A stretch of 64,000 bases of DNA from assembly GCA_016868315.1 (NCBI GenBank), contig VGHE01000004.1, positions 208,000 to 271,999 on the forward strand. Direction: 5' to 3'. Positions within the stretch are counted from its first letter, which is position 1. Each line of letters starts with the position of its first letter. The position numbers and the translations under genes are program-made. This document shows, one piece after another, positions 1 through 64,000 of this stretch. The stretch comes from Betaproteobacteria bacterium. GTDB lineage: Bacteria > Bdellovibrionota_B > Oligoflexia > Silvanigrellales > Silvanigrellaceae. Under the pieces are notes generated by a model. That model was not told the DNA's origin. It worked only from the letters and a program-made list of their open reading frames with translations, and searched no databases.

Positions 1-116
1 TGGTGTTGCTTGAACCTCCCAGAATTGTTCCCAGGAAGAAATGTCCAGCACCGAAGTCCACATCAAGCCTGCTTTGCGAAGATGTTGGTCCAGCAGCGTT
101 TGAGGCTTGGAAAAAT

Positions 117-1172
117 TCAAGTTGTTTCCTTGTTTTTTGGAATGGCGTGGAGCGTGCGGTGCAGTCCGGGCGCTGTGCGGACGCGTCCGTGATTTTCCTC
201 TTCAGGGTCAGCATGCACGACGACATCGGCATCGAATCGTTCTTCGATTTTCTTTTCGATGTCTTCGGTAATTTCGTGAACAGTGCGGAAATCGAGATTT
301 GCTGGAAGAGTGATATGAAAGTCAATGAAATATCTGTGTCCGCTGCGTCGACCCCGGAAGTTGTGGACATCGATAATGAGCTCATTGCTGTCGCTAATGA
401 GCTTGAGCACATCTTCTTTCATGGATTCGGGCAGGTCGTGATCGAGTAGGTCATTGATGCTTGTGGACAGAAGTTTGAATCCTCCCCAGCCAATATTGAT
501 GGCGAAGACTCCTGCGAGGAGTGGGTCAAGCCAGGTTTTACCCGTGAATGCAATTGCAGCGAGAGAGAGTGCACTGGCAAGGTTAGCCATCACGTCGGTG
601 CGATAGTGTTCGGAGTCAGCGGCTAATGCAGGGCTGTTGTATTTGCGCGATGCGTGTTTGAGTCCACCCGTAATGACCCAGCTCGCCAGTGCTGCAACGA
701 TGAAAAAGGCAGCTGTTGGCCAAGGGTGCTGCATCACAGTTGGTGCGCCTTGCAGATCTTCCCAGAGCTTTTGTCCGCTCGAAATCATGATGAGAACGCC
801 GCCGCTAACAATCAGCGCTCCCTGCGCCAAGGCGGCCATTGATTCAGCTTTGCCATGACCGTAGGGGTGATTAGAGTCAGGGCTCTGTCGCGCAAAATGA
901 ATGACCTTCTGATTGAGTGCACTCACAAAGACATCGAGCGTGCTGTCCCAGGCTGACAGTGCAACAACCATAGAGCCGGTCATGAAAAAGAGAATGAGTT
1001 TGCAAAGTGCAAGGGCTCCGGCGCCCCATGCGGCATAGACAGCCGCACGTCGTGCACCTGAGGTTTTATCAGCGTGAGTAGAGATTTGTTGTGTCGCTGT
1101 TTGGAGCACGTTCATAGCCACCGTGGGTTTTTTCGACTGTGTGTGCCTTACCCACCGGCTGCCTGCGTTCAC
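117..1172 (-). CDS. Cation diffusion facilitator (CDF) family metal transporter
   Basis: Inner-membrane divalent metal/proton antiporter, expected to export Fe, Zn or a similar ion. The 351-residue protein has about six membrane segments and a C-terminal cytoplasmic domain. The second helix carries a DxxxD pair (AWDSTLD) and a later helix carries HxxxD (SEHYRTD); this Asp/Asp plus His/Asp pattern is that of the FieF-type Fe/Zn branch. HPYGHGKAE is the conserved loop of the family. The GTG start at 1172 overlaps the trmB stop as GTGA, so translation is probably coupled; an in-frame ATG at 1115 is an alternative. The metal is inferred. Confidence 0.88.
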   Translation of the reverse strand: MNAGSRWVRHTQSKKPTVAMNVLQTATQQISTHADKTSGARRAAVYAAWGAGALALCKLILFFMTGSMVVALSAWDSTLDVFVSALNQKVIHFARQSPDSNHPYGHGKAESMAALAQGALIVSGGVLIMISSGQKLWEDLQGAPTVMQHPWPTAAFFIVAALASWVITGGLKHASRKYNSPALAADSEHYRTDVMANLASALSLAAIAFTGKTWLDPLLAGVFAINIGWGGFKLLSTSINDLLDHDLPESMKEDVLKLISDSNELIIDVHNFRGRRSGHRYFIDFHITLPANLDFRTVHEITEDIEKKIEERFDADVVVHADPEEENHGRVRTAPGLHRTLHAIPKNKETT

Positions 1173-1861
1173 GACCGCGGGGGAGTGAAGACGCGACGAT
1201 AGATGGGAAGATTTTTTCCAATGAAGAGTGCCTCAAAAACCGTTGTGTAGGGAAGAGGCTCGAGCCCACTCGGGACGACATCGGGTGCAGATTCACCCCA
1301 GTGGAGCGTGCGGCCGAGGTCCTGCACGCATTCAAAATAATCGAGGCTGTCGGTTTTGAACCAGAAAAATCCCTTCTGAGGCTCAAGTTTATCGGCCAAC
1401 AGGCGGAGGAAGGGTTCCTGGACGAGGCGGTTTTTGCGTTGCTTCTTTTTAGGCCAGGGGTCGGGGAAAAATACACACAGCCCCGAAAGTGAGCCTGCGG
1501 GCAATTGAGAGATTGCCAGATGCGCATCACTGATGAGGATCTTGGCGTTGTCGAGCCCGAGATTTTTGATTTTTCGAGCGGCTTTGACCGTGCGTTTGTA
1601 TGTGATGTCTATTCCTAGAACATTCCAGTCTGGATTGTTCTGTGCAAATTCCAGGACGTTCTTGCCCATGTAGCAGCCGGCCTCAATCAGCAACGGCTTG
1701 GTTGTGTCTTTAAACACATCGCGGTTACGTTCTGCCCATTCACTGGCTGTGAGCAGGATGCCCTGGTAGTCCATCGCTTCATACAAATACGGGTTGAAGT
1801 GTTTGTCGGGGGCCGCCTGTCCGTTTTTCATGCGCTCCACCAACATTCCCGCTTGTTTCAT
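1169..1861 (-). CDS. trmB: tRNA (guanine-N7-)-methyltransferase
   Basis: SAM-dependent enzyme that forms m7G46 in tRNA variable loops. The 230-residue protein has the SAM-binding stretch EAGCYMGKN near residues 60-68 and the family signature FFPDPWPKKK near 131-140. The frame stays open upstream to 1996, but the ATG at 1861 is preceded by a GGGAGGGAG ribosome site and gives the usual family length, so that start is chosen. It is followed without a gap by the CDF transporter, with a four-base GTGA overlap. Confidence 0.93.
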   Translation of the reverse strand: MKQAGMLVERMKNGQAAPDKHFNPYLYEAMDYQGILLTASEWAERNRDVFKDTTKPLLIEAGCYMGKNVLEFAQNNPDWNVLGIDITYKRTVKAARKIKNLGLDNAKILISDAHLAISQLPAGSLSGLCVFFPDPWPKKKQRKNRLVQEPFLRLLADKLEPQKGFFWFKTDSLDYFECVQDLGRTLHWGESAPDVVPSGLEPLPYTTVFEALFIGKNLPIYRRVFTPPRS

Positions 1862-2011
1862 GGCCTGCTCCCTCCCCGACGCTCGGGTTCGTTTTTTTGA
1901 AGTCAAAACCTCCGTAAATGCTGAAAATTTTGCATTCCAACAGTAGAGGCCTGCGTACCGATACGCCTCGCAGAGCAAGACGCGCAGAGTGCGCATGGAA
2001 GGGGAGCCATA

Positions 2012-2911
2012 ATGAGGCTTAACAACCGACTCAAGACCGGAATTGCACTTGTGCGAGGAAAGCCCATGGGCTGGCCACGCCGCCTGTTTAACACCTCATT
2101 ATTACTGGTATCCCTCTTGGGCGCCGAGGCAGCCCTCGCGTCGGGAAAAGCCTGTTCGCAAGATGCCATGAGCGCCCTTCCCGACCAGCCTGTGGCTCTG
2201 ACCCGTGTTGAAAAGGCGGAAGACGGTCGGGTTCGTGTGATGTGGCCACTGCGGCTTTCGTCTGACGAGGGCGAAGTGTCAGCAGCTCCAAGGCATCTTC
2301 AGGCGGGCGCTGAGTTCGATGTCCTGCGCTGTTTGCCTCCGGGGCGCTGGGTTTCCTTGGGTCATGGCGAGGTTGTTGCGCGCAATGGCGGTCTGGTTGA
2401 AGGAGCCTTGGAAGTGGCAGGTGAAAGTGTGTCCGTGGACAGCGGTGTTCAGGCAGAACTTGTCTCCACCGGAAATCTTCACCCGACCCCCATGGTAGGT
2501 GATTTGGTTGTGGTGCGTCAGAAAGAAATCTCACAGAAGCACGGCGTGAGCCCGCGTGTGACTCTTCCTGTCGATGAGCTTTTTGGTGGCACTGCCGAAG
2601 GCAGTCCGATTGAACTCACTCGATTCGGCCAGGATTCTTTGAAGCGTGTTCTGCTCAGTGCATTTGCTCAAGCGCGTGGCCGACTTCTCGTTGAGGTTCA
2701 TGCGCGGCGCACCGGTTCACGCACAAAGCTGCGTGACGAGACAACTCAGAGAGCCAAGAACATCGAACGCTATTTGCGTTATGAATTCTCTCTCGACAAA
2801 GAGCAGGTTGTTTCTGTTGGTATGGGATCAGATACATATATTCCTGGAATGATCGATGCCGATGCTCCTGCTGATTTTGTTGTGTTGAGAATGTTGCCCG
2901 GAAAGTACTGA
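2012..2911 (+). CDS. Secreted protein with C-terminal OmpA-like domain
   Basis: Predicted envelope protein of 299 residues. The N-terminus is basic and is followed by a hydrophobic stretch ending ALAS near residue 44, consistent with an export signal. Residues about 200-290 resemble an OmpA/MotB peptidoglycan-binding fold: a helix ending in LVEVHARRTGS, then an RAKNIERYL helix, then VSVGMGSD. The middle part is not recognised. The ATG at 2012 follows GGAAGGGGAG at good spacing. The gene stands alone and ends at a bidirectional terminator shared with the convergent gene. A role in anchoring to the cell wall is an inference. Confidence 0.6.
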   Translation: MRLNNRLKTGIALVRGKPMGWPRRLFNTSLLLVSLLGAEAALASGKACSQDAMSALPDQPVALTRVEKAEDGRVRVMWPLRLSSDEGEVSAAPRHLQAGAEFDVLRCLPPGRWVSLGHGEVVARNGGLVEGALEVAGESVSVDSGVQAELVSTGNLHPTPMVGDLVVVRQKEISQKHGVSPRVTLPVDELFGGTAEGSPIELTRFGQDSLKRVLLSAFAQARGRLLVEVHARRTGSRTKLRDETTQRAKNIERYLRYEFSLDKEQVVSVGMGSDTYIPGMIDADAPADFVVLRMLPGKY

Positions 2912-2944
2912 CAGATAAATCTGAGTCAAAAAGAAGAAGTTTGC

Positions 2945-2987
2945 GCAAAAAAAGCGAGGTCACCTGAGAGTGGCCTCGCTTTTTTGC
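2945..2987. terminator. Bidirectional rho-independent terminator
   Basis: Inverted repeat with a GCGAGGTCAC/GTGGCCTCGC stem (one G-T wobble) and a six-base loop, flanked by an A-run on the left and a T-run on the right. It can therefore stop transcription from both convergent genes, at 2012-2911 and 3004-4167. Confidence 0.9.
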
Positions 2988-3003
2988 CTGTGTATTGTCA
3001 ACT

Positions 3004-4167
3004 TCATTTAATGAGCGAGAGAGCTTCGTCTTCTGTGAGCTCTTTGCCCGATGGAATGGAATCCACTTGGGCAGAGGTCATGTCGGTGATGTTGACGCCC
3101 TGTTCGGAGAAACGCTGTTGAATGGCGATGGGCAGTTCCTTCAAAGGTCGTTTTTGGCAATTTGTGATGTAAAAAAGCTGAGAATAAAATGAAACAACTT
3201 TGTTGTTAAATTGTTTGCAGAGCTTTTTGCCATCGACTTTGGTTGTCTTGCCAGATGATTCGGGGAGTGCCTCAAGATCCTCTGCCGAGCGCACAGGTTT
3301 TGCCTTGCCGTCGGCACTTCCCAAAGGACTCAGGGCGGAGTCACCAACAATCCTGTAGAGCGCCCCGACTTCGCGATCGTAGCTGCCCTCAATAGTTTTA
3401 CCTTCATCGAGTTTATCGAGCTGCTCCGGTGACACCGTGAGAACAGGTGCATTGCGCTTGTTGTGAGCCTGGAGTTCGACATAGCTCGAGAAAGCTCTTT
3501 TCTTGCAGTTTTCAATAACAAAATAGTCGGTGCCGGTGGAGGTTACGTAACGACCATTTAGCTCGCGGCAGACTTTAGAGGTTGTGAAATTTTGTTGTTG
3601 TTTTCCAACCCAAGGTTCCCCAAAGGGAATCAAGCGGTAGACGTGCGCAGGAACCTCGGCCACAGTTTTGCGCTGCTTGTATACGAGTTCATTCAGTAGG
3701 TCTACATCTTCGATCGGGCGCTGAACGCATCCTGAAACAAAAGAGGCTGTATCGTAGTACGTGACGACCTTGCCCTCGAGCAGCATACAAGCTTCTTGTT
3801 TGGTTTTGACAGCATCGAACTTCTGCACCGCTCTCAGTTCGAGTGGAACCTTTTGAAGCAGTTCGGAGCGTTTTTTCGTTTTTTGATCGGTTGCCTTGGC
3901 TGCTTCACTGTTGGTTTCTGGTTTGGCGAGTGCTGGAGCCTGGGGCAGCGGCAGGTCGATTTTCTCGCCCTTTTTTTCGGTTGTGTTGCCGGCCTTCGCG
4001 GCGGGTGTTGCCTCCGCCTTGGTGTCTTTGGCTGGCGGCGGAGCCTCCTTTTGTTGGGCTTGGGCAAAAGAGTGAGCTCGCTCCCAGCCCAAACCCAGGC
4101 ACAAGAGTGTGCCCACGAATGGCGCAAATTTTGGGTTCTTTTCGCTCAATTCTTTCAGGAAGCTCAC
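3004..4167 (-). CDS. Secreted protein of three cysteine-paired repeat modules, unknown function
   Basis: Not assigned to a named family. The N-terminus has a hydrophobic segment (APFVGTLLCLGLGW) typical of export, then a Pro/Ala/Lys-rich linker. Three modules of about 60 residues follow, each with two cysteines 20-21 residues apart (numbered from the GTG start, about 127/147, 200/221 and 317/337), a V-S/T beta stretch between them, and a C-x-K/Q-R-P/A ending followed by a helix. The pattern resembles the tyrosine/lysine-arginine repeats of bacterial surface proteins, from memory only. The GTG at 4167 has AAGGAG six bases upstream; ATG at 4182 and GTG at 4245 lack a ribosome site. Confidence 0.7.
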   Translation of the reverse strand: MSFLKELSEKNPKFAPFVGTLLCLGLGWERAHSFAQAQQKEAPPPAKDTKAEATPAAKAGNTTEKKGEKIDLPLPQAPALAKPETNSEAAKATDQKTKKRSELLQKVPLELRAVQKFDAVKTKQEACMLLEGKVVTYYDTASFVSGCVQRPIEDVDLLNELVYKQRKTVAEVPAHVYRLIPFGEPWVGKQQQNFTTSKVCRELNGRYVTSTGTDYFVIENCKKRAFSSYVELQAHNKRNAPVLTVSPEQLDKLDEGKTIEGSYDREVGALYRIVGDSALSPLGSADGKAKPVRSAEDLEALPESSGKTTKVDGKKLCKQFNNKVVSFYSQLFYITNCQKRPLKELPIAIQQRFSEQGVNITDMTSAQVDSIPSGKELTEDEALSLIK

Positions 4168-4337
4168 CTTCAACTCCTTCATGCTGCGTTCGCGCAGAGA
4201 ATGGGTCGGTTGCATTGGCACTTGGCTTGAGGTCGAGAGACTCACATGTCAGACTTCAACGAGTCTTTCCCGATTTCACACCCGTGCGATGCATGCTTTT
4301 TCCGCGCAGGATGTCTGCTGATCGGTCTGGAGATCGT

Positions 4338-5135
4338 ATGCAAGTCACCAAGGACGCCAGAACTATTGTTGATGTTGTGGATTTTCACAAGTCCTACGAT
4401 GGTCGTTCAGTGCTGAGCGGTGTCAACCTGAGGGTTGAGCGGGGCGAGCATCTCTCGATTCTTGGGCCAGGTGGCTGTGGGAAAAGCACCTTGCTAAAGG
4501 GGCTTCTTGGTTTGGTGGCGCCCGACAAGGGGAGCGTTACGCTGTTTGGTAAGAATTTGCAGACTCTGGGAAGCGAAGAGCGCAATGCTCTGCTGCGTCG
4601 GGTCGGCATGGCATTTCAGTTGGGTGCGTTGTTTGATTTCATGACCGTGCGCGAAAATATTCTCTTTGCCATGGAGAACATGACCAGCCTTTCAGCCTAT
4701 GACATGGAAGAGCGGGTTCATCGCATGCTTGCGAGCGTGAACCTCCCGGCCGCGGCACGGAAGTTGCCCAGTGAGCTCTCCGGCGGGATGCGTCGTCGCG
4801 TGGGGATTGTGCGCGCGTTGGCCACATCACCCGACCTCGCGCTTCTCGATGAGCCGACGGCTGGTCTCGATCCCGTGACGTCGGCCGTCGTGATTTCGAT
4901 GATACATAAGCTAGCTGCTGAAATTGGCAGCAGTCTGGTGTGTGTAACCTCGAGCGTCGAGGTCGCCTTTACGTTTGCTCCAAGAGTGGCCATTCTGAAC
5001 GAGGGGCGGCTCATCGCTAAAGGGACATGGGAAGAGTTGCATAATCTCCACGATCCGTGGATCACTCACTTCTTGGATGTGCGCGGGTATAAGCCCAACC
5101 AAAGCACCGAACAGGAAGCCTCAAACTATGCCTAG
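4338..5135 (+). CDS. MlaF-like ABC transporter ATP-binding protein, solitary
   Basis: ATPase of the MlaF/Ttg2A type (retrograde phospholipid or other hydrophobic substrate transport), 265 residues. Visible motifs are Walker A GPGGCGKST, a Q-loop (FQLGALFDFMTV), signature LSGGMRRRV and Walker B ALLDEPTAGLD. The switch region reads VTSSVE where family members normally have a histidine (VTHD). No permease or MCE protein lies next to it. The ATG at 4338 follows GGAG, whereas upstream in-frame starts lack a ribosome site. The stop overlaps the start of the UvrA-like gene by eight bases, so the two are translated from one message. Confidence 0.8.
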   Translation: MQVTKDARTIVDVVDFHKSYDGRSVLSGVNLRVERGEHLSILGPGGCGKSTLLKGLLGLVAPDKGSVTLFGKNLQTLGSEERNALLRRVGMAFQLGALFDFMTVRENILFAMENMTSLSAYDMEERVHRMLASVNLPAAARKLPSELSGGMRRRVGIVRALATSPDLALLDEPTAGLDPVTSAVVISMIHKLAAEIGSSLVCVTSSVEVAFTFAPRVAILNEGRLIAKGTWEELHNLHDPWITHFLDVRGYKPNQSTEQEASNYA

Positions 5136-8022
5136 GTCGCCGACTTCGTCTTCACTCTCGGTCAGCAATGATTCCATTCATTGTGAAGGCGTTAAGACGC
5201 ACAACCTCAAGAATCTGAAGCTCGATATTCCTCTCGGTAAGTGGGTTGCTGTCACGGGTGTGTCTGGAAGTGGTAAGAGCTCACTGGTCTTTGACACCAT
5301 CTACGCCGAGGCGCAGCGCCGTTTTCTTGAAACCTTGGGCACCTACGAACGGCAATTTCTTCAGGGCTTGCCTGCCGGCGATTTCGAGGCCATTGAAAAT
5401 GTTCCAGCCGCGGTTGCCTTGAAACAGACCAATCGCTCCACTGACCCACGTTCGGTGATTGGCACAAGCTCCGATGTCTTCGATCCGCTGCGGATTTCCT
5501 TTGTCACATTAATGGACGAGAGCTGCGCAAAATGTGGTTCTGCGGCTGAAACCCATTCTGTGAACGAACTGCTCGCGCACCTGAACGCTGCTTTTGCAAA
5601 GAGTTCAACAACAGAGAACTATAAAATCCTAGCCATCCCTTTCGCGCTGTCTGATGAACTGAAAGAGCGAAAAACTCTGTTTGAGAGTTTTCTGCTTGAG
5701 GGTTTTACCAAGATCATCGCAGATGGGGTCATTCTTGAAATCGAGGATATTCTCGCACAAAGCGGTCAGCTCCAAAAATTACCTTCCGACGTTTTGGTTG
5801 TGCTCGATCGTCTTTCGGCGGACTCCTCCTCCGACGAACTTCGCAATCGTGCCGATTCTGTATGGAGTCAGGTGCGTTTTTCGAATCGTTTTTCGACTCT
5901 CCAAATGCTGAATTACAATGCCGACACGGAGAAGGTCACGCACGAACAGCTGTTCCGTGTGCAGCCGTTTTGCCACAGCTGTAATCAGCCCACCGCCTTG
6001 ATTCAAACGTCGGATCTCGATTGGCAAAGTGTTCTTGGCTCATGCCGGACGTGTCGTGGTCTTGGGAATGTTCCCATTCTCGATGAGGCTAAAATTATCC
6101 CTGACCCGCGCTTGAGCTTAAATCAGGGTGCAATCAAACCCTGGGCATCAGACGTTTTCGGGTGGATGAACGACGAACTCATTTCTGCCTGCCGTTCTCT
6201 TGGTATTCCCGTGGGAACGGCGTGGAATAAATTGAGCGAAGAACAACGAAAAGTAATTTGGTCAGGTGCTCCTCAGGGTACAGAGGGTGAAAAGGGAGCA
6301 CGTCGCCCCTCAAAATTCGTTAGCATTGAGGAATTTTTTGCGGCGCTAGAGGCAGAGCGCTACAAACAACAATCGCGTATCCTTCTTGCCAAGTATCGGC
6401 GTTACGTCACTTGTGCCGATTGCTCTGGCTCGCGTCTTGGTTCAGCTGGCCGTCAGGCACGTTGTGGAACAACCCGCTATGGCGACTTGATGCATGGAGA
6501 AATTGCCTCTGTGCAGCGCTGGATGAACAGTGTCCGCGAGGAAAAAAAATACCAGCATCGGTTGGTGGGTTTAAAAGAGATTTGGGCTGAGTTGCAGCGC
6601 AAGATCGATCTTCTTGTACGTTTGGGTTTGGGATCAAGCACGCTCTCGCGCCGCTGTAAAACACTCAGTGGTGGCGAATATCAGCGCGTTCTCCTGACGC
6701 GCGTGATTGGTAATGGACTCACCGATGCACTTTATGTTTTGGATGAGCCGAGTGTTGGATTAGGGCGGGCTGAAATTCCTGAACTTGTCTCGTGTTTGAA
6801 GGATCTGCGCGACCTGGGCAATACGGTGCTGATGGTCGAGCACGACCCTGAGCTCGTGCAGCAGGCCGATGTTTGGATTGAACTCGGTCCGGGTGGCGGA
6901 AGCCGTGGTGGTGAGCTTATCACTCAGGCATCCACAGGCGAGCCTGAATCTGCGCGCATGGACGTCAAGACTCTTTCCCTTGAGCGCATTCGTCGCTGCG
7001 AGCAGCCTGTGCAATTTCAGCCGTCACAAAAAAAAACATCTTCAAAATCTCTGTGGCTCAAAGGATTTTCGATGCACAACTGCAGAGACATTGATCTGCA
7101 GATACCACTTGGTCAGCTGACGGTGGTTGGCGGTGCAAGCGGCGCGGGAAAGTCGACACTGATTCACTGTGGACTCGAGGCAGCTCTCGAATGGCTTACC
7201 GACAAAGGGTTGAGCTCAAACGATCGCGTTGATCCCGATGAGGGGCGTGGGCTTTGGAGTGAGCTTGCGGTGCCCGCTGACTTCTTCGATGCGCATGACA
7301 TTGTCAGTGTCGAGCAGCGCGCTATGCACCGCTCGATTACGAGTGTGCCTGCAACTGTTCTGGGGCTGATGGACTTGCTCCGCAAGCAGTTTGCACAAAC
7401 AGCTGAGGCAAAGCTCAACGATTTGATGCCGAGTGATTTTTCATTCAACGGTGCGGGTGCATGTGGAGAGTGTGGCGGCAAGGGCTTTATCCGTGAAGAT
7501 TTATTCTTCCTGGGTGAAGTCGACAAGGAATGTCCAGAATGCCACGGCGGCCGTTACCGGCGCGACGTACTCAAGGTGCAATGGCGCGGCAAGAGCATTC
7601 AGCAGTGGTTGGAAACGAGTCTGGAAGATTGTCTTGTGGAATTGGGTCAGGAGACTGGTTTTCGTAAAAGTCTTGCGATTGCCGTGCGGCTGGGTTTGGG
7701 ACACTTGCCTTTGGGTGTGCCCACCTCCTTCATTTCAGGGGGTGAGGCGCAGCGACTTCGCCTGTGCGCGGCTCTGACCAAGGGAACCAAAAAGCTATTT
7801 TGTATTTTGGATGAGCCGACGCGTGGACTGTCAGAAAAGGACATTGGTCAGCTGTTGAAGACCTTGCAGGATCTGACCCGCGAAGGGCATACCTTTGTTG
7901 TTGTAGAGCATCATCTTGCCTTCCACGAATACGCCGACCAGTTTGTGCTGCTCGGCCCAGGGAGCGGCCTTGAGGGTGGACGCATTGTAAAACGCGAAGT
8001 GAATTTGGAATCGGAGGGCTGA
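5128..8022 (+). CDS. Divergent UvrA-family excinuclease ATPase
   Basis: DNA-damage sensor ATPase of the UvrA family, 964 residues, with two ABC modules. The first has Walker A GVSGSGKSS (about 44-52), LSGGEYQRV (about 513) and VLDEPSVGL (about 536). The second has GASGAGKST (about 670), a CGEC...CPEC zinc finger (about 780-801), SGGEAQRL (about 870) and ILDEPTRGL (about 891). Substrate-loop motifs are divergent: KQTNRSTDPRSVIGT and VEQRAMHRSITSVPAT in place of the usual DQ forms. An extra CADC cluster sits near residue 430. It may be a paralogue rather than the housekeeping UvrA; only one copy is visible here. AGGAAG precedes the ATG. Confidence 0.85.
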   Translation: MPRSPTSSSLSVSNDSIHCEGVKTHNLKNLKLDIPLGKWVAVTGVSGSGKSSLVFDTIYAEAQRRFLETLGTYERQFLQGLPAGDFEAIENVPAAVALKQTNRSTDPRSVIGTSSDVFDPLRISFVTLMDESCAKCGSAAETHSVNELLAHLNAAFAKSSTTENYKILAIPFALSDELKERKTLFESFLLEGFTKIIADGVILEIEDILAQSGQLQKLPSDVLVVLDRLSADSSSDELRNRADSVWSQVRFSNRFSTLQMLNYNADTEKVTHEQLFRVQPFCHSCNQPTALIQTSDLDWQSVLGSCRTCRGLGNVPILDEAKIIPDPRLSLNQGAIKPWASDVFGWMNDELISACRSLGIPVGTAWNKLSEEQRKVIWSGAPQGTEGEKGARRPSKFVSIEEFFAALEAERYKQQSRILLAKYRRYVTCADCSGSRLGSAGRQARCGTTRYGDLMHGEIASVQRWMNSVREEKKYQHRLVGLKEIWAELQRKIDLLVRLGLGSSTLSRRCKTLSGGEYQRVLLTRVIGNGLTDALYVLDEPSVGLGRAEIPELVSCLKDLRDLGNTVLMVEHDPELVQQADVWIELGPGGGSRGGELITQASTGEPESARMDVKTLSLERIRRCEQPVQFQPSQKKTSSKSLWLKGFSMHNCRDIDLQIPLGQLTVVGGASGAGKSTLIHCGLEAALEWLTDKGLSSNDRVDPDEGRGLWSELAVPADFFDAHDIVSVEQRAMHRSITSVPATVLGLMDLLRKQFAQTAEAKLNDLMPSDFSFNGAGACGECGGKGFIREDLFFLGEVDKECPECHGGRYRRDVLKVQWRGKSIQQWLETSLEDCLVELGQETGFRKSLAIAVRLGLGHLPLGVPTSFISGGEAQRLRLCAALTKGTKKLFCILDEPTRGLSEKDIGQLLKTLQDLTREGHTFVVVEHHLAFHEYADQFVLLGPGSGLEGGRIVKREVNLESEG

Positions 8023-8024
8023 AA

Positions 8025-8978
8025 GTGGCTTTTTTGGGCAAGAGTGAGTTTCCCTTGTTGCGGATGCTGGGGGTCGAGTCTAAACAAATCAATGTCGTCG
8101 ACCGCCGCAGCAACGAAAGTTTTGTGGAGAAGGTTTACGGCGATGATGTGATGAAAGTGTTTTACGGTCATCCCGCTGGATTGGCTGTGACCACAAAACT
8201 TCTCACCAACCGCGTGCTCAGCAATATTTATGGTGCCTACAACGACTCAGCTGCCAGCAAGCACAAGATTGAAGATTTTGTTGAGGCTCTTGGAATCGAC
8301 ATCACGGAGTGCAGCAAAGACCTTGTTGAATACGTGAGCTTCAATGACTTCTTTGCGCGTAAGCTCAGACCCGGTGCACGTGTTATTACAGAGGAAGATA
8401 AGGCGGTTGCTTCGCCCGGTGATGGCCGTCTGCTTGTTTTTCCGCAAATTGATGACGCAACAGTTTCGTACGTCAAGTGGGCTCCTATTTCGCTGTTCGA
8501 CCTTTTCAATAAGAATCAGGAACTCGCTGATCGCTACCGCAATGGCGCATGTGCTGTGCTGCGTTTGTGTCCAGCGGATTATCACCGTTTTCACTTTCCG
8601 GTCGCAGGCAAGGTCGGGATCACCAAGACCGTTCCTGGGTTGTTGCACAGTGTGAGTCCGTATGCCCTTGAACAGGGACTGCCTGTGTATTGTTTGAACA
8701 AGCGCACTCTTTGTGAACTGAAGACCAACGAAATGGGTACGATTCTTCAAATGGAGATTGGTGCTTTGTTTGTGGGTTCGATTGTTCAGACCTATCGTGC
8801 CGGCACTCAGGTTCAGCGTGGCGATGAGAAAGGTTATTTCAAGTTCGGTGGGAGCACCTGCATTTTGTTCTTTGAAAAGGGCACCGTCCAGTTCGATGAT
8901 GATCTTGTTCGTAATTCCCAAAATGGTCTCGAAACTCTCGTGAAGATGGGCGAGCGCCTCGCAATGTCGCTGCGGTGA
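8025..8978 (+). CDS. psd: Phosphatidylserine decarboxylase
   Basis: Makes phosphatidylethanolamine from phosphatidylserine at the inner membrane. The 317-residue proenzyme carries the self-cleavage site as FGGST near the C-terminus, where the serine becomes the pyruvoyl group, plus the supporting Asp (SPGDGRL) and His (YHRFHFP, LLHSVSP) residues. The GTG start is two bases after the stop of the UvrA-like gene and has GGAGG upstream. It belongs to an apparent operon from 4338 to 9919. Confidence 0.93.
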   Translation: MAFLGKSEFPLLRMLGVESKQINVVDRRSNESFVEKVYGDDVMKVFYGHPAGLAVTTKLLTNRVLSNIYGAYNDSAASKHKIEDFVEALGIDITECSKDLVEYVSFNDFFARKLRPGARVITEEDKAVASPGDGRLLVFPQIDDATVSYVKWAPISLFDLFNKNQELADRYRNGACAVLRLCPADYHRFHFPVAGKVGITKTVPGLLHSVSPYALEQGLPVYCLNKRTLCELKTNEMGTILQMEIGALFVGSIVQTYRAGTQVQRGDEKGYFKFGGSTCILFFEKGTVQFDDDLVRNSQNGLETLVKMGERLAMSLR

Positions 8979-8989
8979 GGGTGGAGGCG

Positions 8990-9919
8990 ATGATTCATTT
9001 TGCATTCCATCGCCCTCCCTTAAACAACCCCCAGGTTGAAAAACTTCTTAATTCTGCGTTCTCAGTCGGTCACTATGCGGAAAATTTTCCGCATATTTTT
9101 TCTGCCAACTCCGGTGCATTCATAGCGACAGCAAGCACTGCTCAGGGTGAAATCAAAGGCCTATGTGCCGTGGACTCCGAGTTCTGGAGTGAGCCTGTGT
9201 TTATGCGCGGAGCGTGTATCGGAAGTGTTGCTGTTGACCCTTCGGCGCAGGGGCAAGGTCTTGGTCGAGCTCTGCTGGCCTGGGTGCTGGAGCAACTTGC
9301 TGAGGCGCAGCTGCATGACTTTGTTTACCTGTTTTCGCAGCCGCGTGAGTTCTATGGTGCACTCGGTTTTGTCGCTGCAGGTCGTGAAGGTCTTTTTAAA
9401 TTCAACGCAACCCCTGAGCACATTTCTTTGCCTGCCGAGTTACGCTTTGTGCCACCGCGCGAAATTTCCCAGCTTGAGAGCGCGACGCGCCTGAGAGTTT
9501 GGAGCGCGCTTGAGCGTGGGCGAAGAGCGGGGGAAAGCCAATCGAGCTGGGTAAAGTTTGAGAGTCTTTGCAGTGTCTCTGGTCTGCTCTTGAGTTGGCT
9601 GGAAGGCGCAGATGGAGAAATTTTGGCTGGTGCATGCATCGGTAAGGGCATTGATTTTAAAGGAGTCATGCACACTTTCTTTGCTGAATCGGATGCTCTA
9701 GCGTCGGCTTTTCTCGATATTTTTTTTAAAGCTTACCCGACCGTCGCGAATGAGCTTTTGATTGCACCAGGACTATGGTCAGAGCCACTAAAGATGCAGC
9801 TCCTGCAAGATCAATCACAGACCTTGTGCCTTGTGCGCGGGTTTTCAAATTCCACCCGGCAGGTGGTTGACCTGTTTGCAAAGGGTAGGGTTTATCCGCG
9901 CTCATTGTTTAGTAGCTAG
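8990..9919 (+). CDS. GNAT-family N-acetyltransferase
   Basis: 309-residue protein whose first half is a GNAT fold: VAVDPSAQGQGLGRALL is the acetyl-CoA binding motif A, followed by a YLFSQPREFYGALGF stretch typical of motif B. The second half is less conserved and may be a second degenerate GNAT lobe, as in Eis-like or mycothiol synthase-like two-lobed proteins (inference). The start at 8990 has GGTGGAGG upstream; an in-frame GTG at 8975 would overlap psd. The substrate is not predictable. The gene is convergent with the cyclo-ligase gene, and the two stop codons share the tetramer CTAG. Confidence 0.8.
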   Translation: MIHFAFHRPPLNNPQVEKLLNSAFSVGHYAENFPHIFSANSGAFIATASTAQGEIKGLCAVDSEFWSEPVFMRGACIGSVAVDPSAQGQGLGRALLAWVLEQLAEAQLHDFVYLFSQPREFYGALGFVAAGREGLFKFNATPEHISLPAELRFVPPREISQLESATRLRVWSALERGRRAGESQSSWVKFESLCSVSGLLLSWLEGADGEILAGACIGKGIDFKGVMHTFFAESDALASAFLDIFFKAYPTVANELLIAPGLWSEPLKMQLLQDQSQTLCLVRGFSNSTRQVVDLFAKGRVYPRSLFSS

Positions 9920-10644
9920 CTGCTTATCGACATGTTCGTTAAGTAAAGCCTGAACTTTTCGGTGGAAAGAACGTCCACCGTTTTTTCCGTCACGATGACA
10001 TCAATGCTCACATCGTGTGTTTCCCTAGGAAGTGTGTTTGCGGCGAGTCGGAGTTCATGAGGCACACACGCCACGGAGAGAACGTGGTTTCCGTGTTCTT
10101 CAAGGAAGCGGTCGTAGTATCCCCCACCGTAGCCCAAGCGCGTACCCGCGAGATCAACCGCAAGGCAGGGTGTGATGACGAGTGTTAGAGAGCGATTTGA
10201 TGGTAGAGCCCGGCTCAGCTGCACTGATGCGGGAGGCTGTGGCAACGAGCGTGCGTCTTTGGCCCAGAGCTCTATGCCGCTTTGCCACGGGTACCAGTTC
10301 AGCACACCATTGGGCAAAGCATGTGGTAGCCAGCAGTTTTCCATGGGGCAGTGACCGAGGAGCTGGAGCTCAGAACCCATGGGGACGTAAGCTGCCCAGG
10401 GCGTGTTCCAAAATTCCGGCGTTGCACCTGCGGATGAGGCGGCGCGCAGGAACTCCGAAAAGCGCAGGATGTGTGCCTTGCCCCAGTCCGTCTGGCCCAA
10501 CACTGCGTTTTTTTTAAGGAACTCCCGCTGCCCGCGAAAATTCTTGCGCAACCGAGGTTTCGGCGCACGTTCTTGTCCCCCGGACTGTTCTACGCTAAGC
10601 CAGCAGCGCGATTGTAAACCGCGTAACGAAGGGAAAAAAGACAT
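9916..10644 (-). CDS. 5-formyltetrahydrofolate cyclo-ligase
   Basis: Converts 5-formyl-THF to 5,10-methenyl-THF with ATP in folate salvage. The C-terminal signature TPCLAVDLAGTRLGYGGGYYDRFL is characteristic, and the N-terminal LRKNFRGQREFLKK matches the usual start of the family. The ATG at 10644 would share a CATG with the divergent ATG at 10643. The family alignment suggests a shorter product that could begin at a TTG at 10551. The start is therefore uncertain but the identity is solid. Confidence 0.87.
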   Translation of the reverse strand: MSFFPSLRGLQSRCWLSVEQSGGQERAPKPRLRKNFRGQREFLKKNAVLGQTDWGKAHILRFSEFLRAASSAGATPEFWNTPWAAYVPMGSELQLLGHCPMENCWLPHALPNGVLNWYPWQSGIELWAKDARSLPQPPASVQLSRALPSNRSLTLVITPCLAVDLAGTRLGYGGGYYDRFLEEHGNHVLSVACVPHELRLAANTLPRETHDVSIDVIVTEKTVDVLSTEKFRLYLTNMSISS

Positions 10645-10921
10645 GGCAACACCTGCAGCTCTGGCCGATAAGGCATTCGGCAACGGCCAATATTATCTGA
10701 TTGACGTTGAAACTGTTGTAACTGTGTACCGTGATGCGGGCTACGATGTCGACAACGAGGACGAGGAAGTGCCGAATGTTCTGACTGTGGATGGTCAGGA
10801 GTGTTTCTTTACGGGCGATCTCGTTAAGCGCAACAACACCTACTACGAGATTGTTATCGCTGCCAACGGCTTCAGCTGGGACGAAGTCGAGTCCGATGCT
10901 GACTTCGACGACGAAGAGTGA
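10643..10921 (+). CDS. Small acidic protein, unknown function
   Basis: 92 residues, strongly acidic with an Asp/Glu-rich tail (about the last 12 residues). No membrane segment or signal peptide is seen. The ATG is preceded by AAGGGAAAAAAG. It lies divergently from the cyclo-ligase gene and 59 bases upstream of the DNA methylase gene, in the same direction. No family is recognised; a cytosolic role is inferred from composition. Confidence 0.7.
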   Translation: MATPAALADKAFGNGQYYLIDVETVVTVYRDAGYDVDNEDEEVPNVLTVDGQECFFTGDLVKRNNTYYEIVIAANGFSWDEVESDADFDDEE

Positions 10922-10980
10922 TTCACTACCACCATGCGGTGGCACCACACGGTTGATTCAAGGGCTGAGGAGACCTCTGC

Positions 10981-12234
10981 ATGCTTGAGCTGGTCTGGCC
11001 GGGTAAAGAATCAACGGCTCGGGATTGTGTGCTTCCTTCCGACAAAACTCTGAAGCTCTGGACGCCCCGCGCCAGACCCGAGCCACCTTCTTCTCTCCAA
11101 GAGCCCGCTGAGCATAGGATCATGGCTGGCGATAATCTTGATGCTCTCAAACTTCTGCGCGATGCTGGCGAGCGTTACGACGTCATCTACATTGACCCGC
11201 CCTACAATACGGGCAGTGCGCTCACCTACAAAGACAAAAGCGCATTTTCGGGTGCAAACGCATCAGCGCAATGGTTGAATGAAATATATCCGCGCATGAT
11301 TCTTGCGCGAGATGTTCTTGCAGAAACCGGAGTCTTGTTCGTCAGCATTGATGACAACGAAGCCTGTCATTTGCTAACAATCATGCGTGAGATTTTTGGT
11401 CAGGAGAATCATCTCGGAACAATCAAATGGCGGCGTAAGCGAAAGCCAAGCTTTCTCGACAAACATCTCAGCGCAACGCTGGAATATATTCTTGTGTTTG
11501 CCCGCAATGCTGCTGTGTGTCCGCGATTGTTGGGCGCACAGACCGAGGAATCAACCCGTCCCGTTCTTAACGCATCTAACAAAGACGTAGAACGAAGAAT
11601 TCCTGAGGGCATGTCTGCGCTTTGCCCGGAGGGTGAATATGCCCCTGGCGTTTATACCAACCGCTCGCTTGGCTTTAGGCTTCTCGACCCATTGGTTGTG
11701 CGGCAGGGAGCGGTCGAAAAAGGCGCACGCGTTGTCGGACCTTTTCGAATTCAGCAGGAGCTGTGGGCTCAGACCGGATTCATCACACGTTATTTTGGAT
11801 TGCGGCGACGTGTTTTGGCATCCGAGCAGAAACGCAGACATGCCGAAGATAATGGCACACACTGGCCTACAAACGAGGATGCCCAGGCAGAACTCAAGGC
11901 CGTGTTTGACGGTGAGCGCGTGTTTGATTTTCCTAAGCCCGTGGGCCTACTTCAGGAGCTTTTGGCTATGGTGCCACGCGAGAGTCCTCAACCACCACAA
12001 CGCTGTCTTGATTTCTATGCGGGCTCGGGAAGCTTTTTGATTGCTGCGCTCGAACAGAGCCGCCGCGACAGCATTGCGCGTCGGGTTGACCTCGTGCAGA
12101 GCCGCGAGGTCGTGCGTGGCCAGGTGGCTCATCAATTCGATGACATTGCGGAAATTTGTGCCTATCGGGTGATCACTGATAGCCGCAGACGCGGATTTGA
12201 ACCCTCTTTCGCTTTTTCGGAACTCGCACAATAA
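10981..12234 (+). CDS. DNA adenine-N6 methyltransferase, type III Mod-like, solitary
   Basis: 417-residue methylase of the beta class: the catalytic motif IDPPYNTG comes first (about residues 73-80) and the SAM-binding motif LDFYAGSGSFL comes late (about 345). The DPPYNTG form and surrounding layout are those of type III Mod/site-specific adenine methylases. The N-terminal AGDNLDALKLL stretch is also typical. GAGGAGA precedes the ATG. No Res helicase/nuclease or other restriction gene lies on either side, so it is probably a solitary methylase. The target sequence is unknown. Confidence 0.88.
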   Translation: MLELVWPGKESTARDCVLPSDKTLKLWTPRARPEPPSSLQEPAEHRIMAGDNLDALKLLRDAGERYDVIYIDPPYNTGSALTYKDKSAFSGANASAQWLNEIYPRMILARDVLAETGVLFVSIDDNEACHLLTIMREIFGQENHLGTIKWRRKRKPSFLDKHLSATLEYILVFARNAAVCPRLLGAQTEESTRPVLNASNKDVERRIPEGMSALCPEGEYAPGVYTNRSLGFRLLDPLVVRQGAVEKGARVVGPFRIQQELWAQTGFITRYFGLRRRVLASEQKRRHAEDNGTHWPTNEDAQAELKAVFDGERVFDFPKPVGLLQELLAMVPRESPQPPQRCLDFYAGSGSFLIAALEQSRRDSIARRVDLVQSREVVRGQVAHQFDDIAEICAYRVITDSRRRGFEPSFAFSELAQ

Positions 12235-12307
12235 GAATGGGTAAATGCTGCAGTAATTGAGCTTCTCTAGGCCTGCTAACCTGAGGTCAGCGGGATGAGG
12301 AATCTTT

Positions 12308-12634
12308 ATGGGCAGTCATTTCGAAAAACGAATTTTTTCGGTCTTACTTGTGGGTCTGTTGCATGTTGGCAGCGCCCATGCGAGCGATGATCTTGTCATT
12401 CGTGGCGATCAGTCCAAGTCACTTTTGTCCGAAGTTCCTCTTCCCTTGAAGGCACTTCCCGATTGGTTTTTTGAAGAGTCACCAACAGACGCGGACGCGC
12501 AGTTGAAAAAACTTCTCGCAGATGTCGAGCTGTTTACGCGCACCCCTGCAACAACTGAGTCAAACCAAAACAGCAATAGCATTCCACCCAAAGACAAGCC
12601 GAATTCTACAGCAGCCGATGGAGCGACTCCATGA
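12308..12634 (+). CDS. Small secreted protein at head of TolQ/TolR operon
   Basis: 108 residues with a clear signal peptide (hydrophobic VLLVGLLHVGSAHAS, cleavage after AHA) and a Pro/Ser/Asn-rich, probably disordered tail. The stop overlaps the TolQ-like start as ATGA, so it is the first gene of the motor-like operon. A GAGGAA site precedes the ATG. No family is recognised. Its position suggests a periplasmic partner of the complex. Confidence 0.75.
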   Translation: MGSHFEKRIFSVLLVGLLHVGSAHASDDLVIRGDQSKSLLSEVPLPLKALPDWFFEESPTDADAQLKKLLADVELFTRTPATTESNQNSNSIPPKDKPNSTAADGATP

Positions 12635-13422
12635 TTCAGGAAATGTTTGAACTGTTCAGATCGCGCGAGCCTGTTCCCTATATTATTCTTGCGATTTTTG
12701 CGGTCGGATGGGTGATTGTTTTTGAGCGCTTCATTGCTCTGCAGCTGACCTACCGGGTGAACTTCAATAAGTTCAACGCAACCATTCGCCGCATGCTTTC
12801 CGCAGGCGATCTCGATCGAGCAAGGCAATACTGTGCAGCCTCGGGAAACACCGGTGTTCCGCTCATCACCGCCAAAGCCATTGAGGCCTACGAGAACGAG
12901 AATTTCCGTGTGCGCATGGTCGTCTCCGAAGAGACTCTGGCCTTTATGCCGCGTATCCGTCGGCGTATTTCGCAGCTTCCCAATCTTGCCGCTGTCGCTG
13001 TGTTGCTGGGAGCTCTCGCGGCAGTCAATGGCGTTTGGCAGAGCTTCCAAATGGTTGATGGACTCGAATTGGGTCTCAAAAGTTTTGCGTTCAGCCGCGG
13101 GTTGAGTCAGGCACTGACTCCAATTGCATTGGGTCTAGCCGCGTCGGTATTTCTCATGATTCCCTATGGCATTCTCGATGCAATGGCCAATCGCCTCGAG
13201 GGCGAAATCGAACACAGCTTAACTGTGGTTTTGAACTTGCTGGCTCCTGAAATGCAGCCAGTCTTTGCACAGCCTGTGGGAGTATCACAGGTTGTTTCAG
13301 GCGATACACAGAACAATGCCGCGACTCATGAAGATGACGGTCAGGTGAACAAGGGAGGCTACCAGGATGTCGCAAGTGCGGAGCGCTCAGACCCCGTTCC
13401 AGATGAGGAAGAGATCATTTGA
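12631..13422 (+). CDS. TolQ/ExbB/MotA-family proton channel protein
   Basis: 263-residue inner-membrane protein with three hydrophobic segments (near residues 15-35, 115-130 and 155-180) and a cytoplasmic loop rich in RxRRRISQLPNLAAVA, matching the TolQ/ExbB family layout. The family forms proton-driven stators with TolR/ExbD partners. The last about 45 residues are an acidic disordered extension. The 3' end overlaps the next gene by 56 bases. The operon order TolQ-TolR-TolR-AgmX-like resembles the Agl motor and Glt proteins of Myxococcus. Confidence 0.85.
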   Translation: MIQEMFELFRSREPVPYIILAIFAVGWVIVFERFIALQLTYRVNFNKFNATIRRMLSAGDLDRARQYCAASGNTGVPLITAKAIEAYENENFRVRMVVSEETLAFMPRIRRRISQLPNLAAVAVLLGALAAVNGVWQSFQMVDGLELGLKSFAFSRGLSQALTPIALGLAASVFLMIPYGILDAMANRLEGEIEHSLTVVLNLLAPEMQPVFAQPVGVSQVVSGDTQNNAATHEDDGQVNKGGYQDVASAERSDPVPDEEEII

Positions 13423-13924
13423 TCTCGCCTGGGGCGCTTGGGTTGGCATTCTCGCTGTAATGACCGCCGTTGGTGCAGCCCTGGCGGGTTCGCAGATCCT
13501 GTTGATGTACCCTCGCCCCGTGCAAATGATGGAATTCAAATATCCAAGTCTGCCCAAAGCTGATTCAGTTGCTGCGGTGCAACTCAACAGAGAAACGGTT
13601 GCTCTTTATTGGAGTGCCGAAGGGGTTATGCTTGGTCGTATCTCGGATCTTGCCGCCCCTTTGCGACCAGGCGAGCTTCTCCTCAAGCGTGGTCAATACG
13701 CAACAATTGGAACTTTGGGTGAAGAGATTCGTGAATGGTGCAAGAAGAATTTGAAGGCGCCTGTGATTCATCTCGCGCTCGGTCAATCTGTGAAACAACA
13801 AGGACTGACCATGACTCAGATTTCAGAGGTGGTCAGTGTTTTTCGTTCTGTGAACGAGAATCAGTTTGACACGACCAATGTTGCACCCGTGGTTATTCCA
13901 TTTGAGCTTTTGAATCCGTTGTGA
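13367..13924 (+). CDS. TolR/ExbD-like protein 1
   Basis: 185 residues: short cytoplasmic N-terminus, one membrane helix (about 18-42) and a periplasmic domain. The helix starts with SFDLAWGAW, so an Asp (residue 19) sits where ExbD/TolR proteins carry their proton-path Asp. The periplasmic part has the ExbD-like pattern of a strand, LGEEIREWC helix, VIHLALGQSV strand and MTQISEVV helix. GGGAGG lies before the ATG. The overlap with the TolQ-like gene is 56 bases; an inner ATG at 13403 has no ribosome site. Confidence 0.72.
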   Translation: MSQVRSAQTPFQMRKRSFDLAWGAWVGILAVMTAVGAALAGSQILLMYPRPVQMMEFKYPSLPKADSVAAVQLNRETVALYWSAEGVMLGRISDLAAPLRPGELLLKRGQYATIGTLGEEIREWCKKNLKAPVIHLALGQSVKQQGLTMTQISEVVSVFRSVNENQFDTTNVAPVVIPFELLNPL

Positions 13925-13934
13925 AGAGGGACTG

Positions 13935-14495
13935 ATGTTTACCGAGGGCTCAAGACAATTTGGTGTTTGGCGCGGAGGTCACCCGAGCCTCAATCGTCAC
14001 GCGGGTCGTCCAACCCAAGCATTGTTGTTGGCCTACGGACTCTGTGCATTTCTGACCTGGATGATTTTCATTCTCACACTCAAGATCCGCGGTGAATTCT
14101 TTCTTATTGAGAGTATGAACCTGCCTTTGCATGCTGTTTCCGGTGAGTCAGCGAAGCCGATGCCTATGCGCAGTGTCGGCTTATCTCTGGCAATCCGCTC
14201 CACAGCAGTCCAAGGACAATCAAGAGTCGTGCTTGATACGGGAGAGTCCTTCCTGATTCCTGAAGATAAGAAAGCTCTGCGTGAATTTCTAAATCAGCGT
14301 GTGGAAAGCATGGAGCTTTCAGCGATGATTCGTAAAAAGATTATGCCTGGACTCGGAACGGTCGTGCTTTGGGTTGATAAAGGGGTCACACTCGAAAGCA
14401 TGCAACCCTTGGCAAAGGATTTGGTCAGTCTTGGTTTTGATACCCTTAACTATGCCGTTGACATTCATAAGCCCGCAGCAACGGAGAGGCGATGA
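13935..14495 (+). CDS. TolR/ExbD-like protein 2, without transmembrane Asp
   Basis: 186 residues with one membrane helix (about 28-50) and a periplasmic domain ending in a TVVLWVDKGVTLESMQPL strand-helix typical of ExbD/TolR. Unlike protein 1, the helix (TQALLLAYGLCAF) has no Asp. It therefore probably plays a structural rather than a proton-conducting role (inference). It follows protein 1 by ten bases and overlaps the AgmX-like gene as ATGA. Confidence 0.68.
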   Translation: MFTEGSRQFGVWRGGHPSLNRHAGRPTQALLLAYGLCAFLTWMIFILTLKIRGEFFLIESMNLPLHAVSGESAKPMPMRSVGLSLAIRSTAVQGQSRVVLDTGESFLIPEDKKALREFLNQRVESMELSAMIRKKIMPGLGTVVLWVDKGVTLESMQPLAKDLVSLGFDTLNYAVDIHKPAATERR

Positions 14496-16234
14496 TGGTG
14501 AAGTCACGCTTCAAAAAAGTATTCTCTGCAAAGCAGGCCGAAACGGTTTATCTGAAGGTTCAAGTCTACCAGGGGCCTGCACTGCAGTGTGAATTTGAAG
14601 CACCGCTCAAGCGAACCTGTCGGGTGCGGCTCGGAAAATCACCAGCTGTGGAATTGCCCCTTCCGTTTTCGACTTTTCCAACCGACTTGACCCTATTTAG
14701 CATTGATAAATGGGGTGCTAAGGTTCACCTGGATCCGCGTATCGATGGGTTTGTCTCAGATGGACAGCGATTTGGAGAGGTGCGTGACTTCATTGCGCCG
14801 CGAGGTGCGTTGAAGGAACTTGCGACTGTGCTTGAGCCGCTTGAGGTTCCTATTCCACTGGGCAGTCGTGGGGCACTTGAGATCGGTGGTTATACGGCAG
14901 TATTTCGGGTGGAGAAGGCGAGACTCGCACCAAAGAAGGTGAAGGTCGAAGGTGCACCCAAGGCGCCTTTCGCACTTCCCGAGGCAAACTCAGGTCTTGA
15001 AAGATTTGGATTTTTGATTGGCATGGTGTTGGCCGTGATTGTGACAGTCCCGCTGGTACAATGGCTCAACAAATCAAAGATTCAGGACTTCAAGTCTTTG
15101 GCCGACATGTCGCCATTTCTTGCATCTGAGGTCATTCATCCCGATCACTTTCAAATTCTGCCTTGGGCTTTTGGTTCGGAGTATGAAGGGAAGAAGATTG
15201 TTACGCACGCGTTGGTTTGGGTCGACGAATTGCGTCGGAAGTGGAATGCCGAGGACTCGGGCTCACGGTATGATGCAACTCTTCCGCAATTGCGCGGCTT
15301 TTCCACGCCAGCTAATGTTCTAGAAAGACGCCGTTCACTGCAGAACGCACTTGAGGCTGAATGGTCGGAAGTGACTCAAAAGAGAAACGCTGCCGCACCG
15401 GGAACGTTCATGAAGGGCCAGGCGACTTACGCACCCTTCCGTGTTGTCGTCAGCGGTGGAGAGCGTGGTTCGTTGTCCGAGCGAGTGCGTGCGCGCATTG
15501 AAAAGCTCAACCAAACCCATGGCGCGATTGTGTCGCTGATTGAAACAGAGCATCAGTATCTCAAAGAACATTTCGCCACGATGAATGCGGAGATTCCTCA
15601 AATCTTCGAACCACCCAAGGAGCCTGGGATATTCTTTCGCCTCGCGGAGAAATCTTTTTCTGTTGAGCGAGATAACTTTCAGTCGGCTGAGAGCTTTGCA
15701 GCTTTGGCTCGACAGAAGCAGAATTCTTTGAAGGCATCTCTGGGTGATGAGCCCTCTGAGGCGATCGTTTGGTCGGATGAGTCTCTGACACTTCCGCACG
15801 TGCTGAGTTTAAGTCTTGCTGAGACTCTGGCTGGACGAGAGCAAGATCTGCTCAGAAACGCAAAACTATCGTTGGGCGTCATCGCGCCGCCGCCCGCTCC
15901 CAAGCCCGTGCCCAAGATCAACATGAAGGACGTGGAATCATTCATCCGCGGACGGAGCCCTGAAGTGAAGAGCTGCTATGACGTAGCCTTGGGGCGTAAT
16001 CCTCGCCTGGGTGGAGCCGTTGTCTGGCAATGGACGATTGCAGAGAGCGGACGCGTTGTGCGTTCGGCTGTGAAGAGCTCAAGCATTAAAGATGGCGATT
16101 TTCTGAAGTGTCTCGATAAAAAAGTCAAAGGTTGGACTTTCCCCAAACCAGTGAACGGGGCTATTACAATTTCATTCCCGTTCCGATTTGTTGTTCGTGA
16201 GAATATGGACACACTCGAGCGGAACGCGCGATAG
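14492..16234 (+). CDS. AgmX/GltG-like protein with TonB-like C-terminal domain
   Basis: 580 residues. The first about 140 form an FHA-like beta domain similar in layout to the N-terminus of myxobacterial GltG/GltJ. A membrane helix follows near 172-190, then a long charged helical stretch, a Pro-rich linker (APPPAPKPVPK) near 470, and an AgmX/PglI-type C-terminal domain (VKSCYDVALGRNP, then GRVVRSAV, CLDKKVKGWTFP, ISFPFRF). Such domains are thought to reach outer-membrane partners, driven by the TolQR-type motor. The ATGA overlap with TolR-like protein 2 places it in the same operon. RNase J follows after 13 bases. Confidence 0.8.
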   Translation: MMVKSRFKKVFSAKQAETVYLKVQVYQGPALQCEFEAPLKRTCRVRLGKSPAVELPLPFSTFPTDLTLFSIDKWGAKVHLDPRIDGFVSDGQRFGEVRDFIAPRGALKELATVLEPLEVPIPLGSRGALEIGGYTAVFRVEKARLAPKKVKVEGAPKAPFALPEANSGLERFGFLIGMVLAVIVTVPLVQWLNKSKIQDFKSLADMSPFLASEVIHPDHFQILPWAFGSEYEGKKIVTHALVWVDELRRKWNAEDSGSRYDATLPQLRGFSTPANVLERRRSLQNALEAEWSEVTQKRNAAAPGTFMKGQATYAPFRVVVSGGERGSLSERVRARIEKLNQTHGAIVSLIETEHQYLKEHFATMNAEIPQIFEPPKEPGIFFRLAEKSFSVERDNFQSAESFAALARQKQNSLKASLGDEPSEAIVWSDESLTLPHVLSLSLAETLAGREQDLLRNAKLSLGVIAPPPAPKPVPKINMKDVESFIRGRSPEVKSCYDVALGRNPRLGGAVVWQWTIAESGRVVRSAVKSSSIKDGDFLKCLDKKVKGWTFPKPVNGAITISFPFRFVVRENMDTLERNAR

Positions 16235-16247
16235 GCGAAGGATTTTA

Positions 16248-17897
16248 ATGCGTAAAGTATTTCAGGTAATTCCGCTTGGGGGATGTGGTGAGATTGGGAT
16301 GAATCTCACCCTGTGGTGTGTTGATGATTCCTATTATTTCGTTGATTGCGGAACACTCTTCGCAGATGAGCATCATCCCGGAATGGATCTGATTTTTCCC
16401 TCGCTCGACTGCCTGCGCGAACGCGGCATCAAGCCAACAGCTTGGCTCATCACGCATGGTCATGAAGATCACATTGGTGCTTTGCCTTATGTGTACGAGG
16501 AGTTTCCGGCACCGATTTATACAACCCTATTTACAGCTGAACTTATCAAGGAAAAATTTCGGGGTCTTGAGCGACCCGCGCCGGATATTCACGTCTGGCA
16601 GGTTTGGCAGCGCACTGCTTTCCGCAACGCAGCGGTCACTCCCTTTCCTGTCAATCACAGCATTCCAGATGCCTGTGGACTCTATTTCGAAACCAAGTAC
16701 GGAAATCTGCTACACACAGGCGACTATCGAATCGATCGCTCCGCGCCAGAAGGTTCCATGACTCTGGACAATCTCACCCGCGTGACAGCCGGGCGTGAAA
16801 CTTTACTGATGACGGCTGACTCGACGAACGTCTTCGTGCCAGGAACTGATCGGGAAGAGCAGCAGATAGCAACCAATTTGGTTAAGATCTTTGCCGACGT
16901 GCGCGGACGAGTTGTAGTCGCAACCTTTGCGAGCAATATCTGGCGTGTGAAAAGCGCATTTCACGCAGCCCGAGCATCGGGTAGAAAGGTCGTGTTGCTG
17001 GGACGCTCGCTGCTGCGCAATTACGACATTTCCAAGAAGCTTGGCCTCATGAGCGAATTTGAAGAGGGTTTGGTTGTTGGACAGGAAGAGCTGAAGCTTC
17101 TGCAGCCTTCTGAGGTGTGTGTGATTTGCACAGGCACGCAGGGAGAGGTTTTTTCTGGTGCGAATCGGCTTGCCTTTGGAAGTCTCGACAGTCTCCGCTT
17201 GGATGGCGACGATCTGGTGATTCTCTCAGCGCGTGCGATTCCTGGAAATGAAAAGTCGATCGGAATTCTCATCAACCAATTTTGGCGAATCGGTTGCCGG
17301 GTCATCACAGGCAAAGAGGCAGAGGTTCACGTGAGTGGGCACGGTTATGCTCAGGATCTGATGGACTCAATTGCGCTCGTGAAGCCCAAGTATTTTATGC
17401 CCCTGCATGGTGAGTTTAGAAATCTTGTTCACCACATCCGCTTGGCCAACAAAGCTGGCGTTCCACCAGAAAGCTGCCATCTCGTTGAAAATGGCGATGT
17501 TCTGACCATAGCGCCTGATGCTCTCGGTGTGATTGATCGTTGGGATGTTGGTCGTGATTTCGTTGGAAGCGACCGTGTGATTTCTGGGTCGGCCGATGTT
17601 CTCAGGAACCGCGTGATGCTGGCCAAGAATGGAATCGTTGAAATTTCCTTTGTGGTGGACAGCACGCTTTCGCGCATGCTCGATGAAGCCAAGATCGCCG
17701 TGCGAGGCGTTAATGTGAGCGCAGATAGGGTCAGCGATGCCCTGAAGTCATCGTTCCGGAGTTTGATGCGAGCTCAGCGCAAAGGAGCCTGGACTCCGGA
17801 GTCACTCTCCGAAGAGCTGAGGATCGCCGTACGGCGCGAGCTTGAAGCTGATGTCGGTTACAAGTGTGTTGTCAGCCTTTTCGTGCATCGCATTTAG
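16248..17897 (+). CDS. rnj: Ribonuclease J
   Basis: Metallo-beta-lactamase/beta-CASP RNase with 5'-3' exo- and endonuclease activity in mRNA decay and RNA maturation. The 549-residue protein has the zinc motif HGHEDHIG (about 70-77), the second histidine in VNHSIPD, HTGDYRID, the beta-CASP region with CTGTQGE, and a C-terminal domain. The ATG at 16248 follows GGCGAAGGA; the open frame extends upstream into the previous gene but without a better start. It is convergent with the amidohydrolase gene and separated from it by six bases only. Confidence 0.93.
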   Translation: MRKVFQVIPLGGCGEIGMNLTLWCVDDSYYFVDCGTLFADEHHPGMDLIFPSLDCLRERGIKPTAWLITHGHEDHIGALPYVYEEFPAPIYTTLFTAELIKEKFRGLERPAPDIHVWQVWQRTAFRNAAVTPFPVNHSIPDACGLYFETKYGNLLHTGDYRIDRSAPEGSMTLDNLTRVTAGRETLLMTADSTNVFVPGTDREEQQIATNLVKIFADVRGRVVVATFASNIWRVKSAFHAARASGRKVVLLGRSLLRNYDISKKLGLMSEFEEGLVVGQEELKLLQPSEVCVICTGTQGEVFSGANRLAFGSLDSLRLDGDDLVILSARAIPGNEKSIGILINQFWRIGCRVITGKEAEVHVSGHGYAQDLMDSIALVKPKYFMPLHGEFRNLVHHIRLANKAGVPPESCHLVENGDVLTIAPDALGVIDRWDVGRDFVGSDRVISGSADVLRNRVMLAKNGIVEISFVVDSTLSRMLDEAKIAVRGVNVSADRVSDALKSSFRSLMRAQRKGAWTPESLSEELRIAVRRELEADVGYKCVVSLFVHRI

Positions 17898-17903
17898 GGT
17901 GTT

Positions 17904-18911
17904 TCAGAGGAAGGCTGTCAGGAAAGCTTCGACATTCATTCCGAGGCGCTCAACGAGATATCCACCCTCCTGAACGTGCATGGTTGGCTTTTTGAGGGAA
18001 CGAATGGTTTCACCCAAAGCATGAAAGTGCTCGGGCAGAAGGCCAAAGTGTCCAAGGGGGTCTTTGTCGGCGACGTCAAAGCCGCACGAGCAGACCACAT
18101 ACTTTGGGTCAATTTTCTTGAGTGCGGTTTCAATTGAAGCGCGGAATGCGTCGAAGTATTCCTCGGGTCCACAGTGAGGCTCAAGTGGGCAATTGAGCGT
18201 GAATCCCGCACCGTCGTCGATGCCCGTTTCATGCACGTAGCCGGTGAAATAAGGGTACTCGATGGCGGGGTTACCATGCAGACTCAAATAGAAGACGTCT
18301 GAGTTGTCGTAAAAGATGGACTGCGTTCCGTTGCCGTGGTGGTAGTCGAAATCAATGAGCAGGACTTTTCCATATTGCGACAGATATTGCGCAGCGATGG
18401 CGGCGTTGTTGAGGTAGCAATAGCCGCCAAACAATGCCGATGCAGCATGATGCCCAGGTGGACGGGCAAGTGCATAGCAGACGTCACCCGTTTTCTTGAG
18501 GTGCTGTGCCGCAGCAAATGCACCCGAGGCTGCAGCGATGGCGGCCTGCCATGTATCACTCATGATGGGTGTGCCTACATCGAAGCAGTAATAACCCGCG
18601 GTGAACACCGTGACGGGCTCATAAACCGGGACACGCCGGTCGCAAGGAAAAACATAGGGCCAGATCACCTCTTCTTTCGAGAGCATCTGTGAGCTCTCGA
18701 GAAAGCGGATGTAGGCCTCGTCATGAACGGCAAGCACGGCTTCCATGGGCACGGGTTCAGGAATCACGAACTGGAATCGGCCATTGGCCTTGAGATGGCG
18801 ACGAATGATATCGATACGTGCGCGGCGCTCGTGGTGGCGGAATCGTTTTCCGGCAATGATCTCATGCGAGAGCACATGAGTTTTTTGCACCGGGTCATAA
18901 AAAACTTTCAT
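17904..18911 (-). CDS. Acetylpolyamine amidohydrolase / histone-deacetylase family protein
   Basis: 335-residue zinc hydrolase of the arginase/deacetylase fold. The catalytic His pair is in RPPGHHA (about 151-156) and the metal ligands are in DFDYHHGNGT (about 187-195). YVVCSCGFDVADKDPLG is the later conserved loop with an Asp, and QEGGY comes near the end. Bacterial relatives deacetylate acetylpolyamines or other acetylated amines. The ATG at 18911 has GGTGAG close upstream; the longer frame to 18980 has no ribosome site. The physiological substrate is unknown. Confidence 0.87.
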   Translation of the reverse strand: MKVFYDPVQKTHVLSHEIIAGKRFRHHERRARIDIIRRHLKANGRFQFVIPEPVPMEAVLAVHDEAYIRFLESSQMLSKEEVIWPYVFPCDRRVPVYEPVTVFTAGYYCFDVGTPIMSDTWQAAIAAASGAFAAAQHLKKTGDVCYALARPPGHHAASALFGGYCYLNNAAIAAQYLSQYGKVLLIDFDYHHGNGTQSIFYDNSDVFYLSLHGNPAIEYPYFTGYVHETGIDDGAGFTLNCPLEPHCGPEEYFDAFRASIETALKKIDPKYVVCSCGFDVADKDPLGHFGLLPEHFHALGETIRSLKKPTMHVQEGGYLVERLGMNVEAFLTAFL

Positions 18912-19106
18912 CGGCTCACCTGTATTGTGCACAAATGATGTGCATTTCATGCGCGGCGCAGCTGCTTGCTGCACCGTCATTATTCCGAAGCCTTTCCGCT
19001 GGGTCTATGACTTCAGGTCAAAAAAATTCGATCCCCCGTTTGTGGTCTGTTATAAGCAACTGGCTCGTTCTTGTTGCAAAATCATCTGCTGTTGGGGAGC
19101 ACGTGC

Positions 19107-20603
19107 ATGGATTCACGCCCAAGCCTTTGGTCGGCCTGCGCCCGTCTCGTTGTATTGTTTTTGCTGTTGCGAGGCTTTTTGTGCAGTACCGATGCACGTG
19201 CAGGTGTGGATATTCTTTGGCCCGCACAGGCTCCCGAGTGGGGTCTTTTGTTGGGTCCAGGAGCACAGCGCAAGCCTGAAGAGTACCGAATTTTGGCTCA
19301 GCGTATCCAAGATGAGTCGCCTGTGCCTCTGGCAGTCGGGATTGCAAGTTTTACGGCAAATTGGCCTGAGCCATTCCAAATGGTTTCTGCGCTAAAATCT
19401 TTTAAAAGTCAGGTTTCCGAGCGTGCAGCCGAACCACTTGCCGGTCAGCGCTTCCTTGTGGCCGGGCATTCTATGGCGGGGATTATTATTCAGGAGCTCC
19501 CTGCGCACCAAAGCATCGGTGGGGTCATTCTTTTAGGAGCCTACCCTTCCAACGATGTCCTGCGGCTCGGGCAGGGTTTGCGCAAAGCTGGAATTCCAAC
19601 GTTGGTTGTTGCGGGTGAGTGGGATGGACTCACACGCATAACGCGCGTCCTCGACACGGTGCTTGAGTGCGAGGGGCTTTCACCCGGGGATCCAAACGAG
19701 AAGCGCTGTGCGAAACAACGTGTTGTCATTCTGCCTGGTGTCAATCATTCCGATTTTGCAAATGGTGTTTTGCAGGCTGGGGATCTTGAGGGCGAAGTTG
19801 ATCTTGAGACGGCTCACACTGAAATTGCCAAAGCGATTGCTGGCTATTGGAGCGATGTGTTGTTGGATGTGCCGGGAAACTTCAACGCGATGCACGGCTC
19901 TCATCCATGGAAAAATTGGGTTGCCGATACTCAGGTTTGGGCACATGCATGGTCAGAAGCAATCGCAATGGATGAACGCGCCTGCCTCGAGGCGCAACGT
20001 AAACTTCTCCCACGCAGTACTTCTGTGCGCTGGGATGTGATGGTACGCACAATTGAATCTGTGCCTGGATTCATGCTTGCCAAGCCGTCGATTGAAAAAG
20101 TTTCGGACGATCATTTTCGAGTGACTGCGATCCAAAGCCAGGACAGACCCTTCAATCCACTCGATTTGTCTTTGCAGTCGAGAGCATTTACGCGACTTTC
20201 ATGCAAGCTCAAAAGCGAAGAGGCCTTGCGAGCTGCGGCACAGCAGGATGTGCAACCGCGCTCAACTATCTCAACCTGTGGGACACTCAACCAAGAAATT
20301 TACAACGATGTAGTCTCTCGCATCTCGCTTGAACTCAAGCACCGCCTCCACAGGCGCGGACTCGAGCTTATCTTTGGTGAAGACCTGCCTCTGGGTGATG
20401 GACTGCGTTGGGCGACTCGAAAGCCGGAGCGCAGAGTTGAGCTCACTGAGCGGCGCGTGGTTGTGCGCTTGCCCCGGCTGCAAACGCCCGCAAATGCCGC
20501 GTTGCAATTAGACGGTCTGCATTACTGCCAGTTTGTTCCCCCCACCCAGCTGGCCGAATGGGTCTTTTTTGATGCATTTAAGCTGCTTGCTCCTGCACAG
20601 TAG
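19107..20603 (+). CDS. Secreted alpha/beta hydrolase-like protein
   Basis: 498 residues with a signal peptide (LVVLFLLLRGFLC, cleavage near ARA-G). The nucleophile elbow GHSMAG is centred on Ser122, and later GEWDG and GVNHSDF could supply the acid and histidine of the triad. The region after about 250 is not recognised and has several cysteines (TRLSCKL, STCGTL, HYCQF). GGGGAG precedes the ATG. The gene stands alone. Esterase or lipase activity is a guess. Confidence 0.7.
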   Translation: MDSRPSLWSACARLVVLFLLLRGFLCSTDARAGVDILWPAQAPEWGLLLGPGAQRKPEEYRILAQRIQDESPVPLAVGIASFTANWPEPFQMVSALKSFKSQVSERAAEPLAGQRFLVAGHSMAGIIIQELPAHQSIGGVILLGAYPSNDVLRLGQGLRKAGIPTLVVAGEWDGLTRITRVLDTVLECEGLSPGDPNEKRCAKQRVVILPGVNHSDFANGVLQAGDLEGEVDLETAHTEIAKAIAGYWSDVLLDVPGNFNAMHGSHPWKNWVADTQVWAHAWSEAIAMDERACLEAQRKLLPRSTSVRWDVMVRTIESVPGFMLAKPSIEKVSDDHFRVTAIQSQDRPFNPLDLSLQSRAFTRLSCKLKSEEALRAAAQQDVQPRSTISTCGTLNQEIYNDVVSRISLELKHRLHRRGLELIFGEDLPLGDGLRWATRKPERRVELTERRVVVRLPRLQTPANAALQLDGLHYCQFVPPTQLAEWVFFDAFKLLAPAQ

Positions 20604-20668
20604 TGCGCTCGGACTCAGCGGCTTAGGGATGGCCTTGAAAGGCTTGCATTAAGGACAGGTTTGCCCGA

Positions 20669-20718
20669 TGCTCCGTGCAGTCGTTCGGTAAAAAAAATCC
20701 GAGACAGAACCCGGAGCA
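20669..20718 (+). promoter_or_regulatory. Leader stem that may hide the ribosome site of the MTHFR fusion gene
   Basis: TGCTCCG at 20669-20675 is complementary to CGGAGCA at 20712-20718, and the right arm contains the GGAG ribosome site of the gene starting at 20725. A small inner stem (TCGG/CCGA) encloses an A-rich loop. It does not match SAM-I, SAM-II, SAH or cobalamin riboswitch patterns that I know. The 121-base gap from 20604 holds nothing else recognised. Confidence 0.4.
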
Positions 20719-20724
20719 CCTTTA

Positions 20725-22626
20725 ATGCAAACCTTTTCTTCCCCCGAGGAAGGCTCGTTGAGCTTTCCGTCAGAGCGCATTGCGCGTTTCAGAAAACTCC
20801 TGCTTGAAGAGCGTCAGGCTTTTTTGTTCGATGGCGGCGTTGCGACGCAGCTGTATGAAAAAGGCATTTTCATCAATCGTTCTTTCGATGAAGTGAACCT
20901 CTCGCAGGCTGACCTCATCAGCAGCATTCACGGCCAGTACATCCAGGCGGGGGCACAAGTCATCACCACCAACACCTGGGGTGCGAATCGGTTCAAATTA
21001 AAAAACTATGGGCTCGACCAACAGCTCACCGAAATCAACCGACAAGGTGCGAAAATCGCACGTTCTGCAGCCGGTGATGTTGTTTGGGTTGCAGGATGCC
21101 TTGGGCCGTTGGGCGTGCGCATTGAACCCTGGGGGCCAACGTCTTTCGACGAAGCCAAAGACTTTTTTCTTGAACAAGCAACAGCCCTCCAGCAGGGTGG
21201 CGTCGATCTTTTCGTGTTGGAAGGGTTTGCAGATCTTAATGAAATCCACCAAGCGATACGCGCAGTAAAATCACTCGGCGATTATCCTGTCGTGGCCATG
21301 ATGACCACCAACGACGAAGGTCAGACACTCTACGGCACCGAACCAGAGTGGTTTGTGCGCAAGCTCGATGAGTGGGGAGCCGATGCTGTGGGTGTAAATG
21401 GAGGCAATGGTCCAGCCCCCCTTCTTGAACTCGCTAAGCGCCTCAAGAGCTCCACAGAAAAACCGTTGATTCTCAAACCTAATGCTGGACTGCCACGTCA
21501 GGTCGATGGTCGCCTCATCTATATGGCGAGTCCGGAATATATGGGTGAGTTTGCACGCCAGGCGCTCTTGCAGGATGTGCGTATTCTTGGCGGCTGCAGT
21601 GGAACAACGCCACAGCACATTCGTGCCATGGCAGGTGCCGTGCGTCAGGGGGCTGCCTTTCGAGGAGGCGAAGCGTCGCGTGGAGCGACTATCGTCGATG
21701 ACAAACACCCGTCCGTAATGGCAACAAATGGCGCTACAGCAACAGCATCCTCGTCGTCTACCTGGAGCCGTGGTCTAGCGTCTGGAAAGTTCGTGGTTTC
21801 GGTCGAGTTGCTGCCACCTAAAGGTCTCGAGACCGAAAAACTCATTGAGCGCTCTGCACAGTGCAAGAAGGCGGGAGTTGATGCCATCAATATCCCCGAT
21901 GGTCCGCGCGCGAGTGCGCGCATGTCCGCACTGGCGGCAGCATGCTTGATTGAGCAGAAGGTTGGGATTGAAACAGTTCTTCATTATGCCTGTCGTGATC
22001 GCAACATTCTTGGCATTCAGAGCGACTTGATTGGAGCTGCTGGTTTGGGTTTGCGGAATATTCTGTGTGTCACGGGCGATCCACCCAAGCTTGGCCCCTA
22101 CCCTACGGCGACGGCCGTATTCGACATCGATGCCATTGGCCTCGTCAACATGGCTTCGCGTCTCAATTCGGGCTTTGACTTGGGCGGAACCTCAATTGGT
22201 CGTGCTACCGGTTTTTCTATTGGTGTTGGTGCAAACCCGGTGGCACCTGACTTGCGCAAAGAGTTTGAACGCTTCCGATACAAGGTGGAAGCAGGTGCGC
22301 AGTGGGCAATCACGCAGCCTGTTTTCGACTCCGAGAGTCTGTTGCGGTTTTTGGACTTCTCATCGCAATTCCGTATTCCAATTATCGCAGGAATCTGGCC
22401 GCTCATGAGCTTGCGCAATGCGGAGTTCATGGCCAATGAGGTGCCAGGGGTTTACGTGCCGAGCTCTGTGCTCGAGCGTATGCGAGCCTGCAAAACAGCC
22501 GAGGATCAGCGCAAAGAGGGTGTTGAAATTGCCCATGAGCTTATCTCGGAAATCAAGAAGAATGTGCAGGGATTGCAGATCTCTGCACCGCTTGGGCAAG
22601 TTGAACTTGCACTCGCGTTGATTTGA
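20725..22626 (+). CDS. Homocysteine S-methyltransferase-like / methylenetetrahydrofolate reductase fusion
   Basis: 633 residues with YitJ-like architecture: a homocysteine methyltransferase-like barrel (about 25-320) and an MTHFR domain (about 345-615; VSVELLPPKG, LHYACRDRN, CVTGDPP, WAITQPVFD). The MTHFR half makes 5-methyl-THF for MetH. In the N-terminal half the zinc cysteines are altered: GVNGGNGP has Gly226 in place of Cys, and GGCSGTTP has Ser292 in place of the second Cys. Only Cys291 remains, so zinc-dependent homocysteine activation seems lost (inference). A ferredoxin and metH follow directly. Confidence 0.88.
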   Translation: MQTFSSPEEGSLSFPSERIARFRKLLLEERQAFLFDGGVATQLYEKGIFINRSFDEVNLSQADLISSIHGQYIQAGAQVITTNTWGANRFKLKNYGLDQQLTEINRQGAKIARSAAGDVVWVAGCLGPLGVRIEPWGPTSFDEAKDFFLEQATALQQGGVDLFVLEGFADLNEIHQAIRAVKSLGDYPVVAMMTTNDEGQTLYGTEPEWFVRKLDEWGADAVGVNGGNGPAPLLELAKRLKSSTEKPLILKPNAGLPRQVDGRLIYMASPEYMGEFARQALLQDVRILGGCSGTTPQHIRAMAGAVRQGAAFRGGEASRGATIVDDKHPSVMATNGATATASSSSTWSRGLASGKFVVSVELLPPKGLETEKLIERSAQCKKAGVDAINIPDGPRASARMSALAAACLIEQKVGIETVLHYACRDRNILGIQSDLIGAAGLGLRNILCVTGDPPKLGPYPTATAVFDIDAIGLVNMASRLNSGFDLGGTSIGRATGFSIGVGANPVAPDLRKEFERFRYKVEAGAQWAITQPVFDSESLLRFLDFSSQFRIPIIAGIWPLMSLRNAEFMANEVPGVYVPSSVLERMRACKTAEDQRKEGVEIAHELISEIKKNVQGLQISAPLGQVELALALI

Positions 22627-22637
22627 GGTTGAAGCTC

Positions 22638-22934
22638 ATGTCACAGCAAAGGCCACGAGTGAGTTTCCTGCTCGACGATCTTGAGGTGGATGTTCCACCG
22701 GGGACGCGGCTGATAGAGGTGGTGGATGTTGCTGGTGCAGACGTCACGTTCGGATGTCGCAATGGTACCTGCGGAACATGCCGCGTTCGCATTGTTGAAG
22801 GAATGGAGCATCTCTCCAAGCCGACACCCGAAGAGCGCGATTTTCTTGCTGCACTGCAAGCCCAACCGGATGAACGTCTCGGATGCCAATTCAGCGTCCA
22901 CGGCGATGTGTGCATCGATTACATAGGAAGCTGA
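22638..22934 (+). CDS. 2Fe-2S ferredoxin between MTHFR and MetH genes
   Basis: 98-residue plant/adrenodoxin-type ferredoxin. Cluster ligands are visible as C40, C45 and C48 in GCRNGTCGTC, and C83 in RLGCQF. The ATG at 22638 has GAGG upstream; a TTG at 22623 overlaps the previous stop. It sits 11 bases after the MTHFR fusion and 6 bases before metH. It is therefore a candidate electron donor for MTHFR or for reductive reactivation of cob(II)alamin in MetH (inference). Confidence 0.88.
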   Translation: MSQQRPRVSFLLDDLEVDVPPGTRLIEVVDVAGADVTFGCRNGTCGTCRVRIVEGMEHLSKPTPEERDFLAALQAQPDERLGCQFSVHGDVCIDYIGS

Positions 22935-22940
22935 AAGCCC

Positions 22941-25900
22941 ATGAGAAATATATCCTTGAGTGAGGCGCTGCAGGAGCGTGTGTTGCTCCTTGATGGTGCC
23001 ATGGGGACGCAAATTTTTGCACACAAACCCACCGTCGATGACTATGGCGGCACAGATTACGAGGGTTGTGTAGAACTGCTCAATGAACGCCGCAGCGCAT
23101 GGATTCAGGGCATTCACGAGAGCTACTTCAAAGCAGGATCCGATGCGGTTGAAACCAACACCTTTGGTTGCACACCGCTTGTTCTCGCAGAGTTTGGGTT
23201 GGCTCACCGAACGTTTGATCTGAACGTTCAGGCTGTGAAGATTGCGCGTGATGTTGCGGAGAGCTTCTCTGAGAAAAAGTGGGTCATTGGCAGTGTTGGG
23301 CCAGGTACAAAACTCCTTACGCTTTTGCATGTTGATTATCAGACCTTGTACGCGAGTTACCTCGAGCAAATGCGCGGCCTTATTGCTGGTGGTGCGGATG
23401 CTATTTTGATAGAAACCGGTCAAGATCTCGGGCAAATAAAATGTGCTGTGCGTGCTGCACGCACAGCAATGAAACTGCAGCAGAAGAAAGTTCCTATCTG
23501 GGTGCAGATTACCATTGAAACCACCGGCACCATGCTCGTGGGTTCTGATGTTCAGGCTGCGCTGGCTGCAATCGAAATGCTGGGCGTTGACGTGATTGGC
23601 ATGAATTGCGCTACCGGCCCGGATGAAATGCGACCACATCTAGCCTATCTTTGTGAAGCTGCGCCCATGCAGGTGAGCTGTCTGCCGAACGCAGGTTTGC
23701 CCGAAAACAGAAATGGGCAAACGTACTATCCACTCGGGCCAGCAGCGTTTGCGCAGCGCGTGAAGGGTATCAGCAAAGATTTCGGACTTAATATTTTGGG
23801 TGGCTGTTGCGGAACCACGCCCGAGCACATCCGTGCACTTGCAGACATGCGTGGTGGGTTGAATGTGCCATTGCGCTCCGGGCGATACGAGCGTTCTGTC
23901 AGTTCACTTTACAATTCAGTTTCGCTCTCGCTTGAGCCGCGTCCGCTTTATGTTGGCGAACGCACCAATGCCAACGGCTCAAAGGCCTTCCGTGACGCGC
24001 TCGCCAAAGACGATTTCGACAGCATGGTGGAAATTGCCAAGGAGCAGGCCAAGGAAGGTGCGCACATTCTTGATGTTTGTGTCGCGTATGTGTCGCGCAA
24101 TGAAACGCGCGATATGGTTGAGTTTCTGAAGCGCCTGGTGACTCAAGTCAATATCCCTCTGATGATTGACTCCACCGAGGTTCCCGTTATTGAAGCCGCT
24201 TTGCAGCATGCTCCCGGCAAATGCATCGTCAACTCTATTAACTTTGAGGACGGCGATGAAAAACCACGTCGCATTCTCGATTTGTGCCGGGAGTACGGCG
24301 CGTCCGTTGTAGCACTCACAATCGATGAACAAGGCATGGCGAAGAGCTGCGCCGAAAAGATGCGCATCGTGGATCGCTTGCATGCGTTAGTTGTGGATGA
24401 ATATGGTTTCGCACCCGAAGACCTCATCATCGATCCGCTTACCTTTACGCTCGGGAGCGGTGAGGAGGAATGGAGAAATTCGGCGGTTGAAACTCTGAAC
24501 GCTCTCGAAGCACTTCACAAGAAGTATCCACGCGTGCGTTCAATACTTGGTCTGAGCAATGTGAGCTTTGGATTGAAACCCTGGCCACGACAGATTTTGA
24601 ATTCACTCATGCTTTATCACGCAGTTCAGCGTGGATTGAGCATGGCTATTTTGAATGCTTCTAAAATCCTTCCAGTCGCTCGAATTTCCGATGAGCACCG
24701 CGCGGTATTTGAGGCATTGCTCTTCAATGAGCGCAGCGCCATTGCCGACCCGCTGAAGCAGATTCTTTCATTGTTTGCTGATGCCAATGCAAAACAGCAT
24801 GCTGTGGTCAATGATGATCACCTTGGCATTGACGAGAAACTTAAAAACGACATCATTGATGGTCGAAAAAATCAGATCGGAGCGCATGCGCTTGAGGCAC
24901 TCAAGACCTATCCGGCTCTGACAGTTATCAACGATATTTTGTTGGCTGGAATGAAGGTTGTGGGAGAGCGTTTTGGCGCCGGACAAATGCAGTTACCATT
25001 TGTGCTCGAGAGTGCTGAAGCGATGAAATCCGCGGTCAAAGTTCTTGAGCCTTATATTGAGAAAAAAGACGGATACAAAAAGGGTAGAATTATTCTTGCA
25101 ACCGTGAAGGGTGATGTGCACGACATTGGCAAGAATTTGGTTGAGATTATTCTCTCCAACAACGGTTTTGAGGTGCTCAACCTCGGTATCAAGCAACCTA
25201 TTGAATCCATACTTGAGACCTATCGCAGCAAAGGTGCGGATGCGATTGGCATGTCAGGATTGCTCGTTAAGTCGACGGTCATTATGAAGGAAAATCTGGA
25301 ATACATGGCAACGCATGGATTCACTCTACCGGTGATTCTTGGCGGTGCAGCGCTGACGCGAAATTTTGTTGAGCGCGAATGCCAGGAAGTCTATCCGGGT
25401 CCTGTTTTCTATGCCGAGGATGCTTTTGTTGGTCTGCACATCATGGAGAGGATCTCTTCAGGCGGACTTGATGCTCTTTTGACAGAACGCAATGCTCGTC
25501 TCAATGCAACTGGCGTAGGTTCCCCGGCCATTGCTGCGGGAGGTGTGGCGGCAGACAGCGCTGCATTAACGCAGTCACAGGGTATTGTTGTAGTTAAGCG
25601 GGGCGACAAGCGCGTTGAGCTCGATACCTATGGACAAAGCACCTGGGTGCGTCGTGATGCGGTGATTCCTGCTCCTCCGTTTTGGGGAGTGCGCAAAGTC
25701 GAACATGAGTTGGATGAGGTTTTTGAGTACCTCGATGAGTTTGCGCTTTTGCGCAGCCGATGGGGCTTCGCCCAAGGACAATTGTCCGACGCCGAGTTCG
25801 AAAAACTTCTCCAAGACAAAGCCTATCCAACTTTGCAACGTATCAGGGAGAAGGTGATTCGCGAGAAGTTGCTGCACCCCGCGGCCTTGTACGGCTATTT

Positions 25901-26477
25901 TCCGGCGTGCTCACGCGATGCAAATGAGGTTGTGGTTTATAATCCCGATGCGTGTGGCGCAGATCCACTCAAGCGCGAGGTGATTGCGCGCTTTGTTTTT
26001 CCGCGTCAGTCGCAGGGACGTCAGCTGTGTATTGCCGATTTCCTGGCACATGAGGAGAGCGGCCAAATCGATGTGCTGGGTCTGCAGCTTGTGACCATGG
26101 GACATGTGGCGAGCGAAAAGGCTCATTCCGCATATGCAGAGAATCAATTCAGTGAGTATTTCTTTTTGCATGGACTCTCTACCGAGTTAACTGAGGCCTA
26201 TGCGGAGAAGATTCATGCCCAGATTAGGCGCGAATTGAATATTCACGGACGTGACGCTGCGTCGAGGCGGGCGTTGTTCAGCCAGGGATATCAGGGCTCG
26301 CGTTATTCGTTTGGATATCCTGCATGCCCCGACATGGAACTCAACGAGCCGCTGTTGAAGTTGTTGCGCGCAGAGCAAATCGGTGTGAGCCTGTCCGAAA
26401 GCCACCAGATGGTTCCTGAGCAAACCACTTCAGCGATTGTGGTTCACCATCCACAAGCACGTTATTTTGCGACTTGA
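22941..26477 (+). CDS. metH: Cobalamin-dependent methionine synthase
   Basis: 1178 residues with all four modules. The homocysteine domain has intact zinc cysteines (C223 in GMNC; C289 and C290 in GGCCG). The methyl-THF (pterin) domain begins at GERTNANGSKAF. A cobalamin cap and binding domain carry DVHDIG, with the cobalt-ligating His at about 727. The C-terminal AdoMet-dependent activation domain has RYSFGYPACPD and LSESHQMVPEQ. It makes methionine from homocysteine and 5-methyl-THF. It lies in a run with the MTHFR fusion and ferredoxin; the 3' end overlaps the convergent lipoprotein gene by 16 bases. Confidence 0.95.
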   Translation: MRNISLSEALQERVLLLDGAMGTQIFAHKPTVDDYGGTDYEGCVELLNERRSAWIQGIHESYFKAGSDAVETNTFGCTPLVLAEFGLAHRTFDLNVQAVKIARDVAESFSEKKWVIGSVGPGTKLLTLLHVDYQTLYASYLEQMRGLIAGGADAILIETGQDLGQIKCAVRAARTAMKLQQKKVPIWVQITIETTGTMLVGSDVQAALAAIEMLGVDVIGMNCATGPDEMRPHLAYLCEAAPMQVSCLPNAGLPENRNGQTYYPLGPAAFAQRVKGISKDFGLNILGGCCGTTPEHIRALADMRGGLNVPLRSGRYERSVSSLYNSVSLSLEPRPLYVGERTNANGSKAFRDALAKDDFDSMVEIAKEQAKEGAHILDVCVAYVSRNETRDMVEFLKRLVTQVNIPLMIDSTEVPVIEAALQHAPGKCIVNSINFEDGDEKPRRILDLCREYGASVVALTIDEQGMAKSCAEKMRIVDRLHALVVDEYGFAPEDLIIDPLTFTLGSGEEEWRNSAVETLNALEALHKKYPRVRSILGLSNVSFGLKPWPRQILNSLMLYHAVQRGLSMAILNASKILPVARISDEHRAVFEALLFNERSAIADPLKQILSLFADANAKQHAVVNDDHLGIDEKLKNDIIDGRKNQIGAHALEALKTYPALTVINDILLAGMKVVGERFGAGQMQLPFVLESAEAMKSAVKVLEPYIEKKDGYKKGRIILATVKGDVHDIGKNLVEIILSNNGFEVLNLGIKQPIESILETYRSKGADAIGMSGLLVKSTVIMKENLEYMATHGFTLPVILGGAALTRNFVERECQEVYPGPVFYAEDAFVGLHIMERISSGGLDALLTERNARLNATGVGSPAIAAGGVAADSAALTQSQGIVVVKRGDKRVELDTYGQSTWVRRDAVIPAPPFWGVRKVEHELDEVFEYLDEFALLRSRWGFAQGQLSDAEFEKLLQDKAYPTLQRIREKVIREKLLHPAALYGYFPACSRDANEVVVYNPDACGADPLKREVIARFVFPRQSQGRQLCIADFLAHEESGQIDVLGLQLVTMGHVASEKAHSAYAENQFSEYFFLHGLSTELTEAYAEKIHAQIRRELNIHGRDAASRRALFSQGYQGSRYSFGYPACPDMELNEPLLKLLRAEQIGVSLSESHQMVPEQTTSAIVVHHPQARYFAT

Positions 26478-27031
26478 TCGATCTGCGGGCACAGGTCGTT
26501 CGCAGGCGACGGACGACCGTAAAGTTCGTTGAGTGCCCGCATCATCGCAACAGCTTCACAGGTTTCGTACTGCATGTAGATATCTGGTCGTGCTCCGCGC
26601 GAGGCCCACGCGAGCTCTTTCTTGCAACGGTTTTCAAGAACAGCATGCGGGCGTGTGGTCCGGCACAGATCTACGATGTCCTCAAGCAAAGGCTCGGGAA
26701 CCACACGCACCATGAGCTGACTTCCCTCTATGCTTTTCTCTATGCGAAACTGAAGTTGTGAGTTGAGTTGCGCTGCCCATTCGTCTGCTTTGGCGCGGCT
26801 GAGGGAGTTGATGGACGGCACGGTTGGGAATTCCGGAGTGAATTCTGGGCGTGGAATGATGTAGTAGGTGCCATCGGGCTTCGAGAAGACCTTCCAGTAC
26901 GCTCGCGCGCCTTGCGAGTTGGTCTTTGTTATTGAGGACGTCGTGGTCATGCAGCCCGGTATCCAGGCCCATGTTGCTGCGCCAATGAACGCCAACAGGG
27001 CTTTTGTGCACAATGACCTTCCCGGTTGCAT
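26462..27031 (-). CDS. Putative lipoprotein, unknown function
   Basis: 189 residues with a hydrophobic N-terminus ending in WIPGC (Cys near residue 27), an acceptable though not ideal lipobox. The rest is mixed alpha/beta with four further cysteines (DLCRTT, NRCKKE, YETCEA, NDLCPQ) that could pair in the periplasm. GGAGG precedes the ATG by seven bases. No homologue is recognised. Confidence 0.65.
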   Translation of the reverse strand: MQPGRSLCTKALLAFIGAATWAWIPGCMTTTSSITKTNSQGARAYWKVFSKPDGTYYIIPRPEFTPEFPTVPSINSLSRAKADEWAAQLNSQLQFRIEKSIEGSQLMVRVVPEPLLEDIVDLCRTTRPHAVLENRCKKELAWASRGARPDIYMQYETCEAVAMMRALNELYGRPSPANDLCPQIDQVAK

Positions 27032-27297
27032 CTACGAACCTCCACTAAACGAGCCATGCCGACCAGAATAGGCTTCATCGGCGAGATTGTCTCCTCGGTT
27101 CTCCGGCGAACAAAAGTCACGGTATGGACTTATGTTAAAATATTAAAATTACTGAGGTTAAATCCTCTCATATGAAAAGGATTGGCGTTTCTGACACCTG
27201 AGGAATGAGGTGGCCTACAGAATCCATCGGTTTTGGGCGAAAAGAATGTCTGAGGTTTTCGGGCTCGTGCCCGACACGAACTTTCGGGAGAATTGCG

Positions 27298-27645
27298 ATG
27301 GCCAGCACGAACGATTCTACGCCTCGTCCGATATCCGTTGACGTTGACCCGAAAGACAGCCGTGAGGTTCAGGATTGGATTGCTTCGCTTGAAAATCTGA
27401 TGCGCTCTGTTGAGCGCTCGCCCATGGACGCAGAGCGTAAGGCAGAAATCCTTGTTCATATGGAATTCATCCGCGCCGAACTTGCTGCAGGACGTTGGCC
27501 TGATTCAGGAATGTCGGGATCGCCTGTCAACCAGCTGGCTCAAGATGTGGGTGAAGTCGAGCGTATTGCACAGGATTGGCAGATTCTCTCCATGCGTCTG
27601 GCACAGTGGATCAAGGCTATCTCAGACTCTCTGGGCGTCCGGTAA
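27298..27645 (+). CDS. Small cytosolic protein, unknown function
   Basis: 115 residues, mostly helical and charged, without signal peptide or membrane segment. GGGAG precedes the ATG at 27298; an upstream in-frame start at 27205 has no ribosome site. The 266-base gap before it (from 27032) holds no recognised gene. It lies six bases upstream of the broken CHASE2 gene. Confidence 0.55.
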   Translation: MASTNDSTPRPISVDVDPKDSREVQDWIASLENLMRSVERSPMDAERKAEILVHMEFIRAELAAGRWPDSGMSGSPVNQLAQDVGEVERIAQDWQILSMRLAQWIKAISDSLGVR

Positions 27646-27651
27646 GTTCAA

Positions 27652-28788
27652 ATGGAGTGGTTCAGGAAATTCGCACGTTGGGAGCGGATACTTCCCGCTC
27701 TGCTGCTGAACGTCTTTTTCATCTTTTCAATCAGCGACGTTGGAGATGACTTTCGTTAAAGTGCCGTTGCGCCACTCGAATTTCGATTTCGCACCTGGGT
27801 TGGACAGGAGCCCGAGAAGCACCCAAAGCTAAAAGTCGTAATTTTCGGTGACCTTGCAAAGCGCGAACTTGGCATTCAGGAGCTCGTGCATCTCAATGTT
27901 TGGCAGCAGGTTTTGACCGATATTGCATCGCGAAAGCCGCGTGCCATTTATCTCGATAAATTTTTTAGTACGTACCGTGGTGACGCAGCTGATGTAAAAA
28001 ATTTCAGGGAATCCCTGCGTGCAGCACAAGCACCTGTCATCGCTGCCGCTGCACTTGGAGCGGCACCCGACAAGGCCAGTGTCGCGCTCGAGGAGCTCTT
28101 CAAATCCTGGTCTTTAGCCGGTGATGCGCAGTTGCCTGAGGCGTCAATCTCAACGTTGATTGGCCCTCATGTTGACATCATAGATGCATTTTCCGGGTTG
28201 GGTCATATCCGAGTTGAAGACTCCACAACTGCGGTGGAACCTGCCTGGAGAGTCAGGCAGTCACAGCGACTCTTGCCGCAGCTATCGCTTGCGGGTTCGG
28301 AAAATGTTGCTCTCCACCGGGGAGCAATCATCATTGATGGAAAAGAGATAGTACTCGACCGGCATGGACGCATTCCCGTTAATTTTCTGGAGCGTAGAAA
28401 AATCTTCAGTGGCTCCGTTTCCTTCTTGAATCTTGTCACCCCCACTGTGCGCAGCTCACCTTTGGGCTTGGTTGAGGGTGGACTGTATCATGCATCACTG
28501 CTCAACTCCCTGACAGCTGATCTCTCTCTGCGTCCGCTTCTTCAGAACCCCTGGATGTGGTTCTTGGCGCTGCTGACAGCGGCTGTGGCATCCGCACTTG
28601 CAGCACTTTTGTTTTCCCAACGGGTATCTATAGTACTCGTGCTCGTTGGCTCTTTAGGCCTCATTGTTGTTGGCTTGAGTAGTTTTGCTTGGTCGCGTTT
28701 GCTGTTTGATTGGCACATCTTGTTTGCGCTGTTTTTTATAAATGGAACTCTGTCATTGCTTGTCCGCGCTCTCTGCAAGTCACATTGA
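27652..28788 (+). pseudogene. CHASE2-domain sensor with in-frame TAA stop, C-terminally shortened
   Basis: Reading from the ATG at 27652 gives a membrane helix (LLLNVFFIF), then a TAA at 27757-27759. The same frame then continues without a break as a CHASE2 extracellular sensor (LEFRFRTWVG, KLKVVIFGDLA, RAIYLDKFF), followed by three membrane helices (about 28550-28780). CHASE2 proteins normally go on into an adenylate/guanylate cyclase or kinase; here the frame stops at 28788. A cyclase remnant follows in another frame. A shorter product from an internal start (first open ATG at 27886) is possible but would lack the first helix and the start of CHASE2. Confidence 0.72.
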
Positions 28789-28893
28789 TGTTCGTCGATG
28801 TTGAAGGTTTTTCACTGCGCACCAAGAATCTCGGTGATGGTTTGCTCTGTTATTTTGGATACAACATCGCAGCAAATAACCTTTCTGAGCAGC
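28779..28893 (+). pseudogene. Remnant of class III nucleotidyl cyclase domain
   Basis: In a frame different from the CHASE2 part, the sequence reads VTLMFVDVEGFSLRT joined directly to KNLGDGLLCYFGYN. These match the first metal-binding strand (FxDVEGFS) and the later GDGLLCYFG strand of class III cyclases, which are normally about 40-50 residues apart. The middle segment is therefore missing, and the reading after this point is not cyclase-like. Together with the in-frame TAA and the frame change this indicates decay of a CHASE2-cyclase gene. Confidence 0.6.
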
Positions 28894-29039
28894 AGAGTCC
28901 ACAGAGCGCATCCACGAGCTGTCCACTCTGCTTCTGTCCCGCGTTTGACTTGGAATCTTGGAGAAAGCAAAGGTTTGATAAACGCATTTGTCGGCGGACG
29001 CTTTTTCTGCGAGCAGAAGGGGGAGCGAGGGAGTGTTTG

Positions 29040-29555
29040 ATGAATGCTTTACGCAGTGATCTGCTCATGGGTCTTAAAATTTTGGTCGTGGATGATGCAC
29101 CGGACAATCGACTCCTGGTCTCAAGATTTTTATCTTTGGCCGGTGCTTCAGTGGAAGTGTCCGATAACGCCGTCGATGGTATTGCCGCGGCACTGCAAGG
29201 GCATTTCGATCTTGTTCTTATGGATATTCAAATGCCCTCGATGGATGGTTACGAGGCAATTCAGCGTTTGCGCCGGCTGAACTACAAGGTGCCCGTGGTT
29301 GCACTGACTGCTCACGCTATGACCTCTGATCGCAGTCGATGTCTGGCTTCGGGATTCAATGCTTATCTTCCGAAGCCCATTGCGCACGCGCAGCTTGTTG
29401 CGACAGTTTACGAATGTGTTCGTGCTGGTCGAGCAAGCCAAGCTGATACTATTCCGACCGTAGGCACTCAGCCGGATCAAGTTTCGCAGCCCGAGACGCA
29501 GGAAGTGAACCAAAACCAAGTCCACACAACAGACTCAAGAATAGACCTGCAATAA
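29040..29555 (+). CDS. Response-regulator receiver (REC) domain protein
   Basis: 171 residues with one REC domain: acidic pair VVDDAPDN, phospho-acceptor Asp in LVLMDIQMPSMDG, TAHAM, and Lys in YLPKPI. The sequence type is that of REC domains at the end of hybrid histidine kinases. GAGGGAG precedes the ATG at 29040, although the frame stays open upstream through the cyclase remnant. The tail (about the last 40 residues) is low-complexity Gln/Thr-rich and lies antisense to the end of the MacB-like gene over 107 bases. This suggests the original stop was lost or the domain was moved. Confidence 0.75.
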   Translation: MNALRSDLLMGLKILVVDDAPDNRLLVSRFLSLAGASVEVSDNAVDGIAAALQGHFDLVLMDIQMPSMDGYEAIQRLRRLNYKVPVVALTAHAMTSDRSRCLASGFNAYLPKPIAHAQLVATVYECVRAGRASQADTIPTVGTQPDQVSQPETQEVNQNQVHTTDSRIDLQ

Positions 29556-31515
29556 GCCCAACGGGTGCAAAAACCCAACGAAACTCTTTGAGCATTGGTA
29601 CGAAAAGGCTGACACACAGCGAGAAGAGATTGTTCACAAGAAGACCACAAACGACCGCAACCATTCCTGCAATGACACACAACAAAGATGCCTCGGTGAG
29701 GATATAGCTGCGGATGTGACCTTGGTTGGCTCCCAGGCTCTTCATCACTCCAATCTCACGTGTTCTTTCGGCAACCGTCACGAGCATCATGTTCATGATG
29801 CCAACACCACCGACGAATAAACATAGAAGTCCGATGAAACCAACAATGGTTTGCACTATCCGCAGAAACCCTCGTACTCGTTCAAGGATGTCCGCTGGCA
29901 CCGAGCTTGCGAAAGTCAAACGCCCACCCGAACGTAGGCTGAGAAAGTTTGAAATTTCAGTGGCAAGATTTTTTGTGTCCACGCCTGGGTGGGGCAGGAC
30001 GCTGAACCAGCGGTAAACCGTAGGTCCCATGCGAGCTAGTAGGGATTGATTCGGAACGTAGAGAACGTCGTTTGCATCGCGGTTTCCGAATGACGTGTCA
30101 CGTTTTTTGAGCACGCCAATGACTGTAAAGGTGGCAAGCGTGTCGCAGTTATCGACCACGACCCTCTGTCCGACCGGAAAATTCCTCTCGCGGCGACGTG
30201 GGTCGGCTTTGGCGAAGAGTTGGTCGATTGTGTCTGAGCCAAGAATAGCAACGGCAGACTGTGCGCTGAATTCCTGGCGACCAGGCAGGCGTCCCACGCT
30301 CAAAGGTGTATCCATTTCAATGAATTCTTCCAGATCGGAAACACCGACGAGCCGGCTGCGGAATCCTCCACTCTCGGTTTTGATTTGACAGGTGCTGCTG
30401 CGCAAGAAGGGGCGCACGATGCCTTTCCTTTCGAACATCTGTGCTAATTTTGGAAATTCAGCTTCGGCATCTAAGCCTGCCCAACTGGAATTTCGGTGCC
30501 CATGTGGACCGGTGCGATCTTCATCATAATAGATATATGCCTTGCGCACGGAACTGGTAAAAAACAATTTGTTAAATGAGTTTTCCACGATCTCACCAAG
30601 ACCGTCGATGACAATCAAACTCAAGATCCCCATGAACAGCCCGAGGCCGGTAAGAACACTGCGTGTACGGTTGGTTGCAAGACTGCGCCTGGCAAGCAGC
30701 ACGCTGGTGCGCAACAGTCCCATAAAGCGCTGAACCGAGGGCGCTGCATGTTTCTCCGACTTTATTGAGTTGGTTGAAGATTGAGCGCGCTGGGGAGAAG
30801 GCTTCTGACCTATGCTTCCCGCCTTTGACTCGTCGGAGCTGATGTGTCCATCTCTGAGGCTCACAATACGTTGAGCTTGCTGTGCCACACCAGGATCGTG
30901 AGTGATGACAACAATCGTGCGTCCTTCGGCATTTAACTCTTTGAGGATGGACATGACCTCTTTGGAGCTCCTGGAATCGAGAGCTCCGGTGGGCTCATCG
31001 GCGAGCAGCATCATGGGGTCGAGAATGAGGGCACGGCAAAGAGCAACTCTCTGTTTCTGTCCGCCTGAGAGTTCGTTTGGAAAGCGTGCGGCGAGATCTT
31101 GAAGTCCAAAGCGCCCCAGCAGTGCGATAGCTTTCGCTTCCCAAAAACCGGGAGAGTGATTCTGCTCTGGCAAGAATGTCGTGGGAAGAAGGATGTTTTC
31201 AAGCACGGTGAGACGGCTAACGAGTGCGAAGCTCTGGAACACAAAACCAAGGGATGTATTCCTCAACTGTGCCAGTTGAATCTCGTCGAGTATGTCGAGT
31301 GTCTTTCCAAAAACGCTTTGTGTTCCTGAGGTCGGATGTGCCAGGAGTCCGAGGAGGTTCAAGAGTGTGGATTTCCCCGAGCCGGATGGTCCAATAATAG
31401 CGATGAATTCACCTGATGAGACGGAAAGGTTGATATCCCTCAGTGCGACAAATGAGCGCTCTGCAGTCTTGTATTCAAATGAAACCTGCTCGAGCTGCAG
31501 AAGTGGCGCGCTCAT
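29449..31515 (-). CDS. MacB-like ABC transporter, fused ATPase and permease (copy 1)
   Basis: 688 residues. The N-terminal ATPase has GPSGSGKST, LSGGQKQRV, DEPTGALD and VITHD. A membrane helix follows near 290, then a periplasmic domain of about 230 residues, then three C-terminal helices with the MacB/FtsX motif MNMMLVTVAERTREIGVMKSLGA. The ATG at 31515 overlaps the TolC-like stop as ATGA, which fixes the start. It is the last gene of the MFP-MacB-TolC-MacB operon. It probably drives export of a peptide, lipid or antibiotic-like substrate (inference). Confidence 0.9.
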   Translation of the reverse strand: MSAPLLQLEQVSFEYKTAERSFVALRDINLSVSSGEFIAIIGPSGSGKSTLLNLLGLLAHPTSGTQSVFGKTLDILDEIQLAQLRNTSLGFVFQSFALVSRLTVLENILLPTTFLPEQNHSPGFWEAKAIALLGRFGLQDLAARFPNELSGGQKQRVALCRALILDPMMLLADEPTGALDSRSSKEVMSILKELNAEGRTIVVITHDPGVAQQAQRIVSLRDGHISSDESKAGSIGQKPSPQRAQSSTNSIKSEKHAAPSVQRFMGLLRTSVLLARRSLATNRTRSVLTGLGLFMGILSLIVIDGLGEIVENSFNKLFFTSSVRKAYIYYDEDRTGPHGHRNSSWAGLDAEAEFPKLAQMFERKGIVRPFLRSSTCQIKTESGGFRSRLVGVSDLEEFIEMDTPLSVGRLPGRQEFSAQSAVAILGSDTIDQLFAKADPRRRERNFPVGQRVVVDNCDTLATFTVIGVLKKRDTSFGNRDANDVLYVPNQSLLARMGPTVYRWFSVLPHPGVDTKNLATEISNFLSLRSGGRLTFASSVPADILERVRGFLRIVQTIVGFIGLLCLFVGGVGIMNMMLVTVAERTREIGVMKSLGANQGHIRSYILTEASLLCVIAGMVAVVCGLLVNNLFSLCVSLFVPMLKEFRWVFAPVGLIAGLFLSLLCGLGFGSLPASRAAKLDPAECLRSE

Positions 31516-32918
31516 GGTTGAGCCGCCGAAGACGAATTCGGAGGGAGATTCCACAGTGTGCTCAGTCCCATCTCCGCGCGCAGCAGACTTTCTTCATTTG
31601 CAAGTGTCACAAGGAGTTTGCGGTCGCGATCGAGATCCTGTTGCGAGAGGATGAGACGATCGAGGGGGAGTTCCCCTGCTTCAAAAAGGCGCTGATTCTG
31701 TTCGCGGATTTTAGAGGTTGCCCCAACAAGCTTGGCCGTTACATTTTGGCGATCAACGACAATTCTCAACCTCTCGATTGAGCCCGTGAATGCAAGCGCA
31801 AGCTCTCGCTGCGTCTTTGTTTCAGTTTGCTTTGCTGTCATCAAACGCTGCAGTGCTTCATCAACCATCCCAAAGGTGATGGGTGGGTTTAATTGAAGCG
31901 ATCCATTTAACGCTACCGACCACTGCTGTGTTCTGTCGGAGTTCTGAGTGTTGGCCGATAAAGATTGGGCTGCGCCGAGTTGCCTCGACTCTGAGAATCC
32001 TACCGACGCATCGATGCTTGGTGTGAGTCTTCCAGAGCGCGTCCTTCCAAGTTCTTGCTCAGCAATTTTCGTTTCTGTTTGAGCCAGCAGCCAGAGCAAG
32101 CTTTGTGGAGCCTGTGCATCAACAAGTTGTGTCGTTGGAATTGAGAGCACGTTATTCGAAACTCGGATGAGTGCCTCGAGTGCTTTGCTTTTGGCACCAA
32201 CACTGTTGCGGACCCCATAGGTGAGAAAGCTTATTTGTGTGAGTTGACCGAGATTGCTTTTGTTGCGCTGCACCTCTTCAGAGGTTCTGAGCACTTCGCG
32301 CTCTGACTCAAGAAGTTCACGTTTGCCCAAAAAGCCACTTGCTGCCTTGCGTTTCGCCAATTGGTTGAGCTGTTGCGCCTGCTGGTGCGCTTCTTCAGAG
32401 AATTTGACAAGTTCCGTATGGAATTGAATTTGTATCGTATCGAGTATCCATTGCTTCACTGCGCTCTTCCAAGAAATCTGATGGCGCAGCTGAGCCGCAG
32501 TTTCGCTCAGCCGCAGTCCCTCACTTCTCTTGAGGTCAGTGCCTCCTGAGAAGAGATTCTGCTTTAAACTGACACCGTACTGTAGGTAAGTTTGCGGTGA
32601 GCCGCGGTTGATTTCGTTCTCGTTGGCCAGAGATTTTTTTTGGCTCCGATCAATGCCACTCTGCAGGGCGAGAACAGGGAGCCATCTTTGTGACTGAGCT
32701 TTGCGCGCCGCATCGGCTTCAAGTGTTCGTCCGTAGGCCGGATCGGCCGCAAGAAAATGCCTGTATACACCTTCAATTTCTTCTCGCAGTGGAAGGAGTT
32801 CTGCAGGCAGCTGAACCAGCTCCTGAGGAAGTGTTTCAGCTGCTAAGGCTCTTGCCGGGAGTGTCCAGCTTCCACAAACGAGTGCCAATGCGGAACACAG
32901 ACGCAATGCAGAGATCAT
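31512..32918 (-). CDS. TolC-like outer-membrane efflux protein
   Basis: 468 residues with a signal peptide (cleavage near ARALA-A) and the two-fold helical TolC/OEP pattern: long coiled helices (LNQLAKRKAASGFLGKRELLESE; LFEAGELPLDRLILSQQDLDRDR) alternating with barrel strands. AGGAG lies upstream of the ATG at 32918. It sits seven bases after the second MacB-like gene and overlaps the first by four bases, so one outer-membrane duct seems to be shared by two ABC units. Confidence 0.85.
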   Translation of the reverse strand: MISALRLCSALALVCGSWTLPARALAAETLPQELVQLPAELLPLREEIEGVYRHFLAADPAYGRTLEADAARKAQSQRWLPVLALQSGIDRSQKKSLANENEINRGSPQTYLQYGVSLKQNLFSGGTDLKRSEGLRLSETAAQLRHQISWKSAVKQWILDTIQIQFHTELVKFSEEAHQQAQQLNQLAKRKAASGFLGKRELLESEREVLRTSEEVQRNKSNLGQLTQISFLTYGVRNSVGAKSKALEALIRVSNNVLSIPTTQLVDAQAPQSLLWLLAQTETKIAEQELGRTRSGRLTPSIDASVGFSESRQLGAAQSLSANTQNSDRTQQWSVALNGSLQLNPPITFGMVDEALQRLMTAKQTETKTQRELALAFTGSIERLRIVVDRQNVTAKLVGATSKIREQNQRLFEAGELPLDRLILSQQDLDRDRKLLVTLANEESLLRAEMGLSTLWNLPPNSSSAAQP

Positions 32919-32925
32919 TTTTACT

Positions 32926-34998
32926 TTACTCCTGTTTAAGCGCATCAACAATTTGGAGATCTGCTGCACGGCGTGCGGGCCAAGTTCCAAAGACAAGGCC
33001 AGCGCCGAGGCTGACGACCAGCGCTGCCACGAGCGCAAAAGGTTCGATTCCGAATGTCAGTGATACAGCGCGGGGTAGCACTGATTTGGCTATCTGCAGC
33101 GCCACTGCACTCACTGCGATTCCAAAGACTATGCCGAGCAGGCCGCTCAGAAAGCAGAGACCCACAGACTCCAAGAGGAATTGCCTGCGGACGTCACGAT
33201 TGCGAGCTCCGACAGCTTTGCGGATACCAATCTCTTGAATGCGTTCGTGGACATTGACGAGCATGATGTTCATGACCCCGATTCCACCAATCAGCGTGCA
33301 GAGTCCGCCAATAACAAGCGTTAGTCCGAGTAGAATTCCCATCATGAGATTGAACTTTTCCAGCTCTTGCTCGAATGAAAAGAAGCGTAGAGGGAATCGG
33401 TTGCCCGTCATCAGTTTGAGCTTATTGACGATGTATTGAGCGAACCAAGTCGGACTCATGTCTGGATGGGGGACGGCGACAAACCGGGTGTTGTAGACCC
33501 GGGCTCCACCCGAAATCAGCGTGGAGGTTGGGACGTAAAGGGAGCTGTTGATTTCGGGATTGAACAACGAATCCTGAGGTTCAAGAATTCCAATGATTTT
33601 GAGAATACCTTCGAACTCACAGCCTCTGATACGTACTGTTTGTCCTAGGATCAGGCTTGAACCCGCGGCAGAGTTGCGTGTAGATTTCGGAAAGAGTTTA
33701 TTGACTGCATCACTCCCCAAGAGTGCAATGCGTGGCGCGGGAACAGCCTCATATTCGTGAGGTAATGGCATGCGGCCTAAAGAAATACGCAAAGCGTTTT
33801 CCTCGACTTCACGCAAAGAATTTATTCCAGTCAGGTTGCCTTGATAATTACCCTCAGGCGAAAGTATCGCGCACCCCGATGCATCGATTGTGGGATCGAG
33901 ACGTCCATATTTGACAATCTGTTGGTTGATTCGTGGCAGGTCTTCCGTCACGTGAAGGCCTTGCCAGCGTGGTGCGCCGGTTCGTTCAGCCTGCCGCCAG
34001 TCAAAACTTACAAAAGATTTTCGTGCGCCTTGTGTCTCAAAGAACTCACGAAAGACATCTTGTACCTTGCCAGTGAGTGTTAGCATGATGAAGACACTCG
34101 CCACTCCGAGCAGAAGTCCCGTCATGGTCAGCAGTGTGCGCAAGCGTTGTGATTTTAGAGCCTGAAGAGTCGGCAGGAAAAACAGGCGCACATTGGCTTT
34201 CAAGAAATTCAAGGTTGCGTTTAAGAAACCCTGAGTCAATTCATGAGATGACGTCGAGCTCCCAGATTGTTCGAGCTTGCGCGGAGCTGCTGGCGAGTCA
34301 GAGCGACGCTCGTCGGAGACAATCACACCGTCTGCGATTTGGATTATGCGTTGTGCCCGGGCAGCGACCTCTGGGTCGTGGGTAATGACGACAACAGTGT
34401 GCCCTTGCTGATTCAGTGCAACAAGTGTGCCAAGCACCTCGGCTGCTGTCGCGCTATCGAGAGCACCCGTTGGCTCATCGCACATCAACACCTCGGGCCG
34501 CATGATCAGTGCACGACACATTGCCACGCGCTGACATTGTCCTCCAGAGAGCTGCGAAGGCCGTTTGTCTGCCTGCTCACTCAGGCCAAAACGTTGCATC
34601 AAATCCTGCGCTCGTTCGTTCCATTGTTGTAAACTTAAGCCAGAGCGTGCGTACTCCGTCGGGAGTAAAATATTTTCTCTGACAGTGAGCTGCGGAAGGA
34701 GAAAAAATTGTTGAAACAGGAAGCCAACAGATTTGTTTCTGCGTTCAGATTTTTCATTGACATCGAGGCGAGTGGAAGTTTCGCCTGTCATGCTAAGCGT
34801 TCCCGTGCCAGGGTCAGACATGAGCCCGAGCAGATGCATGAGAGTTGATTTGCCCGAGCCACTGGCACCAATAATGGCGACGAATTCGCCTTTCTCAATG
34901 CGCAGGTTGATACCACGCAGAGCTGTGTAGGGGGGTGCCTTAAGAGCCTGATAAGTGTAGCTCACATCATTCAGCTCATAGAGCGGCGGACGTGGCAT
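32926..34998 (-). CDS. MacB-like ABC transporter, fused ATPase and permease (copy 2)
   Basis: 690 residues. ATPase motifs are GASGSGKST, LSGGQCQRV, DEPTGALD and VITHD. The permease half has the first helix near 280, a periplasmic domain, and three terminal helices with MNIMLVNVHERIQEIGIRKAVGA. The ATG has GAGGTG upstream. It lies 16 bases after the membrane-fusion gene. It is similar in layout to copy 1 but clearly not a recent duplicate, since the periplasmic parts differ throughout. Confidence 0.9.
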   Translation of the reverse strand: MPRPPLYELNDVSYTYQALKAPPYTALRGINLRIEKGEFVAIIGASGSGKSTLMHLLGLMSDPGTGTLSMTGETSTRLDVNEKSERRNKSVGFLFQQFFLLPQLTVRENILLPTEYARSGLSLQQWNERAQDLMQRFGLSEQADKRPSQLSGGQCQRVAMCRALIMRPEVLMCDEPTGALDSATAAEVLGTLVALNQQGHTVVVITHDPEVAARAQRIIQIADGVIVSDERRSDSPAAPRKLEQSGSSTSSHELTQGFLNATLNFLKANVRLFFLPTLQALKSQRLRTLLTMTGLLLGVASVFIMLTLTGKVQDVFREFFETQGARKSFVSFDWRQAERTGAPRWQGLHVTEDLPRINQQIVKYGRLDPTIDASGCAILSPEGNYQGNLTGINSLREVEENALRISLGRMPLPHEYEAVPAPRIALLGSDAVNKLFPKSTRNSAAGSSLILGQTVRIRGCEFEGILKIIGILEPQDSLFNPEINSSLYVPTSTLISGGARVYNTRFVAVPHPDMSPTWFAQYIVNKLKLMTGNRFPLRFFSFEQELEKFNLMMGILLGLTLVIGGLCTLIGGIGVMNIMLVNVHERIQEIGIRKAVGARNRDVRRQFLLESVGLCFLSGLLGIVFGIAVSAVALQIAKSVLPRAVSLTFGIEPFALVAALVVSLGAGLVFGTWPARRAADLQIVDALKQE

Positions 34999-35014
34999 AG
35001 CTACAGCACCTCAC

Positions 35015-36256
35015 TTAGCGTGGATTGTCGGCACGTTGATTCTGGGGCGCAGCTTTTTCTCCGAGTTTGCCCTCTGCGAGGAGCTTGAGATCGAGTTTTG
35101 CAAAGTCGATTTCAAGCACAGCATCGCCCTCTTTTAACTCGTCGCCTGCAAGTTCAACCCATAGGTCGGTGACAAGCCCGGCTTTAACTTTTTCGAATCG
35201 TGGTGATTCCGAAGCGGAGGAACGCGGGCGTTCGACAACAGAGTGACCATTGAGAGTTGCTACTGCATTGGCGGGAAGTGAGAGGACGTTCTTGTTCTCT
35301 GCAACCACAAGCTCAATGCTGGCATTCATCTGTGCACGCACGTCACGGTCTGGATTTTGGATGAGGATATCGGTGACGAAGTAGGTGAAGCCGCCTGTTT
35401 TGTCTTCCACGCCTTGCTGGCTGATGCGATTGACGACGCCGTCGTAGTGCTTCTGTGGGAATGCATCAAGCTTGATGCGAACTGCTTGTCCGGTTTTTAC
35501 AACTCCGAGGTCAGCTTCGAGGATACGCGATCGTACCATCATTTTTTCCGTGTCGGAGATAATCAAAACTTCACGCCCTGTCGCTTCAGCACTTTCCGCG
35601 GTCGCCATGACACTCTCACCCACAGCTTTGTTGAGAAAAGTGATAACCCCTTGCCTGGGGGCTTTGACAAAAATCATCGACAAGCGACCGTCTTGGGATT
35701 TTCTCTTGTCGATAGTCTTGCCCGTTTTTAGTCCCAGAGCTTCTTCGAGAAGGGAGAGTTGTTGACGCGCAGTTTCGTATGAAAGCTTGGCACGATAATA
35801 GTCGTTTTCTGCTTTTTCGTTTTCGGATTGCGAGAAGAGATCGCGTACGTTTTTTCGGCGGTCGAGATTCTCCTCGGCGGCCTGCATTTCGAGACGAGTA
35901 CGTTGCACTTCGGCTTGTCTCGATTCGAGTTCCTTCTGGCCGGAGGAGTCCTGCAGCACAGCGAACAGCACCTGACTTTCCCTGACCGTTTGCCCCTCTT
36001 GGACGAGAACCTGGCGGAGTTGTCCGGATACAGGTGAATAAACCGCGATGGCGCTCGCAGGAAGAACCTTACCTGTGAGAAGCAGATCACGGCGCACGTC
36101 ACGGCGCTCGACCTTGACAGTGCGCTTGGCTTGTTGGGCTTCAAATTTAATCGCGCGGTTGTATCTTGAAAATGAGATACCTCCGGCGATCAACAGCGCC
36201 GCAGCGCACGCAACAAGAAATCGGGACGTTTTGTAAAAGGGCTTATCCAACTTCAT
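35015..36256 (-). CDS. Periplasmic adaptor (membrane-fusion, HlyD/MacA family)
   Basis: 413 residues. One N-terminal membrane anchor (about 12-28) is followed by a split lipoyl-like domain (AVYSPVSGQLRQVLVQEGQTV; APRQGVITFLNKAVGESV), a coiled hairpin (about 100-175) and beta-barrel/membrane-proximal domains (ILEADLGVVKTGQAVRIKLD; ALSLPANAV-type strand). First gene of the export operon, it links the MacB-like pumps to the TolC-like channel. Confidence 0.88.
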   Translation of the reverse strand: MKLDKPFYKTSRFLVACAAALLIAGGISFSRYNRAIKFEAQQAKRTVKVERRDVRRDLLLTGKVLPASAIAVYSPVSGQLRQVLVQEGQTVRESQVLFAVLQDSSGQKELESRQAEVQRTRLEMQAAEENLDRRKNVRDLFSQSENEKAENDYYRAKLSYETARQQLSLLEEALGLKTGKTIDKRKSQDGRLSMIFVKAPRQGVITFLNKAVGESVMATAESAEATGREVLIISDTEKMMVRSRILEADLGVVKTGQAVRIKLDAFPQKHYDGVVNRISQQGVEDKTGGFTYFVTDILIQNPDRDVRAQMNASIELVVAENKNVLSLPANAVATLNGHSVVERPRSSASESPRFEKVKAGLVTDLWVELAGDELKEGDAVLEIDFAKLDLKLLAEGKLGEKAAPQNQRADNPR

Positions 36257-36312
36257 TGGTTTCGACGACCTCTTTGTCTGTGTTGACGTCGGGGGCGGAC
36301 GCTAGCATGTCT

Positions 36313-37785
36313 TCAGTGCGACCATAAGGATTGTCCGGTGCTGCGACGGATGATTGCCAGGTCAGGTGGCGTGCGCAGGATGTTGCGGTTCCAGTAGCGG
36401 GTTGCAAGTCGAAAGTGCTCTGAACAAAGCGTGCAGGCATCTTGCCACGAGAGCGCCTGCCACTGTTGTTTGTCCGACATCGTGCGGTTTTTCTGCACCG
36501 GTGTGGTTGAAATCCAGCAGTCCGGCTGGTCGGTCGAATTATCCCAAAAGAAAAGAAGGCGCGGCACTGTTTGCGTGCCCACTGTGCTGCGTTCGGAAGT
36601 TCGATTTGTCAGCAGCACATGAAATTGTCCGTCTTCTGCAAACCACAGCGATGTACCGGAGTACCCGAGATGACCAAAGAACATGTTGTTGCGTTCGGGA
36701 GGCCACTTCTTCAGGCCTGCGGTAGATTCCGCGCTTGAGGGAGTGTCGAGTCCCCACGAAAACCGACCACGCTGCGAAGAAAACGCCTGCGGGCTGGCAA
36801 GAAGTTGTTGTTGGGTGGCAGAGAGTTCGGGAATTGTGCGGCTCACGTCCAACACGCTTCCAAACAACCCTGCATGCGAGGAGACCAGGGGTGCAACCCC
36901 GTGCGCTGACTTGAATTCACTCGCGAGAATATTGGCATTTGTATCGTGCACGCTGCCAAAGAAACCCGCGTGATTTTCAAGTTTTCTTTGCTCGTAGAGA
37001 TGCGCAACGACCTGAGAATTCAAATAGGGGAAAAACGGAATGGCTGTGCCGCTGCGCTCGGGATCGATGGAGGCGTGCCAAAAGTCAGAGTTAAACTTCT
37101 GGTTGAGCGTATCCACAGCGTGTGCCCAACCGCGGAACGGACTGAGGCCAAGATGCTCGATGATTCGCGCCAGCAGGTAATAATTGAGGTCTGAATAAAC
37201 GGTGTTTTCTGAGGGTTCTTGTGGAGCCCTTTCCAGTATTGAGCGGGTGAGATTGAACTGTGCAGCACGCGTCAGTGAGCCATCTTGGTCACGCGCCAAA
37301 TCTCCCAGGCGACCGGTTGTGCGCGTCTTGCCACCCTTTTCACCAAAATTCCAAAGCGCACGTCCGAACCAGCACCAGGCTGGCAGACCGCTGCGGTGAC
37401 TCAACACGTGCCCCAGGGTCAGCTTCGGCCGCTGCTCGGCCCAGATTTTGAGTGCCTGACCTTCTTCTGACCGTGGCTCGATGAGCGTTGCTAGAGGAGC
37501 TCCGGCAAGGATCAGTGGGTCAGCATTTAGAGCGTGCCGCAGCCAAAGGTTCGCTAAAAGCGGCTTTGTTAGACTTGCCAAGTCGAATGCGGGAAACCAG
37601 GGTTTTCTGCCATAGACCCCGCCCGAGGGGGTGTCGAGATCGAGAAGCCAATCGGGAGGGCACGCCTCGTCTGCATAAAGAGCGCACCAGTTTCCCTCCC
37701 GGTTCGCGCACGCCCAGGATGTAAAAGTTCCCCGCTCAACCTCCAGCTCGAGGCTGTTAATCAGGGAGGTGTGTGGTAGAGCCAT
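36313..37785 (-). CDS. Serine hydrolase, class C beta-lactamase/esterase family
   Basis: 490 residues, no signal peptide seen. The catalytic SxxK is SLTK (71-74), followed by YSD (197-199 in VYSDLN) and a third motif near HLGYSG (about 383). The fold is shared by class C beta-lactamases, D-aminopeptidases and EstB-like esterases; without a signal peptide a cytosolic esterase or peptidase is more likely than a beta-lactamase (inference). GGAG precedes the ATG. It is divergent from nadC, with a 102-base shared promoter gap, and 56 bases upstream of the export operon. Confidence 0.8.
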   Translation of the reverse strand: MALPHTSLINSLELEVERGTFTSWACANREGNWCALYADEACPPDWLLDLDTPSGGVYGRKPWFPAFDLASLTKPLLANLWLRHALNADPLILAGAPLATLIEPRSEEGQALKIWAEQRPKLTLGHVLSHRSGLPAWCWFGRALWNFGEKGGKTRTTGRLGDLARDQDGSLTRAAQFNLTRSILERAPQEPSENTVYSDLNYYLLARIIEHLGLSPFRGWAHAVDTLNQKFNSDFWHASIDPERSGTAIPFFPYLNSQVVAHLYEQRKLENHAGFFGSVHDTNANILASEFKSAHGVAPLVSSHAGLFGSVLDVSRTIPELSATQQQLLASPQAFSSQRGRFSWGLDTPSSAESTAGLKKWPPERNNMFFGHLGYSGTSLWFAEDGQFHVLLTNRTSERSTVGTQTVPRLLFFWDNSTDQPDCWISTTPVQKNRTMSDKQQWQALSWQDACTLCSEHFRLATRYWNRNILRTPPDLAIIRRSTGQSLWSH

Positions 37786-37887
37786 AACTGAGTTTCTCCG
37801 CTGAGGCCGAGGGGCGCGCTCTTTGTCGATTTGTCACAATAGACGCCGTGCCGAGATTGTCCAGAAGCAGATCGAGGGAGCAGGGCA

Positions 37888-38844
37888 GTGAAGCAGGAAA
37901 AAAAACCAGAAAATGAACTGACTCGTACAAGCGTAGAGCGGCAGATCCTCAGTAGCCTCGGAATGACTCCCGCTCGCTTGCAGCGCGATGTGGATGCTTG
38001 GCTGGAAGAGGATTTTGGTGGTGGGGATCCGAGTGTCTGGACCCAGTCCGCACTGGGAACGCGCATGCGTGTTGAGATTGTCGCCAAGCAGGAGTTCATC
38101 TTGTGTGGCCTCCCATTCATGGCTCTGATTTTTCAAAAAACGCACGGCCATATTCCTGTTCAGTTGCACTCGACCTTCAATGACGGTGAGACCGTGCGGC
38201 GCGGCGACATTATTCTTTCCGGCGAGGGAGATGCAGCAGCTCTTCTGTTGGGAGAACGCGTGGCATTGAATTTGGCTGCACGCCTCAGCGGAATTGCAAA
38301 CAAAACCCACGCCATGAAACTTTTGGTCGAGAGAGCCTCGGCCAGACAGAATTTGGGTGCACCGCAGCTCCTTGAAACCCGCAAGACCACTCCTGGTCTG
38401 CGCCTCTACGAAAAGTATGCAACCCGTGTCGGTGGTGCGCGCAACCATCGTCATGCACTCGATACCGGTCTTATGCTGAAGGAAAATCATTTGCGCAGTT
38501 TTGGCGGAGTGAGCGGCGCTCTTGGCAAGGCTCGTGCAAACGCACCCATTCTGACACGTGTAGAAATTGAAGTGTCCAACCTGCGTGAGTTTGCTGAAGC
38601 ACTCGAAGGTGGAGCAGACGTCATCATGCTCGATAATTTTTCCGTGCAGGACATTCAATCTGCGGTTGAATTGCGGAAAGATCGCAGACGTTCAGTGGCG
38701 CTCGAGGTGAGTGGAAATTTAACAGAAGAAAACATTGCAGCAGTTGCTCAACTTGGCGTTGATTATTTGAGCTCGGGCGCTCTCATACACCAAGCTACGT
38801 GGGTTGACATGAGTCTGCAGCTCTATCCAATAGGCCAGAAATGA
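37888..38844 (+). CDS. nadC: Nicotinate-nucleotide pyrophosphorylase (carboxylating)
   Basis: Converts quinolinate and PRPP to nicotinate mononucleotide in NAD synthesis. The 318-residue protein has the expected layout: LEEDFGGGDPS near the N-terminus, ERVALNLAARLSGIA, the LETRKTTPGLR phosphoribosyl-binding loop, GGARNHRHAL, MLKENHL, EIEVSN and VDYLSSGAL. The start is GTG, with GGGAGCAGGG upstream. The stop overlaps the fusion gene as ATGA. Confidence 0.94.
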   Translation: MKQEKKPENELTRTSVERQILSSLGMTPARLQRDVDAWLEEDFGGGDPSVWTQSALGTRMRVEIVAKQEFILCGLPFMALIFQKTHGHIPVQLHSTFNDGETVRRGDIILSGEGDAAALLLGERVALNLAARLSGIANKTHAMKLLVERASARQNLGAPQLLETRKTTPGLRLYEKYATRVGGARNHRHALDTGLMLKENHLRSFGGVSGALGKARANAPILTRVEIEVSNLREFAEALEGGADVIMLDNFSVQDIQSAVELRKDRRRSVALEVSGNLTEENIAAVAQLGVDYLSSGALIHQATWVDMSLQLYPIGQK

Positions 38845-41840
38845 AAGCCCTTTTTCGAGATGAAACAACCTCCACCATGGACTGGGCACGTGAGTGTGTC
38901 ACACAGGGCGGAGTGAGCGAACCCTTTGTGGTGATGGCTCGCATGCAGACAGCCGGACGTGGACGTGGCGGAAGCACCTGGGTGCAAGGTTCTGTGGGTG
39001 CACTCGAAAGTGAGCTCTCCTCTGCGGCTTATTTGGCTCATGCGAGTTTGCCAGACGCAGTTGCAGCGCACGGATGTTTTGGTCCGTGCACATTTGTTTT
39101 TCCGGCCAGCGCGATCCGAATTCCCTTGACCTGGATGAGTCTTGCTGTGGGCTGTGCGCTCTTGGATGCAATTGAATCTGTGCGTCGACGGCTCGAAAAT
39201 CAACTCGGATTTGTGAAGCTCTTTCCGAGTAAAGATCTTTATGAACCTCGCATCAAATGGCCCAATGATCTGTGGGCTTGGCCAACATCCGGGCGCGCTT
39301 CCGACCAAAACCGCGGTCGAAAAATTGCAGGAGTGCTCTGTGAATCTTCTTTCCGTGGCGATGTTCTGCAGAACGTCACTGTCGGCATTGGTCTGAATAC
39401 ATTTTCAGCTCCTGCAACCGTTTTTCACTCCGGCTGCCTGCTTGATATGTGGGGAGTGTCTCCCAAATCGATTTCACCTGCGCAGGAGCGCCAGGTCGAA
39501 GTCTTATTGGCAGAGGAGATTGAACGAGAGTTGGCCGACTATCTCGGCGTACAGCGCTCGGTCGAACAACTTCAGTCCCTCGTGCTTGAACGCTCGCTCC
39601 CGCCTGGGACACTCATGAGTGTGAACAAAGGAGAGGTCAGCGGAGCTTTTGTTGGCCTTTCTGCTGAGGGCGGCCTTTTGCTCGAGGGATTCAAGGAGCC
39701 CGTTTTGTCGGGCGACGTTGGATTGCCACGCTTTGAGAATATGATTTCTGCCCTCCCAGCTTCCACATCTCGGGCTGTTCAGGCGCGTCTGTGTCTCGAT
39801 TTTGGCAATAGCCATATTCATTGGCGCTGTGAATCGAGCCAGGGTGTTCTGCAAGGTCATCTGCCTTGGAATCTTGTCGAAAAGAAAACAGTTCAAGATC
39901 CACGTGCTTTTGCGCGCCTCGAATTTTCGCGTGAGGTTGCTGAGCACCTGAGGCAAAGTCTGCAGGTTGAGTTGGTTTGGTCTGCCGTATCGCATGCCGG
40001 GATGACTGCAAAGTTCGTTGCGGCCACGGAGAATTTACTTGTGGCGCATTCTCCTGGGCGCGAGATGGCGTTGCATCCTTTGCACGCCGACGAAATTCTT
40101 CAGGCCTGTGCGCTGGCTGCAGATTATGCGCCCGAGCAGATGGGTGTTGACCGAGCTTTGCAGGCCTGGATCGCTGCGCGCGAGGCGCGTGCTGCGGCAT
40201 CGTCTGTGGCTGTGCTTTCTTCCGGCACCGCGCTCACGGGATTGGTGGTCAGTGCACATGGGCGCATTGTTGAAAGTTTTATTCTTCCGGGTGCCGTTCT
40301 TGGATTGGCTGCGCTTCACGAAAAGACCGCTCGTCTTCCGCATGTCTCTTTGCCACGCATGCTACCTGAGATACGCGAGGAACCACCCTTCAACACCCAG
40401 CAGTCGATGCTGCGGGGTTTAACTCTGCAGACGCTTGGGTTGGTCTCGAGTCTTGTGCAATTGCACGATGTCCGCACTCTCGTGCTCACCGGTGGCGGAG
40501 CTGAGACGCTCTCCCAGCTGATTGAAAAAGAGTTTCCCCTCACTGTTCGAACCGAACAGGATCTTGTTCTTAAGGCCATGTCGGATTTCATTGCGCACCA
40601 GAGCCAGACTCGTTTTCGGTTGATGGCTGATGACGGTGAGACTGACTCAGGTGTGCCCGAGAAGGTTCTCCAGAGCATGCTTCGAGCGCGTCTAAGCAAG
40701 CGCAGAAGCCAACGTGTTGCGCTTGATTTGGCGCACTTTCGGCGCCTGGGCGGTCGTCTTGAGCACCTGGGTGTGGGACTCCGGATCGACCGCCACCTTG
40801 CAGAAAAGTTCAAATTTCACACCCGCGATCTTTGGCGCGAGCGAGTTGATCTTGGTGAGGTGATGATCGAGCAGAATTCACCTAAAAATCACCTGACTGA
40901 TTCCGCTCCTGCGGCACTTATCAACATCAAATCCACATACGTCTTAAAGCAGGGAGACCAGGTTTGGCTGTTCCATCCGCCGGAGTATGAGCCCGACATG
41001 GCAACCCATGTTGAAGTTGTGCACGACGATGGTGATGCAGCTGTTTTCTGCAAGCCAGGAAATTTGGTTGTGCATGCAGCCGGTTTGTACGGTAAAAACA
41101 CGTTTATCGAAATTGCCAAGAAAATGGGATTTGCAGATGCCGCACCCGTGCACCGTATCGACCGCGAAACCTCGGGATTGCTTGTGTGTGCCCGTTCGAC
41201 TCCTCTGCGGAGGGATCTCTCACTCAGTTTTCGTGATGCCTCGGTGAAGAAAATGTATCTTGCAGTGACCCGCGGTGGTCCAGAGGTTCCGCAACATTTT
41301 CGTGTAAATTTTCCTATCGGAAACGCCATAAACTCTCGGATTCGATTGAAGCTTTGGCACAACCCAGATGATGGACTTGATGCGCTGACTCATTGCGTGC
41401 GACTTTCGTGCTGGAACGATTACACACTGTTTGCCTGTCTTCCTCAAACGGGCCGCACCAACCAGATTCGAGTCCATCTTGCGGCCATTGGTCATTGGAT
41501 TGTGGGCGATAAGATGTATCACCCCGATGAGGAGGTTTTTCTCAGGTTTTATGAAGAAGGTTATACTGATTTCGTTGCTGAGAATGCTTTGTTGCCGCGC
41601 CACTGGCTGCACAACACAGGGATTCAGTTTTTGGGTCAGCCAGAGTCACCCTTAGGTCGTGCACCGGTGATTGCGCCTCTCACAGAAGATCTTTTGGTGC
41701 ACGCTCCGACGCGCGAACTCTTGCGTGTTGCTGGATTTCCGACCGAACCCGAAGCGCAAAAAAAGGCGTTTGCAAAACTTTTTGCGGAACTGGTTTCAAT
41801 TGATTTCACAAGAACAGAATTCATTGCGCCTGAGGCTTGA
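38841..41840 (+). CDS. Three-part fusion: biotin-protein ligase, CoaX-like kinase, RluA-type pseudouridine synthase
   Basis: One uninterrupted 999-residue frame. Residues about 1-300 are BirA-like (QTAGRGRGG, IKWPNDLW, RKIAGVLCE, VGIGLNT). Residues about 315-600 are like type III pantothenate kinase CoaX (LDFGNSH near 318, MGVDRALQAW near 435, SSGTALTG near 460, LTGGGAE near 550). Residues about 645-985 hold an S4 segment (RIDRHLAEKF) and an RluA catalytic domain (VHRIDRETSGLLV near 770; QTGRTNQIRVHL). BirA attaches biotin, CoaX starts CoA synthesis, and RluA modifies uridines in RNA. The CoaX part lacks two of its usual aspartates. The ATG overlaps nadC as ATGA. Confidence 0.9.
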   Translation: MKALFRDETTSTMDWARECVTQGGVSEPFVVMARMQTAGRGRGGSTWVQGSVGALESELSSAAYLAHASLPDAVAAHGCFGPCTFVFPASAIRIPLTWMSLAVGCALLDAIESVRRRLENQLGFVKLFPSKDLYEPRIKWPNDLWAWPTSGRASDQNRGRKIAGVLCESSFRGDVLQNVTVGIGLNTFSAPATVFHSGCLLDMWGVSPKSISPAQERQVEVLLAEEIERELADYLGVQRSVEQLQSLVLERSLPPGTLMSVNKGEVSGAFVGLSAEGGLLLEGFKEPVLSGDVGLPRFENMISALPASTSRAVQARLCLDFGNSHIHWRCESSQGVLQGHLPWNLVEKKTVQDPRAFARLEFSREVAEHLRQSLQVELVWSAVSHAGMTAKFVAATENLLVAHSPGREMALHPLHADEILQACALAADYAPEQMGVDRALQAWIAAREARAAASSVAVLSSGTALTGLVVSAHGRIVESFILPGAVLGLAALHEKTARLPHVSLPRMLPEIREEPPFNTQQSMLRGLTLQTLGLVSSLVQLHDVRTLVLTGGGAETLSQLIEKEFPLTVRTEQDLVLKAMSDFIAHQSQTRFRLMADDGETDSGVPEKVLQSMLRARLSKRRSQRVALDLAHFRRLGGRLEHLGVGLRIDRHLAEKFKFHTRDLWRERVDLGEVMIEQNSPKNHLTDSAPAALINIKSTYVLKQGDQVWLFHPPEYEPDMATHVEVVHDDGDAAVFCKPGNLVVHAAGLYGKNTFIEIAKKMGFADAAPVHRIDRETSGLLVCARSTPLRRDLSLSFRDASVKKMYLAVTRGGPEVPQHFRVNFPIGNAINSRIRLKLWHNPDDGLDALTHCVRLSCWNDYTLFACLPQTGRTNQIRVHLAAIGHWIVGDKMYHPDEEVFLRFYEEGYTDFVAENALLPRHWLHNTGIQFLGQPESPLGRAPVIAPLTEDLLVHAPTRELLRVAGFPTEPEAQKKAFAKLFAELVSIDFTRTEFIAPEA

Positions 41841-41842
41841 AG

Positions 41843-42814
41843 ATGTCTGGTTCAACTGCCTCATCAGCTTTCGCTCTCATCACTGACATTCATGGCAATG
41901 CCACTGCACTTGAGGCGGTGCTTGAAGATGTAAGGCAGATGCGTGCTCAGCACGGAACAGATTCGTTCGAGTTTGTTTGTTTGGGTGACAGCTTTGATGG
42001 TGGGCCAGACCCTCTCGCTGTTTTGCGGTCGTTGTCCGATCTTTCCTGTGTTCACCTGCGCGGCAATCATGAAGACTATCTGTTCCAGTACCAACTGAAT
42101 CCTCATGCCGATAAATTTCGCCATCCGTTGTGGAAGTTCATTCCTTGGACGGTCGACAAGCTCGGCATTGAGCTCAATACGTTCCGCACAAAGATGAGTG
42201 AGCTCTGGGTTTCAGAAGTGTGGAATTTGGCAGGCGTGCATGCAAGTCGTTCAAACAACGGCCGTGTTCCAGACTTCTTTGCGCACCAGAATGAACTGTC
42301 CTCTGATTTTATTGAGCACCATGAGGTCGTTGCTGCGGAGAAGATTTTTTTCAACGGTCACAGCCATTACTTGGGTCGGCATCGGCATACGTCACTGCCC
42401 GAGATCTGGTTTAATTGTGGGAGTGTTGGATATCCCTTCGTAAGCAAGATCCCCGACTGCCTCGATGCACCGGTGGCAACTTGGGTGTGGGTGGAATGTT
42501 CACTGATTCAGAGCCAAAGGCACGTTCGAGTGTGCAACAGGCGTGTTCCATATTCGTCTGATGCCTTGCTGCGCCGTTACATTGACTCTGGCGCACTCGA
42601 ACTTTGTGCGCCTTTTTCATTTGCCATTTTAGCTCAGAGTTTATTCAACACAGATGTTGTTTATCCTTTTTTTCAGCGGGTAAAAAAGAGCGACTACACC
42701 CCGGAAGAGATGGCACAGAGTTTGATCGCTGAGCTGCAGAAACAGAATGTTTTTGATCGGGTCAATGCCTTGTTGCGGCGTGCAGGTCTGCACGAAATTC
42801 GGGTTCGGGCATGA
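41843..42814 (+). CDS. Metallophosphoesterase
   Basis: 323-residue calcineurin-like phosphoesterase. Metal-binding motifs are in order: TDIHGN (about 14-19), LGDSFDGG (about 50), RGNHED (about 75) and FNGHSHYLG (about 175). Related small enzymes act as protein phosphatases or as diadenosine/cyclic nucleotide hydrolases. GAGG precedes the ATG; a TTG at 41837 is less likely. It lies two bases after the fusion gene and overlaps the Omp85-like start as ATGA. The substrate is unknown. Confidence 0.85.
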   Translation: MSGSTASSAFALITDIHGNATALEAVLEDVRQMRAQHGTDSFEFVCLGDSFDGGPDPLAVLRSLSDLSCVHLRGNHEDYLFQYQLNPHADKFRHPLWKFIPWTVDKLGIELNTFRTKMSELWVSEVWNLAGVHASRSNNGRVPDFFAHQNELSSDFIEHHEVVAAEKIFFNGHSHYLGRHRHTSLPEIWFNCGSVGYPFVSKIPDCLDAPVATWVWVECSLIQSQRHVRVCNRRVPYSSDALLRRYIDSGALELCAPFSFAILAQSLFNTDVVYPFFQRVKKSDYTPEEMAQSLIAELQKQNVFDRVNALLRRAGLHEIRVRA

Positions 42815-44151
42815 GTTTCTTTGCTCTTCTATTTGTTCTTATTCAAGCACTTTTTTTTCCATCGCTCGCCTCGGCTCAGACGCAGCCACAGCCCGAGTGC
42901 TCTGCTTTGCGCACTTTTCTGAACCTTCGCCGACCAACGGTTTCTCAGACTTTTATTATGGAGGAGCTGACGCTCACGGGGCTGAAACGAACATCGGAGG
43001 AGTTTGTACGTGATGAAATTGGCTTTGAAGCAGGCTGCGCACTGACCTTATCCGATGCTGAGGCGGCTGCGCAGCGCTTGCGCAATACTAATTTCTTTAT
43101 CAGTGTTCAGCTTTATCACGAGCTCATCTCAGAAAGAGGCATTCGTCTGCATTTTATCTTTGAAGAGAAGTGGACACTCACGCCGGTTTTGCGGGGAGGC
43201 ACAGGTGGTGGGGTGAGTTTTTTTGTGCTCGGCCTATATGATATCAATGCTCTTGGTGCAGGCATTGAACCAGGTGCCCAGTACGAGCAATACGCGGGCT
43301 CGCCTGGGTTTGTTGTCTGGTGGCGCGATCCGCATATTGGAACGCGAGACTGGCGTTTGTCGCTCGAGTTTGCGCATGTGACGCGACCTGCTTATTATTT
43401 GAATCCCGAGAATGATGAGTTCTACAAGCCACTCCTGCGCGCCACTCGGTTCTCGTTAATTGGCCTTAGGCGCGTGGGTCGTTGGGATATTGGGCTTGGT
43501 GTGGAGCCTTTAAAACGCACTCTTGAAGCCCAGGATCTGACCGCACCTTCGTTCTACCCTAATTTCACCGCGACTTCCGGTACGACCCTTGGGGTCAAGT
43601 CCAGCGTCCGGTACAATGGCGTCAATCTCGATGATTTTCGTCTGAACGGAATGCGGAGTGAGTGGACGTTGGATTGGCTTGTTCCGGCGCGTGCGCCGGG
43701 CAGCACGGATCCTGTTGTGAAGGTTTCAACGCAAAATCTTTTTTTCACGAATCTCGCCAACAGACATAATTTGGGTCTGCGTGTTCAAGGGGGCTAGGTT
43801 TCTTCGGGTGCACTTTTAGACTTGTTCCGCCTCGGGAGTCTCGATGGTGTCCGGGGACTTCTCGATGGTGAGCGTTCCGGACGGGTTATGTGGCTTGTGA
43901 ACTCCGAATACCGTTATGCTAGTTATTTGAGTCATCAGCTGGCCGTGCAAAATGTTGCTTTTGTTGATTCGGGTAATGGTGGCGTGGATTTCAATCACTG
44001 GCCCTCGCCGGTTGCGGTTAGCGTGGGGACTGGCGTTCGTATTGGGTTTCGTCCTATAGCGAGATTGCGGGTGCGTGCAGATTATGCGCACGGTTTGCAG
44101 AAGCTTCGGCAAAGGCACAATGTTGTCGTCGGTATGCAACAGTATTTTTGA
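42811..44151 (+). pseudogene. Omp85/BamA-like outer-membrane protein interrupted by in-frame TAG
   Basis: Frame 42811-43797 encodes a signal peptide (cleavage near ASA-Q), a POTRA-like domain (ELTLTGLKRTSEEF, LRNTNFFISVQL) and the first half of an outer-membrane barrel. A TAG at 43795-43797 (codon 329 of 446) ends it. The same frame then continues to 44151 with VSSGALLDLFRLG, the Omp85 hallmark VRGLLDGE and a barrel ending in a terminal phenylalanine (VVGMQQYF). No frame change is needed, so a single nonsense codon separates two otherwise intact halves. It could be a recent pseudogene, a sequence error or a readthrough site. It lies in the nadC-to-phosphoesterase operon. Confidence 0.85.
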
Positions 44152-44172
44152 TGCAGAGGGAGATTGTCGGTT

Positions 44173-45336
44173 ATGAAGAACAGCACGACACAAGGTTCAC
44201 ACGGGATTGAAACAATCTGTGTACATGCAGGAGTAGAGCCTGAGCCAACCACGGGAGCCATCATGACTCCCATCTTCCAAACCTCAACGTACGTCCAATC
44301 TGCTCCTGGGGAGCACAAAGGTTACGATTATTCGCGGGGAGGTAACCCAACTCGCACAGCGCTCGAGTCCTCGCTTGCTGCACTTGAGAAGGCACGCCAT
44401 GGGATTTCGTTCGCCTCCGGCCTGGCAGCGGTACATGCCGTGGCACAGCTTTTGAACCCTGGTGATCACGTTCTGGTGTGTGACGATGTTTATGGCGGTA
44501 CAGGTCGGTTGTTTCGTAGTCTTTTTGCCAAATATGATATTCATTTTGATTTTGTTGATATGCGCAGCCCTGCTGATTTAAAGTCTCAGTTTCAGCCCAA
44601 GACGCGGCTTGTGTGGATCGAAACTCCGACAAACCCGTTGCTGCGTATCGTAGACATCCGCGCAGTCGCCGATCTCGCTCGTGCTCATGGAGCCCTCACG
44701 GTTGTCGACAACACGTTTGCTTCACCGGTGTTTCAGCAGCCGCTCGACATGGGTGCCGATATTTCTCTGCACAGCACGACAAAATACATTGGCGGTCATT
44801 CCGATCTCGTGGGTGGTGCGCTCATGACAAACGATGATGCACTTGCCGAGCAATTGCGTTTTATTCAGTTCGCAGGCGGCGCTGTGAATGCACCTCAGGA
44901 ATGTTTTATTCTTTTGCGCAGCATCAAGACGCTTGCTCTGCGTATGCAGCGGCATCATGAAAACGCATGTCAGGTGGCAGAGGCACTGAGTCGCCAAGCG
45001 GCATTTTCGGACGTCATCTTTCCAGGGCTCGAATCACATCCGCAGCATGCACTCGCTCGTGCGCAGATGACCGGTTATTCGGGCATGGTGAGTGTGCGCC
45101 TCAAGGGTGGCTTTGACGATGTGAAGCGTTTTGTCAGTCGGCTCAAGATTTTCAGCCTGGCCGAGAGTCTGGGCGGGGTCGAGTCGCTTGTGAATCACCC
45201 CGAGACAATGACTCACGCCAGTGTACCCCCGGAGCATCGCAAAAAAATCGGTATTGATTCTGGTCTCTTGAGATTCTCCGTGGGCATCGAGACGGCGCAG
45301 GATTTGGTCGACGACATTCGGCAGGCGGTCAAATAA
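44173..45336 (+). CDS. Cystathionine gamma-synthase / gamma-lyase family PLP enzyme
   Basis: 387-residue trans-sulfuration enzyme. The PLP lysine is in HSTTKYIGGHSD (about Lys204). Other family blocks are YDYSRGGNPTRTALE, FASGLAAVHA, ETPTNPLL and ESLVNHPETMTH. It acts either in cystathionine synthesis (MetB) or cleavage (MccB/CTH). The GGVESL and SVPPEHR forms occur in both, so I do not choose. The ATG at 44173 has GGGAG upstream. Its functional link to the methionine cluster at 20.7-26.5 kb is thematic rather than positional. Confidence 0.9.
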   Translation: MKNSTTQGSHGIETICVHAGVEPEPTTGAIMTPIFQTSTYVQSAPGEHKGYDYSRGGNPTRTALESSLAALEKARHGISFASGLAAVHAVAQLLNPGDHVLVCDDVYGGTGRLFRSLFAKYDIHFDFVDMRSPADLKSQFQPKTRLVWIETPTNPLLRIVDIRAVADLARAHGALTVVDNTFASPVFQQPLDMGADISLHSTTKYIGGHSDLVGGALMTNDDALAEQLRFIQFAGGAVNAPQECFILLRSIKTLALRMQRHHENACQVAEALSRQAAFSDVIFPGLESHPQHALARAQMTGYSGMVSVRLKGGFDDVKRFVSRLKIFSLAESLGGVESLVNHPETMTHASVPPEHRKKIGIDSGLLRFSVGIETAQDLVDDIRQAVK

Positions 45337-45341
45337 CGTCA

Positions 45342-45377
45342 AATTTGTGGCTGTGGGTTTCGCCGCCACAAGATTTT
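45342..45377 (+). terminator. Hairpin after the trans-sulfuration gene
   Basis: TTGTGGC at 45345-45351 pairs with GCCACAA at 45365-45371, followed by GATTTTG. The T-run is weak, so it is only a probable terminator. Confidence 0.5.
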
Positions 45378-45415
45378 GAGCCCGTGAGCCGATCTTCTTT
45401 TTAAAGGGAGGCGGC

Positions 45416-45613
45416 ATGGACAGCTCAAAAGCAAATGGCGATCACGATCCCCGCAAGAAGAGGGCATTCCGCACCAACGATGATTTAGAGCTTATCCAAA
45501 TCATTCTTGATGAAAACCCAGCTTTGCGGCAGCGTATTATCCGCACAATAGAAAAACAGTTGGGCAAGCAGAGGCTTTCGGCAAGCAAACCTCCGGCGAA
45601 AAAACCGGCCTGA
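45416..45613 (+). CDS. Small charged protein, unknown function
   Basis: 65 residues: basic N-terminus, a helix with DLELIQIILDENPALRQRII, and a Lys/Pro/Ala-rich tail. It has a very good ribosome site (AAGGGAGGCGGC) directly before the ATG, which is the main support for the gene. No family is recognised. Confidence 0.6.
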   Translation: MDSSKANGDHDPRKKRAFRTNDDLELIQIILDENPALRQRIIRTIEKQLGKQRLSASKPPAKKPA

Positions 45614-45668
45614 GGACGCGCGAGTCTTATGGTCGACTCCGCTCACTGCTCGTGCCCTTCTCTGAAGC

Positions 45669-46745
45669 ATGCCAGTGTGTGGAGCAAAGCCGATCGTGAA
45701 ATCCCCTCGCCAGTTCGCTCATTTTCTTTCTCCCTCAGAATTCAATACTGACCTCCTGCGTGAAGAAATGCTCGGTAAACGAATGAGCCGCTGCAGTGCT
45801 GAAGATCCGGACGCCTGGGCACAGGCCATTTCGGGAAAGCATGTGCTTTTGGGTGTGCCTGACGACCGAGGTGTGGAGCTCAACCAAGGGTTCGTTGGTG
45901 CCAGCACAGGCCCACAGGCCTTTCGCAACGCATTTTATCGTCTTTACGATGTGCGGCATTCACAGGGCCAATGGGCGGGCGACGGTTGGGTGGACTGCGG
46001 AGATATCGCTCTGCAGTCCAGTATCGCCGACACCCATGCGGCGTTGGCTGATGTTGTGCACGCTCTGCTCGAGCTGGGTGCCAAACGTGTGCACGTGATT
46101 GGCGGGGGGCACGACTTCAGTTTCGGTTCCTACTGGGGACACGCGCGCGCCTGTTCAGGGATCTTACCCCTCATCAATTTCGATGCTCATTTTGATTTGC
46201 GGCCTGTTGAATCAGGTCTCATCAACAGCGGCACACCTTTTCGCCGCGTGATTGAAAATCTCGACGATCGCATTGCCGGTGGCCATGCTTTACTCGAGGT
46301 GGGAATCCAGCGCGAGCGCAATCCGCAAAGCCTCTGGGATTTTGCACAATCAAAAGGCGTATCAGTGGCTGAGTATACTGGAGCAGCTCAGCCTTGGATT
46401 TTTCATCGCCTTGCAGCTTTAAGTGAGTGCTCGCTGAATAAGCAGGTCGCTGCGTGGATCGAGAATTGGTCGCGCGCCAACGATACATCTGGGGCACTTC
46501 ATCTTTCCATCGACCTCGATGTTTTTCCAGCATCATCTGCTCAGGGAACCAGCGCTTCAACTTCTTTTGGGGTGCCGGTTGAAACTCTGTGGCCATGCAT
46601 GGAAGATATCTTGTCTCGAAACATTTGCCGCGTGGTCGATGTCGCCGAACTTTGTCCGGCGCGTGACGTGCATTCGCAAACGGCACGTCTGGCTGCGTCT
46701 TTGGTCTTTCGCGGGTCCCTCTCTCGGGATGCGTCCCCGCGTTAA
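45669..46745 (+). CDS. Ureohydrolase (arginase/agmatinase/formimidoylglutamase) family protein
   Basis: 358 residues with the binuclear manganese motifs of the family: GGGHD (about 146), NFDAHFDLR (about 168) and SIDLDVFP (about 276). The layout and the GLINSGTPFRRV block are closest to formimidoylglutamase (HutG)-like members, from memory. The ATG at 45669 has no clear ribosome site; a GTG at 45696 has GGAG eleven bases upstream and may be the true start. No histidine- or arginine-degradation genes are next to it, so the substrate is open. Confidence 0.8.
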   Translation: MPVCGAKPIVKSPRQFAHFLSPSEFNTDLLREEMLGKRMSRCSAEDPDAWAQAISGKHVLLGVPDDRGVELNQGFVGASTGPQAFRNAFYRLYDVRHSQGQWAGDGWVDCGDIALQSSIADTHAALADVVHALLELGAKRVHVIGGGHDFSFGSYWGHARACSGILPLINFDAHFDLRPVESGLINSGTPFRRVIENLDDRIAGGHALLEVGIQRERNPQSLWDFAQSKGVSVAEYTGAAQPWIFHRLAALSECSLNKQVAAWIENWSRANDTSGALHLSIDLDVFPASSAQGTSASTSFGVPVETLWPCMEDILSRNICRVVDVAELCPARDVHSQTARLAASLVFRGSLSRDASPR

Positions 46746-46817
46746 CTTGTTCGAGATCCGTTTATGGGTTAAGGCGAGTGCCGCACCCACGTTTTGACTT
46801 TTTTGGAGGCGTTGACC

Positions 46818-47183
46818 ATGACAGCGTCAATCAACCCCTATTTTCCGATATTGATAGCTTTCGTTTTGGGATTGCTGATCGCGGGTGGCGCAACTGCGGC
46901 GTCGTTTTTGCTCGGCCCCAAGAAGCCGAATCCTGCCAAGCTCGATGTGTATGAGTGTGGTGTGCCGGTTGTGGGCACGGCGCGTCAGCGTCTGTCGGTC
47001 AAATTCTACCTGACCGCAATTCTCTTCATTCTTTTCGATATCGAAACCGTATTCTTGTACCTTTGGGCCGTTCTTTTCGACGAACTCCGGTGGTTTGGAA
47101 TCATCGAAGTGGGTCTGTTCGTGGGAACGCTCGTGGTTGGTTACATCTATATCCTGCGTCGCGGCGCCTTGAACTGGGATTGA
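46818..47183 (+). CDS. nuoA: NADH-quinone oxidoreductase subunit A
   Basis: 121-residue membrane subunit of complex I with three helices and the conserved YECGVPVVG loop and FYLTAILFILFDIE block. GGAGG precedes the ATG at 46818. It is followed directly by nuoH; the genes for subunits B, C and D that usually follow nuoA are not here. Confidence 0.93.
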   Translation: MTASINPYFPILIAFVLGLLIAGGATAASFLLGPKKPNPAKLDVYECGVPVVGTARQRLSVKFYLTAILFILFDIETVFLYLWAVLFDELRWFGIIEVGLFVGTLVVGYIYILRRGALNWD

Positions 47184-47193
47184 AAGGGACGAC

Positions 47194-48333
47194 ATGGAAG
47201 GTACAGTCGGAGTGGTCACTCAGTTTCTCGACAGCAACATTGGTCTTGTTGCTGCGCTCGGTAAAATCGCCCTGGCACTCGTCATCGCCTTGCAGGTTGC
47301 TCCCATCATGGTTTGGGTCGAGCGTCGTCAGGCAGCGTTCATTCAACGCCGCATCGGCCCCAACCGCGTCGGTCTTTTTGGTTTCAAACTTTTTGGTTTA
47401 GGTCAGCCGCTGGCTGATACTATTAAGCTTCTGTTCAAAGAAGATTTCGTGCCCAAGCAGGCAAATAAGTTTTTCTATATTCTTGCGCCCATTGTTACTG
47501 CCGTCATTGGTCTTGTGGCCATCCAAGGAATTCCCTTGGCCAAAGAAATTGTTGTGGGTGGTCACACAATCAATATGCAGCCCGTAAACTTGAACGCGGG
47601 TTTTCTCTACTTGTTTGCGATGTCGGCACTGGGTGTTTATGGGGTTGCGCTGGCGGGTTGGTCTTCCAACAACAAGTACGCGCTTCTTGGTGGCCTGCGT
47701 GCTTCAGCACAAATGATCTCGTACGAAATTGCCATGGGTCTGGCACTTCTGCCGATGGTCTTCATTTATGGAACTCTCGACCTTCAGACGATGATTGCTG
47801 CGCAGTCCGATTCACTGTTGTTCGGTGTTTTGCCCAACTGGGGTATTTTTCTTTCTCCTATCTCCTTCGTAATTTTCGTTATCACCATGTTCGCGGAAAC
47901 CAACCGCTTGCCCTTTGACCTCGCTGAAGGTGAAGCCGAGCTCGTGGCTGGCTTTCTCGTCGAGTACGGGTCGATGCGCTGGTCTCTGTTCTTCCTGGGC
48001 GAGTACGCGATGATGTTCACGCTCTCGGCACTCACTACATGTGTTTTCTTGGGTGGCTATGAAATTCCCTGGTTGTCGCAAACAGAGCTGGTGGCGCTGT
48101 TGACCCCCATCTTTAGTGCTGAGCCTGCCACCTGGGTTGCGTCGCTCATCGGTCTGACTGTTCTGCTCGCTAAGACCGCCATCTTCATGTTCTTGTTTGT
48201 TCAGGCACGCTTCACGCTGCCGCGCTTCCGCTACGACCAGCTGATGCGCGTGGGCTGGGTGTACCTATTGCCTCTAGCTCTGGTGAACGTGGTTGTGTTG
48301 GCTTTGATTGTTGGAATCATGCGCCTGACTTGA
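47194..48333 (+). CDS. nuoH: NADH-quinone oxidoreductase subunit H
   Basis: 379-residue membrane subunit that links the quinone site to the proton pumps. The VERRQAAFIQRRIGPNRVG block, KLLFKED, and AETNRLPFDLAEGEAELVAGF are diagnostic. It lies ten bases after nuoA. The next gene is nuoJ; nuoI, normally between them, is absent. Confidence 0.95.
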   Translation: MEGTVGVVTQFLDSNIGLVAALGKIALALVIALQVAPIMVWVERRQAAFIQRRIGPNRVGLFGFKLFGLGQPLADTIKLLFKEDFVPKQANKFFYILAPIVTAVIGLVAIQGIPLAKEIVVGGHTINMQPVNLNAGFLYLFAMSALGVYGVALAGWSSNNKYALLGGLRASAQMISYEIAMGLALLPMVFIYGTLDLQTMIAAQSDSLLFGVLPNWGIFLSPISFVIFVITMFAETNRLPFDLAEGEAELVAGFLVEYGSMRWSLFFLGEYAMMFTLSALTTCVFLGGYEIPWLSQTELVALLTPIFSAEPATWVASLIGLTVLLAKTAIFMFLFVQARFTLPRFRYDQLMRVGWVYLLPLALVNVVVLALIVGIMRLT

Positions 48334-48357
48334 GTTCTCGGGCAGGAACGCGGAGTA

Positions 48358-48933
48358 ATGCAGATGGATTTGAACTTTATTGCTTTTGTTGTGATGGGAC
48401 TCGCTGCCACCATCCTTTCGGGTGTGATGATCACCCGTCGCTGGCCTGTCAGTGCTGCCATGGTGCTGATTGCAGTCATGACCCTTCTGGCTGGCATGTT
48501 TGGTTTGCTTGAAGCTCACTTTGCGGCTGCGGCGCAAATTATTGTTTACGCAGGTGCCATTATGGTGGTGTTTGTGTTCGTTATGATGCTCCTCAACCTT
48601 CCGCCCGAGGAGTTGCGTTATGGCGGTGTGACCTGGGGCGAGATGGTGCTCATCAGTTTGGGTGTGCTTGTTGCTATCGTGCTTGGAACACAGGTCGGCC
48701 AAGGTTTGCTGACTCAAGGACTCGAGTCGATGGGATATGCGCCCGGACAAACTCCTGCACACGCTAAGTCACTTTATTTTGCAGCCGACGAAAACGTGAA
48801 AAACGTCGCTGCGACAATGTTCGTTGATTATCTTTGGGCTTTTGAACTTGTCAGCTTTCTGATTCTGGCTGCTGTCATCGGTTCAATCGTCATTGCCAAG
48901 AAGAGGAGCGCCGAAAATGCTAACGCTGCCTGA
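48358..48933 (+). CDS. nuoJ: NADH-quinone oxidoreductase subunit J
   Basis: 191-residue membrane subunit with five helices; QIIVYAGAIMVVFVFVMMLLN is the conserved third-helix region. CGGAG precedes the ATG. The 3' end overlaps nuoK by 17 bases. Confidence 0.93.
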   Translation: MQMDLNFIAFVVMGLAATILSGVMITRRWPVSAAMVLIAVMTLLAGMFGLLEAHFAAAAQIIVYAGAIMVVFVFVMMLLNLPPEELRYGGVTWGEMVLISLGVLVAIVLGTQVGQGLLTQGLESMGYAPGQTPAHAKSLYFAADENVKNVAATMFVDYLWAFELVSFLILAAVIGSIVIAKKRSAENANAA

Positions 48934-49222
48934 AATCGGGCTCTATTTTTCATTTCTGCTGTTCTTGGTTGGTCTTGCGGGTGTGATGTTTCGCAAGAAC
49001 ATCCTCTTCATGATGGTGAGCGTTGAAATCCTTCTCAATGCTGCGAATCTGGCGTTCGTGTCGGCAAGCAAAATCACCGGCACAATCGATGGTCAGGTCG
49101 TGATGTTCTTTGTGATGGCGGTCGCTGCATGTGAAGCGGCAGTAGGTCTGGCGCTGATTATTGCGCTCTACAGAACTAAGGCCTCCATCGAGGCGGATGA
49201 CTTGAAAGCATTGAGGGGCTGA
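48917..49222 (+). CDS. nuoK: NADH-quinone oxidoreductase subunit K
   Basis: 101-residue, three-helix membrane subunit. The glutamates in the second and third helices (VSVEILLNAANL, AACEAAVGLAL) are the conserved proton-path residues. GAGGAG lies inside the end of nuoJ before the ATG at 48917. Confidence 0.94.
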   Translation: MLTLPEIGLYFSFLLFLVGLAGVMFRKNILFMMVSVEILLNAANLAFVSASKITGTIDGQVVMFFVMAVAACEAAVGLALIIALYRTKASIEADDLKALRG

Positions 49223-49226
49223 AAAA

Positions 49227-51221
49227 ATGAATTATCAAGCAATGCTTGCCGCCGTTTTGCTGATACCGCTGCTTGGCTCAGTGCTAAACGGTTTCTTCCT
49301 TCGTAAGGCTCCCCGGTTGGTGACAGTCACTGTGGCAACTCTCGCCATAGCTCTGCCATTCGTGTTGTCGTGCGCACTGGTTTTTGGTCCGATTGCATCG
49401 GGGGAAGTGATTCGGACGGAGTTGTTCAAGTGGATTTCGGTTCCACTCGAGGGTGGTTGGCTCGAAATTCCCTTTGCACTCTCGCTCGACCGTCTCTCTG
49501 GAATCCTTCTGCTTATCATCACAGGTGTGGGCAGTCTTATTCACCTGTACGCAGGCGAATACATGCACCATGAAGAGGGTGTGTACCGCTTCTTCGCCTA
49601 CTTGAATCTGTTTGTGTTTTCGATGTTGTCGTTGGTTCTTGGCGCCAATATGGTTGTGACCTTCCTTGGTTGGGAAGGCGTGGGCGTGTGCTCCTACTTG
49701 CTCATTGGTTACTGGTACTCCGACGAGGCTAATGCGCGCGCCGGCATGAAGGCATTCGTGGCTAACCGCGTTGGCGACCTCGGGTTCCTTCTTGCGATGT
49801 TCATGTCGGTCAAGCTCTTTGGCAGCGTCGACTATTCTGCAATTGCTGCGTCGTTGACCAACGAGCTCGCTTCTGAGAATGCCTCGATGATCACGGCCAT
49901 TGGTCTGTGCATGCTTCTCGGCGTTGCCGGCAAATCTGCTCAGCTGCCTCTGTATATTTGGTTGCCCGATGCGATGGCTGGTCCCACGCCGGTGTCCGCA
50001 CTGATTCATGCGGCAACGATGGTAACCTCGGGTATCTACCTGATGACCCGTATGAGCTTCCTGCTTGTCCACAGCTCAACCGCTATGACCACAATTGCGG
50101 TGATTGGCGCTGCAACGGCACTGTTTGCAGCAACAATCGGCCTCGTTCAAAACGACATCAAAAAAGTTCTTGCTTACTCGACCGTGAGTCAGCTTGGCTT
50201 CATGGCGCTCGGCTGTGGAGTCGGCGCATTCCAATACGGCGTCGCTCACCTCATGACTCACGCGTTCTTTAAAGCTCTTTTATTCCTTGGGGCAGGAAGT
50301 GTGATTCACGCCATGCACCACGAGCAGGACATTCGTAAAATGGGCGGCCTCATCAAGAAGATGCCCATCACAGGTTGGACGTTCGTTATTGGAACATTGG
50401 CCATTATTGGCTTCCCAGGTTTTTCGGGCTTCTTCTCTAAAGATGAAATTCTTTATTACGCCTGGAGCGGAACCTTTGGTCATCCGCTGCTGTGGGTGAC
50501 CGGTGCACTGGCCGCTGCCTGCACCAGCTTCTACATGGTTCGTCTCACTTATCTTGTGTTCTTTGGTCAAAGCCGTGTCGAGCACGCACACCATCATGGA
50601 CACGGTCATGATGACCACCATCACAGCCACGAGATCCACGAAAATCCATGGACAATGACTTTGCCCTTGGTTTTACTCGCTGTGTTCTCGATTGTAGGTG
50701 GCTATGTTTCAATTCCGCACGCTATCATGCACGTGCTTGGTCTTGAAGGCGACAATGCCATCACCCAGTGGCTCTACCCTGTGATTTCTTCAGCCAAGGA
50801 AGTCATGAAGGCGGTTCACGGTGACGCTCATGGCTCTGCTGCGCTTGAGTGGGGATTAATGGGCACATCGACCTTGGTGATGCTCATCATGAGTGGATTT
50901 GCTATCGCGCTTTACAAAGTTGGACCTCAGGGTGGCGATGCGTATGCCCAAGCCGCCGGTGGTCTTTACCGCCTCATTCTCGATAAGTGGCGTATCGATG
51001 AGCTTTATCAGGCGGTCATAATTGAGCCTCTCAAGAAGGTCGGTGATGGCTTCTTCAAGTTCGGTGATCGTGCCGTGATTGAGGGTGTCATCAATGAAGG
51101 ACCGCGTGGGATTTATCTGGTGACTTCGGTTCTCAGTGACATTCAATCAGGACTTGTGCGCAATTACCTGAAACTGGTTTTCGTGGCCGTGGTTGCACTT
51201 GGGGCGTGGATTTTCATCTGA
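49227..51221 (+). CDS. nuoL: NADH-quinone oxidoreductase subunit L
   Basis: 664-residue antiporter-like proton-pumping subunit. Conserved blocks include FLGWEGVGVCSYLLIGYW, LPDAMAGPTPVSALIHAATMV, NDIKKVLAYSTVSQLGFMALG and GFSGFFSKDEIL, and the C-terminus carries the long lateral helix. A histidine-rich loop lies at about residues 453-471 (11 His in about 19). It lies four bases after nuoK. Confidence 0.95.
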   Translation: MNYQAMLAAVLLIPLLGSVLNGFFLRKAPRLVTVTVATLAIALPFVLSCALVFGPIASGEVIRTELFKWISVPLEGGWLEIPFALSLDRLSGILLLIITGVGSLIHLYAGEYMHHEEGVYRFFAYLNLFVFSMLSLVLGANMVVTFLGWEGVGVCSYLLIGYWYSDEANARAGMKAFVANRVGDLGFLLAMFMSVKLFGSVDYSAIAASLTNELASENASMITAIGLCMLLGVAGKSAQLPLYIWLPDAMAGPTPVSALIHAATMVTSGIYLMTRMSFLLVHSSTAMTTIAVIGAATALFAATIGLVQNDIKKVLAYSTVSQLGFMALGCGVGAFQYGVAHLMTHAFFKALLFLGAGSVIHAMHHEQDIRKMGGLIKKMPITGWTFVIGTLAIIGFPGFSGFFSKDEILYYAWSGTFGHPLLWVTGALAAACTSFYMVRLTYLVFFGQSRVEHAHHHGHGHDDHHHSHEIHENPWTMTLPLVLLAVFSIVGGYVSIPHAIMHVLGLEGDNAITQWLYPVISSAKEVMKAVHGDAHGSAALEWGLMGTSTLVMLIMSGFAIALYKVGPQGGDAYAQAAGGLYRLILDKWRIDELYQAVIIEPLKKVGDGFFKFGDRAVIEGVINEGPRGIYLVTSVLSDIQSGLVRNYLKLVFVAVVALGAWIFI

Positions 51222-51254
51222 CGCGCTGAGCTTTCGAAAGGAGAGTTTCTTTTT

Positions 51255-52823
51255 ATGGTTTCGGTGATTTCGCAGTGGATTCTCACGCTGCTCATCTTCT
51301 TTCCTTTGCTGGGTGCGATTGTTGTCGGTCTCATGAAGGACGTGCAAACCGCTCGTCACGTTGCAGTTGCAATTGCGGTTCTGGAAATGATTTTCTCATT
51401 TCATCTGATCGCTCATTTCAACATCGACTCTGCTTCGATGCAGTTTGCGCAAGATCTTGCTTGGCTGCCGAGTGGCACGGGGATTCGTTATATCGTGGGC
51501 GTGGATGGTTTGAGCCTGATGCTGGTTCTGCTAACCACAATTCTTTGCCCTTTGATTTTGCTCTCGAGCTACTCATCTATTGAATCCAATGTGAAGTCGT
51601 TTCTTGCGCTGTTTCTGGTGCTTGAATCCGCTATGATTGGTGCGCTGGTCAGTCTCGACCTCGTTCTTTTCTATGTATTCTGGGAGGCCATGCTTATTCC
51701 GATGTATTTCATCATCGGCGTTTGGGGCGGAAAAGAACGCATTTATGCGACCACAAAGTTCTTCATTTATACGGTTGTGGGCAGCCTTTTGATGTTGGTG
51801 GCATTCGCCTACCTCTATTATCTCCACTATCAGCAGAATGGTGTGTTCAGCACGAATCTCATCGAGCTTTATCGCACCGCAGCAGGACTTCCTGCTGAAA
51901 CTCAGCTGTGGTTGTTTGCGGCCACTGCACTTGCATTTGCGATTAAGGTTCCCTTGTTTCCGTTTCACACGTGGTTGCCCGATGCACACGTTCAGGCACC
52001 CACTCCCGGTTCGGTTATCCTCGCGGGCGTGCTGTTGAAGATGGGTACCTATGGCTTAATGCGGATGAGCATTCCAATGTTTCCTGAAGCAGCGCATCAG
52101 GCTGCTCCGGTCATGATCACGCTCTCGGTCATTGGAATTATCTACGGAGCTCTGATTGCATGGCGCCAGACAGACATCAAAAAGCTGGTGGCCTATTCGT
52201 CCGTAAGCCACCTTGGATTCGTGGTTGCAGGCATGTTCGCCTTCAATGAAATGGGATTCACGGGCGCTCTGTATCAGATGGTCAACCACGGTGTTTCGAC
52301 TGGCGCGTTGTTCCTTTTGATTGGTGTCGTTTATGAACGCCGCCATACGCGTGAGATGAGCGAGTACGGTGGTCTTGCGAAGCAGATGCCGTGGTATGCC
52401 TTCTTCATGGTTGTTGCGACTCTGGGCTCCGTGGCACTTCCCGGCACAGGTGGCTTTATCGGTGAGTGGTTGATTCTCAACGGTGTCTTCCAAGTGCATC
52501 CGGTGATGGCAACGTTGGCTGGAACGGGAGTTATTCTCGGTGCGATTTATATGCTGTGGCTTGTTCTCAAGGTTGTTTGGGGTCCACTCAACAACGAGGA
52601 AAACAAAAAGCTGCCCGATTGTTCGCCACGCGAATCATTTGTGCTGGCAACGCTCTCGGTCTTCGTTTTTGCGACAGGGTTCCTGTCTGCACCGATTCTC
52701 GAGCACACAGTTCCTACTTTGAAGAAACTGCAGGAGAGCGTGAACAGCAAGTCGGCTTACAAAACCCAACTTGTTATTCCCGGTCGCTCGAATGAGCCCA
52801 TGAAAGTGATGATGGAAAAGTGA
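51255..52823 (+). CDS. nuoM: NADH-quinone oxidoreductase subunit M
   Basis: 522-residue antiporter-like subunit. FYVFWEAMLIPMYFIIGVWGG, LPDAHVQAPTPGSVILAGVLLKMGTYG and DIKKLVAYSSVSHLGFV are the expected blocks. AAGGAGA is upstream of the ATG. Confidence 0.95.
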   Translation: MVSVISQWILTLLIFFPLLGAIVVGLMKDVQTARHVAVAIAVLEMIFSFHLIAHFNIDSASMQFAQDLAWLPSGTGIRYIVGVDGLSLMLVLLTTILCPLILLSSYSSIESNVKSFLALFLVLESAMIGALVSLDLVLFYVFWEAMLIPMYFIIGVWGGKERIYATTKFFIYTVVGSLLMLVAFAYLYYLHYQQNGVFSTNLIELYRTAAGLPAETQLWLFAATALAFAIKVPLFPFHTWLPDAHVQAPTPGSVILAGVLLKMGTYGLMRMSIPMFPEAAHQAAPVMITLSVIGIIYGALIAWRQTDIKKLVAYSSVSHLGFVVAGMFAFNEMGFTGALYQMVNHGVSTGALFLLIGVVYERRHTREMSEYGGLAKQMPWYAFFMVVATLGSVALPGTGGFIGEWLILNGVFQVHPVMATLAGTGVILGAIYMLWLVLKVVWGPLNNEENKKLPDCSPRESFVLATLSVFVFATGFLSAPILEHTVPTLKKLQESVNSKSAYKTQLVIPGRSNEPMKVMMEK

Positions 52824-52872
52824 GCGTTGCACAGACCCAGATCTGACTGCGACCCTGTCTCTCGCGGAGTGA

Positions 52873-54489
52873 ATGATGAACGAAGCGCTTCAATCCAGTT
52901 TGAACTTGATTTTCCCATCTGCGGCATTCTATCTGCACGCGGCTCCTATCCTAGCAATGCTTGTGGGCGGCTTGGTGGCTTTGCTTGCAGGCGTTTTTCG
53001 CGGCAATCCCGACCGCCCCAGCATGGTTTCGTACCAGATTGGATTCATCAGCTGCTTTCCTTCAGTCATCGTTCCCCTGATTCTCCTCTCGGCGCCGGGC
53101 TCGTTTGGCATGAGTGTGAGTCAGCCTCCAGCATGGTTGGGTAGTGGCTTCCTCGCTGACCAAATCTCCCAGTTTACTTTCTTGGTGGTTGGTCTTGGAA
53201 CAATGTTCACTCTGTTCATGGCTGAGATTTCCAATGCTGGCCGTCAGTTGTTGCGCCCTGAACTTGTATGCCTAATGCTCTTTGCTTCTGCGGGCATCAT
53301 GATTATGGCTTCCGCAGGTGAGTTTATGGCCTTCTTTACGGGCCTCGAACTCATGAGCATCCCGCTTTACGTTCTCGTTGGCTATCAGCGTCACGACACA
53401 CGCGGCCTCGAAGCGGCTGTGAAGTACTTCTTGATGGGTGCGACTGCCTCGGCCATCATTCTGATGGGCATGGCTCTTATCTATCTGAATATCGGCACGT
53501 TGCGTTGGTCGGATTTTGCACTTTTGAATGTTTCACTGTCGAATCCTTTTGGAGTGCTGGGTCTTCTTCTGTTTGTGGTCGGATTGTCTTTCAAGTTGGG
53601 AATCGCTCCGTTCCACACCTGGGGACCAGACGTCTATCAGGGTGCACACTCAACTCTCACAGGCTACATGTCGACGCTCGTCAAGGTGGGCATCGTCATG
53701 GTGGTTCTTCGTATTCTTGGAAACGGTTTTGCCGGCAACGACGGTGGAGTTTGGTTGGCGAAGATCTTTTGGGTTCTGGGAACTCTCTCGATTCTTGTGG
53801 GGTCTGTTTTTGGTCTCGTGCACAACAGCATTAAGCGCATGTTGGCCTACTCATCCATCGCCAACGCGGGATACTTCTGTCTTGCATTTGCGACGCTGGC
53901 ACTTTCTCCCGCAAGTGCCGAAGCGCGTCAGGCGGTGCTTGCCTACACTGCTATCTACACCATTCTGAATCTCGGTGCGTTCGCTATTCTTGCTTGGCTT
54001 GAAGACGGTAGCCGTGAAGATCTCCTCAAGGAGGAGCTCGCAGGTTTGGGCAAGCGCGCACCGTTTGCATCCATTTGTCTGACTATTTTTATTCTTGGTC
54101 TCGCCGGTATTCCTCCAGCGGCTGGGTTTTTTGGCAAGTTCATGCTCATCAGTTCTGCGGTTTCGGTCGGACTCATTGGTTTGGCTGTGGTCATGGTTTT
54201 GCTCAGCTGCGTTGCACTCTTCTACTACCTCTCGCTGTTGGTTGAAATTTGGCTCAAGCCTGCGACTCGCAGTTCTGTGAATCCTCAGGACAATGAAGAT
54301 TCACGCGACGTGCGCGTTCTTGTGGGAATCGTTGCTTTTGCGAGTTTGGTTGTTGGTATTGTTGGTCCGCGTTGGGTGGCTTCGATCAACCCAACCTTCG
54401 CACGCGAGAACAGAGCCCCTGCGCAGCCTTTGAAGACCGGGCAAACCAATCAGGACTCAGGAACAACAGGACAGCGGCAGGATCTTTGA
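52873..54489 (+). CDS. nuoN: NADH-quinone oxidoreductase subunit N
   Basis: 538-residue antiporter-like subunit. FFTGLELMSIPLYVLVGY, KLGIAPFHTWGPDVYQGAHS and IKRMLAYSSIANAGY are diagnostic. The last about 30 residues are a hydrophilic Gln/Thr-rich tail. GGAG is upstream of ATGATG; either ATG could be used. It is the last gene of the nuo run; lgt follows after 39 bases. Confidence 0.94.
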   Translation: MMNEALQSSLNLIFPSAAFYLHAAPILAMLVGGLVALLAGVFRGNPDRPSMVSYQIGFISCFPSVIVPLILLSAPGSFGMSVSQPPAWLGSGFLADQISQFTFLVVGLGTMFTLFMAEISNAGRQLLRPELVCLMLFASAGIMIMASAGEFMAFFTGLELMSIPLYVLVGYQRHDTRGLEAAVKYFLMGATASAIILMGMALIYLNIGTLRWSDFALLNVSLSNPFGVLGLLLFVVGLSFKLGIAPFHTWGPDVYQGAHSTLTGYMSTLVKVGIVMVVLRILGNGFAGNDGGVWLAKIFWVLGTLSILVGSVFGLVHNSIKRMLAYSSIANAGYFCLAFATLALSPASAEARQAVLAYTAIYTILNLGAFAILAWLEDGSREDLLKEELAGLGKRAPFASICLTIFILGLAGIPPAAGFFGKFMLISSAVSVGLIGLAVVMVLLSCVALFYYLSLLVEIWLKPATRSSVNPQDNEDSRDVRVLVGIVAFASLVVGIVGPRWVASINPTFARENRAPAQPLKTGQTNQDSGTTGQRQDL

Positions 54490-54528
54490 TTCGTAGGCTG
54501 TCCTTGTGAGGGTTGAAGGACGTCCATT

Positions 54529-55422
54529 ATGAGACCAATCCTCTTTGAAATTTTTGGCTGGGAGGTTCCCTCCTGGCATTTTTTCTTTGTATTGGCTGCG
54601 CTCGTCGCCTATTTTTGTGCGCGCACTTGCGCTCAGAGCGCTGCTCGCGCCGAGCACCCTGCAGCACAACCCTTTCTCCATGCGCTGCCGAATATCTTTG
54701 TCATCTGTTACATCGCGGGCTGGTTTGGGGCACGCGCATTGAGCATCGTCGTAGAACAGCTTGAGGTGCGCACGCTTGCAGATTTCTTGGTTGCACTTTT
54801 TCAGATTGGTCCGATGACTTTCTATGGGGGTGCGTTTGCTGCGGTTTTGTGTGGCGCTTTATACTGCAAAATAAAGGGTATCTCGCTTCCTTTTGCCCTT
54901 GATTGCGGGATGGTCGGCGGTGTTTTTGCGCTCGGAGTTGGTCGTATCGGTTGTCATTTGAATGGTGACGATTTTGGCCTGCCAGTTCCCAATCAGCTTA
55001 ATCCTGCTTGGTGGGCTGTTCGTTTTCCGAATTTGGAAGACGGTGGCTTGTTTCGCTATCCGGTGCAGCTTGAGGAAACCGCGGCATCGTTTTTGTTCGG
55101 TGGAATTGGACTTTTGATGTTTCGTCGTGCTTTCCAGCGCGCCCGAATAACCGTCTCTTCGGAAGGTTCCCTATTCACTGGCAGTAGCAGTTCCTGTGGT
55201 GCAGTGATGTTGGGGCGGATTGCTGCATGGATGGGACTTCTTTCGGCAGCGCACCGCTATCTCAATGAAATCTTCCGCGGAGATCCGCGCGGACTCTTCC
55301 CTGGAACTCAAATTTCGACATCCAGCGGAATTGCCCTGCTGATTGTCGTTTTTTGTGCTGTATGTTTGTCTCTGTTGCGACAGCACTTGAGATCGCACTC
55401 CAACACAGGAGTCAGTTCATGA
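54529..55422 (+). CDS. lgt: Prolipoprotein diacylglyceryl transferase
   Basis: Inner-membrane enzyme that adds diacylglycerol to the lipobox cysteine. The 297-residue protein has about seven helices and the signature GRIGCHLNGDDFG, with the conserved Arg, Asn and Gly, plus MTFYGGAF, where a Tyr stands at the place of the E. coli histidine, as in several other Lgts. C-terminal YLNEIFRGDPRG is also typical. The stop overlaps the next gene as ATGA. Confidence 0.9.
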   Translation: MRPILFEIFGWEVPSWHFFFVLAALVAYFCARTCAQSAARAEHPAAQPFLHALPNIFVICYIAGWFGARALSIVVEQLEVRTLADFLVALFQIGPMTFYGGAFAAVLCGALYCKIKGISLPFALDCGMVGGVFALGVGRIGCHLNGDDFGLPVPNQLNPAWWAVRFPNLEDGGLFRYPVQLEETAASFLFGGIGLLMFRRAFQRARITVSSEGSLFTGSSSSCGAVMLGRIAAWMGLLSAAHRYLNEIFRGDPRGLFPGTQISTSSGIALLIVVFCAVCLSLLRQHLRSHSNTGVSS

Positions 55423-56909
55423 GTCATATAACCCTCAAGGCATCCACACTGCTTGAAGCAACCTTGAAGTCTCTTTTGCCTGCCGCTGTTTCGGCACAGT
55501 GCACGCGCAACCATTTTTTAGGTGATCGGAGCGCTCTTCAGGCGGCATTAAAGAGTCTCTTTGGTTCGAGCACAGAGAATAGTGCAAGACTTTTGCTTGT
55601 GTCTGATGGTGTGCACAAGCTTTCGGGTGATGCACAGGCGAACGTGGATGATTTTTTCAAACAGCTGTGCACTGATTCCGAACTGCCTTTTGAATTTCTC
55701 GATATTTCAAGTGTCCTCTCCTGCCGCCCTGAGGAAGTGCATGCTTCGGTTGAAGCTGTTTCTGTGCTCAAAGGTAAATTACATCAACGTACGCCAGCTC
55801 CTGTGGTTGTCCTGGGCAGTGGCTCTCTCACAGATGTTGTGAAGCACACCCTGTTCGAGCTCGGCTGGTCGGGTGTGCCGTTCGTAGTGCTTCCTACGGC
55901 GCTGACAGTCACAGCATTCACATCTCATTTTGCTGTGCTTGAGGAATCTGGAGCAAAGCGGACGAGGCTCTCACGCACAGTGGATCACTGCTTGTGGTAC
56001 GCACCTGTGTTGTCAGCTGCTCCGCAGGCCATGACGCGCGCAGGATATGGCGACCTTCTCGCGCGTTTTGTGGCTTATGGCGATTGGTATCTCGGTTGGA
56101 AGCTTGGAGTTGCAGAGCGCTACGATGAATTAGCCTTTCATTTGATGGAGCCTTTCAGCGGCCATCTGCGTCGCCATGCAGGTGCCTTGCAGCAGTGGCC
56201 TGTTTCGGCTGAGGCCATCGAAGATCTTGCTGCAATTCTTGCAATGGCGGGCATCGCCATGTCTGTGTCTGGTGAAACAACTCCTCTGAGTGGTTACGAG
56301 CACACAATCAGTCATGCGTTGGATTATCTGCACCTGACGTCTGGTCATGCGCTCTCTTGGCATGGCGAACAGGTTGCACTCGCAAGTTTGGCCAGTGCTG
56401 AATCGTACGATCAGCTTCTTTCACTTGAGAAGATTGATTTTCAAAACGTGCGTCCAGTGAGTGAAGAGCGAATTAAAAGAACAATCACTCAGCTGTTGCA
56501 GACAGCCCCTTATTTCGGCTTCGAGGAGTCTGAACTGACGCCTGAGCAGCGCAAGAGCCGATTGGAGGCACTCCAACCGGGCATTGCAAAAGCAACACTT
56601 CTTTTCACCGAAGACTATCGTAAGAAGCACGAGAAGTGGTTGCGTGCGCGAGAGAACATCACGTCATTTGAAGAGAACTGGATATCCATTCGCGAACATC
56701 TGCGCATGCTTGTGATTCCTGCTGCTGAGATGCAGTCCTTGATTGTGGCCGCTGGCCTCCCGCTCGTGCCCGAGCAGACTTCTCAGCCTACCAGTGCGTT
56801 GGAATACCGCTGGGCGCTCCGCTTTGCACCGTTTGTGCGCTCGCGTGTTTCACTTGCAGATTTTATTTTTTGGCTTGGAGAAGATCCCGCCCTTTGGGCA
56901 ACTGTTTAG
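55419..56909 (+). CDS. Glycerol-1-phosphate dehydrogenase-like (AraM/EgsA family) protein
   Basis: 496 residues of the iron/zinc alcohol dehydrogenase fold. Nucleotide-binding GSGSLTDVVKH is followed by PTALTVTAFTS and AAPQAMTRAGYGDLLARFVAYGDW. The metal ligands of AraM are all present: Asp in GYGD, His in GYEHTISH and His in SWHGEQVA. AraM makes glycerol-1-phosphate, the mirror image of the usual bacterial backbone. About 80-100 residues longer than AraM, mostly at the N- and C-termini. The ATGA overlap with lgt fixes the start at 55419. The true substrate is not certain. Confidence 0.75.
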   Translation: MSHITLKASTLLEATLKSLLPAAVSAQCTRNHFLGDRSALQAALKSLFGSSTENSARLLLVSDGVHKLSGDAQANVDDFFKQLCTDSELPFEFLDISSVLSCRPEEVHASVEAVSVLKGKLHQRTPAPVVVLGSGSLTDVVKHTLFELGWSGVPFVVLPTALTVTAFTSHFAVLEESGAKRTRLSRTVDHCLWYAPVLSAAPQAMTRAGYGDLLARFVAYGDWYLGWKLGVAERYDELAFHLMEPFSGHLRRHAGALQQWPVSAEAIEDLAAILAMAGIAMSVSGETTPLSGYEHTISHALDYLHLTSGHALSWHGEQVALASLASAESYDQLLSLEKIDFQNVRPVSEERIKRTITQLLQTAPYFGFEESELTPEQRKSRLEALQPGIAKATLLFTEDYRKKHEKWLRARENITSFEENWISIREHLRMLVIPAAEMQSLIVAAGLPLVPEQTSQPTSALEYRWALRFAPFVRSRVSLADFIFWLGEDPALWATV

Positions 56910-56915
56910 TTGGTT

Positions 56916-57773
56916 TTATTTTGCTTCAGGTGCACCAGGAGTCGGAGCTGCATCGCCAGCTTCAGCTGGATTGACCGGAGCAGGTGTTGGTGCAGCGGGC
57001 GGAGGTGTGATGTCGCGTGTCAAAGTCAGCCACGGACTGACACGCGCGTCCTGAGCACTGCTTGTGTGACTGCGTGGGAGTGTCACCAAGGTTCTCAGTT
57101 TAAGCATTTGTCGATTGGGACCCGTCCAGACCCGCAAACAGATTTTTCGACTACCCTCGACCCAAATGAATCCGAGGTGCGGAGTTTGGAAGCCACCGCA
57201 ATATTCACGGATGAACTGGTTCCACTCGGGTCCTGATGTTGGTTTAGGCGAATAGGGAAGTTCGTCGCGGTTGGTCACGACAGTGAAAGGCACCGTGATT
57301 TGCTTCAGGGCACCCACGTTGAAGTCCTTCAGCAACGCGCCCAACCTCAAAAAGGAGGTTACTGCTGCAGGTGTATTGATATTCTGTTCCGAGCGGATGA
57401 GCTCAGTGAGTGCGGCTTCGGTTTTTGCCACCTCTTCATTTCCAGGCGGAGGTAGCAGGCTTGTGCGACCTTCGTTCTCGAGTGCATAGACCTGGATTTG
57501 CTTTTGCAGACTATCGAACTGAACAAAGTTTTCTCGACCATAACGTTCGTCGGGAAAAATGCGGCTCTTGAAATCGACTCCGCTCCAACCTCCACTCAGA
57601 ATGGCGTAGCCATCGGTGGCAAAGTTGTGAGGCATCATGTTTTGAACGAGAACGTCTTGTTCAACTGAGACAACTTGCTTGCTTTTTGTACACGCCGAGA
57701 AATTCAACGCCGCGATGCCAATGCATGCAGCAATGAACGTGGGTCGTTTCGGCTGTGAATTGAAAGTCCGCAA
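56916..57773 (-). CDS. Putative lipoprotein, unknown function
   Basis: 285 residues. The N-terminus has a hydrophobic stretch ending in FSAC (Cys near residue 28), a plausible lipobox, and the C-terminus is a Pro/Ala-rich tail. The middle is not recognised. The start is TTG at 57773, supported by GAGGGAGAA upstream. It is convergent with the dehydrogenase gene, six bases apart. Confidence 0.65.
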   Translation of the reverse strand: MRTFNSQPKRPTFIAACIGIAALNFSACTKSKQVVSVEQDVLVQNMMPHNFATDGYAILSGGWSGVDFKSRIFPDERYGRENFVQFDSLQKQIQVYALENEGRTSLLPPPGNEEVAKTEAALTELIRSEQNINTPAAVTSFLRLGALLKDFNVGALKQITVPFTVVTNRDELPYSPKPTSGPEWNQFIREYCGGFQTPHLGFIWVEGSRKICLRVWTGPNRQMLKLRTLVTLPRSHTSSAQDARVSPWLTLTRDITPPPAAPTPAPVNPAEAGDAAPTPGAPEAK

Positions 57774-57839
57774 AAGCTGATTCTCCCTCTTGACTCATTT
57801 TTCCTTGATTTTAGCACCTTTGAAAGGTCAAGAGTCAGA

Positions 57840-59063
57840 TCATTGGCGGCGAGCGTCAGCTCCTTGACCGGTCGTTTTCAAGATGTACTCGATTTTAGAG
57901 AACACCTCCTCAGGTTTGATGCTGGTCAGGCAACGCATATTTTTGAAGCGACACTCACCCTGCCCGTGCCTGCTACAGGGGCTGCACGAGAGCTGGGCAT
58001 GATGAAGATTCACGTGAGAGCCCTGCGGAGCAAAGCCCAGGAGCGGATGTGTGGCGCCAAACAGGACACTGGCGGGCGTTCCCAGCAGATCGGCGGCATG
58101 GCTTGCAAATGAGTCGCCGGTGACCACATAGGTGGCTGTGCGGATGAGCGCGAGTGTTTCGGCAAGAGTGGTTTTACCAATGTTGTTGATGATGCGCCCA
58201 TGAGGTGGGAATGAAAGATACTCACCCACAGCGCGGTCTTCCGCTCCCCCGCAGAGCACCACCGACAGGTGGGTTTGTTCGAGAATCAACTTTTGCAGGG
58301 TGCGGTAATTTTCCTTTGGCCAACTCTTCAGGCGGAGACTCGCACCCACGAGAAAAACAACATGCCCCGCCGGTACCTGAGCGGGTGAGTGCGGAGCTAT
58401 CAGAGGCATCGGTGCTGGGTTGAGCGACGCAGTCTCGAGCCGCGGCAAGCCCTCGAGCAATTCTTGTTGCAGCCGATGCACGGGTTTGAGCCGCCGCTGC
58501 AGCCATTGCGGTACACTGCGCTCTGCTTGCTGCCGCCGTGTTAGAAAACTCAAAAAGACCAGCAGCAATCTCCAGAAACTAAGTTTTGCCACTTTTCGCT
58601 TCTCGATGTTCAGGCCGGCGCGCGTGAGTCGTGCCTCGAGGTCTTGAATCGCGCGTCTGCTGCGGGCTGTGTTCTGCACATCGAGAAGAGGCAAGCGCAG
58701 ATTGTTTTTATTCAGCTTTGAATCTGATTTTTGGAGTTGGTTCTTCAAGGCCGAGATGAACTCAGACTCACCGACGTCCTCCAGTCCTTCGCCTGTGCTC
58801 TTTCTCCACAGGAAAGTGGGCACTCCATCTGACACGAGCCAGGCGCCCTGCAAGAGCGGCATACAATTCAATAGAGATGCGTTGTTTTTGTGGGTGACAA
58901 GTACGGGCGAGTAGCCGCGTGTTTGCAGTTGTGCTTGCGCGCGTGCAGCAATGAGTGTGTCTCCGATCGCAGAGATACGTACGAGCAGAGCCGGAGTCTT
59001 GGAGAGAGCCTGTTGATTTTCAACGGGTGAAGAGTTTGCGGGAGATGGCTGATGAGGCGTCAT
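57840..59063 (-). CDS. Glycosyltransferase family 9 (heptosyltransferase-like)
   Basis: 407 residues. N-terminal LLVRISAIGDTLIA is the GT9 donor-domain start; VVFLVGASLRLKSWPKENYRTL, VVLCGGAEDRAVG and YVVTGDSFASHAADLLGTPASVLFG are the C-terminal blocks, with the acidic residue and glycine loop of the family. CSPCSRHGQGECRF is a cysteine cluster also seen in WaaF/WaaC relatives. It probably adds heptose to the LPS core. The ATG overlaps the upstream membrane-protein gene as ATGA. Confidence 0.87.
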   Translation of the reverse strand: MTPHQPSPANSSPVENQQALSKTPALLVRISAIGDTLIAARAQAQLQTRGYSPVLVTHKNNASLLNCMPLLQGAWLVSDGVPTFLWRKSTGEGLEDVGESEFISALKNQLQKSDSKLNKNNLRLPLLDVQNTARSRRAIQDLEARLTRAGLNIEKRKVAKLSFWRLLLVFLSFLTRRQQAERSVPQWLQRRLKPVHRLQQELLEGLPRLETASLNPAPMPLIAPHSPAQVPAGHVVFLVGASLRLKSWPKENYRTLQKLILEQTHLSVVLCGGAEDRAVGEYLSFPPHGRIINNIGKTTLAETLALIRTATYVVTGDSFASHAADLLGTPASVLFGATHPLLGFAPQGSHVNLHHAQLSCSPCSRHGQGECRFKNMRCLTSIKPEEVFSKIEYILKTTGQGADARRQ

Positions 59064-59524
59064 TGGGGCTCAATCCATGTGGGAGTTCTTCGGCGCGCGG
59101 AACCGAGAAAAATGATTCCCCATAAACCGATGGCCAACAGATGAACAACTCCCCCCACGGCTGTCAGCGCGGCTGCCCAAGGGATCTCTCCACGTATCGG
59201 TGGATAAAAGGCCTCAAGGAGCATCCCCGCTCCAAAAACCACTGTTCCACCCAGGGCACTCACGGCACTGCAGACAAGTGTGCGTTCAGATGCTCTGCGA
59301 CGCGCAGCCATGTAGGAAAGCCCGAGTGCAATAAGAGCCAAAGCCATGCTGTTCATGTGGGCGTGGGCGCTGCGCAGCAAAGAGCGCTGCAGGCCCTCGA
59401 GCCAGAGTTTGTCCTCGTTGATGATGGCTTGGTTCAGGCGTGCTCCCAAAAGCGCCCCGAAGGTGGCCCAGGCAGACATCCAAATAAATCCAAAACCCAC
59501 GAGAGTTCGAGCAATTTTAGGCAT
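59060..59524 (-). CDS. Four-helix membrane protein, unknown function
   Basis: 154 residues with four hydrophobic segments separated by short loops and an Arg-rich end (ARRRTPTWIEPQ). The motif AHAHMNSMALALIALGLSYMA includes two histidines in or near a helix. The stop overlaps the GT9 start as ATGA. The ATG at 59524 is chosen because longer frames run into the divergent scpA promoter and coding region; GGAG lies about twelve bases upstream. No family is recognised with confidence. Confidence 0.6.
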   Translation of the reverse strand: MPKIARTLVGFGFIWMSAWATFGALLGARLNQAIINEDKLWLEGLQRSLLRSAHAHMNSMALALIALGLSYMAARRRASERTLVCSAVSALGGTVVFGAGMLLEAFYPPIRGEIPWAAALTAVGGVVHLLAIGLWGIIFLGSARRRTPTWIEPQ

Positions 59525-59611
59525 TTTGATATGGCTCCAGACAACTTCGAGTTTGCCAGACACAGAGGCAATGCGTATCTTACCCGCAACTGTAAGGCTT
59601 GAGCAAAAAAC

Positions 59612-60436
59612 ATGTATCTGCGTCTTGAAAATTTTGATGGCCCACTCGACCTTCTGCTGCACCTCATCAAGCAGCAGGAAATCAATATTTTCAACATTCC
59701 TATTTCGCTTGTGGCTGAACAGTACGTCACCTACTTGCGCAATGTGCCCATGCTCGACTTTCATTCGGCGGGCGAGTTTCTCGCCATGGCTGCACAGCTG
59801 CTGGAAATTAAGGCGAATCTTCTCGTTCCTGCTCTGCAGAACAAGCTCGTCGATGCCCAATCTCTTGAGGACATTCCCGAGGACGACCCCCGCCGTCCGC
59901 TCGTCGAGAGCCTTCTTGAATTCGAAGCAATTCGTGAGGCGTGCGAGAAGCTCGATAAACTGAGTATTCTCGGCCGCGATGTCTTCCCCAGTGGCGAGTC
60001 GTCTCGGCGCGAAGACGAGATTGATAACCCGTTGGCGCCCATCAAAGGTGACGCCTTCTCATTGGTCATTGCTTTTGAGCGTATGCTGTTGCGCTATGCA
60101 CAAAGTCAGGAAGCCCCCAAGGTGAAGGTGCGCGCGCAGAAAGTCACCATCCAAAGCCGAATGGTTGTGATCAAGCGGCGACTCGAAGTGACAAAAAACA
60201 TTACGCTACGTGAATTGTTCGACGATTGTGAAACCCGCTACGACCTTATTGTGACCATTATGGCCACGCTCGAGTTGGCCAAGGCTCATCATGTTTTATT
60301 GCAGCAAGATGAGCTTTTCTCACCCGTGGTGATCTCAATTGGTGAGAAATTCTATGACCAGGCTCCTGAACTTGGCGACGAAGGATCCGATGCTGCTCAG
60401 AAGCCTAAACCCGCTGAGGCAGAGCTTTCTCAGTAA
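59612..60436 (+). CDS. scpA: Segregation and condensation protein A
   Basis: 274-residue kleisin subunit of the bacterial SMC condensin. N-terminal LENFDGPLDLLLHLIKQQEINIFNIPI and AGEFLAMAAQLLEIKANLLVP are diagnostic, and a C-terminal winged-helix part follows (RRLEVTKNITLRELFDDC). Only a weak ribosome site is seen. scpB is not adjacent. The 3' end overlaps the convergent gene by 32 bases. Confidence 0.93.
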   Translation: MYLRLENFDGPLDLLLHLIKQQEINIFNIPISLVAEQYVTYLRNVPMLDFHSAGEFLAMAAQLLEIKANLLVPALQNKLVDAQSLEDIPEDDPRRPLVESLLEFEAIREACEKLDKLSILGRDVFPSGESSRREDEIDNPLAPIKGDAFSLVIAFERMLLRYAQSQEAPKVKVRAQKVTIQSRMVVIKRRLEVTKNITLRELFDDCETRYDLIVTIMATLELAKAHHVLLQQDELFSPVVISIGEKFYDQAPELGDEGSDAAQKPKPAEAELSQ

Positions 60437-61613
60437 TCTGCGCAATCCACTCTCGGTGTGCCACACTTAATGGAAAAGTTTCATCTGAATGGCGCACTTT
60501 CAGTCGCGCTTGTTTGAGATTCTCGCGGTTGATTCTCGGAAACAGCATCCAGATTTCATCGTCCATCAGCTCGGTCGCCGAGACATGGTTTTCTTGGCAA
60601 TACGAGAGAAGTTTTTCTGCACAATTGACCGCGTCTTCGAATGCTTCGCCCTGTTGATGCAGGTTTCGTCGCATGCAGTCTGCATAAATGAAGTTCTCGA
60701 CATCCAGAAGCCGAGCACGTTGTTTTGCACCACGCGCAATTTCGTTTTTACACCACTGTTCGAGTGTTTCACTGAACTGGGCGACGATGTTGTCCAAACA
60801 AAGAGCGAAGCCATGGAAATTTCTGTCAGCAACAAACTGTGTTGCTTCGTCTTCCCAGTGCATCGAAACAACCCGGTTGAATCGGCTTTTCAGCGCGCGG
60901 TTGTGTAATGTGTGGACTTTTTTATTCCTAAGCTTCTGCTTGTAGCCAACGCGGTGGAGTGAGTCAGGCTCTTCACCCGGTGCTTTTCCGAACAGACCCT
61001 CAACTCTCAAAAGAACCCGCTCGAGCTGTGCGAGTACCTGAACAAGGCGGCTCGAGAGATTCAAAAGTTCAAAGGCAGGCGTCGGACTCTTCGCTCGCAC
61101 CAGGTCGCTCCAGGTCAGGGTCGGGCGGCTGAGCAGGTCGCCACAGGTGCGCGTCAGTGCGGCAAGGCGCTCGCTCTGGAATTTCTCCAGAGCCTCTCCC
61201 GCTGTCCCCCGGAAGGGCGAAGCGGCCAAAAGAGTTTCAATTTCTTGGGTGAGTCGGGTGGCTAGCGGTGGATCATCGGTAATGACGTTGAGCTCTTTGC
61301 GTGCTCTGGAAGCGAGTAATTCCAGGAGCTTGTCTTCCAGAACAGAGCTTCGCCAGGCGAGTGCGCACAGGGCGCTGAGTTGGCGTGCCTCGGTCAGCAT
61401 CGGGCATTCCAGTTCGGTCAGGTAAACCTCGGCTTCCTGTGCGGGTGAGGCCTCGGTTTGCTCGAGAGCCAACAGCTGGGCGGCTGCGGTTTGCCCGCTT
61501 TCGAGCAGTTTGTGGGCAAAAAGCCGTCCGAGGCGAACAACGACGGTGTCCACCACCCCGGAAACCGGAAGAATTGAGGCCGCGTTTTTTGAGAGCAAAT
61601 CAAGGTTGACCAC
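60405..61613 (-). CDS. Helical protein, unknown function
   Basis: 402 residues, largely alpha-helical and charged, without signal peptide or membrane helices. No family is recognised. Cysteines and Trp are scattered; the C-terminal half has basic patches (KQKLRNKKVHTLHNRALKSRFNR at about 233-255, given here in parts: KLRNKK, LKSRFNR) that could bind nucleic acid (weak inference). A GTG at 61613 with AGAGGA upstream is preferred to the GTG at 61628. Convergent overlap with scpA is 32 bases. Confidence 0.6.
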   Translation of the reverse strand: MVNLDLLSKNAASILPVSGVVDTVVVRLGRLFAHKLLESGQTAAAQLLALEQTEASPAQEAEVYLTELECPMLTEARQLSALCALAWRSSVLEDKLLELLASRARKELNVITDDPPLATRLTQEIETLLAASPFRGTAGEALEKFQSERLAALTRTCGDLLSRPTLTWSDLVRAKSPTPAFELLNLSSRLVQVLAQLERVLLRVEGLFGKAPGEEPDSLHRVGYKQKLRNKKVHTLHNRALKSRFNRVVSMHWEDEATQFVADRNFHGFALCLDNIVAQFSETLEQWCKNEIARGAKQRARLLDVENFIYADCMRRNLHQQGEAFEDAVNCAEKLLSYCQENHVSATELMDDEIWMLFPRINRENLKQARLKVRHSDETFPLSVAHREWIAQITEKALPQRV

Positions 61614-61944
61614 AGCGTGTCCTCTCACTATAAGGGGCTGCCTGCGTCCAGTATGCCCGGTTTAGCCGGATGCGCAGAGGGTGCCTTTTACGTGTGTGTC
61701 AGATGACTGGCACGCGCATTCACTGCATCGGTTCGGTTCTTCCACAACCTGACCGCTGGAGTCTGCGTCATGGTCACGTTCACAGGTGCTGTCCATGCGC
61801 TGAAGCGGAAGATGTTACGTCTTTGTATTGAACTCTGCGTTGTGAGAACGCCCTTTAGTTCTGCAAGACTTGCATCAGAAAGTTCGGTGTGCGGTTGAGT
61901 TAAATTGTAATTTTTCAAGTGAAAAATTACGTGGAGTTTTGGAA
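61614..61944. other. Divergent intergenic region before rplM
   Basis: 331 bases between two divergent genes. It holds the rplM leader hairpin (61907-61930). Small open frames occur on both strands but none has a ribosome site. No sigma-70 pair with good spacing could be fixed by eye. Confidence 0.6.
61907..61930 (+). promoter_or_regulatory. Perfect AT-rich stem-loop in rplM leader
   Basis: GTAATTTTTC, loop AAGT, GAAAAATTAC: a ten-base perfect stem ending one base before the GTGGAG ribosome site of rplM. In E. coli the rplM leader is a target for autoregulation by L13; whether this stem does the same job is inferred. Confidence 0.5.
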
Positions 61945-62385
61945 ATGAAAACCTACAGCGCAAAACCATCTGAAGTGAATAAAAAGTGGTTCATCGTCGA
62001 TGCCGAAGGGCAAACATTGGGCCGTATCGCTTCGCAAATTGCTTATGTCCTGCGTGGCAAGCACAAAGCGATTTTCACACCTCACATTGATACCGGCGAC
62101 AACATCATCGTCATCAATGCCGAGAAAGTGCGTCTGGCTGGCAACAAAGAAACAACGAAAATGTACTACCGTCACACAGGCTACTTCGGAGGACTCAAGT
62201 CCTTCACCGCTGGTGACATCCGTGCGAAACATCCTGAGCGCCTCATCGAGTTGGCTGTCAAAGGAATGCTTCCACACAATGTTTTGGGTCGTGAATTGTT
62301 CAGAAACCTGAAGGTTTATTGCGGTAGCGAGCATCCTCATGCCGCGCAGAAACCCGAGCCAATGCCTGCGCGCACGAAGGCTTGA
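61945..62385 (+). CDS. rplM: 50S ribosomal protein L13
   Basis: 146 residues; [45 protein letters not shown] and [20 protein letters not shown] are diagnostic for uL13. The start at 61945 follows GTGGAG. rpsI follows after 38 bases, the usual L13-S9 operon. Confidence 0.97.
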
Positions 62386-62423
62386 TTCACCCTCATTCTG
62401 ACTAACAAAGGAAGGCTCACACA

Positions 62424-62816
62424 ATGGCCAGCAAATACTTCACAGGTCTCGGCAAACGCAAACACGCTATCGCCCGCGTTTACATCAAGGAAGGCAAGGG
62501 AAAGATCACTGTTAATTCCCGCACCCTTGAAGACTACTTCAAGCGCCCAACCTCCCGCATGGTGGTTGAGCAGGCTCTCAAGCTCGTTGCTCTCAACGGC
62601 AAAATTGACATCAATGTGAACGTCATCGGCGGCGGCCTCTCTGGTCAAGCCGGTGCTATTCGCCACGGCCTCACACGCGCCCTCATGGAGTTCAATCCTG
62701 AGTTGCGTCCAGCTCTCAAGGCTGCAGGCTTCGTGACCCGCGACCCTCGCATCAAAGAGCGCAAAAAATACGGTCTCAAGTCCGCGCGCGCTCGCTTCCA
62801 GTTCTCGAAGCGTTAA
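62424..62816 (+). CDS. rpsI: 30S ribosomal protein S9
   Basis: 130 residues; [40 protein letters not shown] and the basic end [25 protein letters not shown] (C-terminal KR, which reaches the P-site tRNA) identify uS9. Second gene of the rplM-rpsI operon, ending at the hairpin near 62900. Confidence 0.97.
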
Positions 62817-62898
62817 TCCGCTGCTTCTTCACGAGAGCTGCGCTTTCGGGAAGAGCAATCGAGCTGGCTTTGGGCACTCCTGGTGCCAAACGATCAAG

Positions 62899-62933
62899 CA
62901 AAAAATGGCTGCCCCAAAGGCAGTCATTTTTTT
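62899..62933 (+). terminator. Rho-independent terminator of rplM-rpsI
   Basis: ATGGCTGCC pairs with GGCAGTCAT (one G-T wobble) around a CCAAA loop; the stem is followed by seven T and preceded by A-rich sequence. Confidence 0.88.
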
Positions 62934-63002
62934 ATGTGCATAACCACCCCTTCGGCTCTCTTTTGTCGCAGGAAACACAAGCGTTTTTTGGACAGCTGGC
63001 CA

Positions 63003-63022
63003 TGTGGATAACTTGTGTATAA
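63003..63022 (-). promoter_or_regulatory. Pair of DnaA boxes
   Basis: On the minus strand, 63003-63011 reads TTATCCACA and 63014-63022 reads TTATACACA; both match the consensus TTATNCACA. Same orientation, eleven bases apart (one helical turn). No AT-rich unwinding stretch or further boxes are evident nearby, so a full oriC is not claimed. Confidence 0.6.
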
Positions 63023-63075
63023 CTCGAGTCAGTTGCGGCGCGTTGAAGCAGCCGACTGACCCGCCTGAAGACGAA

Positions 63076-63117
63076 GCAAAAAAAAGAGCCCGGGACGTCT
63101 CCCGAGCTCTTTTTTGC
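63076..63117. terminator. Terminator-like hairpin, probably of the 36-codon gene
   Basis: GAGCCCGGGA and TCCCGAGCTC form a ten-base stem with one mismatch; A-run on the left and T-run on the right allow termination in both directions. It lies 29 bases downstream of the minus-strand 36-codon gene. Confidence 0.8.
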
Positions 63118-63145
63118 AGGCAGAGAGCCCTAGCGGGCTCCAACC

Positions 63146-63256
63146 TTACTTGCCACCGGTTCTCGCTGCGCGACGACGGCGGAGAAGACGACGCTTCTTA
63201 CGACCGACTTTACGACGACCCTTGGGATGCTTTCTCTTGTGGCGTGAACCGTGCAC
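63146..63256 (-). CDS. 36-residue Arg/Lys-rich small protein, possibly ribosome-associated
   Basis: GTG start with a perfect AGGAGG five bases upstream; the 36 residues contain about 20 Arg/Lys/His (HKRKHPKGRRK, GRKKRRLLRRRR) and end in TGGK-stop. Length, composition and ribosome site resemble the very small basic proteins of the AURKAIP1/COX24 (mS38/bS22-like) group or other tiny ribosomal proteins; this is by resemblance, not a firm match. It is followed by a strong terminator. It lies near rplM-rpsI but on the opposite strand. Confidence 0.7.
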   Translation of the reverse strand: MHGSRHKRKHPKGRRKVGRKKRRLLRRRRAARTGGK

Positions 63257-63349
63257 GGGAACCTCCTAAAACATTCTGCAGAATTAAAAAAAACAATACT
63301 CTTCCTAGGAAAACAACTGAATTTTGAGCGTCAAAAGCCCAAAATGCCA

Positions 63350-63384
63350 GCACCGGAGCTGTGGCGTGTAGCACAGTCCGGTGC
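63350..63384. repeat. Long inverted repeat downstream of pilin gene
   Basis: GCACCGGAGCTGTG at 63350-63363 pairs with CACAGTCCGGTGC at 63372-63384: 13 base pairs with a single bulge and an eight-base loop. It lies 38 bases beyond the pilin stop and could end that transcript, but it has no clear T-run. Confidence 0.55.
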
Positions 63385-63421
63385 GGGGGGCAAGGATCTG
63401 GAGACAGATTTGAATATCTTG

Positions 63422-63997
63422 TTATTGTTTGTTGTCGAGGTCTGTGGGTGCACCGGGCACACCGGTGTTCGGGGCAACTGCGAGGGTCGCATCGCGCACT
63501 GCGGCGCATCCACCTGGCCCAAGTCCTCCGTCGGGAGAAGCTAACGAAAGACTGTTCGTAACGTCCGTCACCGAGCAGAGTGCTTTGTTCGTGTTAATCG
63601 CCCATTTATCAACCGCACCGCCCAAAAGAGGGCGTTTCGAGGCAGCGCCCCCCGTCCATCGCGAAACAGCTGGGACTGAGGTGACGCCGTAGCGGTACTT
63701 GTTGTCCGGGCGCGCAATGAAAGTGATCCGGTTGGCATTATCAGGACCACATCCCTGTGTCGCTGACTCAGCACACTGTCCTGCGATGTTTGGGAATTGG
63801 TCATTCGCTTCTTCGTAGGCGATCATCGCCAAGTACAGTGCGTGAAGGTTGGCTTTCGCTTCCGACTGCACACCCTTTGCGCGGAAAGATTGCACGCGTG
63901 GCCCAGCCACTGCTGCAAGAATTCCGATAATCGCGACCACGACCATGAGCTCTACGAGAGTAAAGCCCGCAACCGATGACCTGACTTTGGGATTCAA
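63422..63997 (-). CDS. Type IV pilin/pseudopilin
   Basis: 191 residues with the class III signal SSVAG^FTLVELMVVVAIIGILAAVA; mature Glu5 is present, and the hydrophobic helix runs to about residue 33. Four cysteines in the head (AGQCAES, QGCGPD, ALCSVT, GGCAAV) could form two disulfides. It is a candidate major pilin (PilA-like) for twitching or adhesion. The ATG at 63997 is three bases from the window end, so its ribosome site and any upstream genes cannot be seen. Confidence 0.88.
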   Translation of the reverse strand: MNPKVRSSVAGFTLVELMVVVAIIGILAAVAGPRVQSFRAKGVQSEAKANLHALYLAMIAYEEANDQFPNIAGQCAESATQGCGPDNANRITFIARPDNKYRYGVTSVPAVSRWTGGAASKRPLLGGAVDKWAINTNKALCSVTDVTNSLSLASPDGGLGPGGCAAVRDATLAVAPNTGVPGAPTDLDNKQ

Positions 63998-64000
63998 TGT

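Follow-up and report, generated by a model that had tools for sequence, protein, structure and literature searches.

A conserved open reading frame joining BirA, CoaX, and RluA domains in the Silvanigrellales, with a probable two-step origin

Gene organization and domain composition

In the window (the whole 64,000-nucleotide stretch of DNA that was analysed), one open reading frame (ORF) with zero internal stops over 999 codons encodes a biotin-protein ligase (BirA), a type III pantothenate kinase (PanK; CoaX), and an RluA-family pseudouridine synthase in succession (Table 1). This bears out the preliminary description, which had reported a single unbroken 999-codon gene of these three parts in an operon with nadC. 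The nadC stop and the fusion ATG overlap in the junction sequence ATGA, and this nadC-fusion synteny is kept across the family. The next gene downstream, for a calcineurin-like phosphoesterase that also neighbours the fusion in G001, G002, G003, and G005, overlaps the fusion stop in turn, so the genes form a tightly packed run. A separate RluA protein arising from an internal translation start was ruled out, as neither domain border of the ORF has an in-frame start with a ribosome-binding site. On the other side of nadC lies a divergent gene for a beta-lactamase-family serine hydrolase, whose position is kept in 10 other family genomes.

Table 1. Features of the window and of related loci (window positions unless a genome or locus is given)
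Feature	Location	Strand	Remarks
beta-lactamase-family serine hydrolase	36313-37785	-	divergent from nadC
nadC (quinolinate phosphoribosyltransferase)	37888..38844	+	directly upstream of fusion; TIGR00078 276 bits, over cut-off
BirA-CoaX-RluA fusion	38841..41840	+	one ORF, 999 aa, ATG to TGA
BirA catalytic and C-terminal domains	38841..39740	+	~residues 1-300; PF03099, TIGR00121, Foldseek
Type III pantothenate kinase (CoaX) domain	39777..40610	+	~residues 313-590; PF03309, PDB alignments, Foldseek
Linker	40611..40760	+	~residues 591-640
RluA-family pseudouridine synthase	40761..41837	+	~residues 641-999; PF00849, TIGR00005, PDB RluA/RluD matches, tree
Calcineurin-like phosphoesterase	41837..42814	+	PF00149; next gene downstream, overlaps fusion stop
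Short BirA ORF, G014	L047:1204-1824	+	206 aa; overlaps end of CoaX-RluA ORF
CoaX-RluA ORF, G014	L047:1814-3628	-	convergent with short BirA
Divergent type I PanK-like gene, G013	G013:C179:1866-2531 (L144:1456-2175)	-	240 aa
QueG-RluA fusion, G022	L059:6805-8730	+	641-aa ORF; QueG (DUF1730 and 4Fe-4S) and S4/RluA synthase

A Pfam scan of the protein returned BPL_LplA_LipB (PF03099; E-value 1.7e-11), Pan_kinase (PF03309; residues 317-540, 7e-22, 78.7 bits against a cut-off of 24.7), and PseudoU_synth_2 (PF00849; residues 734-882, 1.1e-21, 78.1 bits against a cut-off of 26.8), in that order and with nothing else, all above their gathering scores. The NCBIfam matches (TIGR00121, several type III PanK models, and TIGR00005) were each under the curated cut-off, indicating that every domain of the fusion is divergent.

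The preliminary description had credited all three parts with recognisable core motifs. This was correct for BirA, whose GRGRGG, KWPND, and K-x-AGVLCE motifs are intact and conserved across the family, and for RluA, which has an intact catalytic motif (HRIDRETSG, catalytic D774). CoaX keeps its DxGN and GxDR motifs, but the Asp of its DxGTA motif is replaced by Ser. The scan found no N-terminal helix-turn-helix in the BirA part, and the protein begins at the catalytic domain. Without a DNA-binding domain, this part would be a ligase only and no biotin repressor. The synthase had also been described as an S4/RluA enzyme, of which the RluA half was borne out. The S4 half is implied by the TIGR00005 alignment (141 bits against a cut-off of 193), which begins at residue 646 and so points to an S4-like N-terminal part; Pfam S4 was undetected in the fusion protein, though reported in a relative from G022. 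In an AlphaFold2 (AF2) model of the whole protein, the BirA and CoaX parts were usable, and Foldseek matched them to Mycobacterium tuberculosis BirA and to 5b8h/2f9w, respectively. The RluA part had a pLDDT of about 30 on a shallow alignment, and the model is useless there because only five sequences were admissible.

Conservation across the family

BirA, CoaX, and RluA were found in the same order in one ORF of ~1000-1150 aa in 12 of the 14 family genomes (Silvanigrellales), spanning 5 genera and including single-contig assemblies. This conservation rules out an assembly join or a missed stop. With GC3 also uniform along the gene (0.49-0.54), the chance that we are looking at an assembly artefact, or at separate genes merged by a missed stop or a frameshift, is negligible, and the same single ORF in 11 other family genomes excludes coincidence as well. 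Each domain is under purifying selection, with dN/dS of 0.03-0.22 wherever dS was estimable; saturation or too little divergence affected several of the comparisons.

Departures from this arrangement were few. In G004, the fusion gene is broken by two contig ends (L046, L048). G013 has a 765-aa ORF comprising BirA, the linker, and RluA, from which CoaX has been cleanly removed. In G014, one genome of a sister family, CoaX and RluA are fused, and a short BirA gene adjoins them in convergent orientation.

Origin of the fusion

We surveyed 58 genomes of the phylum, the same set as in the class search, and found CoaX in 52. Five genomes (G017, G018, G025, G038, and G056) gave no CoaX match. Beyond the family, CoaX mostly sits in BirA-CoaX ORFs of 474-615 aa that have no RluA and usually follow nadC directly. 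The BirA-CoaX order is the general state throughout the phylum, and the fusion has the same order at its N terminus. Three genomes, all from family f5, have a standalone CoaX (264-307 aa), and G026 has birA and coaX side by side as separate genes.

No RluA match was found near the birA-coaX or coaX genes in 28 phylum loci. This ruled out that RluA had long been the next gene after birA-coaX, and indicates that rluA came from elsewhere in the genome. The nearest relatives of the fused RluA are standalone synthases of ~310-390 aa encoded elsewhere in phylum genomes. A tree built by maximum likelihood placed all 15 RluA domains of the fusions on one branch (97/95), although long branches limit the placement of the G014 row. 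Sister to this branch were the standalone phylum synthases, and the two formed a group (100/99) apart from Escherichia coli RluA, RluC, RluD, and TruC and also from two further RluA-type paralogues of the host. The fused RluA shares with TIGR00005 and with these E. coli enzymes the HRxDxxTSG motif and the PseudoU_synth_2 domain, to which the TIGR00005 alignment would add a possible S4-like N-terminal part, but it belongs to a separate phylum subfamily marked by GDxxYHPxExxFLxYxExG.

The tree shows a single origin for the RluA addition, at the base of the order Silvanigrellales. The first step, early in the phylum, would have fused BirA to CoaX downstream of nadC. In the second, a formerly separate rluA-type gene would have been captured at the C terminus in the ancestor of the order. 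The simplest history would thus place BirA-CoaX first, followed by one rluA capture in that ancestor and then by the loss of CoaX in G013 and the separation of BirA in G014. Two cofactor enzymes in one chain would in this way have gained an RNA-modifying enzyme, through a two-step fusion of one origin whose history can still be traced.

The first of these steps has a known counterpart. Neisseria NMB2075 is annotated as a bifunctional biotin-[acetyl-CoA-carboxylase] ligase/pantothenate kinase (PMC5383966), in keeping with the earlier remark that BirA-CoaX fusions are known in some lineages. Like our protein, it carries the BirA and CoaX enzymes in one chain, but it has no RluA; the comparison covers the annotation of the Neisseria protein. 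With its extra 400-residue RluA part, the fusion is an extended variant of the bifunctional BirA-CoaX protein. The architecture had been called unfamiliar, and this impression held: within the phylum it was confined to one family in the 58-genome survey, and we found no description of RluA in one chain with BirA-CoaX in the open-licence papers that we searched. Biotin, pantothenate, and pseudouridine go unmentioned in a study of the related Spirobacillus cienkowskii.

Host enzymes and the CoaX active site

We checked the host genome (G000; 3.24 Mb, 94.8% complete) for separate copies of the three enzymes. Its single CoaX is the fusion domain, and it has one BirA; the other PF03099 member, a 243-aa frame, is probably LipB. 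There was no match to type I PanK in this genome, and CoaBC is present. The type II PanK search also gave no match in the host, but it gave none in any control genome either and is hence uninformative. With no other BirA, CoaX, or PanK-I, the fusion is the only biotin ligase candidate, and also the only pantothenate kinase candidate among the types for which a test was possible. The RluA part is not the host's only synthase: four further PF00849 members are encoded beside the fusion. In none of the 14 family genomes did we see the fusion's type of rluA outside the fusion.

The fused CoaX resembles standalone CoaX (T. maritima 3bex, P. aeruginosa 2f9t) in its DxGN and GxDR motifs, PF03309 match, and fold, and differs from it in having partners fused on both sides and in the replaced Asp of DxGTA. 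D320 of DxGN (DFGN here) and D437 of GxDR (GVDR here) are invariant in the family alignment. The DxGTA Asp, which is part of the active site in type III PanK structures, corresponds to T. maritima D125 in the PDB sequence alignment and is Ser in the window (LSSGTALTG). At this position, all but one of the fused phylum proteins scored have S, G, T, Q, A, or C, whereas three of the four unfused CoaX found in the phylum keep the Asp. The second acidic residue, with which the longer motif GTAxTxD or GTAxTxE ends, is kept in most fused proteins; one family member, for instance, has the Glu form GTAVTCE. The window's genus has L, V, and V at this position (TTxD) in three species, so both acidic residues are gone there and kinase activity could be impaired. 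Across L108-L135, the BirA-CoaX fusions of the phylum replace the first Asp of D-x-G-T-A-x-T-x-D and keep the second acidic residue, whereas the unfused CoaX mostly do the reverse. Such a fusion makes it testable whether the DxGTA Asp is required by a type III PanK.

One reading of the double loss is that CoaX of the window's genus has ceased to be a kinase and survives as a remnant with a structural or regulatory role, and that an undetected enzyme or salvage supplies phosphopantothenate. This would fit with the restriction of the double loss to that genus and with the deletion of this very domain in G013, and M. tuberculosis is reported to have a CoaX without function. However, DxGN and GxDR are invariant, CoaX dN/dS in the genus is low (0.07 and 0.22), and the host lacks PanK-I yet has CoaBC. 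We therefore regard a remnant as unlikely, and pantothenate kinase activity of CoaX in this genus as no more than likely.

G013 also speaks against a remnant, and amounts to a natural experiment in which the middle domain was removed and a different type of PanK is carried. Its divergent type I PanK-like gene scored 115 bits to TIGR00554, with PanK-I as 10 of its 11 PDB matches, and adjoins, on the same contig, a valS gene of this family; CoaBC is present as well. No other family genome has a clear gene of this type. The assembly is 72% complete, so the absence of another CoaX is uncertain, but the type I gene probably replaces the lost CoaX in an apparent non-orthologous replacement. The coincidence of CoaX loss and a clear PanK-I-like gene in one and the same family genome, and in no other, makes the middle domain most likely the family's pantothenate kinase, and indicates that the CoaX domain would have supplied this activity in the ancestor.

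One chain, three likely independent modules

Taking these results together, we consider it likely that this is a genuine trifunctional Silvanigrellales protein, with three probably independent modules on one chain and a two-step origin, where the activities and the independence of the modules are what we infer. BirA, at the N terminus, would biotinylate the biotin carrier proteins of the host; CoaX, in the middle, would phosphorylate pantothenate and so begin CoA synthesis; and RluA, at the C terminus, would form pseudouridine in an RNA. Expression would be shared with nadC, and no channelling would occur between the modules. The removal of CoaX in G013 and the separation of BirA in G014 argue against an obligatory coupling of the domains.

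The fusion could instead be a regulatory link through domain contact or allostery, with biotin or CoA status, for example, controlling RNA modification. In favour of this, domain order and linkage are conserved across the family, and no copy of this rluA type outside the fusion was seen in the 14 genomes. Yet G013 dropped CoaX and kept BirA-RluA, and in G014 BirA is a separate gene, so no domain pair is indispensable to another; the AF2 model, poor in its RluA part, predicted no interface. A regulatory link is accordingly quite improbable, and a stronger version, in which RNA pseudouridylation depends physically on the biotin/CoA enzyme chain and CoaX of the window's genus turned into a sensor or scaffold after its acidic losses, seems to us highly improbable. 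The preliminary description had stressed that cofactor genes are grouped here with an RNA-modifying domain. The grouping is real, but it reflects the old nadC-birA-coaX operon plus an added rluA, and no functional link to RNA is evidenced. Proteins of this kind make it testable whether multi-enzyme fusions need coupling or serve as mere co-expression devices. They also call for caution in annotation pipelines, where such a protein could be named after just one of its domains.

The same RluA subfamily has entered a second, independent fusion, with the epoxyqueuosine reductase QueG in G022 (Table 1). By analogy with this QueG-fused relative, there are weak hints that the RNA target of the fused RluA may be a tRNA.
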